From NCBI RefSeq assembly GCF_003319185.1, contig NZ_QOHJ01000002.1, positions 124,001 through 188,000 of the forward strand: a stretch of 64,000 nt of DNA, in the 5' to 3' direction. Shown here one piece after another: positions 1 to 64,000 of the stretch. A model generated the notes under the pieces. The model was not told where the DNA came from. It saw nothing but the letters and a program-made list of their open reading frames with translations, and ran no database searches. The stretch's first letter is position 1. Every line of letters begins with the position of its first letter. Both the position numbers and the translations under genes were made by a program. Source of the DNA: Blastococcus sp. TF02A-30. GTDB lineage: Bacteria > Actinomycetota > Actinomycetes > Mycobacteriales > Geodermatophilaceae.

Positions 1-1
1 G

Positions 2-652
2 CACGCCTCGCACTACGGCATCGTGCTGGTGCGCACCTCGCCGGCTGATCCGCAGAACCGGCACGCCGGGCTCTCCCAGCTGCTGGTCGACCTCTCGCTG
101 CCGGGCATCACGGTCAACCCGATCCGCATCCTCGACGGCGGGCACCACTTCAACGAGGTCGTCTTCGAGGACGTCGTCGTCCCCGGCGACATGCTGCTCG
201 GGAAGGAGGGCGACGGCTGGCACCAGGTGACCGCGGAGCTGGCCTTCGAGCGGTCGGGGCCGGAACGGTTCCTGTCCACCTACCCGCTGCTCGCCGAGTT
301 CGGCCGGCGGGCCGCGGCCACCGGCGACCCGGCGCAGCTGGCCGCGCTGGGCCGGCTGTCGGCCCGGGTGCTGTCGCTGCGGCAGCTGTCGCTGCGGATC
401 GCGGCGGCGCTGGACCGCGGGGAGCTGCCGAACATCGCGGCGGCCCTGGTCAAGGACGTGGGGACGACGTTCGAGGCCGACGTCATCGACGAGGTGCGGC
501 GGGTGGTCGAGGTGACGCCGTCGCTGGACTCGCCGGACCCGCTGGCGCGGGCCCTGGCGGAGGCGCAGCTGCACCAGCCGGGCTTCACGCTGCGCGGCGG
601 GACGAACGAGATCCTGCGGGGGATCGTGGCACGAGGGCTGGGACTGCGATGA
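2..652 (+). CDS. Acyl-CoA dehydrogenase, C-terminal part (5' end outside window)
   Basis: The reading frame is open from base 2, so the gene begins upstream of the window; about 216 C-terminal residues are present. They cover the end of the middle beta domain (GITVNPIRILDGGHHFNEVVFEDVVVP, where family members bind substrate and FAD) and the C-terminal helical domain. The end GGTNEILRGIVARGLGLR is the typical acyl-CoA dehydrogenase C-terminus. The family oxidises acyl-CoA to trans-2-enoyl-CoA with FAD and passes electrons to ETF. The stop overlaps the next gene's start by 4 bases (ATGA). Paired acyl-CoA dehydrogenase subunits of this kind in actinobacteria often form mixed complexes in steroid or branched-acid breakdown; that role is inferred here. 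Confidence 0.93.
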   Translation, partial: HASHYGIVLVRTSPADPQNRHAGLSQLLVDLSLPGITVNPIRILDGGHHFNEVVFEDVVVPGDMLLGKEGDGWHQVTAELAFERSGPERFLSTYPLLAEFGRRAAATGDPAQLAALGRLSARVLSLRQLSLRIAAALDRGELPNIAAALVKDVGTTFEADVIDEVRRVVEVTPSLDSPDPLARALAEAQLHQPGFTLRGGTNEILRGIVARGLGLR

Positions 653-1689
653 GCGATCAGGACCTGGTGATCGAGACCGTCCGCGACATCCTGGGCGGGT
701 TCGAGCCGTTCGACCCGACGCCGGAGCGGCGCTGGGACGACGGGCTGTGGGCCGCGCTGGCCGATGCCGGGCTGACCGGTGTGGGGCTGCCGGAGTCGAT
801 GGGCGGCTCGGGCGGTGACCTCGCCGACGCGGTGGCGATCGTCCGCACGCTCGCCTCGGGTGCCGCGGCGGTGCCGGTGGCCGAGCAGCTGCTCGTGGCC
901 GGGCCGGCGGTGCTGGCGGCCGGGCTGCCGCTCCCGCCGGTCGAGGAGCCGCTGACCTTCGCGGCCGCCGACGCGGTGACCTCCGCGCCCGCGGGCGACG
1001 CGTTCGCGCTGACCGGGACGGTGACCGACGTGCCCTGGACGGGGGCGGCCCGGCACCTGGCGCTGCTGCTGCCGGGGCCGGCGATCGCGCTGGTCGACGT
1101 CGGCGGCCTCGCTGTGTCGGACGCGGCGAACCTGGCGGGGGAGCCGCGCGGGTCGCTGGTGCTGGACGGCGTCCCGGCGCTGGTCGAGCCGATCAACGCG
1201 GCGCAGGCGCGGGAGCTGCGGTCGGGCTACGCGCTGGCCCGGGCGGTGCAGCTGACGGCGGCGCTGGAGCAGGTACTGGCCTGGACGGTGCAGTACGCGG
1301 GGGAACGGCAGCAGTTCGGCCGGCCGCTGGCCAAGTTCCAGGCGATCCAGATGGAGCTCGCCGAGATGGCCGGTGAGGTGACGGCGGTGACGGCGCTGAC
1401 CGACGCCGCCGTGCAGGCGCTCATGCACGGGGAGGACGACTTCTGGCTGGCCGCGGCGGCGGCGAAGGTGCGCGCCGGGGCGGCCGTCGAGGTCGTGGCC
1501 CGGCTCGCGCACCAGGTGCACGGGGCCATCGGCTTCACCCAGGAGCACCGGCTGCACCACCTGACCAAGCGGCTGTGGTCGTGGCGGGACGAGGCCGGCG
1601 GCGAGCTGCACTGGTCGCGGAACCTGGCGGTCGGGCTGCTCGCCGACGGCGGCGACGGGCTCTGGCCGGCGCTGACGCGGGTGGTCTGA
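649..1689 (+). CDS. Acyl-CoA dehydrogenase family protein (second subunit of pair)
   Basis: 346 residues, slightly short for the family (about 380). The N-terminal helical domain is followed by a middle domain with weak FAD-site conservation. The C-terminal domain has the recognisable stretch YAGERQQFGRPLAKFQAIQ (about 224-242) and LAHQVHGAIGFTQEHRLHHLTKRLW, both diagnostic. The ATG overlaps the previous stop, so the two are translationally coupled and the products probably assemble together. The shorter, more divergent sequence suggests the partner-type subunit of a two-gene dehydrogenase; substrate unknown. Nothing in the sequence identifies regulation. Confidence 0.93.
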   Translation: MSDQDLVIETVRDILGGFEPFDPTPERRWDDGLWAALADAGLTGVGLPESMGGSGGDLADAVAIVRTLASGAAAVPVAEQLLVAGPAVLAAGLPLPPVEEPLTFAAADAVTSAPAGDAFALTGTVTDVPWTGAARHLALLLPGPAIALVDVGGLAVSDAANLAGEPRGSLVLDGVPALVEPINAAQARELRSGYALARAVQLTAALEQVLAWTVQYAGERQQFGRPLAKFQAIQMELAEMAGEVTAVTALTDAAVQALMHGEDDFWLAAAAAKVRAGAAVEVVARLAHQVHGAIGFTQEHRLHHLTKRLWSWRDEAGGELHWSRNLAVGLLADGGDGLWPALTRVV

Positions 1690-1747
1690 CACCGGGACGT
1701 TCGCCGCAGGCCACCTGCCCGACATCTGCGGGTGGTGGCATGGGGCC

Positions 1748-1918
1748 ATGACCGCGCGACCCGGCGAGCGACGCATCCCCGACGACGTGCACGTGGTGGA
1801 CGTGCACGGATCGCGGTTCCTGCTGGAGTGGTTGGACCGCGACGTCCTCGCGGCGGCGGCCGCGGCGCTGCTGGCCGCACCCGAGCTGCCGTCCGCAGGC
1901 GAGGCGCGGGCGGCCTGA
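1748..1918 (+). CDS. Small hypothetical protein (56 aa)
   Basis: The frame runs from ATG to TGA and encodes MTARPGERRIPDDVHVVDVHG... with an alanine-rich tail (VLAAAAAALLAAPELPS). It lies 58 bases downstream of the acyl-CoA dehydrogenase pair on the same strand and has actinobacterial codon use. I do not recognise a family. It may be a real small protein of the preceding operon, but a chance GC-rich frame cannot be excluded. Confidence 0.5.
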   Translation: MTARPGERRIPDDVHVVDVHGSRFLLEWLDRDVLAAAAAALLAAPELPSAGEARAA

Positions 1919-1951
1919 CCGGTCGGCCCGGCTGCGCCCGCGCCCGCCGGG

Positions 1952-2572
1952 TCAGACCGTCTCGGGCACCCGCAGGTGGGCCAGCGCCAGCTCGAAGGTC
2001 GCCACCTCTTCCACCTGGCCGCCGGTCTGGCGGGTGAACTCCTCGCGGAGGGCGGCGGCCTGCTCGGCGACGGCCTCCATGGCGGCGCGGTCGGCGTAGG
2101 TGATGGCGGTGGCCGCGCGCCCGGCGTCGTGGTCGACGAAGGAGCTGACGCTGCAGAAACCGGGCAGGTTCGAGATCCGGGGGACGACGCTGACCCCGAA
2201 GGCGTCGATGGCGTGGTCGATGCGCGCCGGGGCGTGCCGGGTCCAGATCACCCGCGTGCAGGCGGTGTCCGGGGCCTCGTGCAGCCGGTGGAGTACCGCG
2301 ATCCGCCACTCCTGGACCTCCGCCGGGCCGCGCAGGATGTCGGTGGCCCGCGCCCGCAGACCCTTCACCGCGTCGGTGCTGCGCCGCATCGCCTCGCGGT
2401 CGACCCAGGAGCTGGTGATGATGCAGCGTCCGGTCGCCCGGTCGGCGAGCATCGACATCCCGACGTAGCCGTCCATGCCCATCAGCGCGGGCATGACCTT
2501 GTCGCGGGTGTAGACCATGCCGGCATCGACCTGTTCCGGCACCCCGTGGATGGTCGTCGAGCGTGCGTACAT
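1952..2572 (-). CDS. Double antibiotic-biosynthesis-monooxygenase (ABM)-like protein, copy 1
   Basis: 206 residues, starting MYARSTTIHG at an ATG preceded by a GGGGGAACC ribosome site. The protein looks like two tandem ferredoxin-like halves of about 100 residues. The first contains MDGYVGMSMLADRATGRCIITSSWVDREAM and the second LPGFCSVSSFVDHDAGRAATAITYADRAAM. This pattern (GF/GYxGxSxx-D-x-G-x-TW) is typical of dimeric ABM-type proteins, which range from monooxygenases to structural or signalling roles; activity cannot be assigned. A paralogue of identical length lies at 17920-18540, with the same start MYARSTT and end FELAxxHLRVPE. Both lie beside CoA-ester metabolism genes. Confidence 0.8.
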   Translation of the reverse strand: MYARSTTIHGVPEQVDAGMVYTRDKVMPALMGMDGYVGMSMLADRATGRCIITSSWVDREAMRRSTDAVKGLRARATDILRGPAEVQEWRIAVLHRLHEAPDTACTRVIWTRHAPARIDHAIDAFGVSVVPRISNLPGFCSVSSFVDHDAGRAATAITYADRAAMEAVAEQAAALREEFTRQTGGQVEEVATFELALAHLRVPETV

Positions 2573-2741
2573 GTGCGGTTCCCCCTGGTGCCGTGCAGCG
2601 ACGCCCTGGCGGCCCCGCCGCAGGGCCTCACTGTGCTCGGAGGGGGCCTGGAGCGGAACAGGATCGCGCGCGTCGGTGACCGTGCGGAGTCGGGCACGGC
2701 CGCGGCCGCTGCGCCGTCGTGCGCGGGCGGTCCGGCTCACT

Positions 2742-2786
2742 CACAGTTGTGCTCTGCCCCGCTCCACGGGGCAGAGCACAACTGTG
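2742..2786 (-). terminator. Perfect 19-bp hairpin, probable intrinsic terminator
   Basis: Arms 2742-2760 and 2768-2786 are exact reverse complements around a 7-base loop. There is no T-run, as is usual for actinobacterial hairpin terminators. It sits downstream of the minus-strand ATPase gene (2873-3637) and upstream of the minus-strand ABM-like gene. It would end ATPase transcription and insulate the ABM gene; a protein-binding palindrome is the alternative. Confidence 0.6.
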
Positions 2787-2872
2787 CGAGGCCCACCCTC
2801 GAGGACCCGCACCGGCGCGCCGGCCCGCACGCCGGCCAGCACCTCTGGCAGTTCCCGGCGCGTTCCCGCAGC

Positions 2873-3637
2873 TCAGCGCAGGTGACGGAGGAACATCTCG
2901 GGGCGGTCCAGGAACGCGCGCCACGACGTGACGAGGTCGCAGTCGTCGTACTCGACCGGGGCGACGCCGTGCTCACCGAGCTGCAGCAGCTGCGCCCCCG
3001 GCAGCGCGGCGAGCACGGGGGAGTGGGTGGCGAGCAGGATCTGGCTGCCGGCCGCCAGCATGTCGCTCATGATCGAGAGCAGCACCAGGCTGCTGTCGAA
3101 GGACAGCGCCGACTCCGGCTCGTCGAGCACGTAGAACCCCGGCTCGGCGACCATGCCGGCGAGCACCTGCAGGAAGCCCTCGCCGTGGCTGCGCTGCAGG
3201 ATCGGCCCCTCGATCCGCTCGGCCCACCGCCCGCGCCCGGAGAACTTGTCGGCCTGGGCGTGCAGCCGCTCGGCGCGGAGGAAGACCCCGCCGGTCGGCC
3301 CGCCGCGGGTGTACGACAGCCGCAGCGCGCGGTGCAGGTCGGAGTCCTCCGACGAGGGCTCGGCGACGGCCTGCTGCAGCCAGTCCTCGCGGAACGCCGA
3401 CATCCGCCGTCCCCACGCCGCGGCGACCGCCTCGACGACGGTGGACTTCCCGGCGCCGTTGGCGCCGATCAGCACCGTGGCACCGGGGTGCAGCCGCAGG
3501 CCCTCGTCGTAGATCTGCCGCACCACCGGGATCGTGTACGGCCAGCGGCCGGGATCGGCCTGCCCGCGGTCGATGGTCAGCTCGGTGACCGGCACACCCG
3601 GCTGCCGGCTCGTTCGGGCACGCGTCGCGGGAGGCAC
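2873..3637 (-). CDS. AAA family ATPase (ABC/SMC-type nucleotide-binding fold)
   Basis: 254 residues. Walker A GANGAGKS lies at about 58-65. A signature-like region is followed by Walker B with GFYVLDEPESALS (about 165-177) and an H-loop in LLATHSPVLAALP. This is a single-domain predicted ATPase of the COG3910/AAA_21 type, without membrane segments or a partner nuclease beside it. The GTG start is supported by AGGA seven bases upstream. Such proteins are soluble ATPases of unknown function. A hairpin terminator follows. It is not in an obvious defence context, so a housekeeping role is as likely as an immune one. Confidence 0.85.
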   Translation of the reverse strand: MPPATRARTSRQPGVPVTELTIDRGQADPGRWPYTIPVVRQIYDEGLRLHPGATVLIGANGAGKSTVVEAVAAAWGRRMSAFREDWLQQAVAEPSSEDSDLHRALRLSYTRGGPTGGVFLRAERLHAQADKFSGRGRWAERIEGPILQRSHGEGFLQVLAGMVAEPGFYVLDEPESALSFDSSLVLLSIMSDMLAAGSQILLATHSPVLAALPGAQLLQLGEHGVAPVEYDDCDLVTSWRAFLDRPEMFLRHLR

Positions 3638-3662
3638 GCACCGTTCCTAGCAGCGGGCTCCG

Positions 3663-4076
3663 TCAGCCCGGGAGGTCGACCAGCGGCACGATCGCGCCAC
3701 CGGCGGCCAGGTGCAGGCTCCAGGTGAGGTCCGATCCGGCGAACGCCTCGCGCAGGGCGGTCGCCCACGCGTCGTCGTCCCGGGTGGCGGACGGCCGGCC
3801 CGGACGGCAGAGCGCCATGGCGACGTGCCCGAGCAGGAGCCCGTGCGCCGCGGCCACCTGCTCGCACATGTCCGCGAGGTTGGCCAGCATCGGCCGGTCG
3901 GGCACCGCGGGGACGCCGTCGACCGGGATGACGACGGGCACCATCAGCCCGTCGTCGAGCCAGGTGAGCCAGAGGGCGCGGGCGCCGAACACCGGCTCGC
4001 CCAGGAGGGCGTGCCAGCGGGCGGTGAGCTCGTCAGCGGTGCGGACGGGGACGTCGGCGAGCGGTGGCTTCGTCAT
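3663..4076 (-). CDS. Hypothetical protein (137 aa)
   Basis: Begins MTKPPLADVPVRTADEL; an ATG 48 bases upstream in frame is less likely because it adds a low-complexity leader. The sequence is soluble and mixed alpha/beta, with LWLTWLDDGLMVPVVIPVDGVPAVPDRPMLANL and a C-terminal WSLHLAAGGAIVPLVDLPG. I do not recognise a domain with certainty. It lies between the ATPase and the transglycosylase on the same strand and may share a transcript with the ATPase (25-base gap). Confidence 0.72.
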   Translation of the reverse strand: MTKPPLADVPVRTADELTARWHALLGEPVFGARALWLTWLDDGLMVPVVIPVDGVPAVPDRPMLANLADMCEQVAAAHGLLLGHVAMALCRPGRPSATRDDDAWATALREAFAGSDLTWSLHLAAGGAIVPLVDLPG

Positions 4077-4128
4077 GCGGCACACCGTGGCAGCGGGAGG
4101 CGACCTCCCGCCGACGGTTTCCACAGGC

Positions 4129-5262
4129 TCAGCCGGTGCCCTCCTCGGCGATCAGCTCGGCGATCGCCTCGGGGCGCTCGGAGCAGTCGTCGCCGGCGTC
4201 GGGCTGGTCGGAGGCCAGGCCCTCGACGCCGACGTCCTCGACCGGGCCGAACCCCTTGCTGGCCAGGTGCGGCGGCACCCGCTTCTGCGCGTTGAGCACG
4301 TGCGAGCGGGACAGCCAGCCCTTTCCGTCGGCGACGTCGAAGTCGAGCCCGCCGCCGGGCGCCCGCTGTACGTGCCCGGGGGAGGGGAGCAGGCCGACGA
4401 GCTGCGCCGATTGGTCGACCGTCAGCGTGGACGGCGGGGTGTCGAAGTAGTACCAGCTGGCGCTGCAGATCCCGTAGATCGTCGGGCCGAACTGCGCGTA
4501 GTTGACGTAGAGCTCGAGCATCCGGCGGTCGTCGAGCAGGTAGGCCATCTCGGTCGAGAGCACCGCCTCGACCCCCTTGCGCCAGACGCTCATCGACGAG
4601 CTGAGGAACACGTTCTTCGCCACCTGCTGCGGGATGGTCGAACCCGACGGGTCCTCGCCGCCCTTGAGGTGCGCCTCGGCGCGGCCGGCGAGCTCGCTCC
4701 AGTCGAAGGCGCCGCTGCGGTGGGGCAGGTCCTGGTCCTCGTGCGCGATGACCGACGCCAGCAGGTTGCGCGAGACGTGCTCGATGGGCACCGACTGCTG
4801 GATGGAGCCGTCCGGGTTGGCGGCCATGAACGCCGTCGTCGGCGGGTCGATCCAGCGCAGCGACACGAGCACGAGCAGCTGGACGACGAACAGCACGCCG
4901 GCCACCGCGCCGAACCGGCGCAGCAGCCGGCGGCGGCGCCTCGGCCGCGGCGGAGCGGCCGGTGGCGGAACTCCCCGCCGACGGCGCGCCTCACGAGGAC
5001 GGCGCCCGGGACGGCGCGGCTCGGCCGGCGGAGCGGCCCACGGGTCCTGCGGGTACCCGGGCGGCGGGTACCGGTCCTCCGGGTGCTGCCGAGGCGGGTA
5101 CTGCGGGGGCGGGTACGAGCCCGGCGGCGGGTAGCCCGGTGGCGGGTATCCCGGCGGGGCCCACGGCTGCTCGGGTGCCGGACCGGCGGCGGGCATCGGC
5201 CGGGTGGGCACCCGGTCGGTCGGCTGCCCGTGCTCCGGTCGGCGGCGCGGTCGGAGCGGCAT
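4129..5262 (-). CDS. Monofunctional GT51-type peptidoglycan transglycosylase
   Basis: 377 residues. A Pro/Gly/Tyr-rich cytoplasmic tail (about 1-100, with repeated PPPGYPP units and a basic RRRRRLLRR patch) precedes one membrane segment (about 115-135, VAGVLFVVQLLVLVSL). The GT51 domain follows, with the catalytic-Glu motif in VIAHEDQDLPHRSGAFDW and the conserved GSTIPQQVAKNVFL. LELYVNYAQFGPTIYGICSASWYYF matches the distal GT51 motif. There is no transpeptidase domain, so it should polymerise lipid II glycan strands outside the membrane without cross-linking. The first motif is slightly divergent from ED..F..H..G. Confidence 0.85.
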   Translation of the reverse strand: MPLRPRRRPEHGQPTDRVPTRPMPAAGPAPEQPWAPPGYPPPGYPPPGSYPPPQYPPRQHPEDRYPPPGYPQDPWAAPPAEPRRPGRRPREARRRRGVPPPAAPPRPRRRRRLLRRFGAVAGVLFVVQLLVLVSLRWIDPPTTAFMAANPDGSIQQSVPIEHVSRNLLASVIAHEDQDLPHRSGAFDWSELAGRAEAHLKGGEDPSGSTIPQQVAKNVFLSSSMSVWRKGVEAVLSTEMAYLLDDRRMLELYVNYAQFGPTIYGICSASWYYFDTPPSTLTVDQSAQLVGLLPSPGHVQRAPGGGLDFDVADGKGWLSRSHVLNAQKRVPPHLASKGFGPVEDVGVEGLASDQPDAGDDCSERPEAIAELIAEEGTG

Positions 5263-5330
5263 GCGTCGTCCTCCCCAGCCGGCGGTCCGAGCTGCCGATG
5301 GTAGGTGCCCCGGCTGGGAGCCTCGTCCGC

Positions 5331-6362
5331 TCAGCGGTGCGGGACGCCGCCCGGGCCGTGGTCGGCCGGCACCTCGTCACCGGCGGGGACCGGTCCGGGC
5401 GGGGTGCCGTCGCCGAACGGGGAACCGCCCAGCTCCTCGCGCCCGTGCGGGGTCAGCCAGACCGACGTGTCGGGACCCGCCGGGATGATCTGCGTCGGGT
5501 TGATGTCCTTGTGGACGACGTAGTAGTGCTCCTTGATCTGCGGGAAGTCGATCGTGTCGCCGAAGCCCGGGGTCTGGAACAGGTCGCGGGCGTAGCCCCA
5601 CAGGGCGCGGAACTCGGTCAGCTTCTGCCGGTTGCACTTGAAGTGGCCGTGGTAGACGGCGTCGAAGCGGGCCAGCGTGGTGAACAGCCGGACGTCGGCC
5701 TCGGTGATCGTGCCGCCCATCAAGAAGCGCTGCCCGGAGAGCCGCTCCTCCAGCCAGTCCAGCGCGCTGAACAGCCGGGCGTAGGACTTGTCGTAGGCGC
5801 GCTGCGAGCCGGAGAAGCCGCAGCGGTACACGCCGTTGTTGACCTCGGTGTAGACCCGCTCCATCACCTCGTCCATCTCCTCGCGCAGGTGCTCCGGGTA
5901 GAGGTCCGGGGCGCCGTCGCGGTGGAACTGCGTCCACTCGGTGGAGAGGTCGAGCGTGATCTGCGGGAAGTCGTTGGTGACGACGGCACCGCTCGGGACG
6001 TCGACGACCGCCGGCACCGTGATGCCCTTCGGGTACTCCGGGTCGCGGGCGAAGTACGCCTCCTGGAGCCGTTCGTAGCCGAGCACCGGGTCGCGGCCGC
6101 CGGGGTCGAGGTCGAAGGTCCAGCTGCGCTCGTCGTGGGTGGGGCCGCACAGCCCCATCGAGATCGCGTCCTCCAGGCCGAGCAGCCGGCGCACGATGAT
6201 CGAGCGGTTGGCCCACGGGCACGCGCGGGCGGCGACCAGCCGGTAGCGACCGGCCTCCACCGGCCAGCCGTCGCGGCCGTCGGCGGTGATGCGGTCGGAG
6301 ATGTACTTCGTGTCCCGCTGGTAGTCCTTCTCGACGTAACCGGATCCGCTGTTCTCGCTCAC
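5331..6362 (-). CDS. Glutathione S-transferase family (YqjG/ECM4-type) reductase
   Basis: About 343 residues. The thioredoxin-like N-domain carries the conserved RACPWANRS motif (active-site Cys about 48). The C-terminal helical domain is typical of glutathionyl-hydroquinone reductases (EEMDEVMERVYTEVNNGVYRCGFS; SQRAYDKSYARLFSALDWLEERL). Family members reductively remove a thiol from hydroquinone conjugates. Actinobacteria usually carry mycothiol, so the true thiol may differ. Two GTG starts, at 6362 and 6371, are possible; the inner one is preferred because GGGAAG lies at a better distance from it. Confidence 0.88.
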   Translation of the reverse strand: MSENSGSGYVEKDYQRDTKYISDRITADGRDGWPVEAGRYRLVAARACPWANRSIIVRRLLGLEDAISMGLCGPTHDERSWTFDLDPGGRDPVLGYERLQEAYFARDPEYPKGITVPAVVDVPSGAVVTNDFPQITLDLSTEWTQFHRDGAPDLYPEHLREEMDEVMERVYTEVNNGVYRCGFSGSQRAYDKSYARLFSALDWLEERLSGQRFLMGGTITEADVRLFTTLARFDAVYHGHFKCNRQKLTEFRALWGYARDLFQTPGFGDTIDFPQIKEHYYVVHKDINPTQIIPAGPDTSVWLTPHGREELGGSPFGDGTPPGPVPAGDEVPADHGPGGVPHR

Positions 6363-6556
6363 CCGGGCCACTCTTCCCGAACCGGCCGCGCCGTGCAGGG
6401 CAGCCCGCCGTGCGCTGCGACACCCGGGAGCGGGGGAGGGCCCCCGCGAGAGGGCCGTCCGTCCGGGCGGGCCGGTGTCGCGGCGGTCACACCCCTCCCG
6501 GGTGAGAACGGGCCGCTGAGCTGCGGGAACACCGTCGTCAGGACGACAACCCCAGC

Positions 6557-8350
6557 ATGACCATGGGAATGCTGGAGGGCGGCTGGCGCGCGCTCGCGGA
6601 CGCGCGCGAGGCCCCCGCGACGGTGGGGGAGCTGGCCTTCGACGTGCCGGTCCTGCCCGGCACGAGCACCTGCGAGGAGCTGGACCGCCTGCTCGGCCGC
6701 TCGACCAGCAGCTGCGCGGTCGTGCAGCACCCGGAGCTCGACGGCGTCGTAGGGCTGGTCGAGCGCGGCCGGTTCGAGGCGCTGATGAGCGGCCCGTACG
6801 GCTACGGGCGCTCCCTCTACGGCCGCCGCCGGGTCGCCGACATGGCGCAGTGGGACGCCCTCACCGTCACCCCGGACACCTCCGTCGTCGAGGCGTCCAG
6901 CCGCGCCATCACCCGGCCGGCCGCCTACGTGCAGGACCACGTCCTGGTGCAGGACGGCGCCACCGTGCGCGCCGTCGCGATGCCGGTGCTGCTGTCGGCG
7001 GTCGCCCGCGACCTCGCCGACCAGGCGCTGCGCGACCCGCTCACCGGGCTGGCCAACCGGGAGGCGTTCTTCGCCCGCGTCGAGGAGTCCTGCCGGCGCA
7101 GCGCCACCCAGCCGGGCCACCAGACCGCGGTCCTCTACCTCGACCTCGACGGCTTCAAGGCCGTCAACGACACCCTGGGCCACGACCGCGGCGACGCGCT
7201 GCTGCGCGAGGTCGCCGGCGCGCTGGCCGGCGTGGCCCGCCCCGACGACCTGGTCGGCCGGCTGGGCGGCGACGAGTTCGCGGTGTGCCTCGACATCGAG
7301 ACCGGCGGCTCCGGCGACGTCGCCGTCACCGGCATCGCAGAGGACATCGCCGCCCGCATGCACGCCGCCGTCGCCACCCTGAGCCGGGACGACGGCGCCA
7401 CCGCCCGGGTGCGGGCCAGCGTCGGCGTCGCGGTCTCCGCCGCCCGCGGGCAGACCGACCCGCGGGTGCTGGTGCGGGCCGCCGACCTGGCCATGTACAC
7501 CGGCAAGCGCGAGGGCGGCGACGTGATCCACGGCCCCGTCGTCGTCTCCACGTCGGTGGACGCCGACCCGCTGCTGGGCACGAGCATCGCCGAGGCGGTC
7601 GAGCGGGGCGAGTTCCGGCTGCTGTTCCAGCCGATCGTCGAGCTCGCCGACGGCCGCCTGGCCAGCCTCGAGGCGCTGGTCCGCTGGGAGCACCCGCGGC
7701 TCGGGCTGCTGACGCCGGACGCCTTCCTCCCGGCGGCCGCGCGTTCGGGGCAGCTGGTCGCGCTCGACGACTGGGTGCTGCGGACGGCGACCCGCGAGTT
7801 CGCCGACTGGCGGCAGGCCGAGGCCGAGGCGGGCCGGGACGCGCTCGTCTCGCTGAACGTGAACGTGAGCACCGACCGGCTGCTCACGCCGGGGCTGCGC
7901 GACGTGCTGCTGGACGCCGCCACCGACGCCGCCCTGCAGCCGGCGCTGATCCGTGTCGAGGTGCCGGAGTCGCTGGTCGTGGACCAGCTGGCGCCGGCCG
8001 CCGAGCCGCTGGCCCAGCTCTCGGCCGCCGGGTTCAAGGTGACCCTGGACGACGTCGGGGCCGGCGGGACGGCGCTGCGCCACCTGCGGGACGTGACCGC
8101 CGACGGGCTGAAGATCGACCGCTCCTACGTGCAGCGGGTGCTCACCGACGACCGCGACCGCGCCCTGGTGCAGCTGCTCATCGACTTCGCCGCCACCACC
8201 GGCAGCGCGATCACCGCCGAGGGCGTGGAGACCGTGCCGCAGCGCGACGTGCTGCTGGAGATGGGGTGCCGGTACGCACAGGGGTGGCTGTTCTCCCGCG
8301 CCGTCCCGATCGGGGAGCTGCGCGCACCGAAGGCGGCCGCGCGGGTCTGA
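6557..8350 (+). CDS. Bifunctional diguanylate cyclase/phosphodiesterase (GGDEF-EAL)
   Basis: 597 residues. The N-terminal about 150 residues resemble a CBS-like sensor pair (SCAVVQHPELDGVVGLVERGRFEALM; WDALTVTPDTSVVEA). The GGDEF domain (about 155-320) has an intact RLGGDEFAV active site. The EAL domain (about 345-590) has LEALVRWEHP, LNVNVS, LDDVGAGGTALRHL, LKIDRS, ITAEGVET and a terminal YAQGWLFSRA, so most metal and catalytic residues look retained (DDFGTG is DDVGAG). It should make and/or break cyclic di-GMP. No membrane segment was seen. It is a single gene upstream of the convergent DUF1810 gene. Confidence 0.95.
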   Translation: MTMGMLEGGWRALADAREAPATVGELAFDVPVLPGTSTCEELDRLLGRSTSSCAVVQHPELDGVVGLVERGRFEALMSGPYGYGRSLYGRRRVADMAQWDALTVTPDTSVVEASSRAITRPAAYVQDHVLVQDGATVRAVAMPVLLSAVARDLADQALRDPLTGLANREAFFARVEESCRRSATQPGHQTAVLYLDLDGFKAVNDTLGHDRGDALLREVAGALAGVARPDDLVGRLGGDEFAVCLDIETGGSGDVAVTGIAEDIAARMHAAVATLSRDDGATARVRASVGVAVSAARGQTDPRVLVRAADLAMYTGKREGGDVIHGPVVVSTSVDADPLLGTSIAEAVERGEFRLLFQPIVELADGRLASLEALVRWEHPRLGLLTPDAFLPAAARSGQLVALDDWVLRTATREFADWRQAEAEAGRDALVSLNVNVSTDRLLTPGLRDVLLDAATDAALQPALIRVEVPESLVVDQLAPAAEPLAQLSAAGFKVTLDDVGAGGTALRHLRDVTADGLKIDRSYVQRVLTDDRDRALVQLLIDFAATTGSAITAEGVETVPQRDVLLEMGCRYAQGWLFSRAVPIGELRAPKAAARV

Positions 8351-8353
8351 CGC

Positions 8354-8773
8354 TCAGAGCAGGGACGTCGTCGCGTCGTCCTCGGCGCCGCCGAAGTAGT
8401 GGTCGAGCACCTGGCGGAACACCGGCTGGTCCGGGTCGGCGTGCGCGAACAGCGTCATCGACGAGCGCAGCTTCTGCGCGTCGACCGGCCCCATCACCTG
8501 CACCGGGTCGTCGACGTCGAGGCCGGTGAGCGCGCGGGCGCACTCGACCAGCCGCGGCCCGAGGACGGGGTGGGCGAGGTAGGCGCGGGCTTCCTCCAGG
8601 CCCGATACGGCGAACCGCTGGGCCATCCCGCTGCGGCCCAGCCCGGCGATCTGCGGGAAGACGAACCACATCCAGTGGGTGCGCTTCTCGCCGGCGCGCA
8701 GCTCGGCGAGCGCCTGGTCGTAGGTGGCGCGCTGGGCGTCGACGAACCGCTGCAGGTCGAAGGGGTCGCTCAC
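8354..8773 (-). CDS. DUF1810 family protein
   Basis: 139 residues, GTG start. The family pattern is clear: DLQRFVDAQRATYDQALAELRAGEKRTHWMWFVFPQIAGLG, then AQRFAVSGLEEARAYLAHPVLGPRLVECARALTGL and LRSSMTLFAHADPDQPVFRQVLDHYFGG. The fold is small and helical and the biochemical role is unknown. It is convergent with the GGDEF-EAL gene (3-base gap) and divergent from the TIGR03086 gene. Confidence 0.92.
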   Translation of the reverse strand: MSDPFDLQRFVDAQRATYDQALAELRAGEKRTHWMWFVFPQIAGLGRSGMAQRFAVSGLEEARAYLAHPVLGPRLVECARALTGLDVDDPVQVMGPVDAQKLRSSMTLFAHADPDQPVFRQVLDHYFGGAEDDATTSLL

Positions 8774-8827
8774 GCCGACCTACCTTGCCCGCGATGACTC
8801 CGGCCCGCCGGTCGGGTCCTACCCGGC

Positions 8828-9409
8828 ATGGAGACGACGACGATCGACCTGGCTCCCGCGGCGGCCGAGGTGGCGCGGGTGGTGGCCGGGGTGCACGACG
8901 ACCAGCTCGGCGACCCGACCCCGTGCCCCGGCATGCCGGTGGGCGCGCTGCTCGACCACCTCGTCGGCCTGACGCTGGCCTTCCGGATGGCCGCGGAGAA
9001 GGTGCCGCAGCCCGACGGCCCGTCCGCCGACGCCGGCGCGCTCGCCGACGACTGGCGCAGCCGGCTGCCCGCGCAGCTCGACGCGCTGGTCGCCGCCTGG
9101 CGGAAGCCGGCGGCGTGGGAGGGCGAGACCGAGGCCGGGGGAGTGCGGATGCCGGCGCCGGACATGGCCGTCGTCGCGCTCGACGAGCTGGTGGTGCACG
9201 GCTGGGACCTCGCCGTCGCCACCGGGCAGGGGTACGCGCCCGACGGCGGATCGGTGCGCCCGTGCCTGCAGTTCGCCGACTCCGTGCCGGACGAGCCGGA
9301 GGCGCGGCTCGGCCTCTACGGACCGCGCGTGCCGGTACCGGACGACGCCCCGCTGCTGCACCGGCTGCTCGGCGCGACCGGCCGCGACCCCGGCTGGCGC
9401 GGTGCCTGA
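8828..9409 (+). CDS. TIGR03086 family metal-binding protein (mycothiol-type DinB fold)
   Basis: 193 residues. The N-terminus has the four-helix DinB/maleylpyruvate-isomerase features DDQLGDPTPCPGMPVGALLDHLVGL, with one metal-binding His in the first motif. DELVVHGWDLAVATGQ carries the second metal-site His. Members use, or are thought to use, mycothiol and a divalent metal, though the substrate of this subfamily is unknown. Monocistronic. Confidence 0.9.
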   Translation: METTTIDLAPAAAEVARVVAGVHDDQLGDPTPCPGMPVGALLDHLVGLTLAFRMAAEKVPQPDGPSADAGALADDWRSRLPAQLDALVAAWRKPAAWEGETEAGGVRMPAPDMAVVALDELVVHGWDLAVATGQGYAPDGGSVRPCLQFADSVPDEPEARLGLYGPRVPVPDDAPLLHRLLGATGRDPGWRGA

Positions 9410-9523
9410 GCGGCGTTCCCAGCCGGGCGTGGGAGGCTTGAGCGGTCAGCTGGACGGCTGAGCGCGCAGCCGTGAGTCCGGCTGGCTGGTGGCCGTCCGC
9501 CACCCGAACGGGAGCAGCACGCG

Positions 9524-9946
9524 ATGAGCACGGACAACCCCCAGCCGACCGGTCCGGCCCAGGAGCCGACCGTCGTCCCGCCGGCGCAGGGCGAGCCCGC
9601 CTCCGGGACGCCGTCCGGCGAGGGCTGGACCCCGGTCGGCGAGGAGCACGAGAGCTTCTTCACCCGGCACTCCGGCCTGCTGATCAGCGCCGGCACCGCG
9701 GTCATCGTGGCCGCGCTCGCCGTCGTCGGCGTCTTCCTGTGGAAGCAGAACGAGGACGACGCGAACGCCGACACCGCGTCCGCCGTCACCGAGTTCATCG
9801 AGGGCCAGGGCGGCGAGGTGGAGACCATCGAGTGCGACGGCGACACCTGCGACGCCGTCGTCGGCGGCCAGGCCTACACGGTCCTGGTGCAGGAGGACGA
9901 GGACGGCGACCAGCACTTCGGCGTCACCAGCTTCACCGGCGACTGA
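9524..9946 (+). CDS. Single-pass membrane protein, hypothetical
   Basis: 140 residues. A Pro/Thr/Gly-rich cytoplasmic N-terminus (about 1-45) is followed by one membrane helix, HSGLLISAGTAVIVAALAVVGVFLWKQ (about 47-72). A small acidic extracytoplasmic domain follows, with a Cys pair in IECDGDTCDAVVGGQAYTVLVQEDEDGDQHFGVTSF. This arrangement (TM helix then a small disulphide-bearing beta domain) resembles the DUF4333-like extracytoplasmic domain seen in actinobacteria; the assignment is tentative. Confidence 0.75.
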   Translation: MSTDNPQPTGPAQEPTVVPPAQGEPASGTPSGEGWTPVGEEHESFFTRHSGLLISAGTAVIVAALAVVGVFLWKQNEDDANADTASAVTEFIEGQGGEVETIECDGDTCDAVVGGQAYTVLVQEDEDGDQHFGVTSFTGD

Positions 9947-10004
9947 GCTGCGACGCGCCCCACTCCGCCGCCCGATCCCGACGATCATGGGTTAGACAGA
10001 GCAC

Positions 10005-10535
10005 ATGACCGAAGTGACGGAATCGGGCGCGGGGTGGCTCTCCCGCGAGGACATGGACTCCGCCCGGGAGCGGCTGCCGATCCTCTACGTGGACGCGGTG
10101 CCGGTGCGGGTGGACGACCACGGCACCGTCACCGCGGTCGGGCTGCTGCTCCGGATCGGCGAGGACGGCCAGGTCAAGCGGGCGCTGGTGTCCGGCCGGG
10201 TGCTGTACCACGAGCGGGTGCGCTCGGCACTGCTGCGGCACCTGGAGAAGGACCTCGGCCCGCTGGCCCTGCCGCGGGTGCCGACGTCGCCGCAGCCGTT
10301 CACCATCGCCGAGTACTTCCCGACGCCGGGCGTCACGCCGTTCCACGACCCGCGGCAGCACGCGGTGTCGATGGCCTACGTCGTCCCGGTCGAGGGCGAC
10401 TGCGCCCCGCAGCAGGACGCACTCGAGCTGACCTGGTTCAGCCCGTACGAGGTGCGCGAGCCGACCGTGCTGGCCGAACTGGCCAACGGGCAGAGCGCGC
10501 TGCTGCTGCAGGCGCTGGCCCACTGCGGCGTCTGA
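10005..10535 (+). CDS. NUDIX-like protein (DUF4916)
   Basis: 176 residues. The alignment to DUF4916 is plain: GWLSREDMDSARERLPILYVDAVPVRVDDHGTVTAVGLLLRI, RALVSGRVLYHERVRSALLRHLEKDLGPLALPRVP, PFTIAEYFPTPGVTPFHDPRQHAVSMAYVVPV. The NUDIX box is degenerate, with no clear GX5EX7REUXEE, so hydrolase activity is doubtful. This actinobacterial family is widespread and of unknown role. A hairpin just past the stop may end the transcript inside the convergent MFS gene. Confidence 0.9.
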   Translation: MTEVTESGAGWLSREDMDSARERLPILYVDAVPVRVDDHGTVTAVGLLLRIGEDGQVKRALVSGRVLYHERVRSALLRHLEKDLGPLALPRVPTSPQPFTIAEYFPTPGVTPFHDPRQHAVSMAYVVPVEGDCAPQQDALELTWFSPYEVREPTVLAELANGQSALLLQALAHCGV

Positions 10536-10536
10536 G

Positions 10537-11784
10537 CTATGCGCTGACGAGCTCCCGGTCCTGGGCGACCGGGAGCTGCGCCGGTGCCCGGTGGGCGACG
10601 CCGCAGACGAGCACCAGGGCGGCGGCGACGGCGGGCAGCGCGAGGGCGGTGGTCGGGCCCGAGCTGTCGACGACGGCGCCCGTGAGCGCGGAGGCGACCG
10701 CCTGGCCGACGACGACGGCGGAGCCGAGCATCGTCATGGTGGTCGCCGAGCGGCCGGCCGGGCTGAGCGTCGCGGCGAGGCTGTAGAGGGTGACCAGCGT
10801 CGGGCCGATGCCCAGGCCGAGGATCGCCAGGGCGACGATGAGCCCCGCCTCCGAGCGGGCCGTCGCGTAGCCGATGGCGGCGGCGAGGAGGACGGCGCCG
10901 AACACCAGCCAGCGGGCCCGGAGCGTGAACCGCTGGGGGAGTACGGCCGAGCCCAGGGCCAGGGCGGCCGACCCGATGCCCATGACGCCGTAGAGCAGGC
11001 CGGCGCGGTCGCCGTCCCCGCCGTCGGCGAGGAAGCCGGTGAGGCTGGTGAGGGTGGCGCCGAAGAAGAGCCCGACGCCGAGCGTGCCGACGACGACGGT
11101 CATCAGCGGGAGCCGGGCCAGTTCCCTCGCCGGGGCGCGGTCGGCGTGCTGCTCGGCCGTGCCGGGCTGGAGCCGGCCGGTGGGGTGCAGCGCGAAGGCG
11201 GTGACGAAGACGGCGGTCAGCGCGGCGGCGCCGGCGATGGCGACCCACGGGGCGATCGCGGTGGCGAGCGCGCCGACGAGGAACGGGCCGACGATGAACA
11301 CCATCTCGTCGGCGGCCGACTCGTAAGCCATGGTGCCGTTGAGCAGCTTCTCCCGGCGGTGCGGCTGGACCTTGCTCCGGATGATCGCGACCAGCCTGGT
11401 GCGGGACAGCGGCGCGACCTGCGGCGCGGTGGCGCCGATGAGCACCGACAGCGCCAGAACGGCGAGGTCAGGGGCAGAGCTGCGGACGACGAGGACGAAG
11501 CTTCCCAGGAGGACGGCGTTGAGCAGTCCGAGCGGGACGAGCACCCGGCGCTGGCCGAACCGGTCGGCGGCGGCGCCCAGCAGCGGTCCGGCGAGGGCGG
11601 TGCCGATGCCGGCGACTGCGGAGTTCAGCCCACCGAGGGCCACCGAGTCGCGCTCGGCGACCACGAGGGTGAGGACCCCGACGACCATCATCGCGAACGG
11701 CAGCCGCGCGACGAAGGCGATCGGGAAGTAGGAGAAGCCGGCGGACCGGACGAGCGGGGACTCGGTGAGTCGGGGGAGCGTCAT
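10537..11784 (-). CDS. Major facilitator superfamily transporter
   Basis: 415 residues from ATG (MTLPRLTESPLVRSAGFSYFP); the frame is open further upstream but that extension has no hydrophobic or family features. About 11-12 membrane helices can be seen. A conserved loop-2/3 type motif is present (GAAADRFGQRRVLVP), as is a central cytoplasmic loop (LHPTGRLQPGTAEQHADRAPARELARLP). It fits a drug-efflux-type MFS protein with unknown substrate. It ends one base after the NUDIX-like gene's stop, convergently. Confidence 0.9.
   Translation of the reverse strand: MTLPRLTESPLVRSAGFSYFPIAFVARLPFAMMVVGVLTLVVAERDSVALGGLNSAVAGIGTALAGPLLGAAADRFGQRRVLVPLGLLNAVLLGSFVLVVRSSAPDLAVLALSVLIGATAPQVAPLSRTRLVAIIRSKVQPHRREKLLNGTMAYESAADEMVFIVGPFLVGALATAIAPWVAIAGAAALTAVFVTAFALHPTGRLQPGTAEQHADRAPARELARLPLMTVVVGTLGVGLFFGATLTSLTGFLADGGDGDRAGLLYGVMGIGSAALALGSAVLPQRFTLRARWLVFGAVLLAAAIGYATARSEAGLIVALAILGLGIGPTLVTLYSLAATLSPAGRSATTMTMLGSAVVVGQAVASALTGAVVDSSGPTTALALPAVAAALVLVCGVAHRAPAQLPVAQDRELVSA
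10550..10577 (+). terminator. Hairpin at the convergent gene junction
   Basis: Arms 10550-10560 and 10567-10577 are exact 11-base reverse complements around a 6-base loop. They lie 15 bases after the DUF4916 stop and inside the last codons of the opposing MFS gene. A likely intrinsic terminator for the plus-strand gene; no T-tract. Confidence 0.45.
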
Positions 11785-11920
11785 GACCTCGGGGGAAGAC
11801 GGGCGTGCCGCCTTGTCCGCCGGGCGAGGCCGACAGCAGGTAGTTACACACGGGACGTTCAGGAACGCCGACGATCCTATCGCGCGTCGTCCCCTCGACC
11901 GGTGACCTGCTGCGACGCGG

Positions 11921-13606
11921 TCAGCCGACCTGGGCAGCGTCCGGGCCGGCCTCGATGGCGACGAGGTGGCGCCGGCGCAGTTCCTGGCGCTCGGCGTCCG
12001 GGATGGCCATCGACTCGGCCAGCACGGAGGCGAGCGCGCCCACCTGCTCGTTCTCGATGCTGGCGGGGAAGAGCCACCGGACGTTCTCGTCACGCGTGAT
12101 GAGGTCGACGGCCACGCGGGAGTTCTTGGCCTCCGTGGTCGCCGCCCGGACGTAGCGGATGTCGTCGAGCGGGATGTCGCCGCCGAGTTCGCCCTCCTCG
12201 AGGAAGGCGTTCGTCCGTGCCGTGACGATGCGGCGGTCCGTGACGGCGACCAGCGTCCGCGTCTCGCTCTTGTCCGACCACGTCAGCAGGTCCACAGCGC
12301 CGCCGAGGAGCGAGGACAGCGATCCACCCGCATCGAGCTCGTCGGGGAAGGCCAGGACCCGGAGGGTCTCGTCGTCCTCGAGGAACCAGCGGAGGACCCG
12401 CAGGTACGGCTCGAGCCCGAGCGATTCGGGTGCGCACACGACGTCCGGCGCCTCGAGGGCAGGAGCCGGTGGCTGGAGGGCGTCGGCGAGCGGGGTGATC
12501 GCCTCGAGGAGGCGGACGGAGATCTGGCGGGCCGCCTTCGCGTCCTTGCGCCAGCCGAGCAGCGAGGGGACCAGTGAGTCGCCGCGGCCGGGCAGCTCGG
12601 CGAGGAGGCGCAGCTCGTGCCGCAGCGAGGCGACCAGGCCCTTGATCTCCGCGAGCGCCGGGTCCAACTCCTTCTGGGTGTCGCGGGCGATGAGGTCGAC
12701 CAGTCGCGCCTCGTCGGGGTCGTTCCGGCCGGCGGTCCGGGCCTTGCCGGCGCGGAGAGCCTGGTAGCCGGTCCACGCCTGGAGCGAGGACAGCAGCGCG
12801 TGGGCGTCGAAGACGATCGCCTCGGCGTTCCGCTGGAGGTACTCGCGGCGCTGGGCTGCGTCCGTGCCCTCGATCTGCCGGACGTGCTCGCGGACGTTGT
12901 CCCGGTACAGCTCGCGCTGCTTGTTCAGGACGGCGGCGCTGCCGGCGATGCTCTGCCAGAGGGAGTCCGGCACCGAGCCGAGCTCGCGTGCCTGCTCGAC
13001 GGTCCGGTCGATGGTGGCGACGAGCCCGGTGAGCTCGGCCCACTGCTCGGTGCGGATGGAGGTCAGCACCTGGCTGGTCAGCGCGATGTTGGTCCGGACC
13101 AGGCCGGTGATCTCGTTCAGCTTGACCTGGAGAGCGATCGCGGCCAGCGCCGGTCCGAGCGCTGCGGCCATCTGGGCGCCGGTGACGGCCTGCGGGATGA
13201 ACCGGGCCTGACCGACGATGCCCCCCTGGGCGCCGAAGATGGCGCCGAGGTTCGCGCCGTCCTTGATCGCGAGGTGCCCGCCCGCGTTCAGGAGCGCCTG
13301 GGACGCGTCGGCGAGCCGGTACAGCCCCTGGACGCTCGCGACGGCGTTGGCGACGTTGCCGACGATCGTCGCCCCGCTGCCCAGCGCGGCGAGAGCGGTC
13401 GCGATCTGCGTGCGGTCGGCGCTCGACACCAGCCCGAAGTCGATCAGGTCCTTCCGGAGTTCCGGCAGGACGTCACCGAAGACGACGGCGATCCCAGGGA
13501 GCACTTCGGCCAGGACGGTCGACGGCTCCGTCGAGTCGAGGGCTGAGGTCGGCGTCTCGGCGGTGGGCGAGACCGCGGCCTCGTTCGAGTCCGGGGTGTC
13601 CTGCAT
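11921..13606 (-). CDS. Hypothetical protein with C-terminal PH-like domain
   Basis: 561 residues. The ATG is fixed by a strong AGGAGGAGA ribosome site. A short acidic, Thr/Ser-rich N-terminus precedes a long Ala/Gly-rich segment (about 60-160: GSGATIVGNVANAVASVQGLYRL...AAALGPALAAIALQVKLNEI) that could be amphipathic or membrane-associating. A helical, charged middle part follows (about 165-400). The C-terminal 100 residues resemble a bacterial PH-like (bPH) domain (TLVAVTDRRIVTARTN...IPLDDIRYVRAATTEAKNSRVAVDLITRDENVRWLFP). Function is not known. It is divergent from the DUF4407 gene, with about 270 bases between the starts. Confidence 0.8.
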   Translation of the reverse strand: MQDTPDSNEAAVSPTAETPTSALDSTEPSTVLAEVLPGIAVVFGDVLPELRKDLIDFGLVSSADRTQIATALAALGSGATIVGNVANAVASVQGLYRLADASQALLNAGGHLAIKDGANLGAIFGAQGGIVGQARFIPQAVTGAQMAAALGPALAAIALQVKLNEITGLVRTNIALTSQVLTSIRTEQWAELTGLVATIDRTVEQARELGSVPDSLWQSIAGSAAVLNKQRELYRDNVREHVRQIEGTDAAQRREYLQRNAEAIVFDAHALLSSLQAWTGYQALRAGKARTAGRNDPDEARLVDLIARDTQKELDPALAEIKGLVASLRHELRLLAELPGRGDSLVPSLLGWRKDAKAARQISVRLLEAITPLADALQPPAPALEAPDVVCAPESLGLEPYLRVLRWFLEDDETLRVLAFPDELDAGGSLSSLLGGAVDLLTWSDKSETRTLVAVTDRRIVTARTNAFLEEGELGGDIPLDDIRYVRAATTEAKNSRVAVDLITRDENVRWLFPASIENEQVGALASVLAESMAIPDAERQELRRRHLVAIEAGPDAAQVG

Positions 13607-13879
13607 GGCGATCTCCTCCTGGCGAGCACACGCGACGGCCGGGGACGTCCGCGTCGACCGCCGGACCCTACGACCCGACGACGGCGAATTCGTGGCTGAC
13701 CGCGTCCCGCAACTCCACGGGCCACAGGACTTACCAGCGGGCACCCCTGGTCACACGTCCCCCCGGGGGCGGGCGCCCTACCTGCGAGGTCGCGGTTCCG
13801 TTGGCGCCTCGCCCCGCCGATAACGGTTCGGTAGGCGGCGGAGGCTCTCTATCCCGCCACCTGAGGGGGTAGCTGCGGG

Positions 13880-15295
13880 ATGGCGCGACGACGTGGGCGG
13901 ATGAGCGGGTGGCTGGCCGGGTTGGCCGGCGCGCGCTCGGACGTGCTGGAGGTGGCGCCCGGTGCTCGGGCGCGGTTCGTCGCGCTGGGCGGTGTGCTGC
14001 TCTCCACCGGCGGGCTGGCGGTGCTGTCGGCGGCGTTCGCCGTGCACATGGCCCTCGGCGTCTGGTGGCCGTTCTCGCTGCTGCTCGGCCTCGGCTGGGG
14101 CGCGGTGATCGTCAACCTCGACCGGATGCTGCTGGTCGGGATGGCGCACGACTCGTCGCTCAAGCGGAACCTGCTGATGGCGGTGCCGCGGGTGGGTCTG
14201 GCCCTCGTGCTGGGCATCGTGATCTCGACGCCGCTGACGCTGCAGATCTTCCACAAGGAGATCGACACCGAGATCGTCGCGCTGCAGGCGGAGAACTCGG
14301 ACAAGTACTCGCGCGCCCTGGACGCCGACGCCCGGTTCGCCGGCCTGCCGGAGCTGCAGGAGAAGGTGCTGGCGGAGCGCGCCGTCGTCGCCTCGGGTGG
14401 CGAGTCGTCGTCGGACCTGGCCGTGCTGCAGGGCCAGGTGGCCAACGCGCAGGCGGCCTACGACGCGGCGGTCGCGCGGCAGCGCGAGCTGGACGCCAAG
14501 GCGCAGTGCGAGCTTGACGGCTCCTGCGGCACCGGTGACGCCGGCACGGGGGAGGCCTACCGGCAGGCGCGGGCCGCGGCCGACGCGCAGCTGGCCGTCG
14601 TCGCGGCGGCGCAGGCCGACCTGGACGCGGCGCGGGACGGTGTCTCGGGTGGTGCGTCGCGGGCCATGTCGCAGGCGGCTGCCGCGCTGGAGACCGACGA
14701 GGCGGAGCTGGAGCGGCTGACCACGCAGAAGGCCGAGCTGCAGGCGGCCTTCGACGCCACCAACTCGGACAACACCGGCATCCTCATCCGGCTGCAGGCG
14801 CTGTCGTCCCTGTCGGAGTCGAACGCGACGATGGCGATCGCCCACTACATGCTCGCGCTGCTGTTCATCGCGGTGGAGCTGCTTCCGGTGCTGATGAAGA
14901 TGCTGCTCAACTTCGGCCCGCGCTCGACCTACGACCGGCTGGCCGAGCTGCGCGACGACGGCGACCTCTCGGTGGAGGAGCTGCAGCAGTCGGCACGGAT
15001 CGAGGTCGAGCAGGCGCAGCAGGAGCTGCTGGTGATGGCGGAGAAGGAGCGCGTCGACCGGCAGAAGGAGCAGGTGCTGGAGCGCCGCCGGGCGCGGCTG
15101 CAGGCCGCGGCCCAGCGCCAGGTGCAGCGGTCGGCCGCGCCGGTCGAGCCGCGGGCGCCGATCGAGGACGACGAGGCCGCCGAGCGGCGCATGTGGGACA
15201 CCGGTCCGCTGTTCGAGCTGGCCCGCAAGACGGCAACCCGCACCGTCCGCTCGATCCGTCGCCGTTCCGACGAGCGCGTCCCCGAGTCGGTCTGA
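13880..15295 (+). CDS. DUF4407 domain membrane protein
   Basis: 471 residues. Two N-terminal membrane helices (about 33-80) are followed by the family hallmark WGAVIVNLDRMLLVGM and a third helix (VPRVGLALVLGIVISTPLTLQIF, followed by HKEID). A long coiled-coil/Ala-rich extracytoplasmic region contains a Cys pair (CELDGSCGTG). A last helix (YMLALLFIAVELLPVLMKML) precedes a charged cytoplasmic coiled-coil tail. DUF4407 proteins are predicted membrane scaffolds or sensors of unknown role. The opposite-strand neighbour with a PH-like domain could be functionally linked through the shared upstream region. Confidence 0.92.
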   Translation: MARRRGRMSGWLAGLAGARSDVLEVAPGARARFVALGGVLLSTGGLAVLSAAFAVHMALGVWWPFSLLLGLGWGAVIVNLDRMLLVGMAHDSSLKRNLLMAVPRVGLALVLGIVISTPLTLQIFHKEIDTEIVALQAENSDKYSRALDADARFAGLPELQEKVLAERAVVASGGESSSDLAVLQGQVANAQAAYDAAVARQRELDAKAQCELDGSCGTGDAGTGEAYRQARAAADAQLAVVAAAQADLDAARDGVSGGASRAMSQAAAALETDEAELERLTTQKAELQAAFDATNSDNTGILIRLQALSSLSESNATMAIAHYMLALLFIAVELLPVLMKMLLNFGPRSTYDRLAELRDDGDLSVEELQQSARIEVEQAQQELLVMAEKERVDRQKEQVLERRRARLQAAAQRQVQRSAAPVEPRAPIEDDEAAERRMWDTGPLFELARKTATRTVRSIRRRSDERVPESV

Positions 15296-15302
15296 CGCCG
15301 CG

Positions 15303-15677
15303 CTACCGCGACTCCTCGGCGTTCAGGTAGGTGCAGCGGAACCGCGCCTGCGCCATGCCCTCGGTGAACCGCGCCTCCCAGGCCGGGTCCTTGGCGGGGA
15401 ACTCCTCGAGGACGCGCGCCTCCAGCACGACGGGGTGCCCGTCAAGGCCGATGTAGGTGCGGCGCACGAGGATCCGGGTCCGGCCGTCGACCTCGTCGTG
15501 GCCGGGAAGCCAGCGGGCCTGCGCGATGGCCGCGGCGACGTCCGCCCGCTCGCGTGCCGGCAGGTGGGGCGCCGCCGGACTCCCGGCGCGGAGGGCGGTC
15601 ACCACCGACGTCGCGACGAACCAGCACAGCAGGCCGACCACGCCGATGAGCAGGAGCTCGACCACCACGATGACCAT
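15303..15677 (-). CDS. Small membrane-anchored hypothetical protein
   Basis: 124 residues. An N-terminal signal-anchor helix (VIVVVELLLIGVVGLLCWFVATSVVTAL) is followed by a soluble domain of about 90 residues (RTRILVRRTYIGLDGHPVVLEARVLEEFPAKDPAWEARFTEGMAQARFRCTYLNAEE). No family recognised. It ends 8 bases from the DUF4407 stop, convergent. Confidence 0.78.
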   Translation of the reverse strand: MVIVVVELLLIGVVGLLCWFVATSVVTALRAGSPAAPHLPARERADVAAAIAQARWLPGHDEVDGRTRILVRRTYIGLDGHPVVLEARVLEEFPAKDPAWEARFTEGMAQARFRCTYLNAEESR

Positions 15678-15892
15678 GAGCCACGCTAGTTCTCCGTGGT
15701 GCTCCCCGGCGAGTGCCCTGACCCGCCATCCCTCAGCGCCTCAACGACCGGGTGGCGGAACCGGGCGATCCGATGATCCGACCTCAACGGCCCCGTTCTG
15801 CCCCGCGCGCCCCAGGCACCTCCGCCGTGACCCCGCTGGGGGTGCGAGGTAGCGACACTTCGCCGTACCACTACGGGGAATGAGGAACGATC

Positions 15893-16474
15893 GTGCCTGA
15901 CACCAGCGTCATGCCGGGGATGCCCGCACCGATGCCGCCCGCTGCCGAGAAGAAGCCCAAGAAGTGGCTCGTCTGGGCCGTCCCGCTGCTCGCCTTCGTC
16001 ATCGGCGTGGGTGCCGGAAGCGCGGGTCAGGACGAGAAGGACGTCGAGGCGACGCCCGCGTTCATGTCCCTGCGCAGCGAGCTGACCGAGTCACAGGAAG
16101 AGGCCAACGACCTCGCGGACCAGGTCGCGGAGGCCGAGAAGCGGATCGCGGAGGCGACGGCGGCCGGAGAGGCGCAGCTCGCCGCACGGTCGGCGGAGCT
16201 CGAAGCGCAGGCCGCTGCTCTCGCCGAGCGGGAGGCGCAGGTCGTCGCCGCCGAAGCAGCAGCGCAAGCGGCCGCCTCGTCGTCGGCGGCCGCGGTCGCC
16301 CCCAAGCCCGCCCCACGGGCCGCGCCCGTCCCGGCAGCGCCGGCTCCCCAGGCCAGCACCTACTACGACAACTGCACCGCGGCCCGGAACGCCGGTGCCG
16401 CTCCGGTGCGCGCCGGTCAGCCCGGCTACGGCCGGCACCTGGACCGCGACGGCGACGGCGTCGGCTGCGAGTAG
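15893..16474 (+). CDS. Excalibur calcium-binding domain protein
   Basis: 193 residues, GTG start with GAGGAA upstream. The layout is a short proline-rich leader, one membrane helix (about 24-43, WLVWAVPLLAFVIGVGAGS), and a Glu/Ala coiled coil (about 58-125). An Ala/Pro linker leads to a C-terminal Excalibur domain (about 155-193: YYDNCTAARNAGAAPVRAGQPGYGRHLDRDGDGVGCE) with the DRDGDGVGCE calcium motif and paired cysteines. It is expected to be surface-exposed and wall-associated. A strong hairpin terminator follows. Confidence 0.92.
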   Translation: MPDTSVMPGMPAPMPPAAEKKPKKWLVWAVPLLAFVIGVGAGSAGQDEKDVEATPAFMSLRSELTESQEEANDLADQVAEAEKRIAEATAAGEAQLAARSAELEAQAAALAEREAQVVAAEAAAQAAASSSAAAVAPKPAPRAAPVPAAPAPQASTYYDNCTAARNAGAAPVRAGQPGYGRHLDRDGDGVGCE

Positions 16475-16490
16475 TCCTCCGCGGCCTGGT

Positions 16491-16534
16491 GCTCAGCCCG
16501 GTGTCTGTCGTACTCGACGGACACCGGGCTGAGC
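16491..16534 (+). terminator. Strong hairpin terminator after the Excalibur gene
   Basis: The 15-base arms 16491-16505 and 16520-16534 are exact reverse complements. After one T:G pair, four more paired bases extend the stem to a 4-base loop (16511-16514). It begins 17 bases after the stop codon, so it should end that transcript before the enoyl-CoA hydratase gene. Confidence 0.75.
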
Positions 16535-16612
16535 GGTTCCTCCGGCCGTCCATGGCGGGCCGTTGAGCCAGGCAGCTCGCGCCCGGCCGCCCGAGCCGCC
16601 GTCGCGGCCGCA

Positions 16613-16624
16613 TGGTCTGATGCC
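16613..16624 (+). promoter_or_regulatory. Conserved upstream element of hydratase copy 1
   Basis: TGGTCTGATGCC starts 67 bases before the GTG of the hydratase gene. The same 12 bases occur 70 bases before the second copy (18684-18695), while most sequence in between has diverged. The conservation suggests a promoter part or regulator site kept with the duplicated unit. Confidence 0.35.
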
Positions 16625-16679
16625 AGTCGGGTGATCGGTCCGACATCGGAGTCGGTTCGAACGACAGAGAGGTGGGCTC

Positions 16680-17426
16680 GTGGCCGGTTCCGGTGAGGTG
16701 CTGCTCGAGGTGGACGGCGGCGTCGCGATCGTGACGCTGAACGCGCCGGACCGGCGCAACGCGCTGACCCCGGGGATGGCCGACGAGCTGATCGCCACCT
16801 TCGACGAGGTGGACGCCAAGCCGGAGATCGGCGCGCTCGTCGTCCGCGCGGTGGGCAAGTCGTTCTGCGCGGGTGGTGACATCGCGACGCTGACCGACGC
16901 CGGCAAGGACCCGGCAGCGCCCGACGCCTTCGAGGGCATGGGCAAGATCTACGACTCCTTCTACCGGCTCGGCCAGGTGAAGGTGCCCACGGTGGCCGCG
17001 GTGCGCGGCTCGGCGGTCGGCGCCGGCATGAACATGCTGCTGGCCGCGGACCTGCGGATCGTCGCGAAGGACGCCCGGCTGCTGGCCGGCTTCCTCAAGC
17101 GCGGCATGCACCCCGGTGGCGGGCACTTCGTCATCCTGTCCCGGCTGATCGGCCGGGAGGCCGCGGCTGCGATGGCGCTGTTCGGCGAGGAGATCAACGG
17201 CGACCAGGCCGTCGAGCTCGGCCTGGCTTGGGAGGCGCTGGACGACGCCGCCGTCGAGGACCGCGCCATCGAGCTGGCCGGCCGCGTCGCCAAGGACCCG
17301 GAGTTGGCGCGGATCGCCGTCGGCAACTTCCGCAGGGAGGTCGTCAACGGCGCGATCCCGTGGGACGTCGCGATGCAGTCGGAGCGCCCGGCGCAGATGT
17401 GGTCGATGCGCCGATCGGCGAGCTGA
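16680..17426 (+). CDS. Enoyl-CoA hydratase/isomerase family protein, copy 1
   Basis: 248 residues, GTG start after GAGAGGTGGG. The crotonase fold is clear: NAPDRRNALTPGMADELI, KSFCAGGDIATL (oxyanion NH), RGSAVGAGMNMLLAADLRI (second oxyanion NH) and PGGGHFVILSRLIG. Aligned to rat crotonase, the two catalytic glutamates fall on Asn118 and Phe138 (20 residues apart, as in rat), so it is unlikely to be a classical hydratase. It may be an isomerase, a hydrolase or an inactive family member. A frameshifted paralogue lies at 18754-19498. Confidence 0.92.
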   Translation: MAGSGEVLLEVDGGVAIVTLNAPDRRNALTPGMADELIATFDEVDAKPEIGALVVRAVGKSFCAGGDIATLTDAGKDPAAPDAFEGMGKIYDSFYRLGQVKVPTVAAVRGSAVGAGMNMLLAADLRIVAKDARLLAGFLKRGMHPGGGHFVILSRLIGREAAAAMALFGEEINGDQAVELGLAWEALDDAAVEDRAIELAGRVAKDPELARIAVGNFRREVVNGAIPWDVAMQSERPAQMWSMRRSAS

Positions 17427-17629
17427 GCCGGGGCGCGCCGGTCGTCCGGATACCGGGCTGCGGCGCCGTCGTCACCTACGGTTGGTGCTGCGTCCTTCCC
17501 CGTCTCCCGGCGCACTCCCGGCAGTTCCCGGTCCTCCGCGACCGTGCGTCTGCCGTGCCCGGGTGACGACGCCACCGGCCCGGTGAGGACGCCGAAGTAG
17601 GTCGTCCGCACGTAGGGAGCTGCACAGCG

Positions 17630-17857
17630 TTGTCCGGTCTGCCGTCCAGCGGGATGCCCCGCGCGATGTCCACCGGCAACCTGATGGCCGACTGCGAGCG
17701 GTGGTGCCGCGACAACCTGCCGCGCCGGGTGGAGCAGCGCCAGGAGACGACGACGCTGCGGGTCGTGCCGCCGCTGGCCGAGCCGGCGCCGCGCCGTCCG
17801 GTCTTCCGGCCGGGCCCGGGGTGGCCGGGCGTCGAGGTCGCGCGCACCGGCAGCTGA
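17630..17857 (+). CDS. Small hypothetical protein
   Basis: 75 residues if started at TTG (GGAG about ten bases upstream); internal ATGs at codons 9 and 13 are alternatives. The sequence is basic and Pro-rich with MADCERWCRDNLPRRVEQRQETTTLRVVPPL, and has two Cys three residues apart. No family recognised. It lies between hydratase copy 1 and the convergent ABM-like gene. Confidence 0.42.
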   Translation: MSGLPSSGMPRAMSTGNLMADCERWCRDNLPRRVEQRQETTTLRVVPPLAEPAPRRPVFRPGPGWPGVEVARTGS

Positions 17858-17919
17858 CCTCCGCTCACGCCGCGCCCCGAGGGCCGGCGCGGTCTGCGGC
17901 CGCGCCGGCCGGCATCCCC

Positions 17920-18540
17920 TCAGGCCATCTCGGGGACGCGCAGGTGGTGGATCGCCAGCTCGAACTCGGCGATGTCCATGACCTCGGAACCCAGCTGCTG
18001 GGTGAACTGCTCGCGCATCCCTCGCACGCTCTGGGCGGAGTTCTCCAGAGCCGCACGGTCGTCGTACGTGGCGGTCAGGACGCCCATGCCGGTCTGCCGG
18101 TCTCCCATCATGCTGACGCTGCAGAAGCCCGGGATCTCGTCGAGGCGCGGGATGAGCCCGGTGCGGAAGGTCTCGGTCGCCTCGTCCATGCGGGCGCCGT
18201 CGCCGCGGGTCCAGGTGACGCGACAACACGCGCCCTCCGGTGCCTGGTGGGCCCGGTGCAGCAGGGCGATCTCCCACTCCTGGACCTCGAAGCTGCCGCC
18301 CATCACGTCGGTGGCCCGTTCGCGCATCGGCATCACCGCGTCCCTGCTGGCGCTCATCGACTCCTCGGAGTCCCAGCTCGTCGTGACGATGCACCGGCCG
18401 GAGTCGCGGTCGCAGAGCATGGACAGCCCCATGCAGCCGGGCATGCTCTGCACCGCGGGCATGACCTCGTCGCGGATGTGGGCGATGCCGTCGTCGATGC
18501 GCTGCGGGTCGGCGTGGACGGTGGTGGATCGGGCGTACAT
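17920..18540 (-). CDS. Double ABM-like protein, copy 2
   Basis: 206 residues (MYARSTTVHADPQRIDDGIAHIRDEVMPAVQSMPGCMGLSML...). Length and both half-repeats match the paralogue at 1952-2572, including GRCIxTxSW, EVQEWxIALLHRxHxAP, LPGFCSVS-like EIPGFCSVS and the end FELAIHHLRVPEMA. It probably has the same dimeric ABM fold; ligand unknown. It lies on the opposite strand between an intact and a broken hydratase copy. Confidence 0.8.
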   Translation of the reverse strand: MYARSTTVHADPQRIDDGIAHIRDEVMPAVQSMPGCMGLSMLCDRDSGRCIVTTSWDSEESMSASRDAVMPMRERATDVMGGSFEVQEWEIALLHRAHQAPEGACCRVTWTRGDGARMDEATETFRTGLIPRLDEIPGFCSVSMMGDRQTGMGVLTATYDDRAALENSAQSVRGMREQFTQQLGSEVMDIAEFELAIHHLRVPEMA

Positions 18541-18683
18541 GCCGCCCTCCTCTCGGGATGGCGGGCGACGCCCCGGCGGCGTCGCCGCCCTGCCGATGGT
18601 GCTCGCGTCGGCGGCTGGCGAACAGACCGCCGTGCGTGGGTCGGAGCTACGGAACCGGCCGGTGTGAGGGACGGACCCGGCCG

Positions 18684-18695
18684 TGGTCTGATGCC
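18684..18695 (+). promoter_or_regulatory. Conserved upstream element of hydratase copy 2
   Basis: Same 12-base element as at 16613-16624, 70 bases before the start of the frameshifted hydratase copy. The ribosome site and first codons are also the same as in copy 1. The duplication therefore carried its upstream control region with it. Confidence 0.35.
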
Positions 18696-18753
18696 TGACG
18701 GGTTGTCGTGGGCCGGCGTCGGGGTCGGTCTTTTCCTGCTGAGAGGTGGGCTC

Positions 18754-19498
18754 GTGGCCGGTTCCGGTGAGGTGCTGCTCGAGGTCGACGGTGCCGTCGC
18801 GATCGTGACGCTGAACGCGCCGGATCGGCGCAATGCGCTAACCCCCGAGATGGCCTCGGAGCTCATCGCGACGTTCGACGAGGTGGACGCCCGACCGGAG
18901 GTCGGCGCGCTGGTCGTGCGGGCGGTGTGGAAATCGTTCTGCGCCGGCGGCGACATTGCGACGCTGACGGCGGCCGGCAAGGACCCGGCGGCGCCGGATG
19001 CCTACGACGGCATGGGGAAGATCTACGACTCCTTCTACCGACTCGGGCAGGTGAGGGTGTCGACGATCGCCGCGGCTGCGCGGCTCGGCGGTCGGCGCCG
19101 GCATGAACATGCTGGCGGCGGACCTGCGAATCGTCGCGAAGGACGCCCGCCTGCTCGCCGGCTTCCTGAAGCGCGGCATGCACCCCGGCGGCGGGCACTT
19201 CGTCATCCTGTCCCGACTGATTGGCCGCGAGGCCGCCGCCGCGATGGCGCTGTTCGGCGAGGAGATCAACGGCGGGAAGGCCGTCGAGCTCGGCTTGGCC
19301 TGGGAGGCGTTGGACGACGCCGCCGTCGAGGACCGCGTCCGCGAGCTCGCCGCCCGCGTCGCCACCAACCCCGAGCTGGCGCGCATTGCCGTCGGTGACT
19401 TCCGCAAGGAGGTCGTCAACGGCGCGATCCCGTGCGACGTCGCGATGCAGTGGGAGCGGCCAACACAGATGTGGAGCATGCGGCGTGCGGCTGGCTGA
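18754..19498 (+). pseudogene. Enoyl-CoA hydratase family, copy 2, frameshifted
   Basis: Starts like copy 1 (GTG, MAGSGEVLLEVDGAVAIVTLNAPDRRNALTP) and stays in frame to about 19074. There an extra base (GCGGCTGCGC where copy 1 has GCGGTGCGC) breaks the frame. The rest, from MNMLAADLRIVAKDARLLAGFLKRGMHPGGG to QMWSMRRAAG, continues in the next frame. A three-base loss removes one Leu and a Trp replaces Gly before SFCAGGD. Both halves could in theory be made separately, but the fold would be split through the active site. Confidence 0.85.
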
Positions 19499-19523
19499 AC
19501 GGCGAGTCGTGGAGGTCGATGCC

Positions 19524-19967
19524 TCACTCCGGCGACTGAGCGGTGCCTTCGAAGTCTCGGATGGCGTCGATGAGTGGCGTCAGTCGAAGCGATCCCTGAT
19601 CGGATCGCTGGTAGTCGCGTTCCAGTGATTTGGCGTGCGCTTCGAAGCGCTTTGCCTCCTTGAGGATCGCGCGATCGGTGACGAGAAGCCTCACCGCCGC
19701 AACGACTTCCGTCAGCTGGTCCACCTCTCGCCCGAAGATCTCGTGCGCCTTCTCGGTGTCCGGTCCTCGCTCGATATCGACGAGCGCACGTTGGACCCGG
19801 CGTCCGGTCTTCACGACGTCCACCAGGACGGCGTGCTGTTCCTGCCGGACGCGCGCTCGTTGTTCGCGCAGATGTTTGTGCTGCTCGCTCCTCCAGCTGA
19901 ATGCCTGCTGCATCCCGACACCGGTGAGGGCAGCGCCGCCACCGATCAGCGCATCGAACCATGACAT
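19524..19967 (-). CDS. Hypothetical coiled-coil protein
   Basis: 147 residues. A short weakly hydrophobic N-terminus (WFDALIGGGAALTGVGMQQAF) is followed by a highly charged helical body (WRSEQHKHLREQRARVRQEQHAVLVDVVKTGRRVQRAL...). It resembles small membrane-tethered coiled-coil proteins of accessory regions; no family assigned. It is downstream of the GmrSD-like gene on the same strand and is the first gene of the accessory block; GC is lower than in the genes to its left. Confidence 0.7.
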   Translation of the reverse strand: MSWFDALIGGGAALTGVGMQQAFSWRSEQHKHLREQRARVRQEQHAVLVDVVKTGRRVQRALVDIERGPDTEKAHEIFGREVDQLTEVVAAVRLLVTDRAILKEAKRFEAHAKSLERDYQRSDQGSLRLTPLIDAIRDFEGTAQSPE

Positions 19968-20048
19968 GTCGTGGCTTCTCCTCGTGGTGTTGTTCTCGAC
20001 GCAGGCAGTGCCCGGTCGCCGCAGCCGCCTCGACGCCTGGTCCGAGGC

Positions 20049-21953
20049 TCAAGGGGCCTTGGGCGACAGCGAGGGAGGCCCGGGCCACACCTGGCACAGG
20101 GCGCGCGCCAGTTGCTCCGAGCGTCCTGCTATGTCCGTTTCGGTCCAAGCACGAGGGTGGTTCTCGACGATGTCCTTGCTCAGGGCCAGGAGGCTGAACT
20201 TGCTGACGAGGGAGCGCTTGCCCACGCCCTTGAGGTCGCCGGTGGCTTTGACGAGAGCCGCGGTTTCCTCGTCGGTCCACGGTCGGTTGGAGAGGGTGCC
20301 GTTCAATCCGGAAGTGACCAAGGTCAGGTTGCCGATCGTGTTGACCAGGCGATCCCGTTCTGCAGCCGCTTCCAGCGACAACTTGGGATTGCTGTCCCAG
20401 TAGGCCCGCCAGCCTTGCGGCATGACGTGCTCGACCTGGAGATCGGCCGGCAAAGTGATGTCCTCGTGCAGGCCACTGCGCAGCTGCTTTTCCAGAGCCT
20501 CGAGCACGACCCGCAGGCGCGCCTGGCGGACGTTGCCGTAGAGCTTCACCTGGGGGAGCACGGCGACGACATCGGCGTCAGTGGGCCAGGACCGAGCATC
20601 CGAGTTCTGGATGGCCAGATACGCCTCGACGATGTCCCCGACCTTCTCCGGGGCGACATCGTCAAGAGTGCTCAAGATGGCGACCATGAAGCGATTGACG
20701 TCCTTCATCGTGCGGCGCAGGAGAGTTCGCCGGACAACCCAGCTCTCCAGGGCGGCCAGAGCTTTGGAAACCTGGTCGGACGGGATGGCGTGGTTCTCCG
20801 AGAGCATCCACAGCAGGACTGGCGTGGTGGAAGCGAGTTCGAGAGCTTCCACGACGCGCCTGTAGAAGCGCCCACCTACCGAATCCGTCGACTGCTGACC
20901 GAAGCCGCGGAAGGTGTTCGCGTCCCGTCGTAGCTCGCCGAGCAGCTTCTCCGCGGCCGCGGCGTCGGGCATGCGAGGTCGTGCGTAGTTCGTGAATTCG
21001 CGGAACACCTGCTCGGTGACGACCTCGTCCCGCGTGCGCATCGTGAGCCAGTACTGCAGAAAGATGTCGATCCGCGATCGATTGTGCCGGCCTTGAGAGA
21101 TCTCCTCGCGCCACCAGGCGTCGTCGAAGTCGACCCAGAAGCGCTCCGGCCAGGTCTCCACATCGGCGTGCACCTGCTCTCCGACCTGGAAGACCCAGTT
21201 CTTGACCAGGTCAGCCTTGAGGAGCGGCGTGCCGCGATCGTTCAACGTCTCGAAGATGACCTGGTCGTCGTCCTGGGCCGTCAGGTTGATCGCGACGAGG
21301 AACAGGCGCGTCTGCATGACATCGGCGAGCGCGCGGACGCGTGCCTTCTCGTCGCCGACCTCTATCTCGCCTTCGGGCACCACGCCCGCCAGCCAGTCGT
21401 GGACCTCACCTCGGAAGAACTGGTGTGCTTCGACGATGAGGTGGTCGTCCCCCGCCCAGACTCCGTGGTCGTCCGACATTGCGTATTCGAAGGCGGCGCG
21501 ATCCGAGCGAGCTGGCCAGAGCTTGAAGCGCTCAGGCTTTCCTGCGAAGCGATTCGCCTTGTTGAGGATCAACTCCTCGAGCGCCTCGGCCTCGTCCTCG
21601 TGTCCTCGGGCGGACACCGCCGCGTTCACGGCGTCGAGCAGGATCTGCAGCGTGGTCGTTCGCTGCTGACCGTCGATGACCGAGTGGCGGGTGACGTCCC
21701 CTGCGATCGCCGACTTGGCTTTGAAGACCACTGCTCCGAGGAAGTGGCCTCCCGCCCGTTCTGCAGCTTCGTCATCGTCCGCCGCGCGGACCACGTCTTC
21801 CGCGACGCGACGGACGTCGGCCCAGAGCGGTGCCCACTGGTCTTCCTCGGTCCAGACGTACGGACGTTGGAAGACGGGAATCTCGTAGTGGACGGTGCCG
21901 CCGAACAGCTCGCGGGGGTTCAGGGCGTCAGCCTTCACGATCTCGGACTCCAT
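20049..21953 (-). CDS. GmrSD-like protein (DUF262 + DUF1524/HNH)
   Basis: 634 residues. The N-terminal DUF262 domain has IPVFQRPYVWTEEDQWAPLWADV and the nucleotide-binding SVIDGQQRTTTL (DGQQR near residue 93). The C-terminal DUF1524 nuclease has VEHVMPQGW (about 508), NTIGNLTLVTSGLNGTLSNRPW and a trailing Lys-rich region. GmrSD-type proteins are NTP-dependent type IV restriction enzymes that cut modified (often glucosylated hydroxymethylcytosine) DNA. Both halves are fused here, as in single-chain members. It starts 23 bases after the HNH gene, so the two are one operon. The ATG (MESEIVKADALNPREL) is chosen because the frame upstream runs into the HNH gene. Confidence 0.88.
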   Translation of the reverse strand: MESEIVKADALNPRELFGGTVHYEIPVFQRPYVWTEEDQWAPLWADVRRVAEDVVRAADDDEAAERAGGHFLGAVVFKAKSAIAGDVTRHSVIDGQQRTTTLQILLDAVNAAVSARGHEDEAEALEELILNKANRFAGKPERFKLWPARSDRAAFEYAMSDDHGVWAGDDHLIVEAHQFFRGEVHDWLAGVVPEGEIEVGDEKARVRALADVMQTRLFLVAINLTAQDDDQVIFETLNDRGTPLLKADLVKNWVFQVGEQVHADVETWPERFWVDFDDAWWREEISQGRHNRSRIDIFLQYWLTMRTRDEVVTEQVFREFTNYARPRMPDAAAAEKLLGELRRDANTFRGFGQQSTDSVGGRFYRRVVEALELASTTPVLLWMLSENHAIPSDQVSKALAALESWVVRRTLLRRTMKDVNRFMVAILSTLDDVAPEKVGDIVEAYLAIQNSDARSWPTDADVVAVLPQVKLYGNVRQARLRVVLEALEKQLRSGLHEDITLPADLQVEHVMPQGWRAYWDSNPKLSLEAAAERDRLVNTIGNLTLVTSGLNGTLSNRPWTDEETAALVKATGDLKGVGKRSLVSKFSLLALSKDIVENHPRAWTETDIAGRSEQLARALCQVWPGPPSLSPKAP

Positions 21954-21976
21954 GACGTCGTAGGAGCAAGCACGGG

Positions 21977-22888
21977 TCAAGCGGCCCTGAACTGCGCGTA
22001 GCGCTGCATCAGGCGGTCGGTGTCGGGTCGATCGGCCCGACGCGTTGGAATCTGCAGCAGGGGTCGGCCGTGGTGCTCCTGGAGCCCATGGCGGAGCATC
22101 GGTCCGTCGATCTCCTCCAGCAGGCGGTGGTGGATCTCGACCGTGTAGTCCGGTCGGATTCCGAGGATGTTTCGGTCGTAGGCGGCATGGTGGAGCTTGC
22201 AGAGCGCCAAGCCGTTGGTGACCACCGCGGCGCCCTCGGGATCGGAGTCGGGAATGATGTGCGCGGCGTCCAGCAGCTCTCGATGGCTCAGCGAGCAGAC
22301 GGCGCAGCGAGTGTCGTAGGCGACCATCACCTGACTGGCGAAGACCGGCTGGTGAAGGCGTCGACGGGTCATCGTCACCAGGTACTTCCGCAGGGTCTCC
22401 TCGACCCGGCTCCCGGGACTGATCTGCCGCTGCTCCTCGGTCAGGGCCATGACGAACTGCGATTGGTCGGGCTCCTCGGCGATCAGGTAGACGGGGAAGA
22501 TCGCATGGAACAGCCCTGGCCGGATGCCGTAGAACCACATCAGCGGCGCGTGCTCGAGCATGGCGCGCCGGAGCCCCTCGTTCTCGGAGGCCCCGCGCTG
22601 GTCCCGCCTCAGCTTGTACCGGTGGAGCCCGTCGGGCCCCTCCGAGTCGTCATAGGGCCGCGACGGTGCGCCCTCGGGCGCGGCAGTGAGGATGCTGAGA
22701 GCCGCTGACCATCCCCTGGGACGTCGGATGCCACGCCCGGCGTCGACCAGGGGAAAGCGATCTCCGCCGATGCGGAAGTCGTCTCGCAGCTGCGCGCGGC
22801 TTACGGGGATGGTGCCGTCGAGGGTGACGCTGCTCAACCAGTCCAGAGCTGCTGCCCTGATGAACTGCTCCGATACGGCTCCGGTCAC
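21977..22888 (-). CDS. HNH endonuclease
   Basis: 303 residues. The N-terminal about 190 residues are of unknown type (possible target-reading part). The C-terminal HNH domain has CAVCSLSHRELLDAAHIIPDSD, then NGLALCKLHHAAYDRNILGI, with Zn Cys and catalytic His visible; this is the HNH_2-type arrangement of restriction-like proteins. GTG start. It is divergent from the cytosine methyltransferase (137-base gap), as is usual for restriction-modification pairs, and upstream of the GmrSD-like gene in the same operon. It could be the cognate restriction enzyme of that methyltransferase or a modification-dependent nuclease. Confidence 0.85.
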   Translation of the reverse strand: MTGAVSEQFIRAAALDWLSSVTLDGTIPVSRAQLRDDFRIGGDRFPLVDAGRGIRRPRGWSAALSILTAAPEGAPSRPYDDSEGPDGLHRYKLRRDQRGASENEGLRRAMLEHAPLMWFYGIRPGLFHAIFPVYLIAEEPDQSQFVMALTEEQRQISPGSRVEETLRKYLVTMTRRRLHQPVFASQVMVAYDTRCAVCSLSHRELLDAAHIIPDSDPEGAAVVTNGLALCKLHHAAYDRNILGIRPDYTVEIHHRLLEEIDGPMLRHGLQEHHGRPLLQIPTRRADRPDTDRLMQRYAQFRAA

Positions 22889-23025
22889 GCTCGGAGCCTG
22901 TACCGAACGCGCTCGTCCAGCAACGAGGAGCGCCGGAGCGGATGCCGGGATGGTGGCGAAGGACGCTCTCGGCCGAGTGCGCCGGACCTGAGCGCGCCGT
23001 GCTTGTTGTGGGAGGCTTCTGCACC

Positions 23026-24189
23026 GTGACGCACTCGATCCTCGGTCTCTTCGCCGGGATCGGTGGGATGGAGCTCGGGCTTCAGCAGGCGGGCGTCGAC
23101 GAGCCGTCGGCGCTGTACGAATGGTGGGAGCCGGCTAGGACGGTGCTCGGGCAGCACTTCGCGGATGCTGATCTGAACGGCGACGTCCTCGGGCTGCAGA
23201 ACCTGCGCGACGCCACCATCGTGACCGCCGGGTTCCCGTGCACGGACCTTTCGCAGGCTGGCCGCACATCGGGTCTGGAAGGCCTCGCATCCGGGCTCAT
23301 CCGGCACGTGCTCCAGCTGCTGACGACGTCGCATCCGCAGTGGGTGCTGATCGAGAACGTGCCGAACATGCTCCGTCTGGGGCGGGGCGCGGCCATCCGG
23401 GAGATCACGGCATCGCTGGAGTCCGCTGGCTATGACTGGGCATACCGCACGATCGACTCTCGGTCGTTCGGGCTGCCGCAGCGACGAAAGCGCGTGTACC
23501 TGCTCGCCTCTGCCGTTCACGAACCAGCAGCCGTGCTGTTTCGCGAAGACTCGCCTTCCCAGGACTCGGACGGGGCCGCGCGCGGCGCCTGGCGGAACAG
23601 CGCGGAGGGCTTCTACTCGACCGAAGGCAATCGCGGGATCGGACGAGCGATCGACGCGGTGCCAACTCTCAAGGGGTCGACGACGGTGAGCATCCCCAGT
23701 CCTCCGGCGATCTGGGTGCCCGATAACGAGCCCGGGTGGCGCATCGTGCGCCCCTCGATCGAAGCGGGCGAGGTGCTGCAGGGCTTCCCGCCTGGCTGGA
23801 CCGAGAACGCCCCGATCCGGGACCGTTGGAAGCTCGTGGGCAACGCCGTGAGCGTGCCGGTCGCCCAGTGGATCGGCGAGGGCCTGCTTGCCGCTTCCAC
23901 CCCGAACTTCGACGGGGTCGAGAAGGCGCCACACCCCGTGGATGGCGTCTGGCCGGCGGCTGCTTGCCATGTCGACGGCAAGACCTGGGACGTCGAAGTC
24001 TCTGAGTGGCCGCGTCCGTCGGAAGAGGTCTACAGGCACCTCGTGGATGTGCTGAGGCAGCACGGGCAGGAGCCGCTGTCCCACAGGGCGACGAAGGGGT
24101 TTCGAGACCGACTTCGCCGCAGCAGTCTGCGCTACTCGGGTGACTTCATGGGGGCGTTGGACGAGCACGTGGAGCTCACGGCGCCCTGA
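23026..24189 (+). CDS. DNA (cytosine-5) methyltransferase (DrmMII candidate)
   Basis: 387 residues from GTG (VTHSILGLFAGIGGMELG), with GGAGG ten bases upstream; the frame is open further upstream but without family sequence. The C5 motifs are ordered and intact: I LFAGIGG, IV GFPCTDLSQAG with the catalytic Cys, VI LIENVPNM, VIII RSFGLPQRRKRVYLLA, X GNAVSVPVAQWIG. The target-recognition part lies at about 185-265. Its 3' end overlaps the Vsr gene by 58 bases, convergent. It could be the cytosine methyltransferase of the DISARM locus or part of a separate restriction-modification set with the HNH gene. Confidence 0.92.
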   Translation: MTHSILGLFAGIGGMELGLQQAGVDEPSALYEWWEPARTVLGQHFADADLNGDVLGLQNLRDATIVTAGFPCTDLSQAGRTSGLEGLASGLIRHVLQLLTTSHPQWVLIENVPNMLRLGRGAAIREITASLESAGYDWAYRTIDSRSFGLPQRRKRVYLLASAVHEPAAVLFREDSPSQDSDGAARGAWRNSAEGFYSTEGNRGIGRAIDAVPTLKGSTTVSIPSPPAIWVPDNEPGWRIVRPSIEAGEVLQGFPPGWTENAPIRDRWKLVGNAVSVPVAQWIGEGLLAASTPNFDGVEKAPHPVDGVWPAAACHVDGKTWDVEVSEWPRPSEEVYRHLVDVLRQHGQEPLSHRATKGFRDRLRRSSLRYSGDFMGALDEHVELTAP

Positions 24190-24677
24190 CCGGCAGCGAT
24201 GCCCTCCAAGGCTTCGACGATCCGCATGACGACGTCGCCAGGTGGCTCGTGTTCCCAGAAGCGCAGGACGGTCCAGGCCAACTCCCTGAGCTGAGCGGTC
24301 ACATCGGCGTCCCTGGCTTGGTTGGTGGCGATCTTCTCCGCCCACCAGGCCGCGTTGGCCTTGGGCGACGTCGCGTGGAGCGGACACCCGTGCCAGAAGC
24401 AACCGTCGATGAAGACGGCCAACCGCGCTCGGGTGAAGGCGATGTCGATCGTCCGTCGGCGCTGCCCCGGCACCGGCCAGGCCACCCGGTAGCGGAGTCC
24501 GGCCGCGTGCAGGAGACGTCGGACCGCCATCTCGGGCCCGTTGTCGCGCTTCTTGACCACGCCCATGCGCCGCGACATCTCGGCACTGGAGGACCCGGGA
24601 TGCGGGCCGGGCTGGGGCGTCCTCGCCATCACGTCCAGAGCGTTCCACGGCGACGCTCGAGCCGTCGCGGCGTCCAC
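24132..24677 (-). CDS. vsr: Very short patch repair (Vsr) endonuclease
   Basis: 181 residues from GTG; an ATG at 24629 (MARTPQPGPHPGSSSAEMSRRMGVVKKRDNGPE) is an equally good start. Vsr features: RRMGVVKKRDNGPEMAVRRLLHAAGLRYRV, RRTIDIAFTRARLAVFIDGCFWHGCPLH (catalytic Asp and His, Zn Cys) and WTVLRFWEHEP. It nicks 5' of the T in T:G mismatches left by deaminated 5-methylcytosine, which matches the adjoining cytosine methyltransferase. It follows drmC by 8 bases in the same direction and so is probably expressed with the DISARM operon. Confidence 0.92.
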   Translation of the reverse strand: MDAATARASPWNALDVMARTPQPGPHPGSSSAEMSRRMGVVKKRDNGPEMAVRRLLHAAGLRYRVAWPVPGQRRRTIDIAFTRARLAVFIDGCFWHGCPLHATSPKANAAWWAEKIATNQARDADVTAQLRELAWTVLRFWEHEPPGDVVMRIVEALEGIAAGQGAVSSTCSSNAPMKSPE

Positions 24678-24685
24678 AATCCAGA

Positions 24686-25399
24686 TCAGGCGAAGTAGTC
24701 CACCAGGAACTCGCTCTCACGCAGCTGGTCGAGGTGCGCCTTGATCGACGAGGCAACCGCGGCGTCGCGCAGCAGAACGCCGCACTCGAGGTTCGTCTCT
24801 GCCGCTGCGGAGGAGAAGTTCGCGCTGGTCACCAGCGCCGCGAGGCCGTCGATCATCACGATCTTGGCGTGCTGCACCGCGTACTCGCCCATCTCGGGTG
24901 GGCTCATCGTCCAGATGCGCGCGCCGGCCAGCTTCCCGGCGAGCGCCGTGGCCGTCTGTGCCTGTCTCGCCCGGTCGACGACGAGGGTGACGGCGACACC
25001 GCGGCCCACGGCCTCTCGGAGCGCCGCCACGTACGACGACCCCATGGTCGCCGAGTAGGTGGCGGCGTAGACGTAGGACTGCGCCTCGTTGATCAGCTGC
25101 GACACGGCGAGGGTCGTGTGGCCTTCGCTGTGCGGGAGGCTCGGGGACGTCCACACCAGTTGCGGTCGGGCGGCGCAGGGAACGCCGCTCAGCGCCCACA
25201 GCACAGTCGTCAGGGCGCGGACGTCGCCCCCGAGGTCGGCGAGGACGGCGTGGAGGAGTTCCAGCACGCGCTCCCGACGATCCCCGTGGACGCTCCTGAC
25301 GGCCTGGTGGAGCAGTCCGTGGCCGAGAGCGGGGGAACCGCCGATCCGTTTGGCCTCGTCCTTGGTCAGGAAGGCGCCGAGCTCGGCGGCGGCAGTCAT
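24686..25399 (-). CDS. drmC: DrmC, phospholipase D-like nuclease of DISARM
   Basis: 237 residues. A helical N-terminal half (AELGAFLTKDEAKRIGGSP...LLHAVLADLGGDVRALTTVLWALSG) is followed by a PLD domain with one HKD-type motif, QHAKIVMIDGLAALVTSANFSSAAAETNLECGVLL. One motif per chain implies a dimeric active site. This is the accessory nuclease-like component of DISARM; in studied systems it is not always needed. The ATG overlaps the drmB stop by 4 bases. Confidence 0.93.
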   Translation of the reverse strand: MTAAAELGAFLTKDEAKRIGGSPALGHGLLHQAVRSVHGDRRERVLELLHAVLADLGGDVRALTTVLWALSGVPCAARPQLVWTSPSLPHSEGHTTLAVSQLINEAQSYVYAATYSATMGSSYVAALREAVGRGVAVTLVVDRARQAQTATALAGKLAGARIWTMSPPEMGEYAVQHAKIVMIDGLAALVTSANFSSAAAETNLECGVLLRDAAVASSIKAHLDQLRESEFLVDYFA

Positions 25400-27498
25400 C
25401 CGCCGTCCTCCTCGCACAGCGAGGCGAACAGTCCGGGCGTCCAGATGCTCGGGTCGGCGACCAGGTCGAGGACCATCCGGCGGTCGAGGAACCGGTTCGT
25501 CCGCTCGCAGCTGGTCTCGCTGACGAACAGGCAGAAGTGGCAGGCCGCGCCGTGCAGGAAGTCGTCCTTGCCGCGGGGTGCTCGGTGCGAGCAGATCGGG
25601 TCCGACGAGCAGCGGGTGCCGCGGCGGAGGGCGTCGACCACGACCTTCTGCAGCTTCCCCGGCTTGGCCAGCTCGACGAGTCCACCGAGCGTGCCTTCGC
25701 TGTCCGATGACGTGGTGCTGATGAGCAGCCCAGCCGCCGGCGGGACGTCGTCGTCGCCGGGCCAGGCGAAGATGCGTTCGGTCAGGCTGGCCGAGCCGTA
25801 GCCGCTGGACATCGCCATCTCGCGGATGAGCAGGTGCGAGAGCGTGTGGATCGCCCAGTAGCGCGGCGAAGGGAAGCGGCCGTCCGGATCGATCTCGGCC
25901 GCGGTCTTGCTGGTGCGGCGCAGGAAGTTGAGCTGGTGCGCCTCCTTGTAGCGCTGCCAGACCGGACGCTCCAGCACGTCGGCTTCCCAAGCGGCGACGC
26001 GGGCCTCGTCGAACTGGATGAATACACCCTCCCCGCGGTCCTCGGTGGCCGGCACCCACGACGGCTGGCCGTTGCGGGTGATCGGAGCGACGCGGTCGGA
26101 GGCGTCGTCGATCCGGTCGAATGCGTCGATCCGGGTGAACCCGATGAAGGCATTGACCTTCTTGAGCCGCTCGACGGCGACGACGCCGGTGACGAGCGGC
26201 TCCAGCTCGGCAGCCACGTCGCGAGACGCGGCCTTGAAGTCCGGGGAGCCGCTGTACTTGGTGAACTTCGACGGGTCGCTGAGCACGATCCACTCGGGAG
26301 CCAGCAGAGTCCGCGGGTCGCGTCGGGCGGCCACCTGCTCGCTGTCGTCCACGGTCGTCGATTGCCCGGTCGCGAGCTGGAAAGCCTCCCAGAGGACGGC
26401 GTTGTCGACGTCGTCGAGGCCCGAGAGACCATTCACCCCGGCGAGCAGCTTGAGGGAGTCCATGCCTTCGGGCCCGTGGATGGCTTCCAGCACCTTCCTG
26501 GGCAGGGAGGCGATGGCCGGGGCCAGCTCGGACGCCGACGCCTCGTCCTCCCGCGGCAGGGACAACGCACTCACCGTGTTCGAGAACCACTGGTTGGCGG
26601 CGCCGAGCAGCATCAGCCGACCCTGTTCCTTGCACGGGAAGAACGCATCGAGGTGCGGATGCCTACCTCGGCAGCGCGGCAGCTTCGTGTCGGCGCCACG
26701 GGCCGTCGCCTCGAGCATGCCGCGCTGCTTCTTGCATGCCTGGCAGATGAGTTGGACGTCCGGACCGATGTTGCTCTTCCACTCCCGCATGCGCAGCCGC
26801 GGCTTGGCTGCGGCCTCGCAGCTCTCGCCGCGGTGCACCCACGCGACGTACGGGAACTCGTCGAGGTGCCCCTTCTGGCAGGCGATGAGGTAGCGCGCCG
26901 GAACGGCAGTGCGCGGCCGCGCCTTCCGCTGCTTGGCCCCACCTTCGACCCAGCCCCGGCAGTCGGGGTGCAAGAACTCCGCCTGGTCAGGTCGGTACGG
27001 GTTCGTGTTCCGGTACTCGAAGGCGCCATCCGACACCCGGCCCAGCAGGCCACACCCAGTGCACCGCAGCCACTGCGGGAAGACGCGCCCCGGGATGCCC
27101 AGGTCGATCGCCGAGTCCTTCTGGCCGATCTCGGCGGACGCCCACGGGGGCTTGCGCAGCTCGTGCACGGTCTTGCCCAGGTGCGCCTGGACGACCTGGA
27201 GCAGCCGGGGCTCGACGATCGTCTCCGGAGGGGTGGGTCGACGGCGGTAGATGCGCTCCCAGTCGTCGAGCCCGTGCGGCATGACCGACAGGTGCGGGAG
27301 GTCGACCGTCGAGCCGATGCCCTGGGTGTAGAGCAGAGCGGAGGGCCGGACGGCGCCGACCTTCGCCCGGTTCTTCGGCTTGTTGGCCTCGACGTCGGCG
27401 ATCGGGTCGAGCTCCTGCTCGACGGTGGCCACCGCCCCCTCGGGGCCGTCGGGGGAGGGTGGGGAGACCTCGGTCGGGTCGTCCCACACGGCGGTCAT
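25396..27498 (-). CDS. drmB: DrmB, DUF1998 protein of DISARM
   Basis: 700 residues. The N-terminal part has zinc-ribbon-like Cys pairs (RCTGCGLLG, CQACKKQRG). The C-terminal DUF1998 region has WAIHTLSHLLIREMAMSSGYGSASLTERIF and a Cys cluster (CSSDPICSH, CHFCLFVSETSCERTNRFLDR). DrmB forms a complex with the DrmA helicase that loads on foreign DNA with a 5' overhang and is blocked by a trigger loop until activated (known from the Serratia complex). The ATG overlaps the drmA stop by 4 bases. The frame runs on far upstream antisense to nothing meaningful, so this start is firm. Confidence 0.95.
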   Translation of the reverse strand: MTAVWDDPTEVSPPSPDGPEGAVATVEQELDPIADVEANKPKNRAKVGAVRPSALLYTQGIGSTVDLPHLSVMPHGLDDWERIYRRRPTPPETIVEPRLLQVVQAHLGKTVHELRKPPWASAEIGQKDSAIDLGIPGRVFPQWLRCTGCGLLGRVSDGAFEYRNTNPYRPDQAEFLHPDCRGWVEGGAKQRKARPRTAVPARYLIACQKGHLDEFPYVAWVHRGESCEAAAKPRLRMREWKSNIGPDVQLICQACKKQRGMLEATARGADTKLPRCRGRHPHLDAFFPCKEQGRLMLLGAANQWFSNTVSALSLPREDEASASELAPAIASLPRKVLEAIHGPEGMDSLKLLAGVNGLSGLDDVDNAVLWEAFQLATGQSTTVDDSEQVAARRDPRTLLAPEWIVLSDPSKFTKYSGSPDFKAASRDVAAELEPLVTGVVAVERLKKVNAFIGFTRIDAFDRIDDASDRVAPITRNGQPSWVPATEDRGEGVFIQFDEARVAAWEADVLERPVWQRYKEAHQLNFLRRTSKTAAEIDPDGRFPSPRYWAIHTLSHLLIREMAMSSGYGSASLTERIFAWPGDDDVPPAAGLLISTTSSDSEGTLGGLVELAKPGKLQKVVVDALRRGTRCSSDPICSHRAPRGKDDFLHGAACHFCLFVSETSCERTNRFLDRRMVLDLVADPSIWTPGLFASLCEEDGG

Positions 27499-30400
27499 GC
27501 GTCCTCCTCGACGGGGGGCTGGAAGCTCCAACTCGGAGCGTCGACGGGCTCCTTGGCGGCGAGATGGCTCGGGCTCGGGCTGACCAACAGGTTGATCTCC
27601 GGCTGCACCTCGCGCATCGAGTTGGCGACGACGAACACCTTCTCGGAAGCCGTGGTGGTCCGGACCTCCGGGCTGATCAGCAACGGGCTGGTGACCTGGG
27701 TCTTGTCGGTCGACCGCTCGTAGACGAGGCCGCCGCCCTCCTCGATCGCACGTCCCAGCCAGCGGTCCTTGCGCTGGATCAGTTTGGCCCGGACGCGCTC
27801 GTCGAAGTCGGGCTCCGTGTACGCACGCGCTGCCCGCTCGGTGAGCCGCTCGATGATCTCGTCCAAGCGCTGTGCGCCGTCGACGATCCGGCCGGCGCCG
27901 AGTTCGGGGGACAGCGACTTGGGCCGGCCGACGTCCATCACCCGGGCCGCACTCACGAGCACACCCATGAGCCCCCGCTCGAGCGCGGCCTCGGAGAAGG
28001 GAGTCACGCTGAGCGCCTCCACCTGGGCGTAGAACGTCTCGTGGTAGTGCCGGAACTGCTCGAAGTGCGCCATGTCCCGCGGCCTCGACCAGTTGGCCAG
28101 CGACACCACGAGACCTGGCTTCTTCCTGTCGCGTCCGACGCGAGACGAGGCCTGGATGTACTCGGCGGTGTTCTTGGGCTGGCCCACGACGAGCATCAGA
28201 CCCAGACGTGGGACGTCGACACCGACCTGCAACATCGACGTCGCCAGGACGAAGTCGTACGGCCGCTGGTCGTAGCCGCCCTTCACTTTGCCGTCCTGCA
28301 TGGCCTTGGCGAAGGCGGCCTTGCCGTTCGTGCTCCACCGGTTCGGGTCGAACTCGAGGGAGAGCTTGTCCAGCGTGGCCCCGATCTCCGACGACGAGAT
28401 CCGCGAGGTCAGTTCGCCGATCGCCAGGCGGGAGAAGTCCGTGGTGCGGCGTGGGAACGGTTCGGTCCTTCCCGACACACGGGTGGTGACGTCGTCGTCG
28501 AGATAGCGACGCATGCCGGCGAGCTCTCGGGTCGCGCTGAAGTACGCGACCGTGGTCATGTACGGGTCCGCTTGTTCCTTGTGTTCGTCGAGCAGCTTCT
28601 GCCCGGCGAGCAGGAGCACCTCGGCGATGCGGATCTCGGCGAGCGTGAGCCGGATGCCGTGTGCGCAGACGCCGAGATACTTCCGTCCCGGGTCGTCCTC
28701 GGTGACCTCCAGCTCTCTCGAGAAGAATGTCTGCCGGACGTCGAGCACCTGCGGCGGGAAGACGTCGACGCCTCGCCCGTACAGGTTGCGGACCTGGTCC
28801 TCGGCCTTCCGGACCGTCGCCGTGGAGGCCACGATCAGCGGGCGGACGGCGTCGCCGTCCCGGGACCAGGAGCAGAGCACGTCGACGACGTTCTCGAAGA
28901 CGCCGACCGCGGTGCCGAGCGCTCCGGTGATGAGGTGCAGCTCGTCCTGGATGATCAGGTCCGGCGGGCGGAGGCGTGACACGGGCTCGACGTCGACGGG
29001 CGGGTAGGTGACGCCGCCCTTCGAGACGGCGATGTGCTTCTGGCCCTTGCAGGAGTCGCCGCGCGCGTCGGGGTGGCGGTAGCCGTGGCGGGGGCAGCGC
29101 TCCGCGACGTAGCCGAAGAGGCTCGCCGCCTCGCCCTCCCGCGCCAGCCGGGCGAACTTGTCGACGGTGGCGAGGAGGAACGTCGGCGGGTGCCGGTAGA
29201 TCTCCTCGTCGACGGTGAGGATGGGCAGGCCCTCGTCGTCGGGGCCCCGGGTAGAGAACTGGCACTCCTCGTCGCGGTCGCCGCAGTGGACGTGGATCCG
29301 TTGAGTGGTGGCCACGGCGTCGACGTCGCGCTTCGGGTCGATAGGCGTCCCGCACCAGGGGCAGCGCTTGATCTGCAGCACGGTGAGGCCGTGCGCCCTC
29401 CCGTCTTCGGACTTGGCCAGCTTCACCTGTGCCTCAGCCTCGGCGTAGCGCTTGGGGCTGACGCTGCTGCCGACCCACAGCCCGATGCGGAAGGGCTCGG
29501 TTCCCCAGGTCGCCTCGTCCTCCCGGCGGATCAGTTCCGCCGCGCAGACGAGCGCCGCTGCGCGCTGGAATTGCTGGGAGGTCAGCAGGCGGAGGGTGTA
29601 GCGCATGAGGACGGCGACTCCGTCGCCGCCGTCCAGCTCGCCGTCCTCCCCCTGGAGGACTCCCTGGAGACGTCGGATCGCGAAGGCGAAAGCTGCCAGG
29701 CCGAGGTAGGCCTCGGTCTTGCCGCCACCAGTGGGGAAGAAGAGCAGTTCGACCCTGGAGTCCTCGCCGCTCCGGTACGGATCAGTCGGATCCACCAGCG
29801 CCGGCAGCTGCATGAGGATGAAGGCGAGCTGGAACGGCCGCCACGAGGCGGCCTTGTCGCCCTTGGCCTCCACCTCGGCCAGCGCCTGCTTGACGGTGAC
29901 GCCGGCCTTGGCCGCTCGTGCGGCGGCGACCTGGGAGCGGATGCGCTGGTCGCGCATGGCTCGGTTCATGAACCGGAAGGCCGCTAGCGTGTCCGGGTCG
30001 CGCTCCAGCAGCCGCAACCCGGCCTCCAGCCTGGCGGCCGCGACTCGTGCCTCGCCGATCGCCTCGGACGCGGTCTGCGTCAGGTGGTCGGGGAGGGCTG
30101 CGGCGGCCTGCTCCTGGTCCTCCTTGAGCCACGTCGCGTAGCCGGCGATCATCGGCTCGAGCGCCTGGCGGACGTCGCCGGCGTCGATTTCGGCGAGAAC
30201 GCGCATCGAGGTGACGGTGTCACCGGCGGCGCCAGCGACGGTCTGCGGGACGTCGGCCGTCGGCAGCCAGGTCGTCTCGACCTTGCGGGCGCGACGAGTC
30301 TCCGGGACCTCGTCCCAGTCGACGGAGCAGGTGCGACCGACCGCGTACTCGAGCCTGTGCTTGTACTGCAGGTCGAGGCGACGTCGCTCCTCGTCGGGCT

Positions 30401-31160
30401 CCCGGTAGCCGGGTTCGAGGACGTCGCGGCTCGGCAGGAAGCACGCCGACCCGTCCTTCGCGGTGACGGTCAACTTGGTCTGGAACAGCCAGTCGCCGGG
30501 GGGAGCGTCGGTGCCGGTGACTCGGTCGTTGCTGAGCGCTAGTTCGACGATCAGGCGATCGTCCAGGCGGAAGACCTCGACCCGGAGGCTGACGTCCTGC
30601 TCCAGCTCGAGGACCTCGTTGCGACGTGCGGTCGTACCCGCGAGGTCTAGTTGCTTCGGGACCTCGACAGGCGTCCGCAGGAACCAGGTCCGGTTGCGGC
30701 CGGTCTCCTCGTTGAGGCGTTGAAAGCTTTCGTAGCGGCCCCAGGACGCCGTAACGACGAGCGTGCTGACGTCCACGGGAACCTGGAACCGCAGCCCCAT
30801 GGATGAGGGATGGGTCAGAGCGCCTTTCGGCCCGGTGTCCTCTTCGTCGTCGGAATCCGCGGTCGCCACGTCCTCGTCCGTTGGAACGGGGACGCCAGGT
30901 TGAGCGGCATGTTGCGGGTCCGCGTCGCTGATCGCCTGCACCGGAGCGCCATCGACTCCCTGGCTCTCCGCCTCGTCCGCATCAAGTTGGAGGCGAGCGA
31001 GCGCCGGGTCGATGGTGACGGGTGCGAGTCCCCCGACGGCGTACATGGCTCGAGGGCTCGCCGGGATCTCTTCATCCCGCTCACCGCGAGGACCGAGCAG
31101 CTCATCGTGGATTAGCCTGGCGAATTGGCCCCGCACGAGAGCCGACGGTCCAGTGGCCAT
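27495..31160 (-). CDS. drmA: DrmA, SF2 helicase of DISARM
   Basis: 1221 residues from ATG 31160; a GTG three bases upstream is possible. Motif I FFPTGGGKTEAYLGL lies at about 475, motif II LIIQDELHLITG (DELH box) at about 735, then VASTATVRKAEDQVRNLYGRGVDVFPP. The hallmark of this family is FVLATSMLQVGVDVPRLGLMLVVGQPKNTAEYIQASSRVGRDRKKPGLVV. N-terminal about 400 residues are a family-specific extension, with an acidic stretch (ATADSDDEEDTGP). DrmA is the ATP-driven DNA translocase core of DISARM. Its start overlaps the drmMI stop (TGATG). Confidence 0.96.
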   Translation of the reverse strand: MATGPSALVRGQFARLIHDELLGPRGERDEEIPASPRAMYAVGGLAPVTIDPALARLQLDADEAESQGVDGAPVQAISDADPQHAAQPGVPVPTDEDVATADSDDEEDTGPKGALTHPSSMGLRFQVPVDVSTLVVTASWGRYESFQRLNEETGRNRTWFLRTPVEVPKQLDLAGTTARRNEVLELEQDVSLRVEVFRLDDRLIVELALSNDRVTGTDAPPGDWLFQTKLTVTAKDGSACFLPSRDVLEPGYREPDEERRRLDLQYKHRLEYAVGRTCSVDWDEVPETRRARKVETTWLPTADVPQTVAGAAGDTVTSMRVLAEIDAGDVRQALEPMIAGYATWLKEDQEQAAAALPDHLTQTASEAIGEARVAAARLEAGLRLLERDPDTLAAFRFMNRAMRDQRIRSQVAAARAAKAGVTVKQALAEVEAKGDKAASWRPFQLAFILMQLPALVDPTDPYRSGEDSRVELLFFPTGGGKTEAYLGLAAFAFAIRRLQGVLQGEDGELDGGDGVAVLMRYTLRLLTSQQFQRAAALVCAAELIRREDEATWGTEPFRIGLWVGSSVSPKRYAEAEAQVKLAKSEDGRAHGLTVLQIKRCPWCGTPIDPKRDVDAVATTQRIHVHCGDRDEECQFSTRGPDDEGLPILTVDEEIYRHPPTFLLATVDKFARLAREGEAASLFGYVAERCPRHGYRHPDARGDSCKGQKHIAVSKGGVTYPPVDVEPVSRLRPPDLIIQDELHLITGALGTAVGVFENVVDVLCSWSRDGDAVRPLIVASTATVRKAEDQVRNLYGRGVDVFPPQVLDVRQTFFSRELEVTEDDPGRKYLGVCAHGIRLTLAEIRIAEVLLLAGQKLLDEHKEQADPYMTTVAYFSATRELAGMRRYLDDDVTTRVSGRTEPFPRRTTDFSRLAIGELTSRISSSEIGATLDKLSLEFDPNRWSTNGKAAFAKAMQDGKVKGGYDQRPYDFVLATSMLQVGVDVPRLGLMLVVGQPKNTAEYIQASSRVGRDRKKPGLVVSLANWSRPRDMAHFEQFRHYHETFYAQVEALSVTPFSEAALERGLMGVLVSAARVMDVGRPKSLSPELGAGRIVDGAQRLDEIIERLTERAARAYTEPDFDERVRAKLIQRKDRWLGRAIEEGGGLVYERSTDKTQVTSPLLISPEVRTTTASEKVFVVANSMREVQPEINLLVSPSPSHLAAKEPVDAPSWSFQPPVEEDA

Positions 31161-34100
31161 CACGATTGCCTTCCTTGTTGCGCGACAGACTGGCCCTCAG
31201 CAAGGGCGATTCTGTGGTTCTCCTCGAGAAGTCGGCGCAAGAGTTCCTGCCTCGTGAGTGAATCAACGGAGAAGCGCGTCAGATTGTTATGGTCCACCAC
31301 GCTGTAAGACGGGCTCATATCAGTCCAGCCGAAGGTGCTCATAATGCTTCGATCTAGTTCGACGTACGCCTGACGAAGCTCGTCAATCTCGTCACTGACG
31401 GTCGTGGCGCTATTGAACTCGTTCATTACAGGTCGAAGGCCCCCTCGTCGTTCCACGGTCGCCGCCAAGAGATCTCGGAAGTCGGTGACGCCGACCGAGT
31501 CCTCAAGGCCCGAACGCCAGGGAAACGTCGCGGTGATGCGGCGTGGTGCATAACTGGGGTCATCGCGTAGAGTTCCACCGAAACGCAAAACCCAATGGTA
31601 GTGCAGACTCGAGGCAAGCTGGCCGTAAATGCTCAGGCTGGCCGTCGGGTATACAACGACCCCCATGTCGAAGCGCCCACCGGCGGGTACGTACAGAGGC
31701 ATCAGCAGATTACTTGTCCGCGGGAAGGCGATCGCCTTGTCGAGGCCCGCAAGCCGTTGGTAGAGCGAATCGGCGGCACTTTCGAAGTCCCACCAGCGCT
31801 CGCGCAATCGAGCCTTGACACTGGGGCGCGCGCGCCACGGAAGCTGGTGTTCGCGAAGGTGCTCCCACAGGGGCTGGTACCGCTGAGCTTGCTCTTGGCT
31901 CAATCCGTGGAGGTCGATGATGTATTCGCTTGGTTCCTGCGCAGAGCCAGTCGATAGGTCCTCTGCCCTCACGAACGGAAGGAGTCTTGATGGAATGCCG
32001 TCTTCGCTCAGCCATTGCTTAGCCACAGGAGTCGCGATGCGAAAGCCGTTGCCGTTCGGATATGTTCCGATGAATGACAACACGCCGAGCGACTTTAGCG
32101 CAAAGGGCTCCTCGATTGTGGATGTGTAGTCGTCGTCTTTATTCTTCCAAAGCCACAGGGTCAGGACCGAAACCGATGCACTGCGGGATCCCCAGTCGAA
32201 CGTTGGCGACATGCCCAGCATCCGCGCCCGCCTGGGAACCAGCCGGGCCAGGCCCACCTTCCTGGTCATGGCCTGATCTATCGCATTCGTAGCCACGAAG
32301 CCCAAGGTGCCGGAGTGGCGTAGGAGTGAGAATGCTCGCAGCAAGAAGTAGGCGACTAGATTGGCGTCACCCTTTTCGCCGTTGGCAACCTGTGCCGAGA
32401 GGTAATTCCGAAGATTCTGCCCGTAGCTGCTCGTAATCTTCTTGCTATGGAGAAAGGGAGGATTGCCGACAATCGCGTCAAAGCCGTCGTGTTCGAATAG
32501 GACGTCGGGGGCTTCCAGGATCCAGTGGAGCGGTTCCCAGCGCTCGTAGTCGGTGGGAACGGTCGGGGTGAGACCCTCCTCGATGATCCAGTTGAGGGCG
32601 GTGGTGTCGCCGGAGGTGTCATCGGCGGGGAAGGCGCGTATGAGGGCGCCTTCGAGCGCTGTCAAGGCGTCGTCGAGTGCGGTGCCGGCTTTGCCGCCGA
32701 GGCGGAGCGCGGTGGCGACGATGCCGTCGGCAATCAACCGCAGCTTCTCGGTTACCTGCTCGGACTGGTCGAGCAAGCGTCGCTTGCCGTTACGGGTGCG
32801 GTGAGGATCGTCCTCGTCGACGGTGGTGGCGAGTTGGTGCCGGATCCGGATGACCTCATGCAGCACTGCCTCCGCGTCGACGAAGGCGTTGAGCTGGCCC
32901 TTTGACTTCTTCGTGTCCGGTGCGATGTGCAGGTAGCGCAGCTGGTCGAGGGTGGTGAGGCCGAGCAGCGAGTTGCCGTGGAAGACCTTGTCGTCGACGA
33001 ACGAGAACGGCTTGGTCGGGTCGAGGGAGACCAGCCAGAGGGAGAGCTTGCACATCTCGACGGCCATGCCGTTGATGTCGGCGCCGTAGAGGCAGTGGGC
33101 GATGACGTCGCGGATGGCACGCGTGCGCAGCCCCAAGTCGACCCGGTCGCCGTCGACGATGGCTTCGGCGGTCCAGGCCTCGACCAGCCGGTCGGCGAGG
33201 TAGCGGGCAGCGGCGACGAGGAAGGCTCCGGAGCCGGCGGCGATGTCGGCCACCTTGAGATCGAGGATCGCCGAGCTCGACTTGAGCCGCCAGGCGTTCT
33301 CGTCGTTGGTCTGCAGCGGCCCCGGTTCGTAGACCAGCGGCTGCAGGGCGTGGAGGACGACCTCCTCGGCGAGCGAGCGGGGCGTGTAGTGGGCGCCGGC
33401 GTTCTTCCGGGACGGGGTCTCGGAGACCACCAGCCCGCCGCGCGGGACGACGTAGGGCAGGTCGCGCAGGTCGCGGCGGATGAGGTTGCCCCAGGACACC
33501 AGCGCGGGCAGCAGCTCGGGGTCGTCGCCGGCGATCGGCTTGAGGAGGCGGTTCATCTCCGCCTCGTCGATGTCCGTGTCGTGCAGCTTGGCCAGCTTCG
33601 CCACGGAGACGAGCTTCGCCGCCGGCTGGGTCTGCTTGACCCAGTCGGATAGCTTCGCGGCGAAGTCCTTGGCGCCCCTCGATTCCTCGTAGATCTCGGC
33701 CAGGGTGTCGAGGTCGATCTCGGGTTCCTCGCCATCCTTGCCGACCAGTCCGAGCACGACCTCGGCGTCGACCTCACGGCAGGTGTAGCCGAGCAGGCCC
33801 TCGTAGATGTAGCCGATCTGCTCGACGTCGACGTCCCGGAACGAGATCCGCCGTGCCTGGCCGCCGACCTTGGCCACCTGGACCGACTCGAGCACGTGCA
33901 GCATCACCCGGTCGGACACCCGTAGGCGCAGTTCGCCGTCGGGGCGCTCGGCGGTCAGCCACGGGAACCGCTGGGGGTCGAACAGCGAACCGCCGTAGGC
34001 CGGCATCCGGACCTCGTCGAAGTTTGCCCCGCCGTAGAGCGCGGCGCTCACCGCGAGCAGCCGGTGCCAGACGTCGGTGGAGTGATCGAGGTTCTCCTCG

Positions 34101-35101
34101 CCCTCCCGCTGCGCCCGGGTCTGGAGGCCGTCGAGCAGGTCGCTGATCCCGTACGCGGCCCGGTAGAGCTCCGGGGTGGGCAGCATCCCGCGCTCCTCGG
34201 CGAAGAGCAGGAACACCACCCGCATCATCACCGTGACCGCGGCCTGGTAGATCTCGTCCGGGTCCTCGCACAGCGGGTCGTCGAGCCCCTTGCCCCGCGC
34301 GGACAGTCGCGCCTCGGAGAACGCCTGGACCAGCAGCTCGACGGACTTGCGGACCTGGACGCCGAGCGCCTCGGTGATCTCCTCGGTCTCGAGCACGCTG
34401 CGCTCGAAGAGCCGCGGGAGCCGACGCTCAGGGTTCGCGTGCCGCAGCGTCGACGCGCTGACCAGCGTCAGGAATGCGTCACGCAGCCGGGGCTCCTCGC
34501 GCCAGCTCAGTGCATCCACCACGCCCCACCCAGTCGTCGTGCCATCGCCGGCCCAGACCAGCGCCCACCAGCGGCCGTCGGTCACCACACCGACCGCGAC
34601 GCCGGCCCTGCGCAGCAGCGCGGCCATCCGGTCGACCTCGCTCGCCGACCACCCGTCGACGCCCGCGGCGTGCAGGCTGTCCGTCGGCGGCACCACTCGC
34701 AGCAGACACGCAAGCTCGCCGTCCCGCCCCCGCAGGGCGCCGTCCGGGCGAACCGCGATCGTCTCGCCCGGCGACCGGACCACCAGGTCCTCCGGCAGCT
34801 CGACCGGTGCGACCCCGTGCCCCTCCCACTCTGCGAGGAGGTCGAGCACTACGTCCACCCAGGAGCGCGCCACGGCGGCGTACTGCTCGGACGACCCGTT
34901 CCGGGAGCGGTCGAAGGCCTGCTCCCAAGCGGCGTGGCTCTCCTTGAACTTGACCAGTCGGTCGTCGACGTCGCTCAGTGGCTCCATCCCGTTGGGCCAC
35001 ATGTCCTTGAGGACCGGCAGGGACAGGAACGGGCCGTCGGTCTCGACCTGCGCCAACCAGTCCTGGTGCAGCTGCGCTGCGCTCGGCGGACGACGCCTCA
35101 T
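31160..35101 (-). CDS. drmMI: DrmMI, N6-adenine DNA methyltransferase of DISARM
   Basis: 1313 residues. A long N-terminal helical part is followed by SAM motif I (KVADIAAGSGAFLVAAARYLADRL, about 620) and the adenine-methyltransferase motif IV GNPPF (about 880). A large C-terminal target-recognition region follows. The layout is like other large class-1 DISARM methyltransferases and PglX-like enzymes. It should mark self DNA. The ATG overlaps the drmD stop by 4 bases. The last ~1.2 kb (about 31.2-32.45 kb, after the NPPF motif) is clearly poorer in GC than the rest: a hand count gives 30 G/C of 60 at 31261-31320 versus 47 of 60 at 33181-33240, suggesting an exchanged specificity domain. Confidence 0.93.
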   Translation of the reverse strand: MRRRPPSAAQLHQDWLAQVETDGPFLSLPVLKDMWPNGMEPLSDVDDRLVKFKESHAAWEQAFDRSRNGSSEQYAAVARSWVDVVLDLLAEWEGHGVAPVELPEDLVVRSPGETIAVRPDGALRGRDGELACLLRVVPPTDSLHAAGVDGWSASEVDRMAALLRRAGVAVGVVTDGRWWALVWAGDGTTTGWGVVDALSWREEPRLRDAFLTLVSASTLRHANPERRLPRLFERSVLETEEITEALGVQVRKSVELLVQAFSEARLSARGKGLDDPLCEDPDEIYQAAVTVMMRVVFLLFAEERGMLPTPELYRAAYGISDLLDGLQTRAQREGEENLDHSTDVWHRLLAVSAALYGGANFDEVRMPAYGGSLFDPQRFPWLTAERPDGELRLRVSDRVMLHVLESVQVAKVGGQARRISFRDVDVEQIGYIYEGLLGYTCREVDAEVVLGLVGKDGEEPEIDLDTLAEIYEESRGAKDFAAKLSDWVKQTQPAAKLVSVAKLAKLHDTDIDEAEMNRLLKPIAGDDPELLPALVSWGNLIRRDLRDLPYVVPRGGLVVSETPSRKNAGAHYTPRSLAEEVVLHALQPLVYEPGPLQTNDENAWRLKSSSAILDLKVADIAAGSGAFLVAAARYLADRLVEAWTAEAIVDGDRVDLGLRTRAIRDVIAHCLYGADINGMAVEMCKLSLWLVSLDPTKPFSFVDDKVFHGNSLLGLTTLDQLRYLHIAPDTKKSKGQLNAFVDAEAVLHEVIRIRHQLATTVDEDDPHRTRNGKRRLLDQSEQVTEKLRLIADGIVATALRLGGKAGTALDDALTALEGALIRAFPADDTSGDTTALNWIIEEGLTPTVPTDYERWEPLHWILEAPDVLFEHDGFDAIVGNPPFLHSKKITSSYGQNLRNYLSAQVANGEKGDANLVAYFLLRAFSLLRHSGTLGFVATNAIDQAMTRKVGLARLVPRRARMLGMSPTFDWGSRSASVSVLTLWLWKNKDDDYTSTIEEPFALKSLGVLSFIGTYPNGNGFRIATPVAKQWLSEDGIPSRLLPFVRAEDLSTGSAQEPSEYIIDLHGLSQEQAQRYQPLWEHLREHQLPWRARPSVKARLRERWWDFESAADSLYQRLAGLDKAIAFPRTSNLLMPLYVPAGGRFDMGVVVYPTASLSIYGQLASSLHYHWVLRFGGTLRDDPSYAPRRITATFPWRSGLEDSVGVTDFRDLLAATVERRGGLRPVMNEFNSATTVSDEIDELRQAYVELDRSIMSTFGWTDMSPSYSVVDHNNLTRFSVDSLTRQELLRRLLEENHRIALAEGQSVAQQGRQS

Positions 35102-38100
35102 CGGACCGCCACCCCCCGCTCGGCGTCGGCGGGGCTGATCGCGAAGAGGACCGCGGCAGGGAAGGGCCACGGCTTCACGTCCTGATAGCGGGTCTCCACC
35201 GCCTCCCGTTCGCGACGGCGCTCGTCGTCGAGCTCGTCGAGCCTGGCGCGCATCTGCCGCAGGTCCCGCTCCGACTGGTGCTGCTCGACGTCGAACAACA
35301 TCGCCTCCGCTTCCTGCTCGAGCTTCTCGGCCGCGGCAATGGACTCGCGGAGCGTGCCGGCGAAGCGGGTGAAGATGGCGTCCACTCGGCCGAGGTCCTC
35401 CTCGCGCCGCTTCGCCAGCCGGTCCTCGACCTCCCGCGTCCGCCGCTCGACCCGGACCCGGATGGCGTCCTCGACACGGGACCGGAGGCCTGTTGCGTCG
35501 TCGTCCCAGGCCGTGGCGAGGTCGCGCGCGACCTCCTCTGGCGCGGCGGTCAGCTCATCGCCGTCCAACGCCCGGGCCAGCAACTCCTCGGCCCGCTCGA
35601 CTCCGACCTGCTGCCGTCGGGCCAGCCGCGTGCCGGCCAGGAAGACCTCCTCGTGCAGCCGGATGCCGCCCCGACCGACCAGGACGAGCCGGACGACCGC
35701 GGCGGCGAAGGACTCGTCGAGCCCGGGGACCACGACGGCGCTGACCCGGTTCAGGTCGGTCTCCCCGCCCCACAGGGCCGACCGGAGGAGACGGGTGGAC
35801 CGCTGGAGCAGCGGGTGGCCCAGGTGGGCGTGGACGACGTCCGTGGTGGCGCGGGCGACGCCCTGGTCGAACGTGATGGGCCGCAGGCGGTCCGGCTCCA
35901 GTCGGCTGGCCAGGCCCCGGGTGACCGGTTCCCAGGAGCGCGCGAGGGACGGCAGCTCGAAGACCTCGGCGCCGCCGTCCTCCACCTGGCTGGGGATGAG
36001 TCGAGGCTGCATGTCGAGGTCCAGGGCGGTCTCGACCACGCGCCGGAGGTTCATCGGCCGCAGGTGCAGGCTCTCCCGGTCCTCCTCCAGCTGGGTCTCA
36101 AGCGCGGTCAGCTCGGCGTTCACCTGCCGCTGCCCCAGCAGCATCTCGTTGATCGCCCGGTCGCCCTCGGGGGCCTGCTCGCTCGACCTCGGGGTGAGGG
36201 CGGCACCGGTGAGCTGTCGCTGGATGTCGGGCGCGATGATCTCGTTCGCCGACCCGAGGTCCAGCTCGACCCGGGCGATCTTCGTCGCGACCCGAGCGAG
36301 GAAGTCGACGTCCGACGCCAGGCCGGAGCGGCCCGCCACCGGCGTGAAGTGCCGGATATCGGGCTGGTGGTCCTGGCCGTACCGGTCGACCCGGCCGATC
36401 CGCTGCTCGAGCCGGTTCGGGTTGAACGGGATGTCGTAGTTGAACAGTCGGTGGCAGTTGGCCTGCAGGTCGATGCCCTCGCCGGCGGCGTCGGTGGCGA
36501 GCAGGATGCGGACCTTGGTCTTGCTCGGCGGCTCGTTGAACTGTGCGCGCGTGATCTCCCGCTGCTCGGGGTCGGTGCCGCCGTCGATGACCGCGATCCG
36601 GTCGGCGTCGTAGTCGTGCTGGAGCAGGTTGTCCCTGACCCAGTACAGGGTGTCGACGTACTCGGTGAAGACGACGATCCGCTCGTCGAGCCAGAGGTCG
36701 CCGGCGAGCAGCACGCCGTCGAGGTGGCGGACCAGGGCCGCCAGACGGGAGTCGACCGTGCCGTCGAACTCGTGCCCCCACTCGCTGAGCCACCGGAGGT
36801 CCGCGATGTCCTCGTCGGTCAGTGGCGGGAGCTTTCGTCGCGTGTTGGCGAGGGTCAGCAGCTCGGTCTGGTCGGACTTCCCTTCCTCGAGGTCGTCTGC
36901 GTCGACGCCCAGGACGTCGTCATAGTCGCCGGTCAGTTCGGCGTCCACACCGCGGAGCCGCGTCTCCAGGTAGACGTCGACCGTGCGGGCGAAGGCGACG
37001 GGGGAGGAGAAGAAGCGCTTCTTCAGCAGGAGCGTCGCCATGTCGCGGGCTTGCTTGGCTGCGCCGTCGCCCGTGGCCACCGCCTTGTCGCGCCGGTTCG
37101 TGAAGGCGAGGAGGCGCTCGTAGGCATCCTCCTCGGCGGGCGTGGGCTGGAACGGCAGCGCGGTGACCTGGCGCTCCTGGAAGCCCTTCGCCTCCTTCAG
37201 GTCGCGCTTCAGCCGGCGGACCGCGACCTCGCGCAGCGCCGAACGGTCGATGTGCGAGCCGCGCACGAAGCGCTGCGGATCGACCATCTCCAGCAGGGCG
37301 GTGAACGACTCGACGTAGCCGTTGTGCGGAGTGGCGCTGAGGAACAGGCGGTGCTCGCACTTCTCGGCCAGCTCGCGGACGGCGTGCGTGCGCCGCGAGT
37401 CGACGGCATAGCCGCGCCGGGTGATGTTCAGCTTGTCGACCCGCTGCGGGCTCGAAGGGGCGACGTGGTGCGCCTCGTCCACGATCAAGATGTCGTAGGC
37501 GAACCGGCGGGCGCCCTCTCGCCTCGCCGTCTGCGCGTACACGTCGCGGAGGAGGCGCTGGGCGCGCTGCCCCGGCAGCCACGACATCGAGACGATGATG
37601 CGCGGGAAGAGCGTGAACGGGTTGGCGTGCAGACCGTGGCTGCGACGGACCTCGCGCATCGTCTCCGAGTTGATGATCGTGAAGTCGAGCCCGAACTTCT
37701 CGAGCATCTCGTCCTGCCACTTCAGGGCCAGACCGGCGGGGCAGACGATGATCGCGGTGCGGGCGCGGTGGCGGAGGAAGAGCTCCTGGGCGACGAGCCC
37801 CGCCTCGATGGTCTTGCCGAGACCCACGTCGTCGGCGAGCAGGAGGTTGGCGCGGGTCTCCCGGAGCGCGCGGCGCAGCGGCTCGAGCTGGTAGGCCTCG
37901 ACGTTGGCGCCGCTGCGGAAAGGCGCCTGGACGACCTGGGAGTCGGCGGAAGTGATCGCGCCCCAGCGGAGGGCGTCGATGAAGGCGGCAAGCCGGCTGG
38001 GGTCGTCGAAGCGGCCGGGGTCGATCGCGGTCGGCAGGCCGAGCTCCGGTCGCAGTGAGCGCCCCTGCTCGAGCTCCCAGACGACCTGCAACTCCTCGCC

Positions 38101-38325
38101 GAGCCGGTCTTCTTCGAGAGATTGGAGCGTGACCGCGTGCTGCAGGCCGGTGGTGGCGTCGTCAGCACCGCTCCGGGGGAGACCCTGCACCCGGACGTCG
38201 GTGACCGCCCAGGTGGCGCCGCGGACTCGTGCGATCTGACCGATTTCGGGGACGGAGCGGGTGTCCGCGCTGGACGTTCCCCTTCCCGAGGTGGTTCGGA
38301 TCTCGCTCGCCTGCGCTGCCGTCAC
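35098..38325 (-). CDS. drmD: DrmD, SNF2-like helicase of DISARM
   Basis: About 1075 residues from GTG (VTAAQASEIRTTSGRG); the start is uncertain and could lie 30-40 codons further in. SF2/SNF2 motifs: LLLADDVGLGKTIEAGLVAQEL (about 168), ILIVDEAHHV (about 283), LFLSATPHNGYVESF, and ATDAAGEGIDLQANCHRLFNYDIPFNPNRLEQRIGRVDRYGQ. A charged coiled-coil C-terminus follows. This subunit marks class 1 DISARM. It is the first gene of the operon, so the promoter should lie in the 223 bases before the divergent EcsC gene. Confidence 0.94.
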   Translation of the reverse strand: MTAAQASEIRTTSGRGTSSADTRSVPEIGQIARVRGATWAVTDVRVQGLPRSGADDATTGLQHAVTLQSLEEDRLGEELQVVWELEQGRSLRPELGLPTAIDPGRFDDPSRLAAFIDALRWGAITSADSQVVQAPFRSGANVEAYQLEPLRRALRETRANLLLADDVGLGKTIEAGLVAQELFLRHRARTAIIVCPAGLALKWQDEMLEKFGLDFTIINSETMREVRRSHGLHANPFTLFPRIIVSMSWLPGQRAQRLLRDVYAQTARREGARRFAYDILIVDEAHHVAPSSPQRVDKLNITRRGYAVDSRRTHAVRELAEKCEHRLFLSATPHNGYVESFTALLEMVDPQRFVRGSHIDRSALREVAVRRLKRDLKEAKGFQERQVTALPFQPTPAEEDAYERLLAFTNRRDKAVATGDGAAKQARDMATLLLKKRFFSSPVAFARTVDVYLETRLRGVDAELTGDYDDVLGVDADDLEEGKSDQTELLTLANTRRKLPPLTDEDIADLRWLSEWGHEFDGTVDSRLAALVRHLDGVLLAGDLWLDERIVVFTEYVDTLYWVRDNLLQHDYDADRIAVIDGGTDPEQREITRAQFNEPPSKTKVRILLATDAAGEGIDLQANCHRLFNYDIPFNPNRLEQRIGRVDRYGQDHQPDIRHFTPVAGRSGLASDVDFLARVATKIARVELDLGSANEIIAPDIQRQLTGAALTPRSSEQAPEGDRAINEMLLGQRQVNAELTALETQLEEDRESLHLRPMNLRRVVETALDLDMQPRLIPSQVEDGGAEVFELPSLARSWEPVTRGLASRLEPDRLRPITFDQGVARATTDVVHAHLGHPLLQRSTRLLRSALWGGETDLNRVSAVVVPGLDESFAAAVVRLVLVGRGGIRLHEEVFLAGTRLARRQQVGVERAEELLARALDGDELTAAPEEVARDLATAWDDDATGLRSRVEDAIRVRVERRTREVEDRLAKRREEDLGRVDAIFTRFAGTLRESIAAAEKLEQEAEAMLFDVEQHQSERDLRQMRARLDELDDERRREREAVETRYQDVKPWPFPAAVLFAISPADAERGVAVR

Positions 38326-38548
38326 GAGCGGGACAGTAGTTCCGAGACGTAGATGCGTCGCCCCTCGTCGGTGGTACGTGTGTCGGAGGGGTTCGAGGTG
38401 CGGGTGTGGCGGGTGGATCTCCGGAACCAACTGTCCCGGCTGTGACGGTCTGCCACTTTCGGACCAGTCGACCCGGCGTCCCCGGTTCCCCACGTCTTCG
38501 CGCTCTACGCTCCGCCACTGACGTCAACCAGATACGGGGAGTTCCAGA

Positions 38549-39220
38549 ATGTCCGCACGTCGTGAAGAGCCGACCGCCGAGGACGCTGGCCTCGTCAAGG
38601 CCGGCGAGTAACTCGTCGAGCAGCTCCTGAAGCTCGGGATCAACGGATTCGGTCCTTTCAAGGGTGCCGCCGACTCGGCGGCGGAGGCGCTCAAGGGCCG
38701 CACACCCGAGCAGGCGATCAGGGTGTCGGTTCGCAACCACGTAGCGATCGCGGGTGCACAAGGATTCGTGACCAAAGTCGGCGGGCTGGTGACCCTCCCG
38801 GTCGCTCTGCCGGCGAACATCGGCGCCTCCTATCTGGTGCAGACACACCTTGCGGGTGCCATCGCCGCGGTCCGCGGGCACGACTTGGACAGCGAGGAGG
38901 TGCGCTCGGCGGTCCTCCTCTGCCTGGTCGGCAACATGGGTGCCGAGGTGATCAAGCGGTTCGGCGTGACCGTGGGGACGAAGGTGAGTCACACGCTCAT
39001 CAAAAAGCTCCCGGTGGCGGTGCTGCGGCAGATCAACAAGCGGGTTGGCTTCATGCTCGTGGCGAAGTACGGCACCAAGCGAGCGGTCGTAACCCTCGCG
39101 AAGGGCGTGCCGCTCGTCGGTGGTGTCATCGGGGGTGGTGTGGATGCCGTAGTCACCCGCACCGTGGGCTCCGTCGCGGACAAGATGTTCGCCCCGGAAG
39201 TGGAGATCTCCGCCGCTTGA
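38549..39220 (+). pseudogene. EcsC family protein with in-frame stop codon
   Basis: The ATG opens MSARREEPTAEDAGLVKAGE, then TAA at 38609-38611. The same frame continues as LVEQLLKLGINGFGPFKGAADSAAEALKGRTPEQAIRVSV... to the end. The downstream part is EcsC-like: hydrophobic VTLPVALPANIGASYLVQTHLAGAIAAVRG, then KLPVAVLRQINKRVGFMLVAKYG...VPLVGGVIGGGVDAVVTRTVGSVADKMF. One base change (for example GAA to TAA) explains the stop; no frameshift is needed. A GTG at 38723 could start a shortened 165-residue product. It is divergent from drmD. EcsC proteins are membrane-associated and of unclear function. Confidence 0.7.
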
Positions 39221-39512
39221 GTGCAGTCCTTCCCGCGCCGGACGACGTCGTCCTTCGCAACGTGTCGAGCGGGGCTGCGTCGTCGGTCCACGATGAAGCA
39301 GGAGTGCGCGCGATTTCGAACTTTCCCCGCCTCCTCGTCGCTGAATCCGGCGGACGGCTGAGACTCGCGGGTCTACAGGGGTTGCTGTACCGAGGAGTGC
39401 ACTCGAAGCGGTGATGCCGCCGGAGGGTCGAGGGGAACTGTCGTTCCGAGATGGCAGGGTCCGCTCAGGCCTCGGCAGGGTGGCCGAGTTCCAACGGGGA
39501 GTTCTTGCATCC

Positions 39513-40238
39513 ATGACGTCTACGACCCTCTTCCGCGTCCCTCCGTCGGATGACGTGGTCGCGAACGTCGCAGAGCGCGTCGCGGCGCTGCGCCCCCGTC
39601 CGCGCGAGCAGCGCTGGGCCAGCTTGTCCGCGTGCGTGCTGGACGCCGTCTGGAGCATCGGGGCTCGTTACGACGGCGTGGTCGCGCCGTTGGTCCGGCG
39701 GGTCCTCGAGGACGGGGCCACGGGCTCGTTGGTGACATCGGATGTGCCCCAGGAGGACGTCTACCCCCTGGATCGGTTCATGGACCGATTCCCGGACGAG
39801 GAGGCGCTGCTCGCTGTCGCCAGGAACCGCCAGCGGACGTCCACCCGGAGCGGGATCACGAAGGCGCAGGCGGTTCTCGGCTACATCCGTGTGCTGCTGG
39901 AGCACGGGGTCTGCGACCTCGCGGACGCGAATCGAGCTCTGGGAACGGCGCCCCTCCTGGCGTCCATCGAGAACGGCATGCGTCGCGTCCGCGGTGAAGG
40001 GCGGTACGGCATCCGTCGCGGCTACTTCTGGATGCTGTGCGGGGACGACGGGCGCATCAAGCCGGACCGGATGGTGTTGAGGTGGCTGGCTCCTCTTGGT
40101 GTCCGTGATCCCGAGGTCGCTCAGCAGCTGCTGATCGACGTCGCCGCCTTCTTGAGCCAGAACGGGGCGTCGCCCGTCACGCCCTGGGAAGTCGACCACG
40201 CAATCTGGTCCGCTGCGCGGGCCGGAGCGACGTCGTGA
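39513..40238 (+). CDS. Hypothetical protein, first gene of helicase operon
   Basis: 241 residues from ATG (MTSTTLFRVPPSDDVVANVAERV), with GGGGAG upstream. The helical sequence LDAVWSIGARYDGVVAPLVRRVLE, then GMRRVRGEGRYGIRRGYFWMLCGDDGRIKPDRMVLRWLAPLGV, is reminiscent of the helix-hairpin-helix glycosylase-like (endonuclease III) fold. No catalytic Lys/Asp set can be assigned with certainty. Its stop overlaps the helicase start by 4 bases (GTGA), so the two are co-translated. Likely an accessory or DNA-reading component. Confidence 0.75.
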   Translation: MTSTTLFRVPPSDDVVANVAERVAALRPRPREQRWASLSACVLDAVWSIGARYDGVVAPLVRRVLEDGATGSLVTSDVPQEDVYPLDRFMDRFPDEEALLAVARNRQRTSTRSGITKAQAVLGYIRVLLEHGVCDLADANRALGTAPLLASIENGMRRVRGEGRYGIRRGYFWMLCGDDGRIKPDRMVLRWLAPLGVRDPEVAQQLLIDVAAFLSQNGASPVTPWEVDHAIWSAARAGATS

Positions 40239-42493
40239 CTGCGTCTGCGACAGCTCCGGTGGCTTTCGACCACCCTGAGCACGAACTCGAGCAGGCCTAC
40301 GTCGCCCGGGCCTACGAGCTGCTCGACAAGGGCCTCGCCAGCGTCGAGCACACGTACCAGAGCTACGAGGAAGGCAATCGAGCGACGGCGACGGCGCTGA
40401 AGCGCGCCTTGGAGATCCTCCGCAACAGTCGCGGCACCGGGCAGCTCGTCTTCGGGCGTATCGACCAGGACGGGAAGCCGCTCTACATCGGTCGCCGTCG
40501 AGTCCACGACGAGTCGAAGAACCTCGTCGTTGCCAGCTGGCACGCACCTGCCGCGCAGGTCTACTACGAAGCCGCGCCGGCGGACCCGCGTGGACTCGAG
40601 CTCAAGCGCGTGTTCAGCGAGCAGGACCGCGTGCTGTCGAAGGTGGTCGACGAGATCACCGCCGCTGCGGCCGCTGACGCGCTGGACGACGACGTCACGC
40701 GTCCAACGCCGATCAGCGACGCCCTGCTGAACGAGCTGGACCGTTCTCGTGACGGCGCCATGCGTGAGGTCGTCGCGACCATCCAGGCCGAGCAATTCCG
40801 CATCATCAGGGCGTCGCGGAACCAGGTGCTCGTCGTCCAGGGCGGGCCGGGAACCGGCAAGACCGTCGTGGGGCTTCACCGCGCCGCTTGGCTGGCGTTC
40901 AACGACAAGGCCCTGCGCCGAGCGGGCATCCTCGTCGTCGCTCCCAGCACGGCATTTCTCGCGTACATGAGTGGTGTCCTGCCGTCGCTGGACGCCTCGG
41001 ACATCCTGCAGGTCGATCTCTCCTCGCTGTACGCCGGAGAAGCCGCGACCGTCGGTGCCGACGCCCCCGACGTCGCGCGGGTCAAGGGGAGCGCCGCGAT
41101 GGCGATGGTCCTGCAGCGGTCGCTGCAGGCCCGACGGGGATGGGGGGACGGGGCCCTCGAGCTCTCGCTCGGTGGTAGCCGGGTCGTGCTCCCCGCCGAG
41201 CGCATCCACGGCCTGATCGACGACGTCAGCCGGCGCGATCTGCCGCACAACCAGGCGCGAGACGTCCTCCGGCAGGCGCTTTCTTCGGCGGCGTTCGCGG
41301 CGTACGTCGACGCCCAGGTCGAGGCGGGACGGGCGGTCATCGCGACCGAACCGTCCATCCGCCGGCTGTCGACGTTCACGAACGCTCTCGACCGGATGTG
41401 GCCCACCTTCACGGCCGAGGAACTGCTCCGCAGCCTCTACGGAACGCAGTCCTGGCTCGTCGAGGCAGCCTCGGGCGTCCTCTCGGCCGACGAGCGTGCC
41501 GGGCTCTATCGGGAGGCCCAGGCGAGCATCGCCGACGAGCCGTGGACCGTGGACGACCTCTTCTGCCTCGACGAGCTGTCCTTCCTGCTCAACGGCGAGG
41601 TGCGCACGTACGGGCACGTCGTGGTCGACGAGGCGCAGGACCTCTCGCCGATGCGGGCGCGAGCCCTGGCGCGACGATGCCCGGAGGGATCGTTCACCGT
41701 GCTCGGTGACCTGGCGCAGGCCACCGGCCCCTGGATCCGGGACGACTGGACCGAGCTGACCGATCACCTGGCCAGCACGGTCGTGGGCGTCGAGACGCTC
41801 TCCATCGGTTACCGCGTCCCGGGAGAGGTGCTGGAGCTGGCTTCCCGGCTCCTGCCGCTCATCTCGCCCGGTCTGACCGCCCCACGTTCCGTCCGCGTGG
41901 GGGCTGGAGCTCCCACGGTTCATCTGGACGAAGCCGAACCCGCGGAAGACCGCGCCCTCTCGATAGCGCGGGCCGACGTCGAGGCCGGCATGACCACGGC
42001 TGTCGTCGTGCCGGATCTCGCCTACGACTGGCTGCTTCCGGCCTACCGCGAGGTGGACGACTCGATCGGCGATGGCCGGAGCGGTGACTTCGGTCAGCCG
42101 CTGACCATCGTTCCTGCCTCGTTGGTCAAAGGTCTGGAGTTCGACTCGGTCGTCGTCCTCAATCCGACCGAGCTGGCGCGGGCGACGACCGACGGGCAGC
42201 GGCTGCTCTACGTGGCCATGACGCGGTGCACCCAGGTGCTTCGCCTCGTGGACGACGACCAGCTTCCCGAGGGGCTGGACCACCTCGTGCCGCCGCGGCC
42301 GGCGATCGAAGGGAACGACGCCAGCCCGCAGCACGACGACCGCGCCATCGAGGTGTCGGTGCAGCTGACCGCTGCGGCGGACGCCGATCCGCTCCTCGAA
42401 CTCATCGCACTGCTGGACGAAGACGATCGTCGCCTGGTTGCCGACCTCGTGCGCCGACTCGTGCAAGGAGGCATCCGTGACACGCTCTTCTGA
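40235..42493 (+). CDS. HelD/UvrD-like SF1 helicase
   Basis: 752 residues, GTG start inside the previous stop. The N-terminal about 125 residues resemble HelD proteins (GRIDQDGKPLYIGRRRVHDESKNLVVASWHAPAAQVYYEAAPADPRGLELKRVF). Helicase motifs: I VVQGGPGTGKTVVGLHRAAWLAF (about 203), II VVVDEAQDLSPM (about 463), and a late motif ASLVKGLEFDSVVVLNP...RLLYVAMTRCTQVL. HelD displaces RNA polymerase, but in this setting, co-translated with a giant helicase-nuclease, it more likely serves DNA defence. The C-terminal acidic tail overlaps the next start by 17 bases. Confidence 0.9.
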   Translation: MTASATAPVAFDHPEHELEQAYVARAYELLDKGLASVEHTYQSYEEGNRATATALKRALEILRNSRGTGQLVFGRIDQDGKPLYIGRRRVHDESKNLVVASWHAPAAQVYYEAAPADPRGLELKRVFSEQDRVLSKVVDEITAAAAADALDDDVTRPTPISDALLNELDRSRDGAMREVVATIQAEQFRIIRASRNQVLVVQGGPGTGKTVVGLHRAAWLAFNDKALRRAGILVVAPSTAFLAYMSGVLPSLDASDILQVDLSSLYAGEAATVGADAPDVARVKGSAAMAMVLQRSLQARRGWGDGALELSLGGSRVVLPAERIHGLIDDVSRRDLPHNQARDVLRQALSSAAFAAYVDAQVEAGRAVIATEPSIRRLSTFTNALDRMWPTFTAEELLRSLYGTQSWLVEAASGVLSADERAGLYREAQASIADEPWTVDDLFCLDELSFLLNGEVRTYGHVVVDEAQDLSPMRARALARRCPEGSFTVLGDLAQATGPWIRDDWTELTDHLASTVVGVETLSIGYRVPGEVLELASRLLPLISPGLTAPRSVRVGAGAPTVHLDEAEPAEDRALSIARADVEAGMTTAVVVPDLAYDWLLPAYREVDDSIGDGRSGDFGQPLTIVPASLVKGLEFDSVVVLNPTELARATTDGQRLLYVAMTRCTQVLRLVDDDQLPEGLDHLVPPRPAIEGNDASPQHDDRAIEVSVQLTAAADADPLLELIALLDEDDRRLVADLVRRLVQGGIRDTLF

Positions 42494-45400
42494 CCGCGCC
42501 GGCAGCACGGAAGCGGAGGTCGACCTCGGCCTCCCGGACGCCCTCGACCGCAAGCTGCGGCGGCAGATTGCTGAGTGGCGTTCCGCGCTGGTCGCCGTCG
42601 ACGGTCGTCAGCGCCTCATCTACTTCCGGCACGTCCAGACCGCGTCCCTCGAGATCACCGCGCCACACCTCGACGAACTCTTGGACCTCGTGACCGGGGG
42701 CGCGGCAGAGGTCGTCTCCGCGGAGGCGACGAAGTCTGACGACGACGGGGGACGGCTCGGGGCGCAGCGCACGAAGCGACCGCGCATCGACGTCGGCAAC
42801 AAGACGCCGGAGAAGCTGCCCGGTGCACTGCGTCGTCTGGACCAGGTCAGCCAGAGCACGTACGCCGATCGGGGCTTCTGGAGCCTCTACGTCGGCGCCG
42901 GCTTCCTCAGCTGGGTCGATCCCGACGACAAGCCGGTCGAGAGCCCGCTGCTCCTGGTGCCGGTCCAGCTGCATCGTGAGGGCGACGCCGGCACCTGGTC
43001 ACTCGGGCCGACCGACGACGACGTCGTCGTCAATCCGGCCCTGCAGCTGGTGATGGAGCAGGACTACGGGATCTCGTTGCCGACTCCGGACGCCGACGGG
43101 GTCGTCATCGGGGACTACTTGAGCGAGGTCGTCGCTGCGGTCGCCGAGCAGCCGACCTGGTCCGTCGTCGAGCGCGCGGTGCTGACGAACTTCAGCTTCC
43201 ACAAGGAGGCCATCTTCCGGGATCTGCTCAACCACGAGCAGCAGGTCCTCGAACACCCGATGGTCCAGCTGCTCGCGCTCGGGCCGGACTCCCCGACGGG
43301 CGAGCAGTTCCACTTCGACCCGGTCGATCCGGCCGACGTCGACAAGGTCGTTCCTCCCGAGCAGCTGCTGAGCATCCTCGACGCGGATAGCAGTCAACGC
43401 CGGTGCATCCTCGCCGCGCGTGACGGGCGGAGCTTCGTGATGGACGGGCCGCCGGGGACCGGCAAGAGCCAGACGATCGCCAACATCATCGTCGAGCTCA
43501 TCGGCTCGGGCCGCTCCGTCCTGTTCGTCAGCGAGAAGGCGGCCGCGCTGGACGTCGTCCGCAACCGCCTCGCCGACCAGCAGCTCAGCCCGTTCCTCCT
43601 GGAGCTGCACAGCCACGCGGCCACCCGGAAGCAGGTGGCGGCGGAGCTCCACCGGGCGCTGACGCAGTCCCCGCGGGCATCCACGCGCTTCACCGAGGTC
43701 GAACGGTCGGCGCTCCTCCAGGATCGACAGCAGCTGACCGACCACGCCGAGGCGATGAACGAGGTGCGCAAGGCGCTCGGCCGCAGCCTCTTCGACGTCC
43801 TCGGCCGCGTGGCACACCTGGAGGACTACCGCCACGTCGCCGTGCCGGTGTCGGCGAGCTGGGCGGATCTCGACGACTCGACGCTGGCCGCCATCCTCGA
43901 GCGTGCCCCTCGACTGGCGCGAGCATGGGAGCCGGTTCTCCAGGGGGACGACTACCTCTGGCGCGACCTCGCAGAGTCGGCGACGGCGCAGCTCGACGTC
44001 GAGGGCATGCGCCGGACCGCGCAGCGAGCCAGGGACGCGCTCGTCGCGCTCCGTGGACGCTGTGCCGCCGTCGACGAAGACCTCGGCATGTCCTTCGGTG
44101 GACGCCAGGACGACGTGCAGCGACGACGCGAGGTGCTGGCGCTGGTCGAGGCTCGCCCCGAGGGCGCGCTGGTCTCGTGGCTGTCGGCCTCCGAGCACGA
44201 CTTCCCGTTCCTCCGTGAGCGTGCGGAGGCGCTCCAAGAGCACGCCTCGGAGTTCCGTGAGGTCAGTTCGCGGCTGCTCCGTGAGGCGGGCGAGCGCCAC
44301 GCAGAACTGGACAGCGACCTCGCAGGAGACGTCGCATCGATCCTCGACGCGGGCCGCATGGGATGGGCTCCCGGAGAGAAGACGACCGCCAGCCGGTCGC
44401 GAGAACTGGTGCAGTGGCTGACCGAGCTGCCGCAGCGCCTGCTCGAGGTCAACGAGATGTCGCAGCGGCTGGGTGGCGCGCTGGGCTTCGGCGCCGAGAA
44501 CCCGACGCTGTCGATCGCTGGCCGACTCGCCGATCTGGCCGTGCTGGGTGACGCGACCACGCGGCCGCTGGCCCCGTGGTTCAACCCCACCGTGCATGCG
44601 GCGCTCCAGGAGTCCGAACGCGTGCTGAGCACGTTGGTAACCACCATGCGCGAGCGGCGCGTCGCGCTGGAAGGCGTCTTCACCCCGGCTGCGCTGGAGC
44701 TCGATCTCGCCGGCCTGACCCACCGGTTCCGCGAAGTGCACACGGGGATCCGTCGGTGGTCGGGGCAGGCCCGTGCGGATCGCAAGCAGCTCAAGGCGGT
44801 GACCGTCTCCGGGAAGGCATCTCCCGATGTTCTCGCGCTCCTGGGGGAGGCCGCTGAGTGGCAGCGAGCGGAACGTGCGCTCGACCAGGGCGAGGTCGAC
44901 CACGCGGCCCGGCTCGGTTCCTACTACCGCCGGGGTGAGACGGACTTCGGCCGGCTGGCGTCGGCGATCGACATCGCGCGGCAGGCGGTCCGCCTGGCCG
45001 GCGAGGATCTGGACATCCGTGCGCTCTCCAGCCAACTGGGGGCGGACGGGGAAGCGGACCCGCTCCTCACCACGCAGGGGGCGCGGCTGCAGACGCTCAT
45101 CGCCCGGCTGCGCAGCGAGGCCGAGGAGCACGTGGGTCGCTACGCGCAGACCGTCATGGACATGCCGCTCCACCGACTGGCGGAGTGGTGCCAACGAGGG
45201 ATCACCGCTTACGAACCGGGGGTCCAGGCGCTGGAACACGTCGCCGGCGTTACCGGTCGGGACGTCACGGCCGGCGAGGCACGCAACCTCCTGGGTGTCG
45301 CTCGGCTGCGGGACGACGCGAGCGGGCGCATCTTCGAGACCTACGAGGCCGACCAGGAGCGGCTGGGCGCCTCCTACCGCGGGGTCGACACCGCGTGGGA

Positions 45401-48400
45401 CGACCTCTACCGCGCGCTGGCATGGGCAGGCGTTGTCCGTGACCAGCTGGGTGGTGCCGTCCCACCCGTCGTGGCGGAGAAGGTGATGGCCCCCAGCCTG
45501 ACCTCGGCGGAACTCACCGATCTGATCGAGCGTTGGTCGGCGGCCCTCCAGGCCGTCCTCGGCTTGTTCGTCGAGGCTCGCGCCCGGGAGATGCGCGAGG
45601 TCTTCGCCGCCGACCTCGAAGAGGCGGAGCAGGTGCTCGACGAGATGGTCGAGCGTGCGGCTCCCGACATCGAGGACTGGGTCCAGTACACGACGCTGAC
45701 GGAGTGGTTCGCCGGGCAGGGGCTGGGGGGCGTCGTGGCCGAGCTCGTCGCCTCGACCACGCCCGCCGCGGACGTTCCCCTCGCGATCGAGCGCGCTGCA
45801 CTCATGGCATGGGTGGACGCGACCGTGCGCGCCGACGACCGCCTTGCGCGCTACCGGTCCGCCGATCGCGACGCCCTCGTCGAGGACTTCCGCGTGTTGG
45901 ACCGCCGGCAGGTGGACGACCGGTACGCCGCCGTCGTGTCCCAGTGCGCGGCCCGGCGTCCCACGTCGAACGGCAGCAAGGCCGCGCAGGTCATCACCCG
46001 CGAGGCGGCGAAGAAGACGCGCCACAAGCCGATCCGGCAGCTCCTCGCCGAGACGTCATCGCTGGTCCAGGACCTGAAGCCCTGCTTCATGATGAGTCCG
46101 CTGTCGGTGTCCCAGTTCCTGCCGGCCGACATGCGCTTCGACGTCGTCATCTTCGACGAGGCGTCGCAGGTGTTGCCGTGGGACGCCGTCAACTGCATCT
46201 ACCGCGGTGAGGCACTCATCGTGGCCGGTGACGTGAACCAGCTCGAGCCCACGGCGTTCTTCGCAGCGTCGACGGACAGCGAGGACTTCAACGAGGACGA
46301 CGAGGAGGCCACCGACTCCTTCGAGTCGCTCCTGCTCCTCGCCAAAGCCTCGGGCGCGCTGCCGAACCTGCCGCTGCTCTGGCACTACCGGAGCCAGCAC
46401 GAGTCGCTGATCAGCTACTCCAACCTCCGGATCTACGAGGGAGACCTGCACACCTTCCCCGGGGCCACGTTCGAGGCGCCCGACCTCGGAGTCGAGAGCT
46501 TCGTCGTCGATGGCGTCTACAACCGCGGCACGACACGGGACAACCCGATCGAGGCCGAGCACGTCGTCGAGCGGGTGCTGCACCACGCGACGGCGCATCC
46601 GGATCTCTCGATCGGGGTCGTTGCCTTCAGCTCAGCGCAGGAGGACGCGGTACTGGCGGCCATGGAACGCCGGTCCGTCGAGGAGCCGGTGCTGGCCCGG
46701 CTGTTGAACGACCACGACCGACTGGACGGCTTCTTCGTCAAGAGCCTGGAGAATGTCCAGGGCGACGAGCGCGACGTCATCATCTTCACCATCGGCTACG
46801 GCCCCGACGAGGCCGGGAAGATGACCATGAACTTCGGGCCGCTCAACCGGAAGCGTGGATGGCGCCGCCTGAACGTTGCCGTGACCCGAGCCCGCCGCCG
46901 GGTGGAGGTGATCTCGTCCTTCCGCGCGGGACGGATCACGACGGAGGAGTTCCCCAGGCCGACCGACGACCAGAACGGCGTTCCGCACCTCAAGGCGTAT
47001 CTCGACTTCGCAGCCCGCGGCATGGCCGCGCTCGCCGTCGACGCTCGCGAGGGTGCGCCTGGTCCGGAGAGCCCGTTCGAGGAGGACGTCCTCGCGGTCG
47101 TGCGCGGGCTGGGCTACGAGGTCGACCCTCAGGTCGGCAGCGCCGGCTACCGCATCGACATGGCTGTGCGTCATCCGGACCGTCCGGGGGAGTACGTCCT
47201 CGCCATCGAGTGCGACGGCGCCATGTACCACTCGGCCAAGGCGGCTCGCGACCGCGACCGCCTCCGCCAGCAGGTGCTCGAGGGCCTGGGATGGCGGCTG
47301 CACCGAATCTGGGGCCTCAGTTGGGTCCGGGACCGTCGCGGCCAGGTGGAACGTCTCCGCACGGCGATCGAGGCCGCCGTCCGGGGTGAGACGCCCGCAG
47401 CCCGCCCGGTGGTCGAGGAGCCAGCGCCCGCGGTGGTCTTCGACGACATCGACTTCGACGCCAAGCCAGAGTGGGCCGTGGCCTACCCGACCCACTCGGC
47501 GTACGGCCGCACCCCCGAGGAGCGCACGTGGGCGGCTCCGGGCTCAGTCGAGGCCCGACCGGCCATGCGCACGTACTTCGAGCGCGTTCTGCGCATGGAG
47601 GCTCCCGTGCACCACGGCCGCCTGCTCGAGTGTTTCCGCAACGACTGGGAGGTGGGACGCGTCGGGTCCCTCATCCAGAAGAACATCGACATGGTGCTCT
47701 CCAAGGTCGTCGTCGACGGTCGGCGGATCATCCGGGATGCTGCCGATTTCCTGTCCCTGTCCGGGGCGGAGATGACCACGGTCCGGGTGCCGACGCACGA
47801 GGAGGGCATCCGCAAGGTCGGCTGGGTGCCGCCCGCGGAGCTGGATCTCGCGGTCCTCTTCCTCGTGCGGGACGCCAAGGTCATGGACGTCGCTGACCTC
47901 CTGACGGCTGTATCCCGCCTCTTCGGATGGCGGCGTCAGGGCGTGGACATCCAGGCGGCGCTCGCCGCGGCTGTCTCCCGGCTGGAGCAGGCTGGGACGT
48001 TGGTCAACGACGGAGGAGAGGTCCGGCTGGGCGCAGCCGACCCGCGGCTAGCCGCTGCGTCGCCGAAGCAAGGATCGGACACGCCGGTAGTCCAATCACC
48101 GACTTTCTCTTCCGGCAGCGACCGCATCGGATCGGACGAGGAGGGAGTGTTGCTCGCGGCCGCGACTCGCCTGCTCGGTGCGCGGAGCAAGACCGACGAG
48201 CAGACCTCGGCTCCGGCGTCCGGGCAGGGAACGAATCAGCCCACGAAGCGCGTGCGGAAGGCATTCGACCTCCGAGTTCGAACGGATCTCGCGTACGTGC
48301 GAGCAGCCTGCGGCTACGAGCCGGCTCACTTCACCGGTCGCGTCGTCGCACAGGGCGCACATCAGGCGGTCCGGGAACTGCTCGCTGACGACGATGCCCG

Positions 48401-48587
48401 CTTCAACTGGCGTCGCCTGGCGAAGAGCGGGTTGCTGCACAAGAGTCCGGCGGCGAGTGCCCTAGACCCGGAGTTCGCTGGCATGTTCTCGCAGCGAGAG
48501 CTGGCTGCCGCTCGGGAGCGCCTGCAGGCTCACGGTCCGGTGACCTCTGAGGTGGCAGCCGTCCTGCGGAAGGCCGGTTGGGCATGA
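42477..48587 (+). CDS. Giant helicase-nuclease (DUF4011-helicase-Vsr-like-DUF3320, Hhe type) with extra C-terminal module
   Basis: 2036 residues from GTG (VTRSSDRAGSTEAEVDL). N-terminal DUF4011-like region (about 15-200). SF1 helicase with motif I VMDGPPGTGKSQTIANIIVEL (about 320) and, after a long helical insertion, motif II VVIFDEASQVLPWDAV (about 1225). Then VAGDVNQLEPT, LLWHYRSQHESLISYSN, NVQGDERDVIIF and VAVTRARRRVEVIS. A Vsr/DUF559-like nuclease (about 1530-1625, IDMAVRHPDRPGEYVLAIECDGAMYHSAKAARDRDRLRQQVLEGLGWRLHRIW) is next, then a DUF3320-like part (about 1695-1765). The layout matches the single-gene Hhe defence family. Residues 1946-2020 align without gaps to the small protein encoded at 53489-53817. 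Confidence 0.92.
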   Translation: MTRSSDRAGSTEAEVDLGLPDALDRKLRRQIAEWRSALVAVDGRQRLIYFRHVQTASLEITAPHLDELLDLVTGGAAEVVSAEATKSDDDGGRLGAQRTKRPRIDVGNKTPEKLPGALRRLDQVSQSTYADRGFWSLYVGAGFLSWVDPDDKPVESPLLLVPVQLHREGDAGTWSLGPTDDDVVVNPALQLVMEQDYGISLPTPDADGVVIGDYLSEVVAAVAEQPTWSVVERAVLTNFSFHKEAIFRDLLNHEQQVLEHPMVQLLALGPDSPTGEQFHFDPVDPADVDKVVPPEQLLSILDADSSQRRCILAARDGRSFVMDGPPGTGKSQTIANIIVELIGSGRSVLFVSEKAAALDVVRNRLADQQLSPFLLELHSHAATRKQVAAELHRALTQSPRASTRFTEVERSALLQDRQQLTDHAEAMNEVRKALGRSLFDVLGRVAHLEDYRHVAVPVSASWADLDDSTLAAILERAPRLARAWEPVLQGDDYLWRDLAESATAQLDVEGMRRTAQRARDALVALRGRCAAVDEDLGMSFGGRQDDVQRRREVLALVEARPEGALVSWLSASEHDFPFLRERAEALQEHASEFREVSSRLLREAGERHAELDSDLAGDVASILDAGRMGWAPGEKTTASRSRELVQWLTELPQRLLEVNEMSQRLGGALGFGAENPTLSIAGRLADLAVLGDATTRPLAPWFNPTVHAALQESERVLSTLVTTMRERRVALEGVFTPAALELDLAGLTHRFREVHTGIRRWSGQARADRKQLKAVTVSGKASPDVLALLGEAAEWQRAERALDQGEVDHAARLGSYYRRGETDFGRLASAIDIARQAVRLAGEDLDIRALSSQLGADGEADPLLTTQGARLQTLIARLRSEAEEHVGRYAQTVMDMPLHRLAEWCQRGITAYEPGVQALEHVAGVTGRDVTAGEARNLLGVARLRDDASGRIFETYEADQERLGASYRGVDTAWDDLYRALAWAGVVRDQLGGAVPPVVAEKVMAPSLTSAELTDLIERWSAALQAVLGLFVEARAREMREVFAADLEEAEQVLDEMVERAAPDIEDWVQYTTLTEWFAGQGLGGVVAELVASTTPAADVPLAIERAALMAWVDATVRADDRLARYRSADRDALVEDFRVLDRRQVDDRYAAVVSQCAARRPTSNGSKAAQVITREAAKKTRHKPIRQLLAETSSLVQDLKPCFMMSPLSVSQFLPADMRFDVVIFDEASQVLPWDAVNCIYRGEALIVAGDVNQLEPTAFFAASTDSEDFNEDDEEATDSFESLLLLAKASGALPNLPLLWHYRSQHESLISYSNLRIYEGDLHTFPGATFEAPDLGVESFVVDGVYNRGTTRDNPIEAEHVVERVLHHATAHPDLSIGVVAFSSAQEDAVLAAMERRSVEEPVLARLLNDHDRLDGFFVKSLENVQGDERDVIIFTIGYGPDEAGKMTMNFGPLNRKRGWRRLNVAVTRARRRVEVISSFRAGRITTEEFPRPTDDQNGVPHLKAYLDFAARGMAALAVDAREGAPGPESPFEEDVLAVVRGLGYEVDPQVGSAGYRIDMAVRHPDRPGEYVLAIECDGAMYHSAKAARDRDRLRQQVLEGLGWRLHRIWGLSWVRDRRGQVERLRTAIEAAVRGETPAARPVVEEPAPAVVFDDIDFDAKPEWAVAYPTHSAYGRTPEERTWAAPGSVEARPAMRTYFERVLRMEAPVHHGRLLECFRNDWEVGRVGSLIQKNIDMVLSKVVVDGRRIIRDAADFLSLSGAEMTTVRVPTHEEGIRKVGWVPPAELDLAVLFLVRDAKVMDVADLLTAVSRLFGWRRQGVDIQAALAAAVSRLEQAGTLVNDGGEVRLGAADPRLAAASPKQGSDTPVVQSPTFSSGSDRIGSDEEGVLLAAATRLLGARSKTDEQTSAPASGQGTNQPTKRVRKAFDLRVRTDLAYVRAACGYEPAHFTGRVVAQGAHQAVRELLADDDARFNWRRLAKSGLLHKSPAASALDPEFAGMFSQRELAAARERLQAHGPVTSEVAAVLRKAGWA

Positions 48588-48772
48588 CAGCAACGGCCTT
48601 TCGCCACATGACCGAAGCGGTTGATTCAGCATCCGCTCTTGGAACACATCCGGTCTAAACGCCCCCGCCGATCGGGGTGATCGCGCTGCTCAGTGACCCG
48701 CTTTGTGTCGGTGCCTCCTGTCACCCTGCGGGCCACGTCGTCACGGGGGCGGTGTGGTTCACGGGGAGTGGC

Positions 48773-49438
48773 ATGAGCGAGCCGATCGGCGTCCAGGCGG
48801 GACGGGTCTGTCCCGGGTGCGGGTGGGAGGACTCCGTCCCGCTGCTGTGGGGGCTTCCGGACCCCGAGGCGATGCGGCTCGCGGAACGCGGGCAGGTCGC
48901 GCTCGGCGGCTGCCTGGTCATGGGCGAGGACCCCGCCTTCGCCTGCCGCAGCTGCGGGCTGCAGTGGGGGCGCGAGGAGGAGCCGACGGCGGACGAGCAG
49001 GAGCTGGCCGACCTGCTCGGCGTCCGCCACCTCGACGTCGTCCGAGCCCTCGGTGCCGGCTGGCGGCGGGAGAGCGTTCCCGACGAGACGGGCCACCGGC
49101 AGTGGTTCCTCAGCGGGGCACCGGCGCAGGTCGCTCTCGGCGTCGAGGGCCCGTGGTTCGTCCTGGCCCGCCCGCTGACCCGCTGGGCCGAGCCGCTCCA
49201 GCTCCAGCCGGCCGACCGGCAGCCGTTCACCCGGGACGACCTGCTCTACCTCCCCGAGGTCGTCGCCGAGGCCGCGGACGAGATCGCCGCCCGCCGACGG
49301 CGCTCGTTCCGCTGGTGCCGCACCTGCCGCCGGGTGCAGTCGCCCGAGTGGTTCACCGGTGCCGCCCGCTCGTGCCGCCGCTGCGAGGCGGCGGTTGACC
49401 GGTTCGACGCCGACGTGATGCGACTGGGTCATTCGTGA
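48773..49438 (+). CDS. Zinc-ribbon hypothetical protein
   Basis: 221 residues from ATG (MSEPIGVQAGRVCPGCGWEDSVP) with GGGGAG just upstream. Two zinc ribbons bracket the protein: CPGCG/CRSCG near the N-terminus and CRTC/CRRC near the C-terminus. Between them lies a region ending in PFTRDDLLYLPEVVAEAADEIAARRR. No enzyme motif recognised. It may bind nucleic acid. It lies in a short insulated position between the two helicase operons (185 bases after the giant gene, 110 before the NERD helicase). Confidence 0.75.
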   Translation: MSEPIGVQAGRVCPGCGWEDSVPLLWGLPDPEAMRLAERGQVALGGCLVMGEDPAFACRSCGLQWGREEEPTADEQELADLLGVRHLDVVRALGAGWRRESVPDETGHRQWFLSGAPAQVALGVEGPWFVLARPLTRWAEPLQLQPADRQPFTRDDLLYLPEVVAEAADEIAARRRRSFRWCRTCRRVQSPEWFTGAARSCRRCEAAVDRFDADVMRLGHS

Positions 49439-49547
49439 CCCGCGGGGAGGACACGGACCGCGGCGGTCCGGCACGCGTGGACCGCTGCTGCGATGCTGCG
49501 CCGACACACGGACCACGGGGGATGGGCATGACCGGATCGGTGCAGCG

Positions 49548-51185
49548 GTGACCGCGCGGCGGTTTCCGGACCAGCCGGTCTACGGCTCGTCGGCCGAGCA
49601 GCTCTTCGTCGAGGCGCTCCAGGAGAACCTGCCCGACGACGCCGTGCTCTTCTGTGGTCAGCGCTTCAGCGATCGCCAGCAGGACCGCGAGGCCGACGTC
49701 ATCGTCGCCTGGCCCGGTGTCGGCATCGCCGTCATCGAGATCAAGGGCGGCAGCGTCCACCTGCGCGAGGGGGAGTGGCGCCAGGTCGGCGGGGGCCTGG
49801 ACAAGGTCATCCACCCGGTCGACCAGGCCCGCATCTGCAAGTACCTGCTCCGCGGGTACCTCGACCGGCACCCGCGCTGGACGGCCAGCAACCCACGGCT
49901 CGTCCACCTCGTCGCGCTGCCCGCCACCACGCTGCCGGACGACTTCTTCGCGCCCGACCTGCCGCGGTGGATGGTCCTCGACAAGACCGACCTTCCGTTC
50001 GCCGCTTCCCGCGTCGAGGAGGCGTTGCGCAAGGTCGTCGACCAGCCGGATCCGCCCTTGCCGCAGGACGTCGACGACCTCGTCGACTGCCTCGCCGGCA
50101 CGACCATCCCGCAGCAGGACCTGCTGGCGGACCTCGCCGAGCGGGAGGCCGCCTGTGACCTGCTGACCCGCGACCAGGCCCGGGTGCTGGACCAGCTCGC
50201 CCTGCTGCCCCGCGTGGAGATCCGCGGGGGCGCAGGCTCGGGGAAGACCTGGCTGGCGGTCGAGAAGGCCCGCCGGCTCGCCGCCGAGGGCAAGCGGGTG
50301 GCGCTGATGTGCTACTCGCGGGGGCTCGCCGAGTTCCTCGTGCGGCGGGTCTCCACGCTGCGCCGCCGCGAGCGGCCGGCCTACGTGGGCACCTTCCACA
50401 ACCTCGGCATCGGCTGGGGCGTGCCGCCCGGTTCGGACGACGACAGCGGCTACTGGGAGGAGTTCCTGCCGGCCGAGATGGTGTCGATCGCCCAGGGCCT
50501 GCCCGAGGGGGAGCGGTTCGACGCGATCGTCATCGACGAGGCGCAGGACTTCGCGGAGAGCTGGTGGTCGGCGGTGCTCGCCGCGCTGCGCGACCCCGAG
50601 CACGGCTGCCTCTACGTCTTCGCCGACGAGGGGCAGCGGGTGTTCGCCCGCCAGGGTCGCCCCACGGTCGACCTGGTGCCGATCCCGCTCGACGAGAACC
50701 TGCGCAACACCAAACAGATCGCCGGCACCTTCTCCAGCCTGGCGCCGTCGCAGATGCGGATCCGCGGCCAGAGCGGCGTGCCGGTCCGGTTCGTGCCCTG
50801 CGCCACCGAGGACGCCGTCGGGACCGCGGACGACGTCGCCGACGCCCTGCTCGACGAGGGCTGGCCGCCGGAGTCGCTCGCCCTGCTGACCACCCACCGT
50901 CGGCACCCCGTCCAGGTCGAGCGGCAGGCCGAGGGCCAGGACGCCTACTGGGCCACCTACTGGGAGAACGACGACCTCTTCTACGGGCACGTCCTCGGCT
51001 TCAAGGGGCTGGAGCGGCCCGCCGTCGTGCTCGCCGTCAACGGCTTCCGCGACGAGGCCCGCGCCCGCGAGATGCTCTACGTCGGCCTCTCCCGCGCCCG
51101 CGACCTGCTGGTCGTGTGTGGCGATCCGGAGCTGATCCGCCGGGTCGGCGGCGAGGCGGTCGCCCGCCGCCTGACCTCCGCGTAG
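49548..51185 (+). CDS. NERD nuclease-UvrD/Rep-like helicase
   Basis: 545 residues, GTG start. The NERD domain (about 10-115) has the PD-(D/E)XK residues in EADVIVAWPGVGIAVIEIKGGSV. SF1 helicase follows: VEIRGGAGSGKTWLAVEKARRLA (about 226), AIVIDEAQDFAESWW (about 328), LDENLRNTKQIAGTF, GHVLGFKGLERPAVVLAV and EMLYVGLSRARDLLVVCG (about 511). NERD-helicase fusions are frequent in defence islands. It heads an operon in which the next three genes follow by 26 bases or overlap. Confidence 0.92.
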   Translation: MTARRFPDQPVYGSSAEQLFVEALQENLPDDAVLFCGQRFSDRQQDREADVIVAWPGVGIAVIEIKGGSVHLREGEWRQVGGGLDKVIHPVDQARICKYLLRGYLDRHPRWTASNPRLVHLVALPATTLPDDFFAPDLPRWMVLDKTDLPFAASRVEEALRKVVDQPDPPLPQDVDDLVDCLAGTTIPQQDLLADLAEREAACDLLTRDQARVLDQLALLPRVEIRGGAGSGKTWLAVEKARRLAAEGKRVALMCYSRGLAEFLVRRVSTLRRRERPAYVGTFHNLGIGWGVPPGSDDDSGYWEEFLPAEMVSIAQGLPEGERFDAIVIDEAQDFAESWWSAVLAALRDPEHGCLYVFADEGQRVFARQGRPTVDLVPIPLDENLRNTKQIAGTFSSLAPSQMRIRGQSGVPVRFVPCATEDAVGTADDVADALLDEGWPPESLALLTTHRRHPVQVERQAEGQDAYWATYWENDDLFYGHVLGFKGLERPAVVLAVNGFRDEARAREMLYVGLSRARDLLVVCGDPELIRRVGGEAVARRLTSA

Positions 51186-51211
51186 CCGAGATCCTGAGCA
51201 GAGGAGCAGTC

Positions 51212-52144
51212 TTGACCGACGCGGACATCACCTACGTCGCCTCGGACAACGCCGTCACGCGCCGCGAGCGGCGGCGCCAGTCGGCCTACCGCGAGCAGGT
51301 GCTCGGCCGTCCGGCCGGCGTCGACTGGATCGGACGCACCCTGGGCAACTACCTGCCAGCCGACGACCGCCTGAACAACTTCCTGAGCGCGGAGGCGGCC
51401 GAATACTCCGCAGCGCGTGCGGACGTGGTGCGCAGCGAGGGTGGCCAGCTCGAGCGGACCCGCCTGTTCACCAACATGCTCAGCTCGATGCCCCTGTGCT
51501 TCTCGGTGTTCGGCCACCTGCGGGCACATCCCACCGAGGCGGTCGCCGTGCTCGGTTCCATCCTGCAGCGGGACGTCGTCGGCTTGGACGACGTGGCCGT
51601 AGGACGGCGGCAGATCGCCGGGATCGAGTGCGAATGGGCGCCCGAAAGCGAGGACCATCTCCAGGACGGGACGGCTTTCGACGCAGTGGTCGTCGCCCGC
51701 CTCGACGACGGCCGTCGGCTGCTGGTCGCCGTCGAGTGCAAGTACATCGACGGCTTCAGCCTGGACCCGGAGAACGCCGAGAAGGACGCGAAGTACCGCC
51801 GGGCCTGCGAGGACTTCGGGATGACAGGCACCGCCTTCGACGCTCTGCGCGGGCACGCCACCCGCCAGCTGCTCCGGAACGTGCTCCTGACCGAGAGCGT
51901 CCGGCGCGGTGGCCGGTCCGGATCTGCGCAGTTCGACGAGGCGATCACCGTGGTGTTCGCTCGCGACGACGACCAAGTGGCGCACGCTGCAGTCACCGCC
52001 GTCGACCGCGAGCGCGGGAGCATGCCGACGGCCGTGACGTTCCTCGGGCACGGCGCCTTCGCGGACGCGGCGAGCGGTGTGCCCGGGCTCGCCAAGTGGG
52101 CCGGTCGGTTCCGACGGCGGTACGTGGGCCAGGCGGCCGGATGA
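51212..52144 (+). CDS. PD-(D/E)XK nuclease-like protein
   Basis: 310 residues from TTG, supported by GAGGAG six bases upstream; no ATG/GTG fits the spacing better. The C-terminal half contains GTAFDAVVVARLDDGRRLLVAVECKYIDGF (about 154-183), a D..ExK nuclease core as in PGN_0703-like proteins, followed by YRRACEDFGM and a helical ATRQLLRNVLLTESV. The N-terminal part (LNNFLSAEAAEYSAARADVVRSEGGQLERTRLFTNMLSSMPLCFSVFGHL) may be a specificity part. It overlaps the next gene by 4 bases. Confidence 0.82.
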   Translation: MTDADITYVASDNAVTRRERRRQSAYREQVLGRPAGVDWIGRTLGNYLPADDRLNNFLSAEAAEYSAARADVVRSEGGQLERTRLFTNMLSSMPLCFSVFGHLRAHPTEAVAVLGSILQRDVVGLDDVAVGRRQIAGIECEWAPESEDHLQDGTAFDAVVVARLDDGRRLLVAVECKYIDGFSLDPENAEKDAKYRRACEDFGMTGTAFDALRGHATRQLLRNVLLTESVRRGGRSGSAQFDEAITVVFARDDDQVAHAAVTAVDRERGSMPTAVTFLGHGAFADAASGVPGLAKWAGRFRRRYVGQAAG

Positions 52145-53514
52145 GCTCGCGGTCGGAGTCCTCGATCTGGGCGCTTCTCGAGGAGGCCGCAGCCACGCTG
52201 CCGGAGCCGTTCAGCCGAGCCTCGCTCATCTCGTGGGTCGAGCAGCGCCGGCCCGATGTCGAGACGTCGTCCATCAGCGTCCACATCCAGTACGCCACCG
52301 CCGGCGCCCCGAATCGGGACCGGCACCCGCTCGGCCGCCGGGCGCCCTTCCTGGAGCGGGTAGACCGCGGCCTCTACCGCCGACACCACGGCGGTGGAGG
52401 GAGGACTCCTCGAAGTGAGCGCCCGCCGGAGCAGGCGGTGCCGGCCGCTCCACTCACCGACGAGGCACGGGCGCGGACCGGCTCGGCGCGCGTCCTTCTG
52501 GTCGGTTGCTCGAACCGCAAGGCCTCAGGTCCTGCGCCGGCTCGGGAACTGTTCCAGGGCGATGGCTTCCGTCGCGCCCGCGACCGTGCTGTGCGGATGG
52601 GGGTCCCCTGGTTCGTGCTCAGTGCGAAGTACGGCCTGCTGCAAGCCGACGACGTCGTCGCGCCGTTCGACGTCTACCTCGCCGACCAGCCGGCGCCCTA
52701 CCGAGCGGCGTGGGGCGAGTGGGTGGCAGCCCAGCTCGCCATCGCGACGCCGCTGGCCGGGGTGACGGTCGAGGTGCACGCCGGCGACGCCTACTGCGCA
52801 CCACTGCGCGAGCCGCTGGGGCGGCTCGGGGCCACCGTCGCCGAACCGCTGGCCGGCCTCCGGCAGGGCGAACGGCTCGCCTGGCCGGGATACCGCGAAG
52901 GTGGGGAAGAAGGCGCAGACCCGGACCCCACGGGCGCCCCGGACATCGCGTTCCTGCTCGATCCGGCGAACGCGGGCAGCCCCTCGGAGTTCATCTCGGC
53001 CGGACCGGACAACCGCCGCACGCCTGGGCTCTACGCATGGTGGGTTGACCGCACGGGGGCGGCAGAGCTGTCGGCGGGTCTGGATCATCCGGTGCAGCCG
53101 GGGCTCCTCTACGTCGGTAAGGCTGGCGGTCACCGCCCGTCGGCCGAACCCTCCAGCAGCACCCTCTGGGGGCGTGTGCACGGCAACCATCTGCGCGGCA
53201 ACGTGCGAGGGTCGACGCTGCGCATGAGTCTGGCGGCGATCCTCGGCGCGGCCGGAGCGCCGGTCACCGAGGCCGACCTCACCGCCTGGATGCACGCTCA
53301 CCTACGGGTCGCGGTCCTGCCGGTGCCCAGTGAGCTGGTCGGACGGCTGGAGGATGACCTGGTGGGGCGCGCGGATCCGCCGCTCAATCTCGCCGGCGCG
53401 CCTCAGAGCGAGCCCCGTTCAGCGCTCTCCCGACTACGGGGTCTCCTGTCGCGCCCGTCCGCCCGCCGAGCCGCCCGCCGTGCCCCCGATGAGCCGTGCG
53501 TCGGCGGGCTCTGA
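52141..53514 (+). CDS. DUF6884 + GIY-YIG-like fusion protein
   Basis: 457 residues, ATG overlapping the previous stop. N-terminal winged-helix-like segment (about 1-75, IWALLEEAAATLPEPFSRASLISWVEQRRPDVETSSISVHIQYATA). DUF6884 core (about 117-225): VLLVGCSNRKASGPAPARELFQGDGFRRARDRAVRMGVPWFVLSAKYGLLQADDVVAPFDVYL. A C-terminal GIY-YIG-like domain (about 290-430) has GLYAWWV (GLY), GLLYVGKAG (YVG), an Arg in LWGRVHGNHL and a late Glu in LVGRLEDDLV. The combination of a predicted nucleotide/base-binding fold with a structure-specific nuclease is unusual. Confidence 0.82.
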   Translation: MSSRSESSIWALLEEAAATLPEPFSRASLISWVEQRRPDVETSSISVHIQYATAGAPNRDRHPLGRRAPFLERVDRGLYRRHHGGGGRTPRSERPPEQAVPAAPLTDEARARTGSARVLLVGCSNRKASGPAPARELFQGDGFRRARDRAVRMGVPWFVLSAKYGLLQADDVVAPFDVYLADQPAPYRAAWGEWVAAQLAIATPLAGVTVEVHAGDAYCAPLREPLGRLGATVAEPLAGLRQGERLAWPGYREGGEEGADPDPTGAPDIAFLLDPANAGSPSEFISAGPDNRRTPGLYAWWVDRTGAAELSAGLDHPVQPGLLYVGKAGGHRPSAEPSSSTLWGRVHGNHLRGNVRGSTLRMSLAAILGAAGAPVTEADLTAWMHAHLRVAVLPVPSELVGRLEDDLVGRADPPLNLAGAPQSEPRSALSRLRGLLSRPSARRAARRAPDEPCVGGL

Positions 53515-53817
53515 GTCGGCGTCGGACGACGTCCGCGCGTTCGACGCACGGATCCGCGGCGACGTCGCAGCCATGATCCGTGCCGGTTACCGGCCGACGA
53601 TCTTTCAGCGGACGGTGGCGGAGCACGGAGCAGTCGGAGCAGCGAAGCAACTACTCGCGGCCAGCACCCTCTCCGACGGCTTCCGCTGGCTTCGGGAGCA
53701 TCGCTGCTCCAGCACTCGGTGGAAGCGGCCGTCCTCGACGAAGCGTTCGCAGACTTGTTCAGCGAGCACGAGACGGACGTGGCCCGGCGCCGCCTTCACG
53801 ACGCCGGCCACGCCTGA
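53489..53817 (+). pseudogene. Stand-alone copy of the giant helicase's C-terminal module, frameshifted
   Basis: Starts MSRASAGSESASDDVRAFDARIRGDV, overlapping the previous gene by 26 bases. It is in frame to about 53703 (...STLSDGFRWLREHR). The continuation LLQHSVEAAVLDEAFADLFSEHETDVARRRLHDAGHA then lies in the -1 frame (53704-53817). Joined, it gives about 108 residues. A hand alignment without gaps to residues 1946-2020 of the giant protein shows 29 identities of 75. No slippery heptamer precedes the shift, so a one-base deletion or read error is likeliest. Unshifted, the product would end in a basic, unrelated tail. Confidence 0.8.
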
Positions 53818-53825
53818 GCGGACGG

Positions 53826-54485
53826 TCAGTCGCCCTCGGGCTCGGTGAGGGACTCGCCGAGCAGCTCGTCGGGGTCGGTCGGCCGTACGCCGGCCGCCTT
53901 GCCCTCCATCCAGGTGACGACGTCGAGCACGCGCAGCGCCGACACGTGCGGCCCGAGTCCGGCTCGATCGCGGAGGTCGAGCAGGTGCTTGTGGAGGTCG
54001 TCGGTCTGCAGGGCCTGTCGCAGCGGCTCCCAGTGGTGATCGCCGATGCCGCTGACACGGGCAACCACCGAGTCGTAGATCGGGACCAGGCGCGGCCGCT
54101 TGCGGGCCAGCAGCTTCGTCCCGATGGTGCGGCCGACGCCCGGTAGCCGGCGGACAGCCCGGTACAACCGGGAGGCGGGCTGCTCCTCGGTAACCGGCTC
54201 TGCCTGAGCGACGAGGTCACGGTCGGGGCCAAGCTCGCGCAGCAGCGCGCCGAACTCGGCGGCCCGGGTGTCGAGCAGTTCCCGCGCGGCCAGTGGGGGA
54301 ACGACGACCGACAGGAAGCTCACGGCCAGGAGGTCCTCGGCGGTGAACGCATTCGGGTCGTTCTGCCGGGGAGCCCAGCTGTCGAAGTGCGCGCCCGTGT
54401 AGGGCCGCCCGTAGTACCTGGTCAGGTAGCCCAACGCCTGATCCGCATCCGGACCCTCGAGACAGCGGGGGAGATGGAAGGTCAT
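53826..54485 (-). CDS. DUF6308 family protein
   Basis: 219 residues from ATG (MTFHLPRCLEGPDADQALGYL). Family-like sequence: ALGYLTRYYGRPYTGAHFDSWAPRQNDPNAFTAEDLLAVSFLSV, then RLPGVGRTIGTKLLARKRPRLVPIYDSVVARV (helix-hairpin-helix-like glycosylase fold) and LRVLDVVTWMEGK. DUF6308 is common in actinobacterial accessory regions; function unknown, DNA binding possible. It is convergent with the preceding operon (8-base gap). Confidence 0.85.
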   Translation of the reverse strand: MTFHLPRCLEGPDADQALGYLTRYYGRPYTGAHFDSWAPRQNDPNAFTAEDLLAVSFLSVVVPPLAARELLDTRAAEFGALLRELGPDRDLVAQAEPVTEEQPASRLYRAVRRLPGVGRTIGTKLLARKRPRLVPIYDSVVARVSGIGDHHWEPLRQALQTDDLHKHLLDLRDRAGLGPHVSALRVLDVVTWMEGKAAGVRPTDPDELLGESLTEPEGD

Positions 54486-54508
54486 GGCGCCATCCTTGGC
54501 CCTCGGCG

Positions 54509-55090
54509 TCACGAGCAGCGGCAGGTGCCGAGCACTGTCGGTCGCATTCCACACGACGGGCACAGGTCGGTCGCCGGGACGACGCGGCTGCGCTGGGCGT
54601 CGGCGGGGATGCGGATCACCATTGCTGGCTTACGAGGCGGCGGTGGGCTGGAGGCCTTGCGCTTCCAGGCGGAGTTGGGGTGGGCCAAGACGCGAGCGAC
54701 ATCGGCACGGGTGACGTTCAAGCCGACCGCCCGCAGCATGCGTGCCAACTGCTTGTAGCCAGTGCCGGGATGTGCAGCGGCAGTCCGACGAATCTGGGTC
54801 TCGACCTTCGTCGCGCCTTTGCGGGGCTGGGCGGTCGTCGCCTGCTGCCGCTTCTTGGCCGACGTGGCCGCTGCTGAGCTGCGGCCATCTCCGGATCGGC
54901 CGACGGCCGACCGGCCGCGGCTCGCTCGGTTGGAACCGAAGCCGAGCGCCTTGCGACCGGACCGAGTGGTGGTCATGCCGGACCCGGCGACATCCCAGGG
55001 CGCCGGCCGCTCGACGACTTCGTCATCCTGGAAGTCGCCCAGCGACGAGTCGGCGTGGTCGCCGAACCACTCGTTGATAGACCTGGCCAT
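54509..55090 (-). CDS. Basic DNA-binding-like protein with zinc ribbon
   Basis: 193 residues (MARSINEWFGDHADSSLGDFQDDEVVERP). A basic, low-complexity middle (SGRKALGFGSNRASRGRSAVGRSGDGRSSAAATSAKKRQQ) leads to a helix-turn-helix-like stretch (GTGYKQLARMLRAVGLNVTRADVARVLAHPNSAWKRK). The end is CPSCGMRPTVLGTCRCS, a small zinc ribbon. No family recognised; likely a nucleic-acid binder. The gene upstream of DUF6308 on the same strand (23-base gap), probably one operon. Confidence 0.75.
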   Translation of the reverse strand: MARSINEWFGDHADSSLGDFQDDEVVERPAPWDVAGSGMTTTRSGRKALGFGSNRASRGRSAVGRSGDGRSSAAATSAKKRQQATTAQPRKGATKVETQIRRTAAAHPGTGYKQLARMLRAVGLNVTRADVARVLAHPNSAWKRKASSPPPPRKPAMVIRIPADAQRSRVVPATDLCPSCGMRPTVLGTCRCS

Positions 55091-55216
55091 TCGCCCTCCC
55101 GATGCGCAATCCGTGAGGAATACATCACCATCGGGCACCGACAGAACCGAGACCGGCGTAGGTCGTGTCACCGGAACGGGCTACGACCGTGATCGTTCCG
55201 AGTGGTGCGATAGCGG

Positions 55217-56257
55217 TCAGTCCTCGGGGACGACGACGGCGCGGCCGCGGATCGTGCCGTTGTGGAGCTTTCGGTACGCCTTCGGCGCCTCCTCGAGCGT
55301 GTACCTCTCCACCTCGACGTGGATCGCGCCGGCCCGCGCCAGGTCGAGCACCTCCATCAGCTCCGACCGGGTTCCCCAGTATGGCGCCCGCACCGAGGCG
55401 CCCATCGGCGTCGAGAAGAAGCCGGTCGGCAGCAGCCCGCCGCCGATGCCGACGATCTGGATGACACCGTTCGACGCAACCGACTGCCGCGCCGTCTCCA
55501 GCGTCGGCGGCGCACCCACGAAGTCGAACACCGCCTGCGCGCCGACGCCCCCGGTCAGGCGACGGATCTCCTCGGCCGCCGAGGCGTCCGACATGAGCAC
55601 CCGGTGCGCGCCGACCTCCCGCGCCAGCTCCAGCTTCTGCTCGCTCACGTCCAGCGCGATCACGGTCGCCCCGGTGATCGCCCGCAGGATCTGGATGCCC
55701 ACGTGCCCGAGCCCGCCGGCGCCGATCACCACGGCGGTCGAACCGGCCGGCAGCGCGCCCAGCGACGACACGATCGCGTGGTACGGCGTCAGGCCGGCAT
55801 CGGTCAGTGACACCGTCGCCACCGGGTCGAGGTTGCCGAGCGGCACGAGGTGGCGGACGTCGTCCACCAGCATGTACTCGGCCAGCGCACCGGGGGAGCC
55901 CAGCCCGGGCGGCGCGATGCCCAGCCCAGCCGCGTGCGGGCAGTAGTTCTCCGCCCCCGTCGCGCACGCGTGGCACAGCCCACAGCCCCACGGCCCGTAC
56001 ACGGCCACCGGCTCGCCGACCTCCACGCCGGTCACCCCGTCGCCGAGCGCGTCCACTACGCCGGCGCCCTCGTGCCCCAGCGTCAGCGGCAGTCCGTAGC
56101 CGTACTGCTCCTCCGGCAGCCCCATCACGAACGAGTCCGAGTGGCACAGCCCCGCGGCGCTCACCCGCAGCCGGATCTGCCCCGGCCCCGGTTCCGGCGT
56201 CGGGACGTCGACCACCTCGGGCTCGCTGCCGATCGTCCGGTACTGCACCGCGCGCAT
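55217..56257 (-). CDS. Zinc-dependent alcohol dehydrogenase
   Basis: 346 residues from ATG (MRAVQYRTIGSEPEVVDVPTPEP). Catalytic zinc ligands: C38 (GLCHSD), H62-E63 (GHEGAG). Structural zinc Cys in CGLCHACATGAENYC. Rossmann motif VVIGAGGLGHVGI at about 172-184. The quaternary family is the medium-chain dehydrogenases, which oxidise primary or secondary alcohols with NAD(P). It is the first recognisable housekeeping gene on the right flank of the defence block and is divergent from the CocE gene. Confidence 0.94.
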   Translation of the reverse strand: MRAVQYRTIGSEPEVVDVPTPEPGPGQIRLRVSAAGLCHSDSFVMGLPEEQYGYGLPLTLGHEGAGVVDALGDGVTGVEVGEPVAVYGPWGCGLCHACATGAENYCPHAAGLGIAPPGLGSPGALAEYMLVDDVRHLVPLGNLDPVATVSLTDAGLTPYHAIVSSLGALPAGSTAVVIGAGGLGHVGIQILRAITGATVIALDVSEQKLELAREVGAHRVLMSDASAAEEIRRLTGGVGAQAVFDFVGAPPTLETARQSVASNGVIQIVGIGGGLLPTGFFSTPMGASVRAPYWGTRSELMEVLDLARAGAIHVEVERYTLEEAPKAYRKLHNGTIRGRAVVVPED

Positions 56258-56371
56258 CGCTGCTCCTCCGTCGTCCGGGCCTGTCCCGACCGTAGGCGCC
56301 GACCTGCGCTGCAGCAGGTCGAGCGGCCCGCGGTTAGGGTCCCAACGCCGGCGTCCCGACCTGGAGGTTTC

Positions 56372-58063
56372 GTGTCCGCGTCCGACCGCATCCCGCCGCT
56401 GTCGGCGCAGCCGCTGTCCCGCACCGCCCGCTTCGCCTCCGCCGCGCTCAGCCGCCGCTGGAAGCTGCCGGCGCCGACCTCGCCGGTAGGCGTGCTGCGC
56501 GACGTCGACGTCCCCATGCGCGACGGCGCCGTCCTCAAGGCGCACGTCTACCTGCCGGCCACCGACGGCCCGCACCCGACGGTCCTGCTGCGCTCCCCGT
56601 ACGGCCGGGCCGGCGGCTTCGCCCTCACCATGGCCATCCCGTACGCGGCGCGCGGCTACGCCGTCGTGCTGCAGAGCGTCCGAGGGACGTTCGGCTCCGG
56701 CGGCGAGTTCACGCCGGTCGTCAACGAGGAGCACGACGGGCAGGACACCGTCGCCTGGCTGCGCGAGCAGCCCTGGTTCGACGGCCGGCTGGCCACCCTC
56801 GGCCCCAGCTACCTCGCCTACACGCAGTGGGCGCTGGCGCTCGACCCGCCGCCCGAGCTCAAGGCCATGGTCATGCACATCGGCCCGCACGACCTCGCCC
56901 AGGCCGGGATGATCGACGGCGCCTTCCAGCTCACCAACGTGGCCATCTGGACCGAGATCATCAGCCACCAGGAGCGGGTCCACCCGCTGCGCGGCAGCCT
57001 CCGGCTGATGACGGCGGAGCGCCGGCTGGCCCCGCACTTCGGCGAACTGCCGCTGCAGGGCCTGGCCGAGCGGCTCGGCGGCAACCCCACGCCCTGGTTC
57101 GACGAGTGGCTCGACCACCCCGACCTCACCGACGCCTACTGGGACCGGTACCGCGCCACGCCCGCCGTCCACTCGAGCACCGTCCCCACGCTGCTCATCG
57201 GCGGCTGGCAGGACTGGTTCGTCGAGCAGACGCTGGAGCAGTACGCCGTGCTGCGCGACCGCGGCGTCGACGTCGCGCTGACCGTCGGGCCGTGGGCGCA
57301 CCTCACCATCGACCCCGCGGTCAGCGCGGTCGAGAGCCTCGCCTGGCTGAACAGCCACCTGCCGGTGGGCGAGGACAATCCGGTGCCGCCGCGGGAGGAG
57401 CGGGTCCGCGTCTACGTCCCCGGTGCGCGCACCTGGCGCAAGCTGCCCGACTGGCCCGGCGCCACCACCGACCGCACCTGGTACCTGGCACCGGACGGGC
57501 GGCTGGACGACGACGCACCGGCGCAGGCCTCGGCGACGACGTTCCGCTACGACCCGATGGACCCCACGCCCTCGGTCGGCGGGCGGGTGCTCGCCCGCAG
57601 CGCCGGCCAGCGCGACAACCGCGAGCTGGAGGCGCGCGACGACGTCCGCACCTTCACGACGACGGCGCTGCGCAAGCCGGTCGAGGTGCGCGGCGGGGTG
57701 CGGGTCCGGCTGGTCGTCGAGCCCGACAACCCGTACTGCGACGTCTTCGTCCGGCTGTGCGACGTCGAGCCGAACGGGAGGTCGCTCAACATCACCGACC
57801 GGCTCGTGCGGCTCGACCCGGCGCCGGGGGAGGAGCCGGTTCGCGGACAGCGGGTGGTGGAGACGACGCTGCCCGACACCGCGCACCGGTTCCGCGCCGG
57901 GCACCGCATCCGGCTGCAGGTCTCCGGCGGCGCCCACCCGCGCTACGCCCGCAACCTCGGCACCGGCGAGCCGCTCGGCCGAGCGACGCACGGCGTCCCG
58001 ACGAACCACCGAATCTGCCTCGGCGGAACGCGGCCGTCGTTGATCACCCTGCCGTTCGCCTGA
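56372..58063 (+). CDS. CocE/NonD family hydrolase
   Basis: 563 residues, GTG start after GGAGG. The N-terminal alpha/beta-hydrolase (X-Pro dipeptidyl-peptidase S15-like) has DVDVPMRDGAVLKAHVYLPA, SPYGRAGG, QSVRGTFGSGGEF and the nucleophile elbow GPSYLAYTQW (Ser about 146). The C-terminal jelly-roll domain ends RIRLQVSGGAHPRYARNLGTGEP...TNHRICLGGTRPSLITLPFA. The family cleaves esters or acylated substrates. The last 158 bases recur, degraded, at 61882-62038. Confidence 0.94.
   Translation: MSASDRIPPLSAQPLSRTARFASAALSRRWKLPAPTSPVGVLRDVDVPMRDGAVLKAHVYLPATDGPHPTVLLRSPYGRAGGFALTMAIPYAARGYAVVLQSVRGTFGSGGEFTPVVNEEHDGQDTVAWLREQPWFDGRLATLGPSYLAYTQWALALDPPPELKAMVMHIGPHDLAQAGMIDGAFQLTNVAIWTEIISHQERVHPLRGSLRLMTAERRLAPHFGELPLQGLAERLGGNPTPWFDEWLDHPDLTDAYWDRYRATPAVHSSTVPTLLIGGWQDWFVEQTLEQYAVLRDRGVDVALTVGPWAHLTIDPAVSAVESLAWLNSHLPVGEDNPVPPREERVRVYVPGARTWRKLPDWPGATTDRTWYLAPDGRLDDDAPAQASATTFRYDPMDPTPSVGGRVLARSAGQRDNRELEARDDVRTFTTTALRKPVEVRGGVRVRLVVEPDNPYCDVFVRLCDVEPNGRSLNITDRLVRLDPAPGEEPVRGQRVVETTLPDTAHRFRAGHRIRLQVSGGAHPRYARNLGTGEPLGRATHGVPTNHRICLGGTRPSLITLPFA
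57906..58063 (+). repeat. Direct repeat, left copy (CocE 3' end)
   Basis: Last 158 bases of the CocE gene. The matching right copy is 61882-62038, one base shorter. A 31-base and a 29-base run are identical between the copies. The two copies bracket the cassette at 58203-61841. Confidence 0.8.
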
Positions 58064-58202
58064 CGACCCCATCCGTATCGCCGGCATGACCCGCCTAAGG
58101 CGTGCCGTCCGGTGCCACGGTCGGCATGGTGCGCCCCGAATATTGGGCGATGACCACTTACGGTGCGCCGACGACCAGCAACGTTCACGCCGGAGGACAT
58201 CC

Positions 58203-59177
58203 GTGGTTCTACCCCTCATCCCTCTCGCCCTGATGGGCCTCGGCGCGACGACGGGGCTCGGTGGTCTGGCCACCGGCGTCATGGGCGGCCTGAAGATGAA
58301 GGACGCCAAGAGCATGGCCGACGCGGCGCAGAAGCGCTACGACGAGTCGATCGCTCGCACCGAGGAGCTCGTCGGCGAGACCAACGAGCGCATCCGGCAG
58401 TACGGCGAGCAGCAGGAGCAGGCCCTCCGGCAGGTGGTCGAGCGGCTGGCGACCTTCATCGAGCGCCACAGCAAGAAGGCCAATCACGGCGCAGCGCAAC
58501 TACTCGCGGGCATCGGTACGGAGCAGCGGGAGATCGAGGCGTTCGGCGGGGCACTGGCCGCGGACGTGGACTGGCTCAAGGGAGCCGGCCTGGCCGCGTT
58601 GACCGGCGCCGGTGCCTCCGTGGGCATCCCGAGCGCGGTGACGGCTCTGGGAGCCGCCAGCACCGGGACGGCCATCAGCTCGCTGTCCGGCGCCGCCGCC
58701 CAGAGCGCGACCATGGCCTACCTGGGCGGTGGATCCCTGGCCGCCGGCGGGGGAGGGGTCGCCCTCGGCACCGCCGCCCTCGGCGTCGTCACCATCGGCC
58801 CGACCATGCTCATCGGCGGTCTGACCCTGAACGGTCAGGGCGAGAAGGCGGTGACCAAGGCCAAGGAGTTTGAGGCGGCGGTGGCCGGCACCGTCGCGGA
58901 CCACACGGCCTTCCGTTCATTCCTCGACACGCTGGACACGCGGGTCGATGAGGTGAGCGGAGTCCTTGCTGGACTCGTGGAACGCGCGGAGGACGCGCTC
59001 ACCGCGCTCGAGCAGATCGACGACTTCGACTGGAAGCAGCACACCCCTGAGTTCCAGCGCGGGCTGTCGCTGACGCGCGCGGTCCGGAACCTCTCCTCGG
59101 CGCCCCTAATCGCCGAGGACGGGCAGATGAACTCGGACACGACCCGCATGGTCCTCGAGTACAAGGAGATGAAGTGA
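58203..59177 (+). CDS. Glycine-rich hydrophobic-core protein of a two-gene cassette
   Basis: 324 residues, GTG start with GGAGGA upstream. A short N-terminal hydrophobic hairpin (VVLPLIPLALMGLGATTGLGGLATGVMGGLK) precedes a charged coiled coil (about 40-100). A long Gly/Ala hydrophobic segment follows (about 125-215, GAGLAALTGAGASVGIPSAVTALGAAS...LGGGSLAAGGGGVALGTAALGVVTIGPTMLIGGLTL), then a helical C-terminus. The layout recalls pore-forming or membrane-inserting effectors, but no named family is recognised. Its stop overlaps the next gene's GTG by 4 bases. Confidence 0.75.
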   Translation: MVLPLIPLALMGLGATTGLGGLATGVMGGLKMKDAKSMADAAQKRYDESIARTEELVGETNERIRQYGEQQEQALRQVVERLATFIERHSKKANHGAAQLLAGIGTEQREIEAFGGALAADVDWLKGAGLAALTGAGASVGIPSAVTALGAASTGTAISSLSGAAAQSATMAYLGGGSLAAGGGGVALGTAALGVVTIGPTMLIGGLTLNGQGEKAVTKAKEFEAAVAGTVADHTAFRSFLDTLDTRVDEVSGVLAGLVERAEDALTALEQIDDFDWKQHTPEFQRGLSLTRAVRNLSSAPLIAEDGQMNSDTTRMVLEYKEMK

Positions 59178-59605
59178 CGGTTGCAAAAGAGCCGGTGGAG
59201 GGCGACGTCCTCCCGCCCGTGGGGTCCGCGCTCCGCTCGGTCGACGCCATGGGGGCGCTTGATAACGTCATCGACGGCGCCCGCGACTACCTCCGCCTGC
59301 GCGAGGAGGAGCAGAGCAAGCGCGCGAAGATCGACGCCTACGCGTCCGTCGAGATCACCCGCATCCAGGAGGCGAGCTCGGCGCTCAAGTCCTATTTCGA
59401 GCAGGTGTTCGCGGAGCGATCCACGACGATCGACGGGCTCTTCCGGCACTTGGACGTCGCCATGGCCAGCGGCGACGGCAAGGCCACCGAGGCTGCGCTG
59501 CAGGGCATCGTTGACCTGGCAAAGTCCTCACCGATGGTCGACATCGGCGACCTGAGCCAGATCCGCAAGGCGCTGGACGACCCGGACCACGTCTGGGAGC
59601 TCTAG
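59174..59605 (+). CDS. Partner protein of the cassette, hypothetical
   Basis: 143 residues, GTG start inside the preceding stop (GTGA), so co-translated. It is helical and charged (ALDNVIDGARDYLRLREEEQSKRAKIDAYASVEITRIQEASSALKSYFEQVFAERSTTIDGLFRHLDVAMASGDGKATEAALQGIVDLAKSSPMVD). It could be an antitoxin, chaperone or regulator of the hydrophobic partner. Convergent with the nuclease gene at 59711. Confidence 0.72.
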   Translation: MTVAKEPVEGDVLPPVGSALRSVDAMGALDNVIDGARDYLRLREEEQSKRAKIDAYASVEITRIQEASSALKSYFEQVFAERSTTIDGLFRHLDVAMASGDGKATEAALQGIVDLAKSSPMVDIGDLSQIRKALDDPDHVWEL

Positions 59606-59710
59606 CCGTCCGCGAGGAAGGCAGAGCCGTGATCGACCGAGGGGTGTCCAGCTTGGGCAAGCGCGGCGTCGGCCTGGCCCGGGTCAACTCACCCGCGCGC
59701 TCGTGACCGT

Positions 59711-60685
59711 TCAGTCACCCATGACGTAGGTGAGTCCGCCGACGCTGGCGAACGCCCTCCGGAGCCTCGTCTGCGTGTCGATCATCCAGTCGAGGTACGT
59801 GGGCCAGTTCTCCTGCTGGTCGACGGAGGCCGGTCTCATCAGAACTTCGATGCGGCAGGCCTTCCGCCCGTCAAGCGGATCGAAGACAAGCGGTCCACCG
59901 AACTCGGATTCGAAGTGCTCCCGGACAGCGACCAGTCGGTCGAACATGGCCCGGTTCTGCTGAGCGCTGACGTGGTCGAAGTAGAGCTCACTGCGCAGAC
60001 GCGAGTCCTTCGCGAAGCTCACGCCCCAGATGAGCCCTTGGCCGCCGGCAGGCATGTCGAAGTGGCTCGTGGTCGGGGCCTTGCCCTTCGACCAGTTCAA
60101 GTGCTGCGCCGCGAAGCGGTCCAAGAGCTGCTGCCAGAACTGCTGGTACAGCGCCGCCTTCGCACCGGGTATCTGCTGCTGGCTGTGAGCCGCCGTCTTC
60201 GTCGACTTGGCCCAATCGTTCGGCTGGCTGACGACAGTGAACAGAGGTGCCGGTGCCGAGGCGCCGATCCGCACAGCAGAGATCTGGACGCCGAAGAACC
60301 GCGTGCCTTCCTGTGTGTGGGTGTTGAGCCAGTCGAGAGCCGCACGATGCTCGGCCCGGAACTCGGGGGACACCCAGACGATGTTGCTTACCTCGTCGAC
60401 GCCGGCGGCGTAGGTGAGCAGTTGCCCGAGATGGCTGTGGTCCGTCTTCTGAAGCTGGTTCTCGACGATCACGGTCTCGCCCGTGCTGACGTCGTGGCCC
60501 AGCAGGTCGAGGTAGAAATCGCCGACGGGGTGCTCGTTCACGATGAGCTCGAGGTCCATCCCGAGGGCGTCCCCGAGCCGGTCAGCGTTCGCCAGCAGCC
60601 ACGGCGTGAACACGTGCGCTTCATGCGACCAGACCTCGGTCACCGGGACGGTCTCGAGCTTTCCCAGCCTCGGTAGTTCAGCCAC
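59711..60685 (-). CDS. DUF4268 nuclease-like protein
   Basis: 324 residues from GTG (VAELPRLGKLETVPVTEVWSHEAHVF), with GAGGA eight bases upstream; an earlier start would overlap the preceding gene without support. Nuclease-like core: DFYLDLLGHDVSTGETVIVENQLQKTDHSHLGQLLTYAAGVDEVSNIVWVSPEF (D...ExQ, a PD-(D/E)XK variant). DUF4268-type C-terminus with WPTYLDWMIDTQTRLRRAFASVG. The family is common in restriction-linked regions. It follows the NucS-like gene by 70 bases on the same strand. Confidence 0.85.
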   Translation of the reverse strand: MAELPRLGKLETVPVTEVWSHEAHVFTPWLLANADRLGDALGMDLELIVNEHPVGDFYLDLLGHDVSTGETVIVENQLQKTDHSHLGQLLTYAAGVDEVSNIVWVSPEFRAEHRAALDWLNTHTQEGTRFFGVQISAVRIGASAPAPLFTVVSQPNDWAKSTKTAAHSQQQIPGAKAALYQQFWQQLLDRFAAQHLNWSKGKAPTTSHFDMPAGGQGLIWGVSFAKDSRLRSELYFDHVSAQQNRAMFDRLVAVREHFESEFGGPLVFDPLDGRKACRIEVLMRPASVDQQENWPTYLDWMIDTQTRLRRAFASVGGLTYVMGD

Positions 60686-60755
60686 GTTGTGGTCCTCGGG
60701 GTTCGATTGAGTGTGTCTCGTCGGCCGTCTGGCCTCAGCGGCGGGACATGGTGTC

Positions 60756-61841
60756 TTAGTCACCGGCGTCGCTCTGGGACAACCTTCCCGACGCGGCCAC
60801 GATGGCGCCCCTCCGAGCGGAGTCCTTCAGCACATCCAGAGGTATCCCGGGACGCTTCTTGAAATCGGTCGCCGCGATCGCTTCGACCGCCAAGGGCAAG
60901 CCGGCAGCCGAGAGCTCCTCCAGGAATCGCCCCACGGCGACAGGGCCTGCGCCTCGCGTCCACTGGAAGTTGCACGAGAGTGACGAGGGAGACCCGCAGT
61001 AGACGCTGAACGGGGCGATGTCGGCGCCTGATGCCGCGGTGCCCCAGATCGAGTAGCTCGGCTGGGCGCCTGAGCCGCCGCCCTGAATGCGGAAGCCATG
61101 CGCAGCCAGGTCGTCGGCGAACGATGCGACCGCGTCCGCCAGCTCGGGGTCACGCTCACGCAGCCAGGCGTCGACGTCCGTGGAGGTCCACCGGGCGGCC
61201 CCGGCAGCGCTCCGGCGCGCGTTCTTCTCATCCGCGGACTCCGAGCCGTACACGGTCGGGATGAGGATCTCCGTGTCTCCGTGGACCGCCCGGCGGAGCT
61301 CCACGGCGAGCAGGCGCATCCCTGCCGAGGTGTGCGTGTTGAGGTATCGGACGATGCGTCGGAGATCCGCGCTGATGGAGTCGACCGCGAGCACCAACGT
61401 GAAGACGCCGGCCTCCAGGTTGGCCTCGAACGCGCGGCGCGCGTCATCCGGCTGACCATCGAACAGGAGGTCGAGGGACGTACCGCCGCGCGCCTGCCAG
61501 AGCTCCTCAAAAGTCGCCGGCGTGAGTTCGGACAGGCGTGCCGCGTAGTCGAGGACCTGACCGACGATGACCCGGCGGATGTCTGCATCGGTGGCCAGCT
61601 TGCACTCGACGATCGTGATCGTGCCATCGGTGTCGACGACGACGAGGTCGGCGCGGCCCACGCTGGTGGCCAGTTCGCGGACGGCGACCGCGTCCGCGCC
61701 AACGCCCTCGATGAGGCTCGGCTGCTCGGACAGGATCTGCTGCAACTCCGCTTCATTCACGTAGCCGTAGCTGCTGGGGTCGGTCCACCGCCCGCCGTGA
61801 TCACGGACTCGGATCTCGGCGGCACTTCGCTGTAACGACAC
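60756..61841 (-). CDS. NucS-like/PD-(D/E)XK endonuclease family protein
   Basis: 361 residues from GTG (VSLQRSAAEIRVRDHGGRW). An earlier start would need residues translated from the hydrolase remnant and is rejected. Core: SLIEGVGADAVAVRELATSVGRADLVVVDTDGTITIVECKLATDADIRRVIVGQVLDYAARLSELT, with D..ExK and a downstream QVLDY. The rest is an all-alpha/beta C-terminus ending VAASGRLSQSDAGD. Similar proteins are annotated as restriction-like or DUF91-type nucleases. It forms a pair with the DUF4268-like gene. Confidence 0.85.
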   Translation of the reverse strand: MSLQRSAAEIRVRDHGGRWTDPSSYGYVNEAELQQILSEQPSLIEGVGADAVAVRELATSVGRADLVVVDTDGTITIVECKLATDADIRRVIVGQVLDYAARLSELTPATFEELWQARGGTSLDLLFDGQPDDARRAFEANLEAGVFTLVLAVDSISADLRRIVRYLNTHTSAGMRLLAVELRRAVHGDTEILIPTVYGSESADEKNARRSAAGAARWTSTDVDAWLRERDPELADAVASFADDLAAHGFRIQGGGSGAQPSYSIWGTAASGADIAPFSVYCGSPSSLSCNFQWTRGAGPVAVGRFLEELSAAGLPLAVEAIAATDFKKRPGIPLDVLKDSARRGAIVAASGRLSQSDAGD

Positions 61842-61858
61842 CGTGGCACTGTGCCACG
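61842..61858. promoter_or_regulatory. Palindrome adjoining the nuclease gene start
   Basis: A perfect inverted repeat, 8-base arms around one central base (CGTGGCAC T GTGCCACG), abuts the proposed GTG start of the minus-strand nuclease gene. It lies 23 bases from the CocE remnant. It could be an operator for autoregulation, or a mark of the recombination junction. Confidence 0.35.
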
Positions 61859-61881
61859 ACAGCGACCAGGCGCCGGCCAAC

Positions 61882-62038
61882 GCATCCGGCTGCAGGTCTC
61901 CGGCGGCGCCCACCGCGCTATGCACGCGACCTCGGCACCGGCAAGCCGGTCGGGCGGGCGACGCACGGCGTCCCGACGAACCACCGGATCGGCGTCGGCG
62001 GCGCGGCGCCCTCGTCGGTCACGTTGCCGGTGGCCTGA
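61882..62038 (+). pseudogene. Remnant of a CocE/NonD hydrolase 3' end
   Basis: Encodes RIRLQVSGGAH, then after a one-base loss RYARDLGTGKPVGRATHGVPTNHRIGVGGAAPSSVTLPVA and a stop: the last about 52 codons of a CocE-like gene. The reading frame is open only in pieces and has no start. It matches the intact gene's end (57906-58063) closely but not identically, so it derives from a related paralogue or an old duplicate. Confidence 0.8.
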
Positions 62039-62136
62039 CTTCCCGGGTGGCGACCCGCCGGCGAGCGTGCGAGGCCTTGAAACGCCGCGCCGCGTCGCAC
62101 ACTGAGCCGACGCGGCTTTCGGCTCGGAGGAGTTCC

Positions 62137-62844
62137 ATGTACGACGCACGGCCCCAGGTGCCGGCTCCTGGCCCACGCGCGCCCAGGGCGGCGGGATGGT
62201 TCAAGGGTGCCTGGTACTTCGCCATCACAGTGGTCTCTTTCGGTTTCCTCGCCGCGATCCCTTTTTGGCACGCGGCCAGCCGTCTAGGGCGGCGCGACCT
62301 CCGTACCCTCGCCCTGACCTACACGCTGGCGGGGATCTATCTCGTCGTCATCTTTTCCGTAACTCCCCGGAATGCAGACGGCACGACGGCGAATGAGACG
62401 CTCAGCGTGATCGGTGGCCTCAGCGCCTTTTTCATCCTGATCGTCGGTTGCCTGCACCTCCGCCCGCTGCGCCGTCAAGTCTATGGCGGGGGGCGAGTAG
62501 TACTCGCCCACGACGATCCCGTGGTGGCCCGCGCGCTCGAGGCGCGCTCTCGACGACAGGAGACGCGGCGTCTGCTCGCTCGTGAACCCGCCCTTCGGCG
62601 CGAGCTCGGCATCGGGCGCCCCGACCTGAACCGCGGTTACGACGACGGAGGTCTGATCGACCTCAACACCGCACCCGCCCGTGTCATCGCCACGGTCTGC
62701 GGCATCGAATTGCCCCATGCCGAGGCGATCGTCGCCGGGCGCAGGACCCGCGGCGGCACGTACTTCAACATCGGCGAGGTGCTCGTCGATGTCCCGCTCC
62801 CGCCGCACGTCCAGGACGAGCTGCGCGAACGCGCCGTCTTCTGA
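62137..62844 (+). CDS. Helix-hairpin-helix membrane protein
   Basis: 235 residues from ATG (MYDARPQVPAPGPRAPRAAGWFKGAW) with GGAGG six bases upstream. Two or three membrane segments are visible (WYFAITVVSFGFLAAIPFW; LALTYTLAGIYLVVIFSV; LSVIGGLSAFFILIVGCLHL). A cytoplasmic charged stretch precedes a ComEA-like helix-hairpin-helix end (LIDLNTAPARVIATVCGIELPHAEAIVAGRRTRGGTYFNIGEVLVDVPLPPHVQDELR). No competence gene lies nearby. Role unknown; DNA binding at the membrane is possible. Confidence 0.85.
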   Translation: MYDARPQVPAPGPRAPRAAGWFKGAWYFAITVVSFGFLAAIPFWHAASRLGRRDLRTLALTYTLAGIYLVVIFSVTPRNADGTTANETLSVIGGLSAFFILIVGCLHLRPLRRQVYGGGRVVLAHDDPVVARALEARSRRQETRRLLAREPALRRELGIGRPDLNRGYDDGGLIDLNTAPARVIATVCGIELPHAEAIVAGRRTRGGTYFNIGEVLVDVPLPPHVQDELRERAVF

Positions 62845-62872
62845 CCACCCACCAACGCACACGGGGATCCAC

Positions 62873-63412
62873 GTGACTTCACCGCCGTACGACCCGATCG
62901 GCTTCGGCGACGGGCCTCCGCCGCGACCGTTCTACCGCCAGCCCTGGTTCGTCGTGATCGCAGGACTCATCGCCATCGCGCTCCTCGTCCTGGTGGCCGG
63001 GGGCGACTCCGACGACGGGTTTGAGGCGAGTGCGGCCACCGCCACGACGAGTTCCTCGGCGTCGACCCGGCCGTCGGCCGCGCCGACGTCTACGGCGGAG
63101 AGCTCGTCGCCCGCTCCGACGCCGGCAGCCTCAACGTCCGCGGTTCCGACGTCGTCGGCTCCAGTGACGCCCGCGGTGGACTTCGCGATGCCGGACGTGG
63201 TGGGCATGGATCTGCAGTCGGCGCAGGACCTGATCCAGACCTACGGGGTCTTCCTCAGCGTCTCCCATGACGTGAGGGGCTCCCGCAACCAGGTCGTGGA
63301 CTCGAACTGGATCGTCTGCGACCAGAACGTCCCGTCGGGCCAGCGGGTCACCGGCGACGTCGAGGGCTTGATTGACCTCGGTGTCGTGAAGCGCGGGGAG
63401 TCTTGCCCCTGA
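62873..63412 (+). CDS. PASTA domain membrane-anchored protein
   Basis: 179 residues, GTG start. One membrane helix (WFVVIAGLIAIALLVLVAGG, about 25-44) is followed by a Ser/Thr/Ala/Pro-rich linker. One PASTA domain follows (about 101-176: FAMPDVVGMDLQSAQDLIQTYGVFLSVSHDVRGSRNQVVDSNWIVCDQNVPSGQRVTGDVEGLIDLGVVKRGESC). PASTA domains bind muropeptides or beta-lactams in kinases and PBPs; a stand-alone copy suggests cell-wall interaction. A hairpin terminator follows. Confidence 0.92.
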   Translation: MTSPPYDPIGFGDGPPPRPFYRQPWFVVIAGLIAIALLVLVAGGDSDDGFEASAATATTSSSASTRPSAAPTSTAESSSPAPTPAASTSAVPTSSAPVTPAVDFAMPDVVGMDLQSAQDLIQTYGVFLSVSHDVRGSRNQVVDSNWIVCDQNVPSGQRVTGDVEGLIDLGVVKRGESCP

Positions 63413-63493
63413 GCGACCGGCGGTGTCGCCTGAGCCACAGGATGACGAGTCGCCAAGTCGACATCTCGACCCCATTCGCCCCGCTCGTCCCAC

Positions 63494-63526
63494 CCGCCCG
63501 GGACGCCTCTCCAGCGTCCCGGGCGG
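63494..63526 (+). terminator. Hairpin terminator after the PASTA gene
   Basis: The 13-base arms 63494-63506 and 63514-63526 are exact reverse complements around a 7-base loop, 82 bases past the PASTA gene stop and upstream of the small gene at 63555. No T-run. Confidence 0.65.
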
Positions 63527-63554
63527 ACGGCAGTCCGCTTCGTACGGTTGTTAC

Positions 63555-63728
63555 GTGGCCAAGCACTTCGTCGATGAGACCGCTGAGTTCAAGATGCCCC
63601 GTCCCGGGCGGCACGCCGCCGCCGACACCGGCGAGCTGGACCTGACCCAGCGCTTCGACCCCGGCTTCCGCCGGCAGCGCCCCGCCGTCCCCGCCCCGCA
63701 GCCGACCCGGGACGCCGACCACCGCTGA
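63555..63728 (+). CDS. Small hypothetical protein (57 aa)
   Basis: GTG start, sequence VAKHFVDETAEFKMPRPGRHAAADTGELDLTQRFDPGFRRQRPAVPAPQPTRDADHR. It is hydrophilic and disordered-looking with no Cys. No clear ribosome site lies upstream, though the terminator just before it leaves room for its own promoter. No family recognised. Confidence 0.5.
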   Translation: MAKHFVDETAEFKMPRPGRHAAADTGELDLTQRFDPGFRRQRPAVPAPQPTRDADHR

Positions 63729-63888
63729 CCTCCGCCGCCGGGAGCGCCACCCTGCCGCCCCGCCGCTACCCGCTGCGACGCCGCGCGCGCCGCGGTGGGA
63801 AAGCGGGCGGAAAGGGGTGCCCGCGCCCGTCCTCCGCCTGACAGGTTGCTCCGCGTTCTCGGGGGACCTCGACGCGGAGGAGAGACGC

Positions 63889-64000
63889 ATGCGGCACCAC
63901 AGGAAGGCCGCGGGAGCGGCTGCGGCACTGGCGCTGATCGCCGTCCCGGCGACGGCGAGCGCGCACGACGGGTACCACGGCGGGGAACCGATCACCACGG
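63889..64000 (+). CDS. Secreted protein, N-terminal part (continues beyond window)
   Basis: ATG preceded by GGAGGAGAG. The first 37 codons give MRHHRKAAGAAAALALIAVPATASAHDGYHGG, a signal peptide with basic start, alanine-rich hydrophobic core and a cleavage-like ATASA-HD. The rest lies outside the window, so the product cannot be named. Confidence 0.8.
   Translation, partial: MRHHRKAAGAAAALALIAVPATASAHDGYHGGEPITT

Follow-up and report, generated by a model that had tools for sequence, protein, structure and literature searches.

A probable integrase-free recombination spot between a CocE hydrolase gene and a small conserved gene in Geodermatophilaceae

How did the end of a hydrolase gene come to stand on both sides of four genes that hold none of its sequence? 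This question is raised by the window, the whole 64-kb stretch of the Blastococcus sp. TF02A-30 genome (G000) that was analysed. On balance, we lean towards the reading that the Geodermatophilaceae have an integrase-free recombination spot that stretches from the CocE stop codon to the 5' flank of a small conserved gene, D3, that its cargo is often defence- or toxin-antitoxin-like, and that the gene end in G000 was duplicated by homologous insertion.

Two CocE gene ends and the cassette between them

The left flank of the spot is an intact CocE/NonD family hydrolase gene (56372..58063, plus strand; Pfam PF02129 and PF08530; NCBIfam TIGR00976, E 7.6e-97). The preliminary description held that the last 158 bases of this gene recur one base shorter downstream, and we found the same match (57906-58063 against 61882-62038, 86%, one-base gap). 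The similarity search carries the repeat 12 bp further to the left, where the 170-bp CocE end (57894..58063, plus strand) aligns with 61870..62038 (plus strand) at 86% identity with one base deleted; the E value of 4e-50 rules out a chance repeat. The downstream copy, hereafter the remnant, is a second CocE 3' end that is 5'-truncated and frame-shifted. In the 4.13-Mb genome this second copy stands out at E 3.8e-50, the other nine listed matches spanning 25-68 bp, none with an E value better than 4e-5. The copies show 23 mismatches over 166 aligned bases, distributed 10/2/11 over codon positions 1/2/3, indicating that they diverged mostly as coding sequence. A recent duplication of the genome's own CocE end is not favoured, given the 14% divergence, most of it at codon positions 1 and 3.

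Between the two ends, the cassette consists, as described before, of a co-translated pair and two nuclease-like genes. A1 (324 aa, 58203..59177) and A2 (143 aa, 59174..59605, likely GTG start) overlap by 4 bp on the plus strand, and B1 (59711..60685, start approximate) and B2 (60756..61841) lie on the minus strand. That the cassette contains no hydrolase sequence also held, in that, when CocE 3' ends of 800 bp each served as queries against 58064-63554, the remnant gave the top matches (the best four of 24).

Empty, filled and relic sites in related genomes

We compared the locus among 23 genomes of the genus and 112 of the Geodermatophilaceae, and called a genome linked when a CocE end lies at most 6 kb upstream of D3. 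By hand count, 20 of the 112 genomes are linked: nine have an empty site, seven carry cargo, three hold only a CocE relic and one is split by an IS21 relic. At the empty sites, D3 starts 105-135 bp past the CocE stop in the eight measured genomes, and G111 was judged from match spacing. The cargo, 0.7-5.5 kb in size, comprises a Fic protein with an RHH antitoxin-like protein in G020 and the same Fic family in G007, D1-D2 in G010, a NERD-helicase with c20 and D1 in G029, a PIN protein with a DUF4253 protein and an unknown one in L170 (B. haudaquaticus), and an RNaseH-AAA helicase in L179 (Geodermatophilus ruber); the contents of G024 and G052 are presumed from L170 and L179, respectively, which agree in spacing. 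The same flanking genes thus enclose differing cargo in relatives, as expected of a hotspot, and the proposal that the site could accept different cassettes is supported: the cassette is accessory and other cargo occupies the same spot. Between B. haudaquaticus and B. litoris, homology is lost 3 bp past the CocE stop and is regained 15 bp past it, with ~2.9 kb between.

G029 shows the same plan as the window with other cargo, having a 41-bp CocE relic (88%, E 7e-9 in one search and 2e-8 in another) 121 bp before D3. A second CocE end is kept in only two of the seven filled spots, namely G000 (169 bp) and G029 (41 bp); whole-interval searches found none in G007, G010, G020, L170 and L179. The spot is therefore better defined as the stretch from the CocE stop to D3 than as a site within CocE. 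Under lenient alignment, G020 and B. haudaquaticus seemed to have CocE ends 5' of D3, none of which appeared under stricter scoring, and in L179 a 28-bp match to the body of CocE (E 4e-4) was attributed to chance.

Relics of CocE are found in G005, G008, G018 and G002, all of which have no intact CocE at E<=1e-80, indicating that relics also arise by plain decay. This bears on the idea, which we hold to be improbable, that an old duplicate CocE decayed beside D1-D3, as in G005, G008 and G018, and that cargo landed later between this relic and a separate CocE. CocE relics beside D3 are indeed common (three of the 20 linked genomes), with breakpoints that all differ (~254, 326 and 507 bp). However, such a coincidence leaves unexplained why the left border coincides with the CocE stop, why a CocE end marks the right border, and why G029 has the same plan.

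The preliminary description had the cassette enter, or replace the body of, one of two tandem CocE paralogues, and suggested the same locus in relatives as the place to look for tandem genes or other cargo. The other cargo was there, as set out above, but adjacent tandem CocE genes were not: CocE was detected at E<=1e-80 in 15 of the 23 genus genomes, with one copy in each of the 15. G031, which also holds IS21-family relics, has two CocE copies; they lie ~14 kb apart and belong to different CocE lineages, and the D3-linked copy is broken. Tandem paralogues are accordingly not supported.

Junctions, phylogeny and the route of insertion

Both junctions of the cassette could be located. At the left junction (58061..58064), the CocE stop abuts the 5' flank of A1, which aligns from 58061 with G038 and from 58064 with G009; the cassette thus starts right after the CocE gene, and neither G038 nor G009 has CocE sequence beside A1. 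The right junction between the B2 5' flank and the remnant lies within about a dozen bases (61859..61870), where similarity of the B2 flank to G019, a weak match (E 0.22), stops at 61858 and CocE homology begins at 61870-61872. This fits the junction that had been anticipated near 61871. Downstream of the remnant, the intergenic region (62039..62136) is collinear with the CocE-D1 intergenic region of G010, where D1 lies directly 3' of CocE. The match to G010 covers positions 3-239 of 267 bp, compared with at most 183 in other genomes; since the remnant continues towards D1 like the CocE end of G010, we infer that it belonged with D1. D1 (235 aa, 62137..62844, plus strand) has a weak helix-hairpin-helix-like C-terminus and is followed by D2 (179 aa, 62873..63412, plus strand; weak PASTA match below the cut-off). 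The right flank of the spot, D3 (57 aa, 63555..63728, plus strand), has no Pfam match and is conserved in 23 of 23 genus genomes and 45 of 112 family genomes.

These borders can be accommodated by one exchange. DNA with a PDC-M09-like pair, PDC-S11-like genes and a CocE 3' end, either circular or linear, would have undergone recombination with the CocE already in place. One homologous crossover within that gene would yield an intact CocE, flush cargo and a 5'-truncated CocE end on the old D1-D2-D3 DNA, and the truncated end would later decay. The duplicated gene end would then be the visible footprint of a single exchange event. Against this stand the retention of a second CocE end in only two of the seven filled spots and the differing relic lengths (169 vs 41 bp), and no donor molecule was found. 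The 169 bp fit a single crossover that duplicates one end as well as the entry of the cassette into a second CocE, and cannot settle the choice.

The homologous exchange between gene ends proposed earlier is plausible because the CocE trees conflict with rpoB. The CocE data reject the group of G011, G013, G014 and G017 that is starred in rpoB (p-AU 0.00025) and the group of G000 and G019 (p-AU 6.7e-5; rpoB support 89/79). This conflict would also suit a course that is possible but clearly less probable than the single crossover, close to the earlier idea, in which the body of the resident CocE gave way to an incoming block of another CocE and the cargo, with a homologous left join upstream and an illegitimate right join inside the old CocE. 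The two ends of G000 are 86.1% identical to each other, and either is 76-87% identical to 17 of the 18 full-length relatives and 62-65% identical to the CocE of G031. Such a replacement is thus supported by ends as divergent as orthologues of different species and by the two CocE lineages of G031 with their broken D3-linked copy. On the other hand, the full-length CocE of G000 falls into one group with G013/G014 (100/100), to which G029 of another genus also belongs, and is not far from its rpoB position; no tandem CocE was seen in genus genomes; and in the 169-bp tree the remnant leans to the CocE copy of its own genome (91-94 / 77-85, not starred), the origins of the ends not being separated. 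AU tests on the 170 bp reject little (remnant with G011, p 0.022; G000, G013, G014 and G029 with the remnant left out, p 0.054). A chimeric intact CocE with foreign last 170 bp, as e14-like and single-crossover models allow, was also considered, and windowed identity was suggestive but noisy.

The claim that the cassette has no integrase or transposase stands. We found no tRNA in the 64-kb window; the nearest tyrosine-integrase domain on the contig is ~256 kb away, the sole serine-resolvase domain found is on another contig, and the cassette genes, D1 and D2 have no DDE transposase Pfam match. The locus in G000 is thereby a site with neither integrase, resolvase nor tRNA. Prophage e14 in E. 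coli icd (PMC4759930), as far as the cited portion describes it, is alike in having an intact gene, inserted DNA and a displaced gene end as a direct repeat; there the crossover occurs within 11-bp direct repeats, and 12 SNPs distinguish the icd allele of lysogenic strains from that of non-lysogenic ones. On that model, which we judge quite unlikely here, a site-specific element entered the CocE 3' end, gave the gene a new end, displaced the old one and later lost its integrase. Besides this shared anatomy, the longest run of identical bases is found close to the left edge of the repeat. However, this run encodes RIRLQVSGGAH, which is nearly invariant among aligned relatives, so it needs no att core. 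Neither an integrase (none within ~250 kb on the contig, and none among the scanned cargo proteins of G020, L170 and L179) nor a fixed core sequence was found. In contrast to icd::e14, the CocE ends show 14% divergence over 166 bp and a frame-shift, relic lengths vary among genomes, and the fill of B. haudaquaticus lies past the stop codon, outside CocE.

The preferred reading, recombination at conserved flanks, has a parallel in integrase-free hotspots, for which cargo exchange by homologous recombination at flanking genes was proposed (PMC5635113). In the portion of that work considered here, such sites resemble ours in conserved flanks, cargo turnover, the lack of an integrase or tRNA and phylogenetic conflict in a flanking gene, whereas the CocE-D3 spot spans several genera, often loses its CocE flank and shows gene-end duplication in two genomes.

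The A1 5' flank (58064..58202, plus strand) has a further feature. In G038 and G009, it opens with 35-44 bp of D3-flank sequence, a score that none of 300 shuffles reached; in G000 the match is weak, as 8 of 300 shuffles score as high, and so do at least 12 of the 556 other upstream regions. A bolder generalisation, which we regard as rather doubtful, is that defence cassettes of the family travel with a homology arm, either a CocE end or the D3 5' flank, taken from the target locus and insert by single crossover, each landing duplicating a gene end or promoter. If this were true, a single mode of mobility without a recombinase would have left three footprints, namely the D3-flank scar by A1 in G038 and G009, the 169-bp CocE end of G000 and the 41-bp one of G029.

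Candidate defence genes in the cargo

B1 (DUF4268, PF14088, E 2e-23) and B2 both match the PDC-S11 family of PADLOC, with B1 strong (PDLC04911, E 5e-108) and B2 weaker (PDLC04916, E 1e-15). A1, a helical, Gly-rich protein compared in an alignment of seven sequences, matches PDC-M09A (PDLC04407, E 1e-21). The matches of A1 and B1 extend across most of their length, whereas A2 has no family match above noise, and of the M09 set only A1 was recognised. From these HMM matches to candidate families, A1, B1 and B2 may be regarded as candidate anti-phage genes, and the locus shows putative members of PDC-M09 and PDC-S11 to be present in soil bacteria. To our knowledge, neither family has a tested function. 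In this small sample, cargo with PADLOC matches at E<=1e-10 occurs in G000, G020, G029 and L179; the L170 cargo, with its PIN-domain protein, has none, nor does the D1-D2 cargo of G010, judged by its homologues in the window. Among ten neighbouring gene families there was one weak PADLOC match (E 8e-7).

Within the portion cited here, the Pseudomonas aeruginosa core defence hotspots cDHS1/2 (PMC10250203) are similar in combining diverse anti-phage genes, fixed flanks and no single mobile element type. The CocE-D3 spot differs in its small cargo, its weak or candidate defence labels and the few species involved. It is small, occurs empty, filled or half-decayed among relatives in Blastococcus and Geodermatophilus, and has borders readable nearly to the base. 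A literature search on the candidate families, Blastococcus and such hotspots returned no title on this locus among its top matches, and an account in print cannot be excluded.

B2 is PD-(D/E)xK-like and NucS-C-like; G62, D65, E79-x-K81 and Q95 are invariant in eight sequences, its match to NCBIfam NucS (E 3e-6) is under the family cut-off, and no PDB sequence matched at E<=1. The predicted structure of A1, a low-confidence model (mean pLDDT 61), was not good enough to support a fold search. A2 also lies 3' of A1 in G004, G009, G017 and G038. The low GC content of the cassette does not stand out: it is 67.7%, compared with 70.8% for the window, and 37 of 301 sliding segments are as low. Relatives of A1 occur in five plasmid records, all distant (<60% identity), and those of B2 on 22 plasmid records, 17 of them from Rhodococcus.

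The duplicated CocE end and its borders

The last 170 bp (57894-58063) of the intact CocE/NonD hydrolase gene (56372-58063, + strand) reappear at 61870-62038 as an 86%-identical copy that lacks one base. The 158-bp length reported in the preliminary description is correct, and the repeat extends 12 bp beyond it. A search of the 4.13-Mb genome recovered this second copy with an E-value of 3.8e-50; the nine further matches listed were short (E 4e-5 or worse). The copies differ at 23 of 166 aligned bases, and these mismatches are spread 10, 2 and 11 over codon positions 1, 2 and 3; consequently, the bulk of the divergence looks older than the decay.

The 139-bp gap between the CocE stop codon and A1, the first cassette gene, aligns with the A1 flanks of two relatives, G038 (85%) and G009 (76%). 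The alignments begin at 58061 and 58064, respectively, and no CocE sequence lies beside A1 in either genome, indicating that the left border directly abuts the CocE stop codon. On the other side, a weak B2-flank similarity to G019 (E 0.22) stops at 61858 and CocE homology begins at 61870-61872, which agrees with the junction previously placed near 61871. Past the remnant, homology with G010, whose order is CocE-D1-D2-D3 without the cassette, continues across the stop codon and the intergenic region towards D1 (62137-62844, + strand), spanning 3-239 of 267 bp; the match of every other genome ends by 183. The remnant is therefore the CocE end originally paired with D1, and the new joint is the one between intact CocE and A1.

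Empty and filled sites between CocE and D3

D3 (63555-63728, + strand) is a short conserved gene of 57 aa with no Pfam match, present in all 23 genomes of the genus and in 45 of the 112 of the family in our set. Five family genomes have two D3 matches each, and two of these, G005 and G018, belong to the genus. Named loci at least 70% identical to the CocE protein (L165-L186, n = 22) come from Blastococcus (17), Geodermatophilus (3) and two others.

In eight measured genomes, the CocE stop lies 105-135 bp upstream of the D3 start. Among 33 genomes with a CocE-end match, we counted by hand, from the match tables, those in which a CocE 3' end precedes D3 by no more than 6 kb on the same strand (n = 20). 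Nine sites are empty (G003, G011, G012, G013, G014, G017, G019, G025, G111), seven are filled (the window's own genome G000, G007, G010, G020, G024, G029, G052), three hold a CocE relic only (G005, G008, G018) and one is interrupted by IS21-family relics (G031). The remaining 25 D3-bearing genomes have no CocE match, or have CocE on a different contig, on the downstream side of D3 or farther off (13.5 kb in G015).

Comparing the locus among relatives, as the preliminary description had proposed, showed that the cargo of the filled sites differs. G020 carries a Fic protein with a ribbon-helix-helix partner, G007 has the same Fic family after CocE, G010 has D1-D2, and G029 has c20, a NERD-helicase and D1. 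The contents of G024 and G052 were taken from Blastococcus haudaquaticus (L170; a 370-aa uncharacterised protein, a PIN-domain protein and a DUF4253 protein) and Geodermatophilus ruber (L179; a 1082-aa RNaseH-AAA helicase with MkoA-like matches), with which their spacings agree. Between B. haudaquaticus and B. litoris, homology ends 3 bp past the CocE stop and restarts 15 bp past it, giving an insert of about 2.9 kb. Parts of this insert match B. litoris DNA a few kb downstream, so local gene shuffling occurs too.

In G029, a 41-bp stretch 121 bp upstream of the D3 start matches the last 41 bp of CocE (88%; E 7e-9, or 2e-8 in a whole-interval search), and intact CocE lies 3.4 kb further upstream with other cargo between, which reproduces the plan found in the window with another set of genes.

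In G038, A1-A2 directly precede the D3 flank, with CocE about 12 kb off. The first 35-44 bp of the A1 flank in G038 and G009 match D3's 5' flank, with E 1.7e-7 and 5.7e-7 in a comparison with 21 flanks and scores that 0 of 300 shuffles reach; in G000 the match is weak, its score being reached by 8 of 300. When 556 other upstream regions were scored, the top two values, 62 and 54, came from regions next to CocE ends and were to be expected for that reason; the next was 42, which G038 (45) and G009 (46) exceed and G000 (31) does not. This half-site and these matches suggest passage of the A1-A2 pair through the CocE-D3 interval.

The D3 5' flank is GTCGAC-rich and partly palindromic in many aligned flanks (TCGAGAAGTCGACTTCTCGA in L170, about 14570-14600), and may serve as an operator or mark a place prone to recombination. 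In G031 (L127 3694-4965), IstB and a Mu-type transposase C-terminus split the D3-linked CocE; some 14 kb from it is an intact CocE that belongs to another lineage. The CocE end and D3 flank of G005, G018 and G031 show unusually high similarity (86-89%) to those of Geodermatophilus sp. YIM 151500 (loci L129, L131, L127, L186), which suggests transfer of this segment between genera. In G009 (L124 4414-16773), A1-A2 lie near DISARM DrmA/DrmB genes, a NERD helicase and a 1087-aa RNaseH-AAA helicase of the kind filling the site in G. ruber. In G001, an LmuA-like protein is encoded downstream of CocE, where D3 is missing.

Proposed recombination at the CocE-D3 interval

A single crossover between resident CocE and incoming DNA carrying a CocE end plus cargo would suffice, in one step, to produce the gene order observed. 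Block replacement would give the same gene order, and we regard it as less likely. In a 169-bp tree, the remnant groups with the copy of its own genome (91-94 / 77-85, not starred) or, when that copy is removed, G010 (88/84); alternative placements are mostly not rejected, so the tree is compatible with both routes. Windowed identities, which are noisy, hint at mixed ancestry for CocE ends and bodies. Against homologous insertion duplicating the CocE end, a second end is absent from the whole CocE-D3 intervals of five of the seven filled sites (G007, G010, G020, L170, L179), and CocE relics are also found without cargo.

CocE itself appears to have moved between species, because its tree rejects rpoB groupings: {G011,G013,G014,G017} (p-AU 0.00025), which rpoB groups at 99/99 together with G002 (without intact CocE), the same four with G000 (8e-5), {G000,G019} (6.7e-5) and the seven-genome rpoB clade of G010 (2e-37).

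The reported absence of an integrase holds: the closest tyrosine integrase on the contig is ~256 kb off, the sole resolvase domain found is on another contig, and no tRNA was found in the window. Relic lengths differ (about 254, 303, 326 and 507 bp elsewhere versus 169 in the window), so the compared relics give no sign of a fixed core. Across bacteria, hotspots are known that lack mobile elements and whose flanking core genes recombine (PMC5635113), with defence-rich versions in P. aeruginosa (PMC10250203). The anatomy of the CocE-D3 spot resembles icd::e14 (PMC4759930), but neither an integrase nor a fixed core was found. The spot would therefore belong with known integrase-free hotspots, its footprint being unusually readable.

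Candidate defence genes in and around the cassette

A1 (58203-59177; 324 aa) and A2 (59174-59605; 143 aa) lie on the + strand with a four-base overlap. A1 matches PADLOC model PDC-M09A (E 1e-21; PDC presumably denotes phage defence candidate), and its predicted structure is helical with a Gly-rich middle at very low confidence. A2 has no PADLOC or Pfam match, and NCBIfam gives noise only. On the - strand, B1 (59711-60685), a DUF4268 protein, and B2 (60756-61841) match PDC-S11 (E 5e-108 and 1e-15). B2 also matches NucS-like endonuclease models weakly, under their cut-offs; G62, D65, E79-x-K81 and Q95 are invariant in eight aligned relatives, a pattern we take to be that of PD-(D/E)xK nucleases. 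Judged by these matches, the cassette contains candidate defence genes, of which we know of no test. The cargo may be enriched in defence genes, as seen at a handful of sites and with candidate models; a small control of ten gene families from the neighbourhood yielded one weak PADLOC match.

Directly 5' of the likely B2 start codon lies a perfect 8-bp inverted repeat, CGTGGCAC-T-GTGCCACG (61842-61858), a possible operator; a partly similar sequence occurs in G019.

A second defence-like cluster (49548-53514), ~4.5 kb upstream of the CocE end, encodes a NERD-helicase-like protein (RTasNERD-Hel, E 2e-35), an uncharacterised protein and a PDC-M57A match, so that both sides of CocE appear defence-like in the window. 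Members of its gene clusters turn up again near D1-D2 (D2, 62873-63412, + strand) in G015 and G027.
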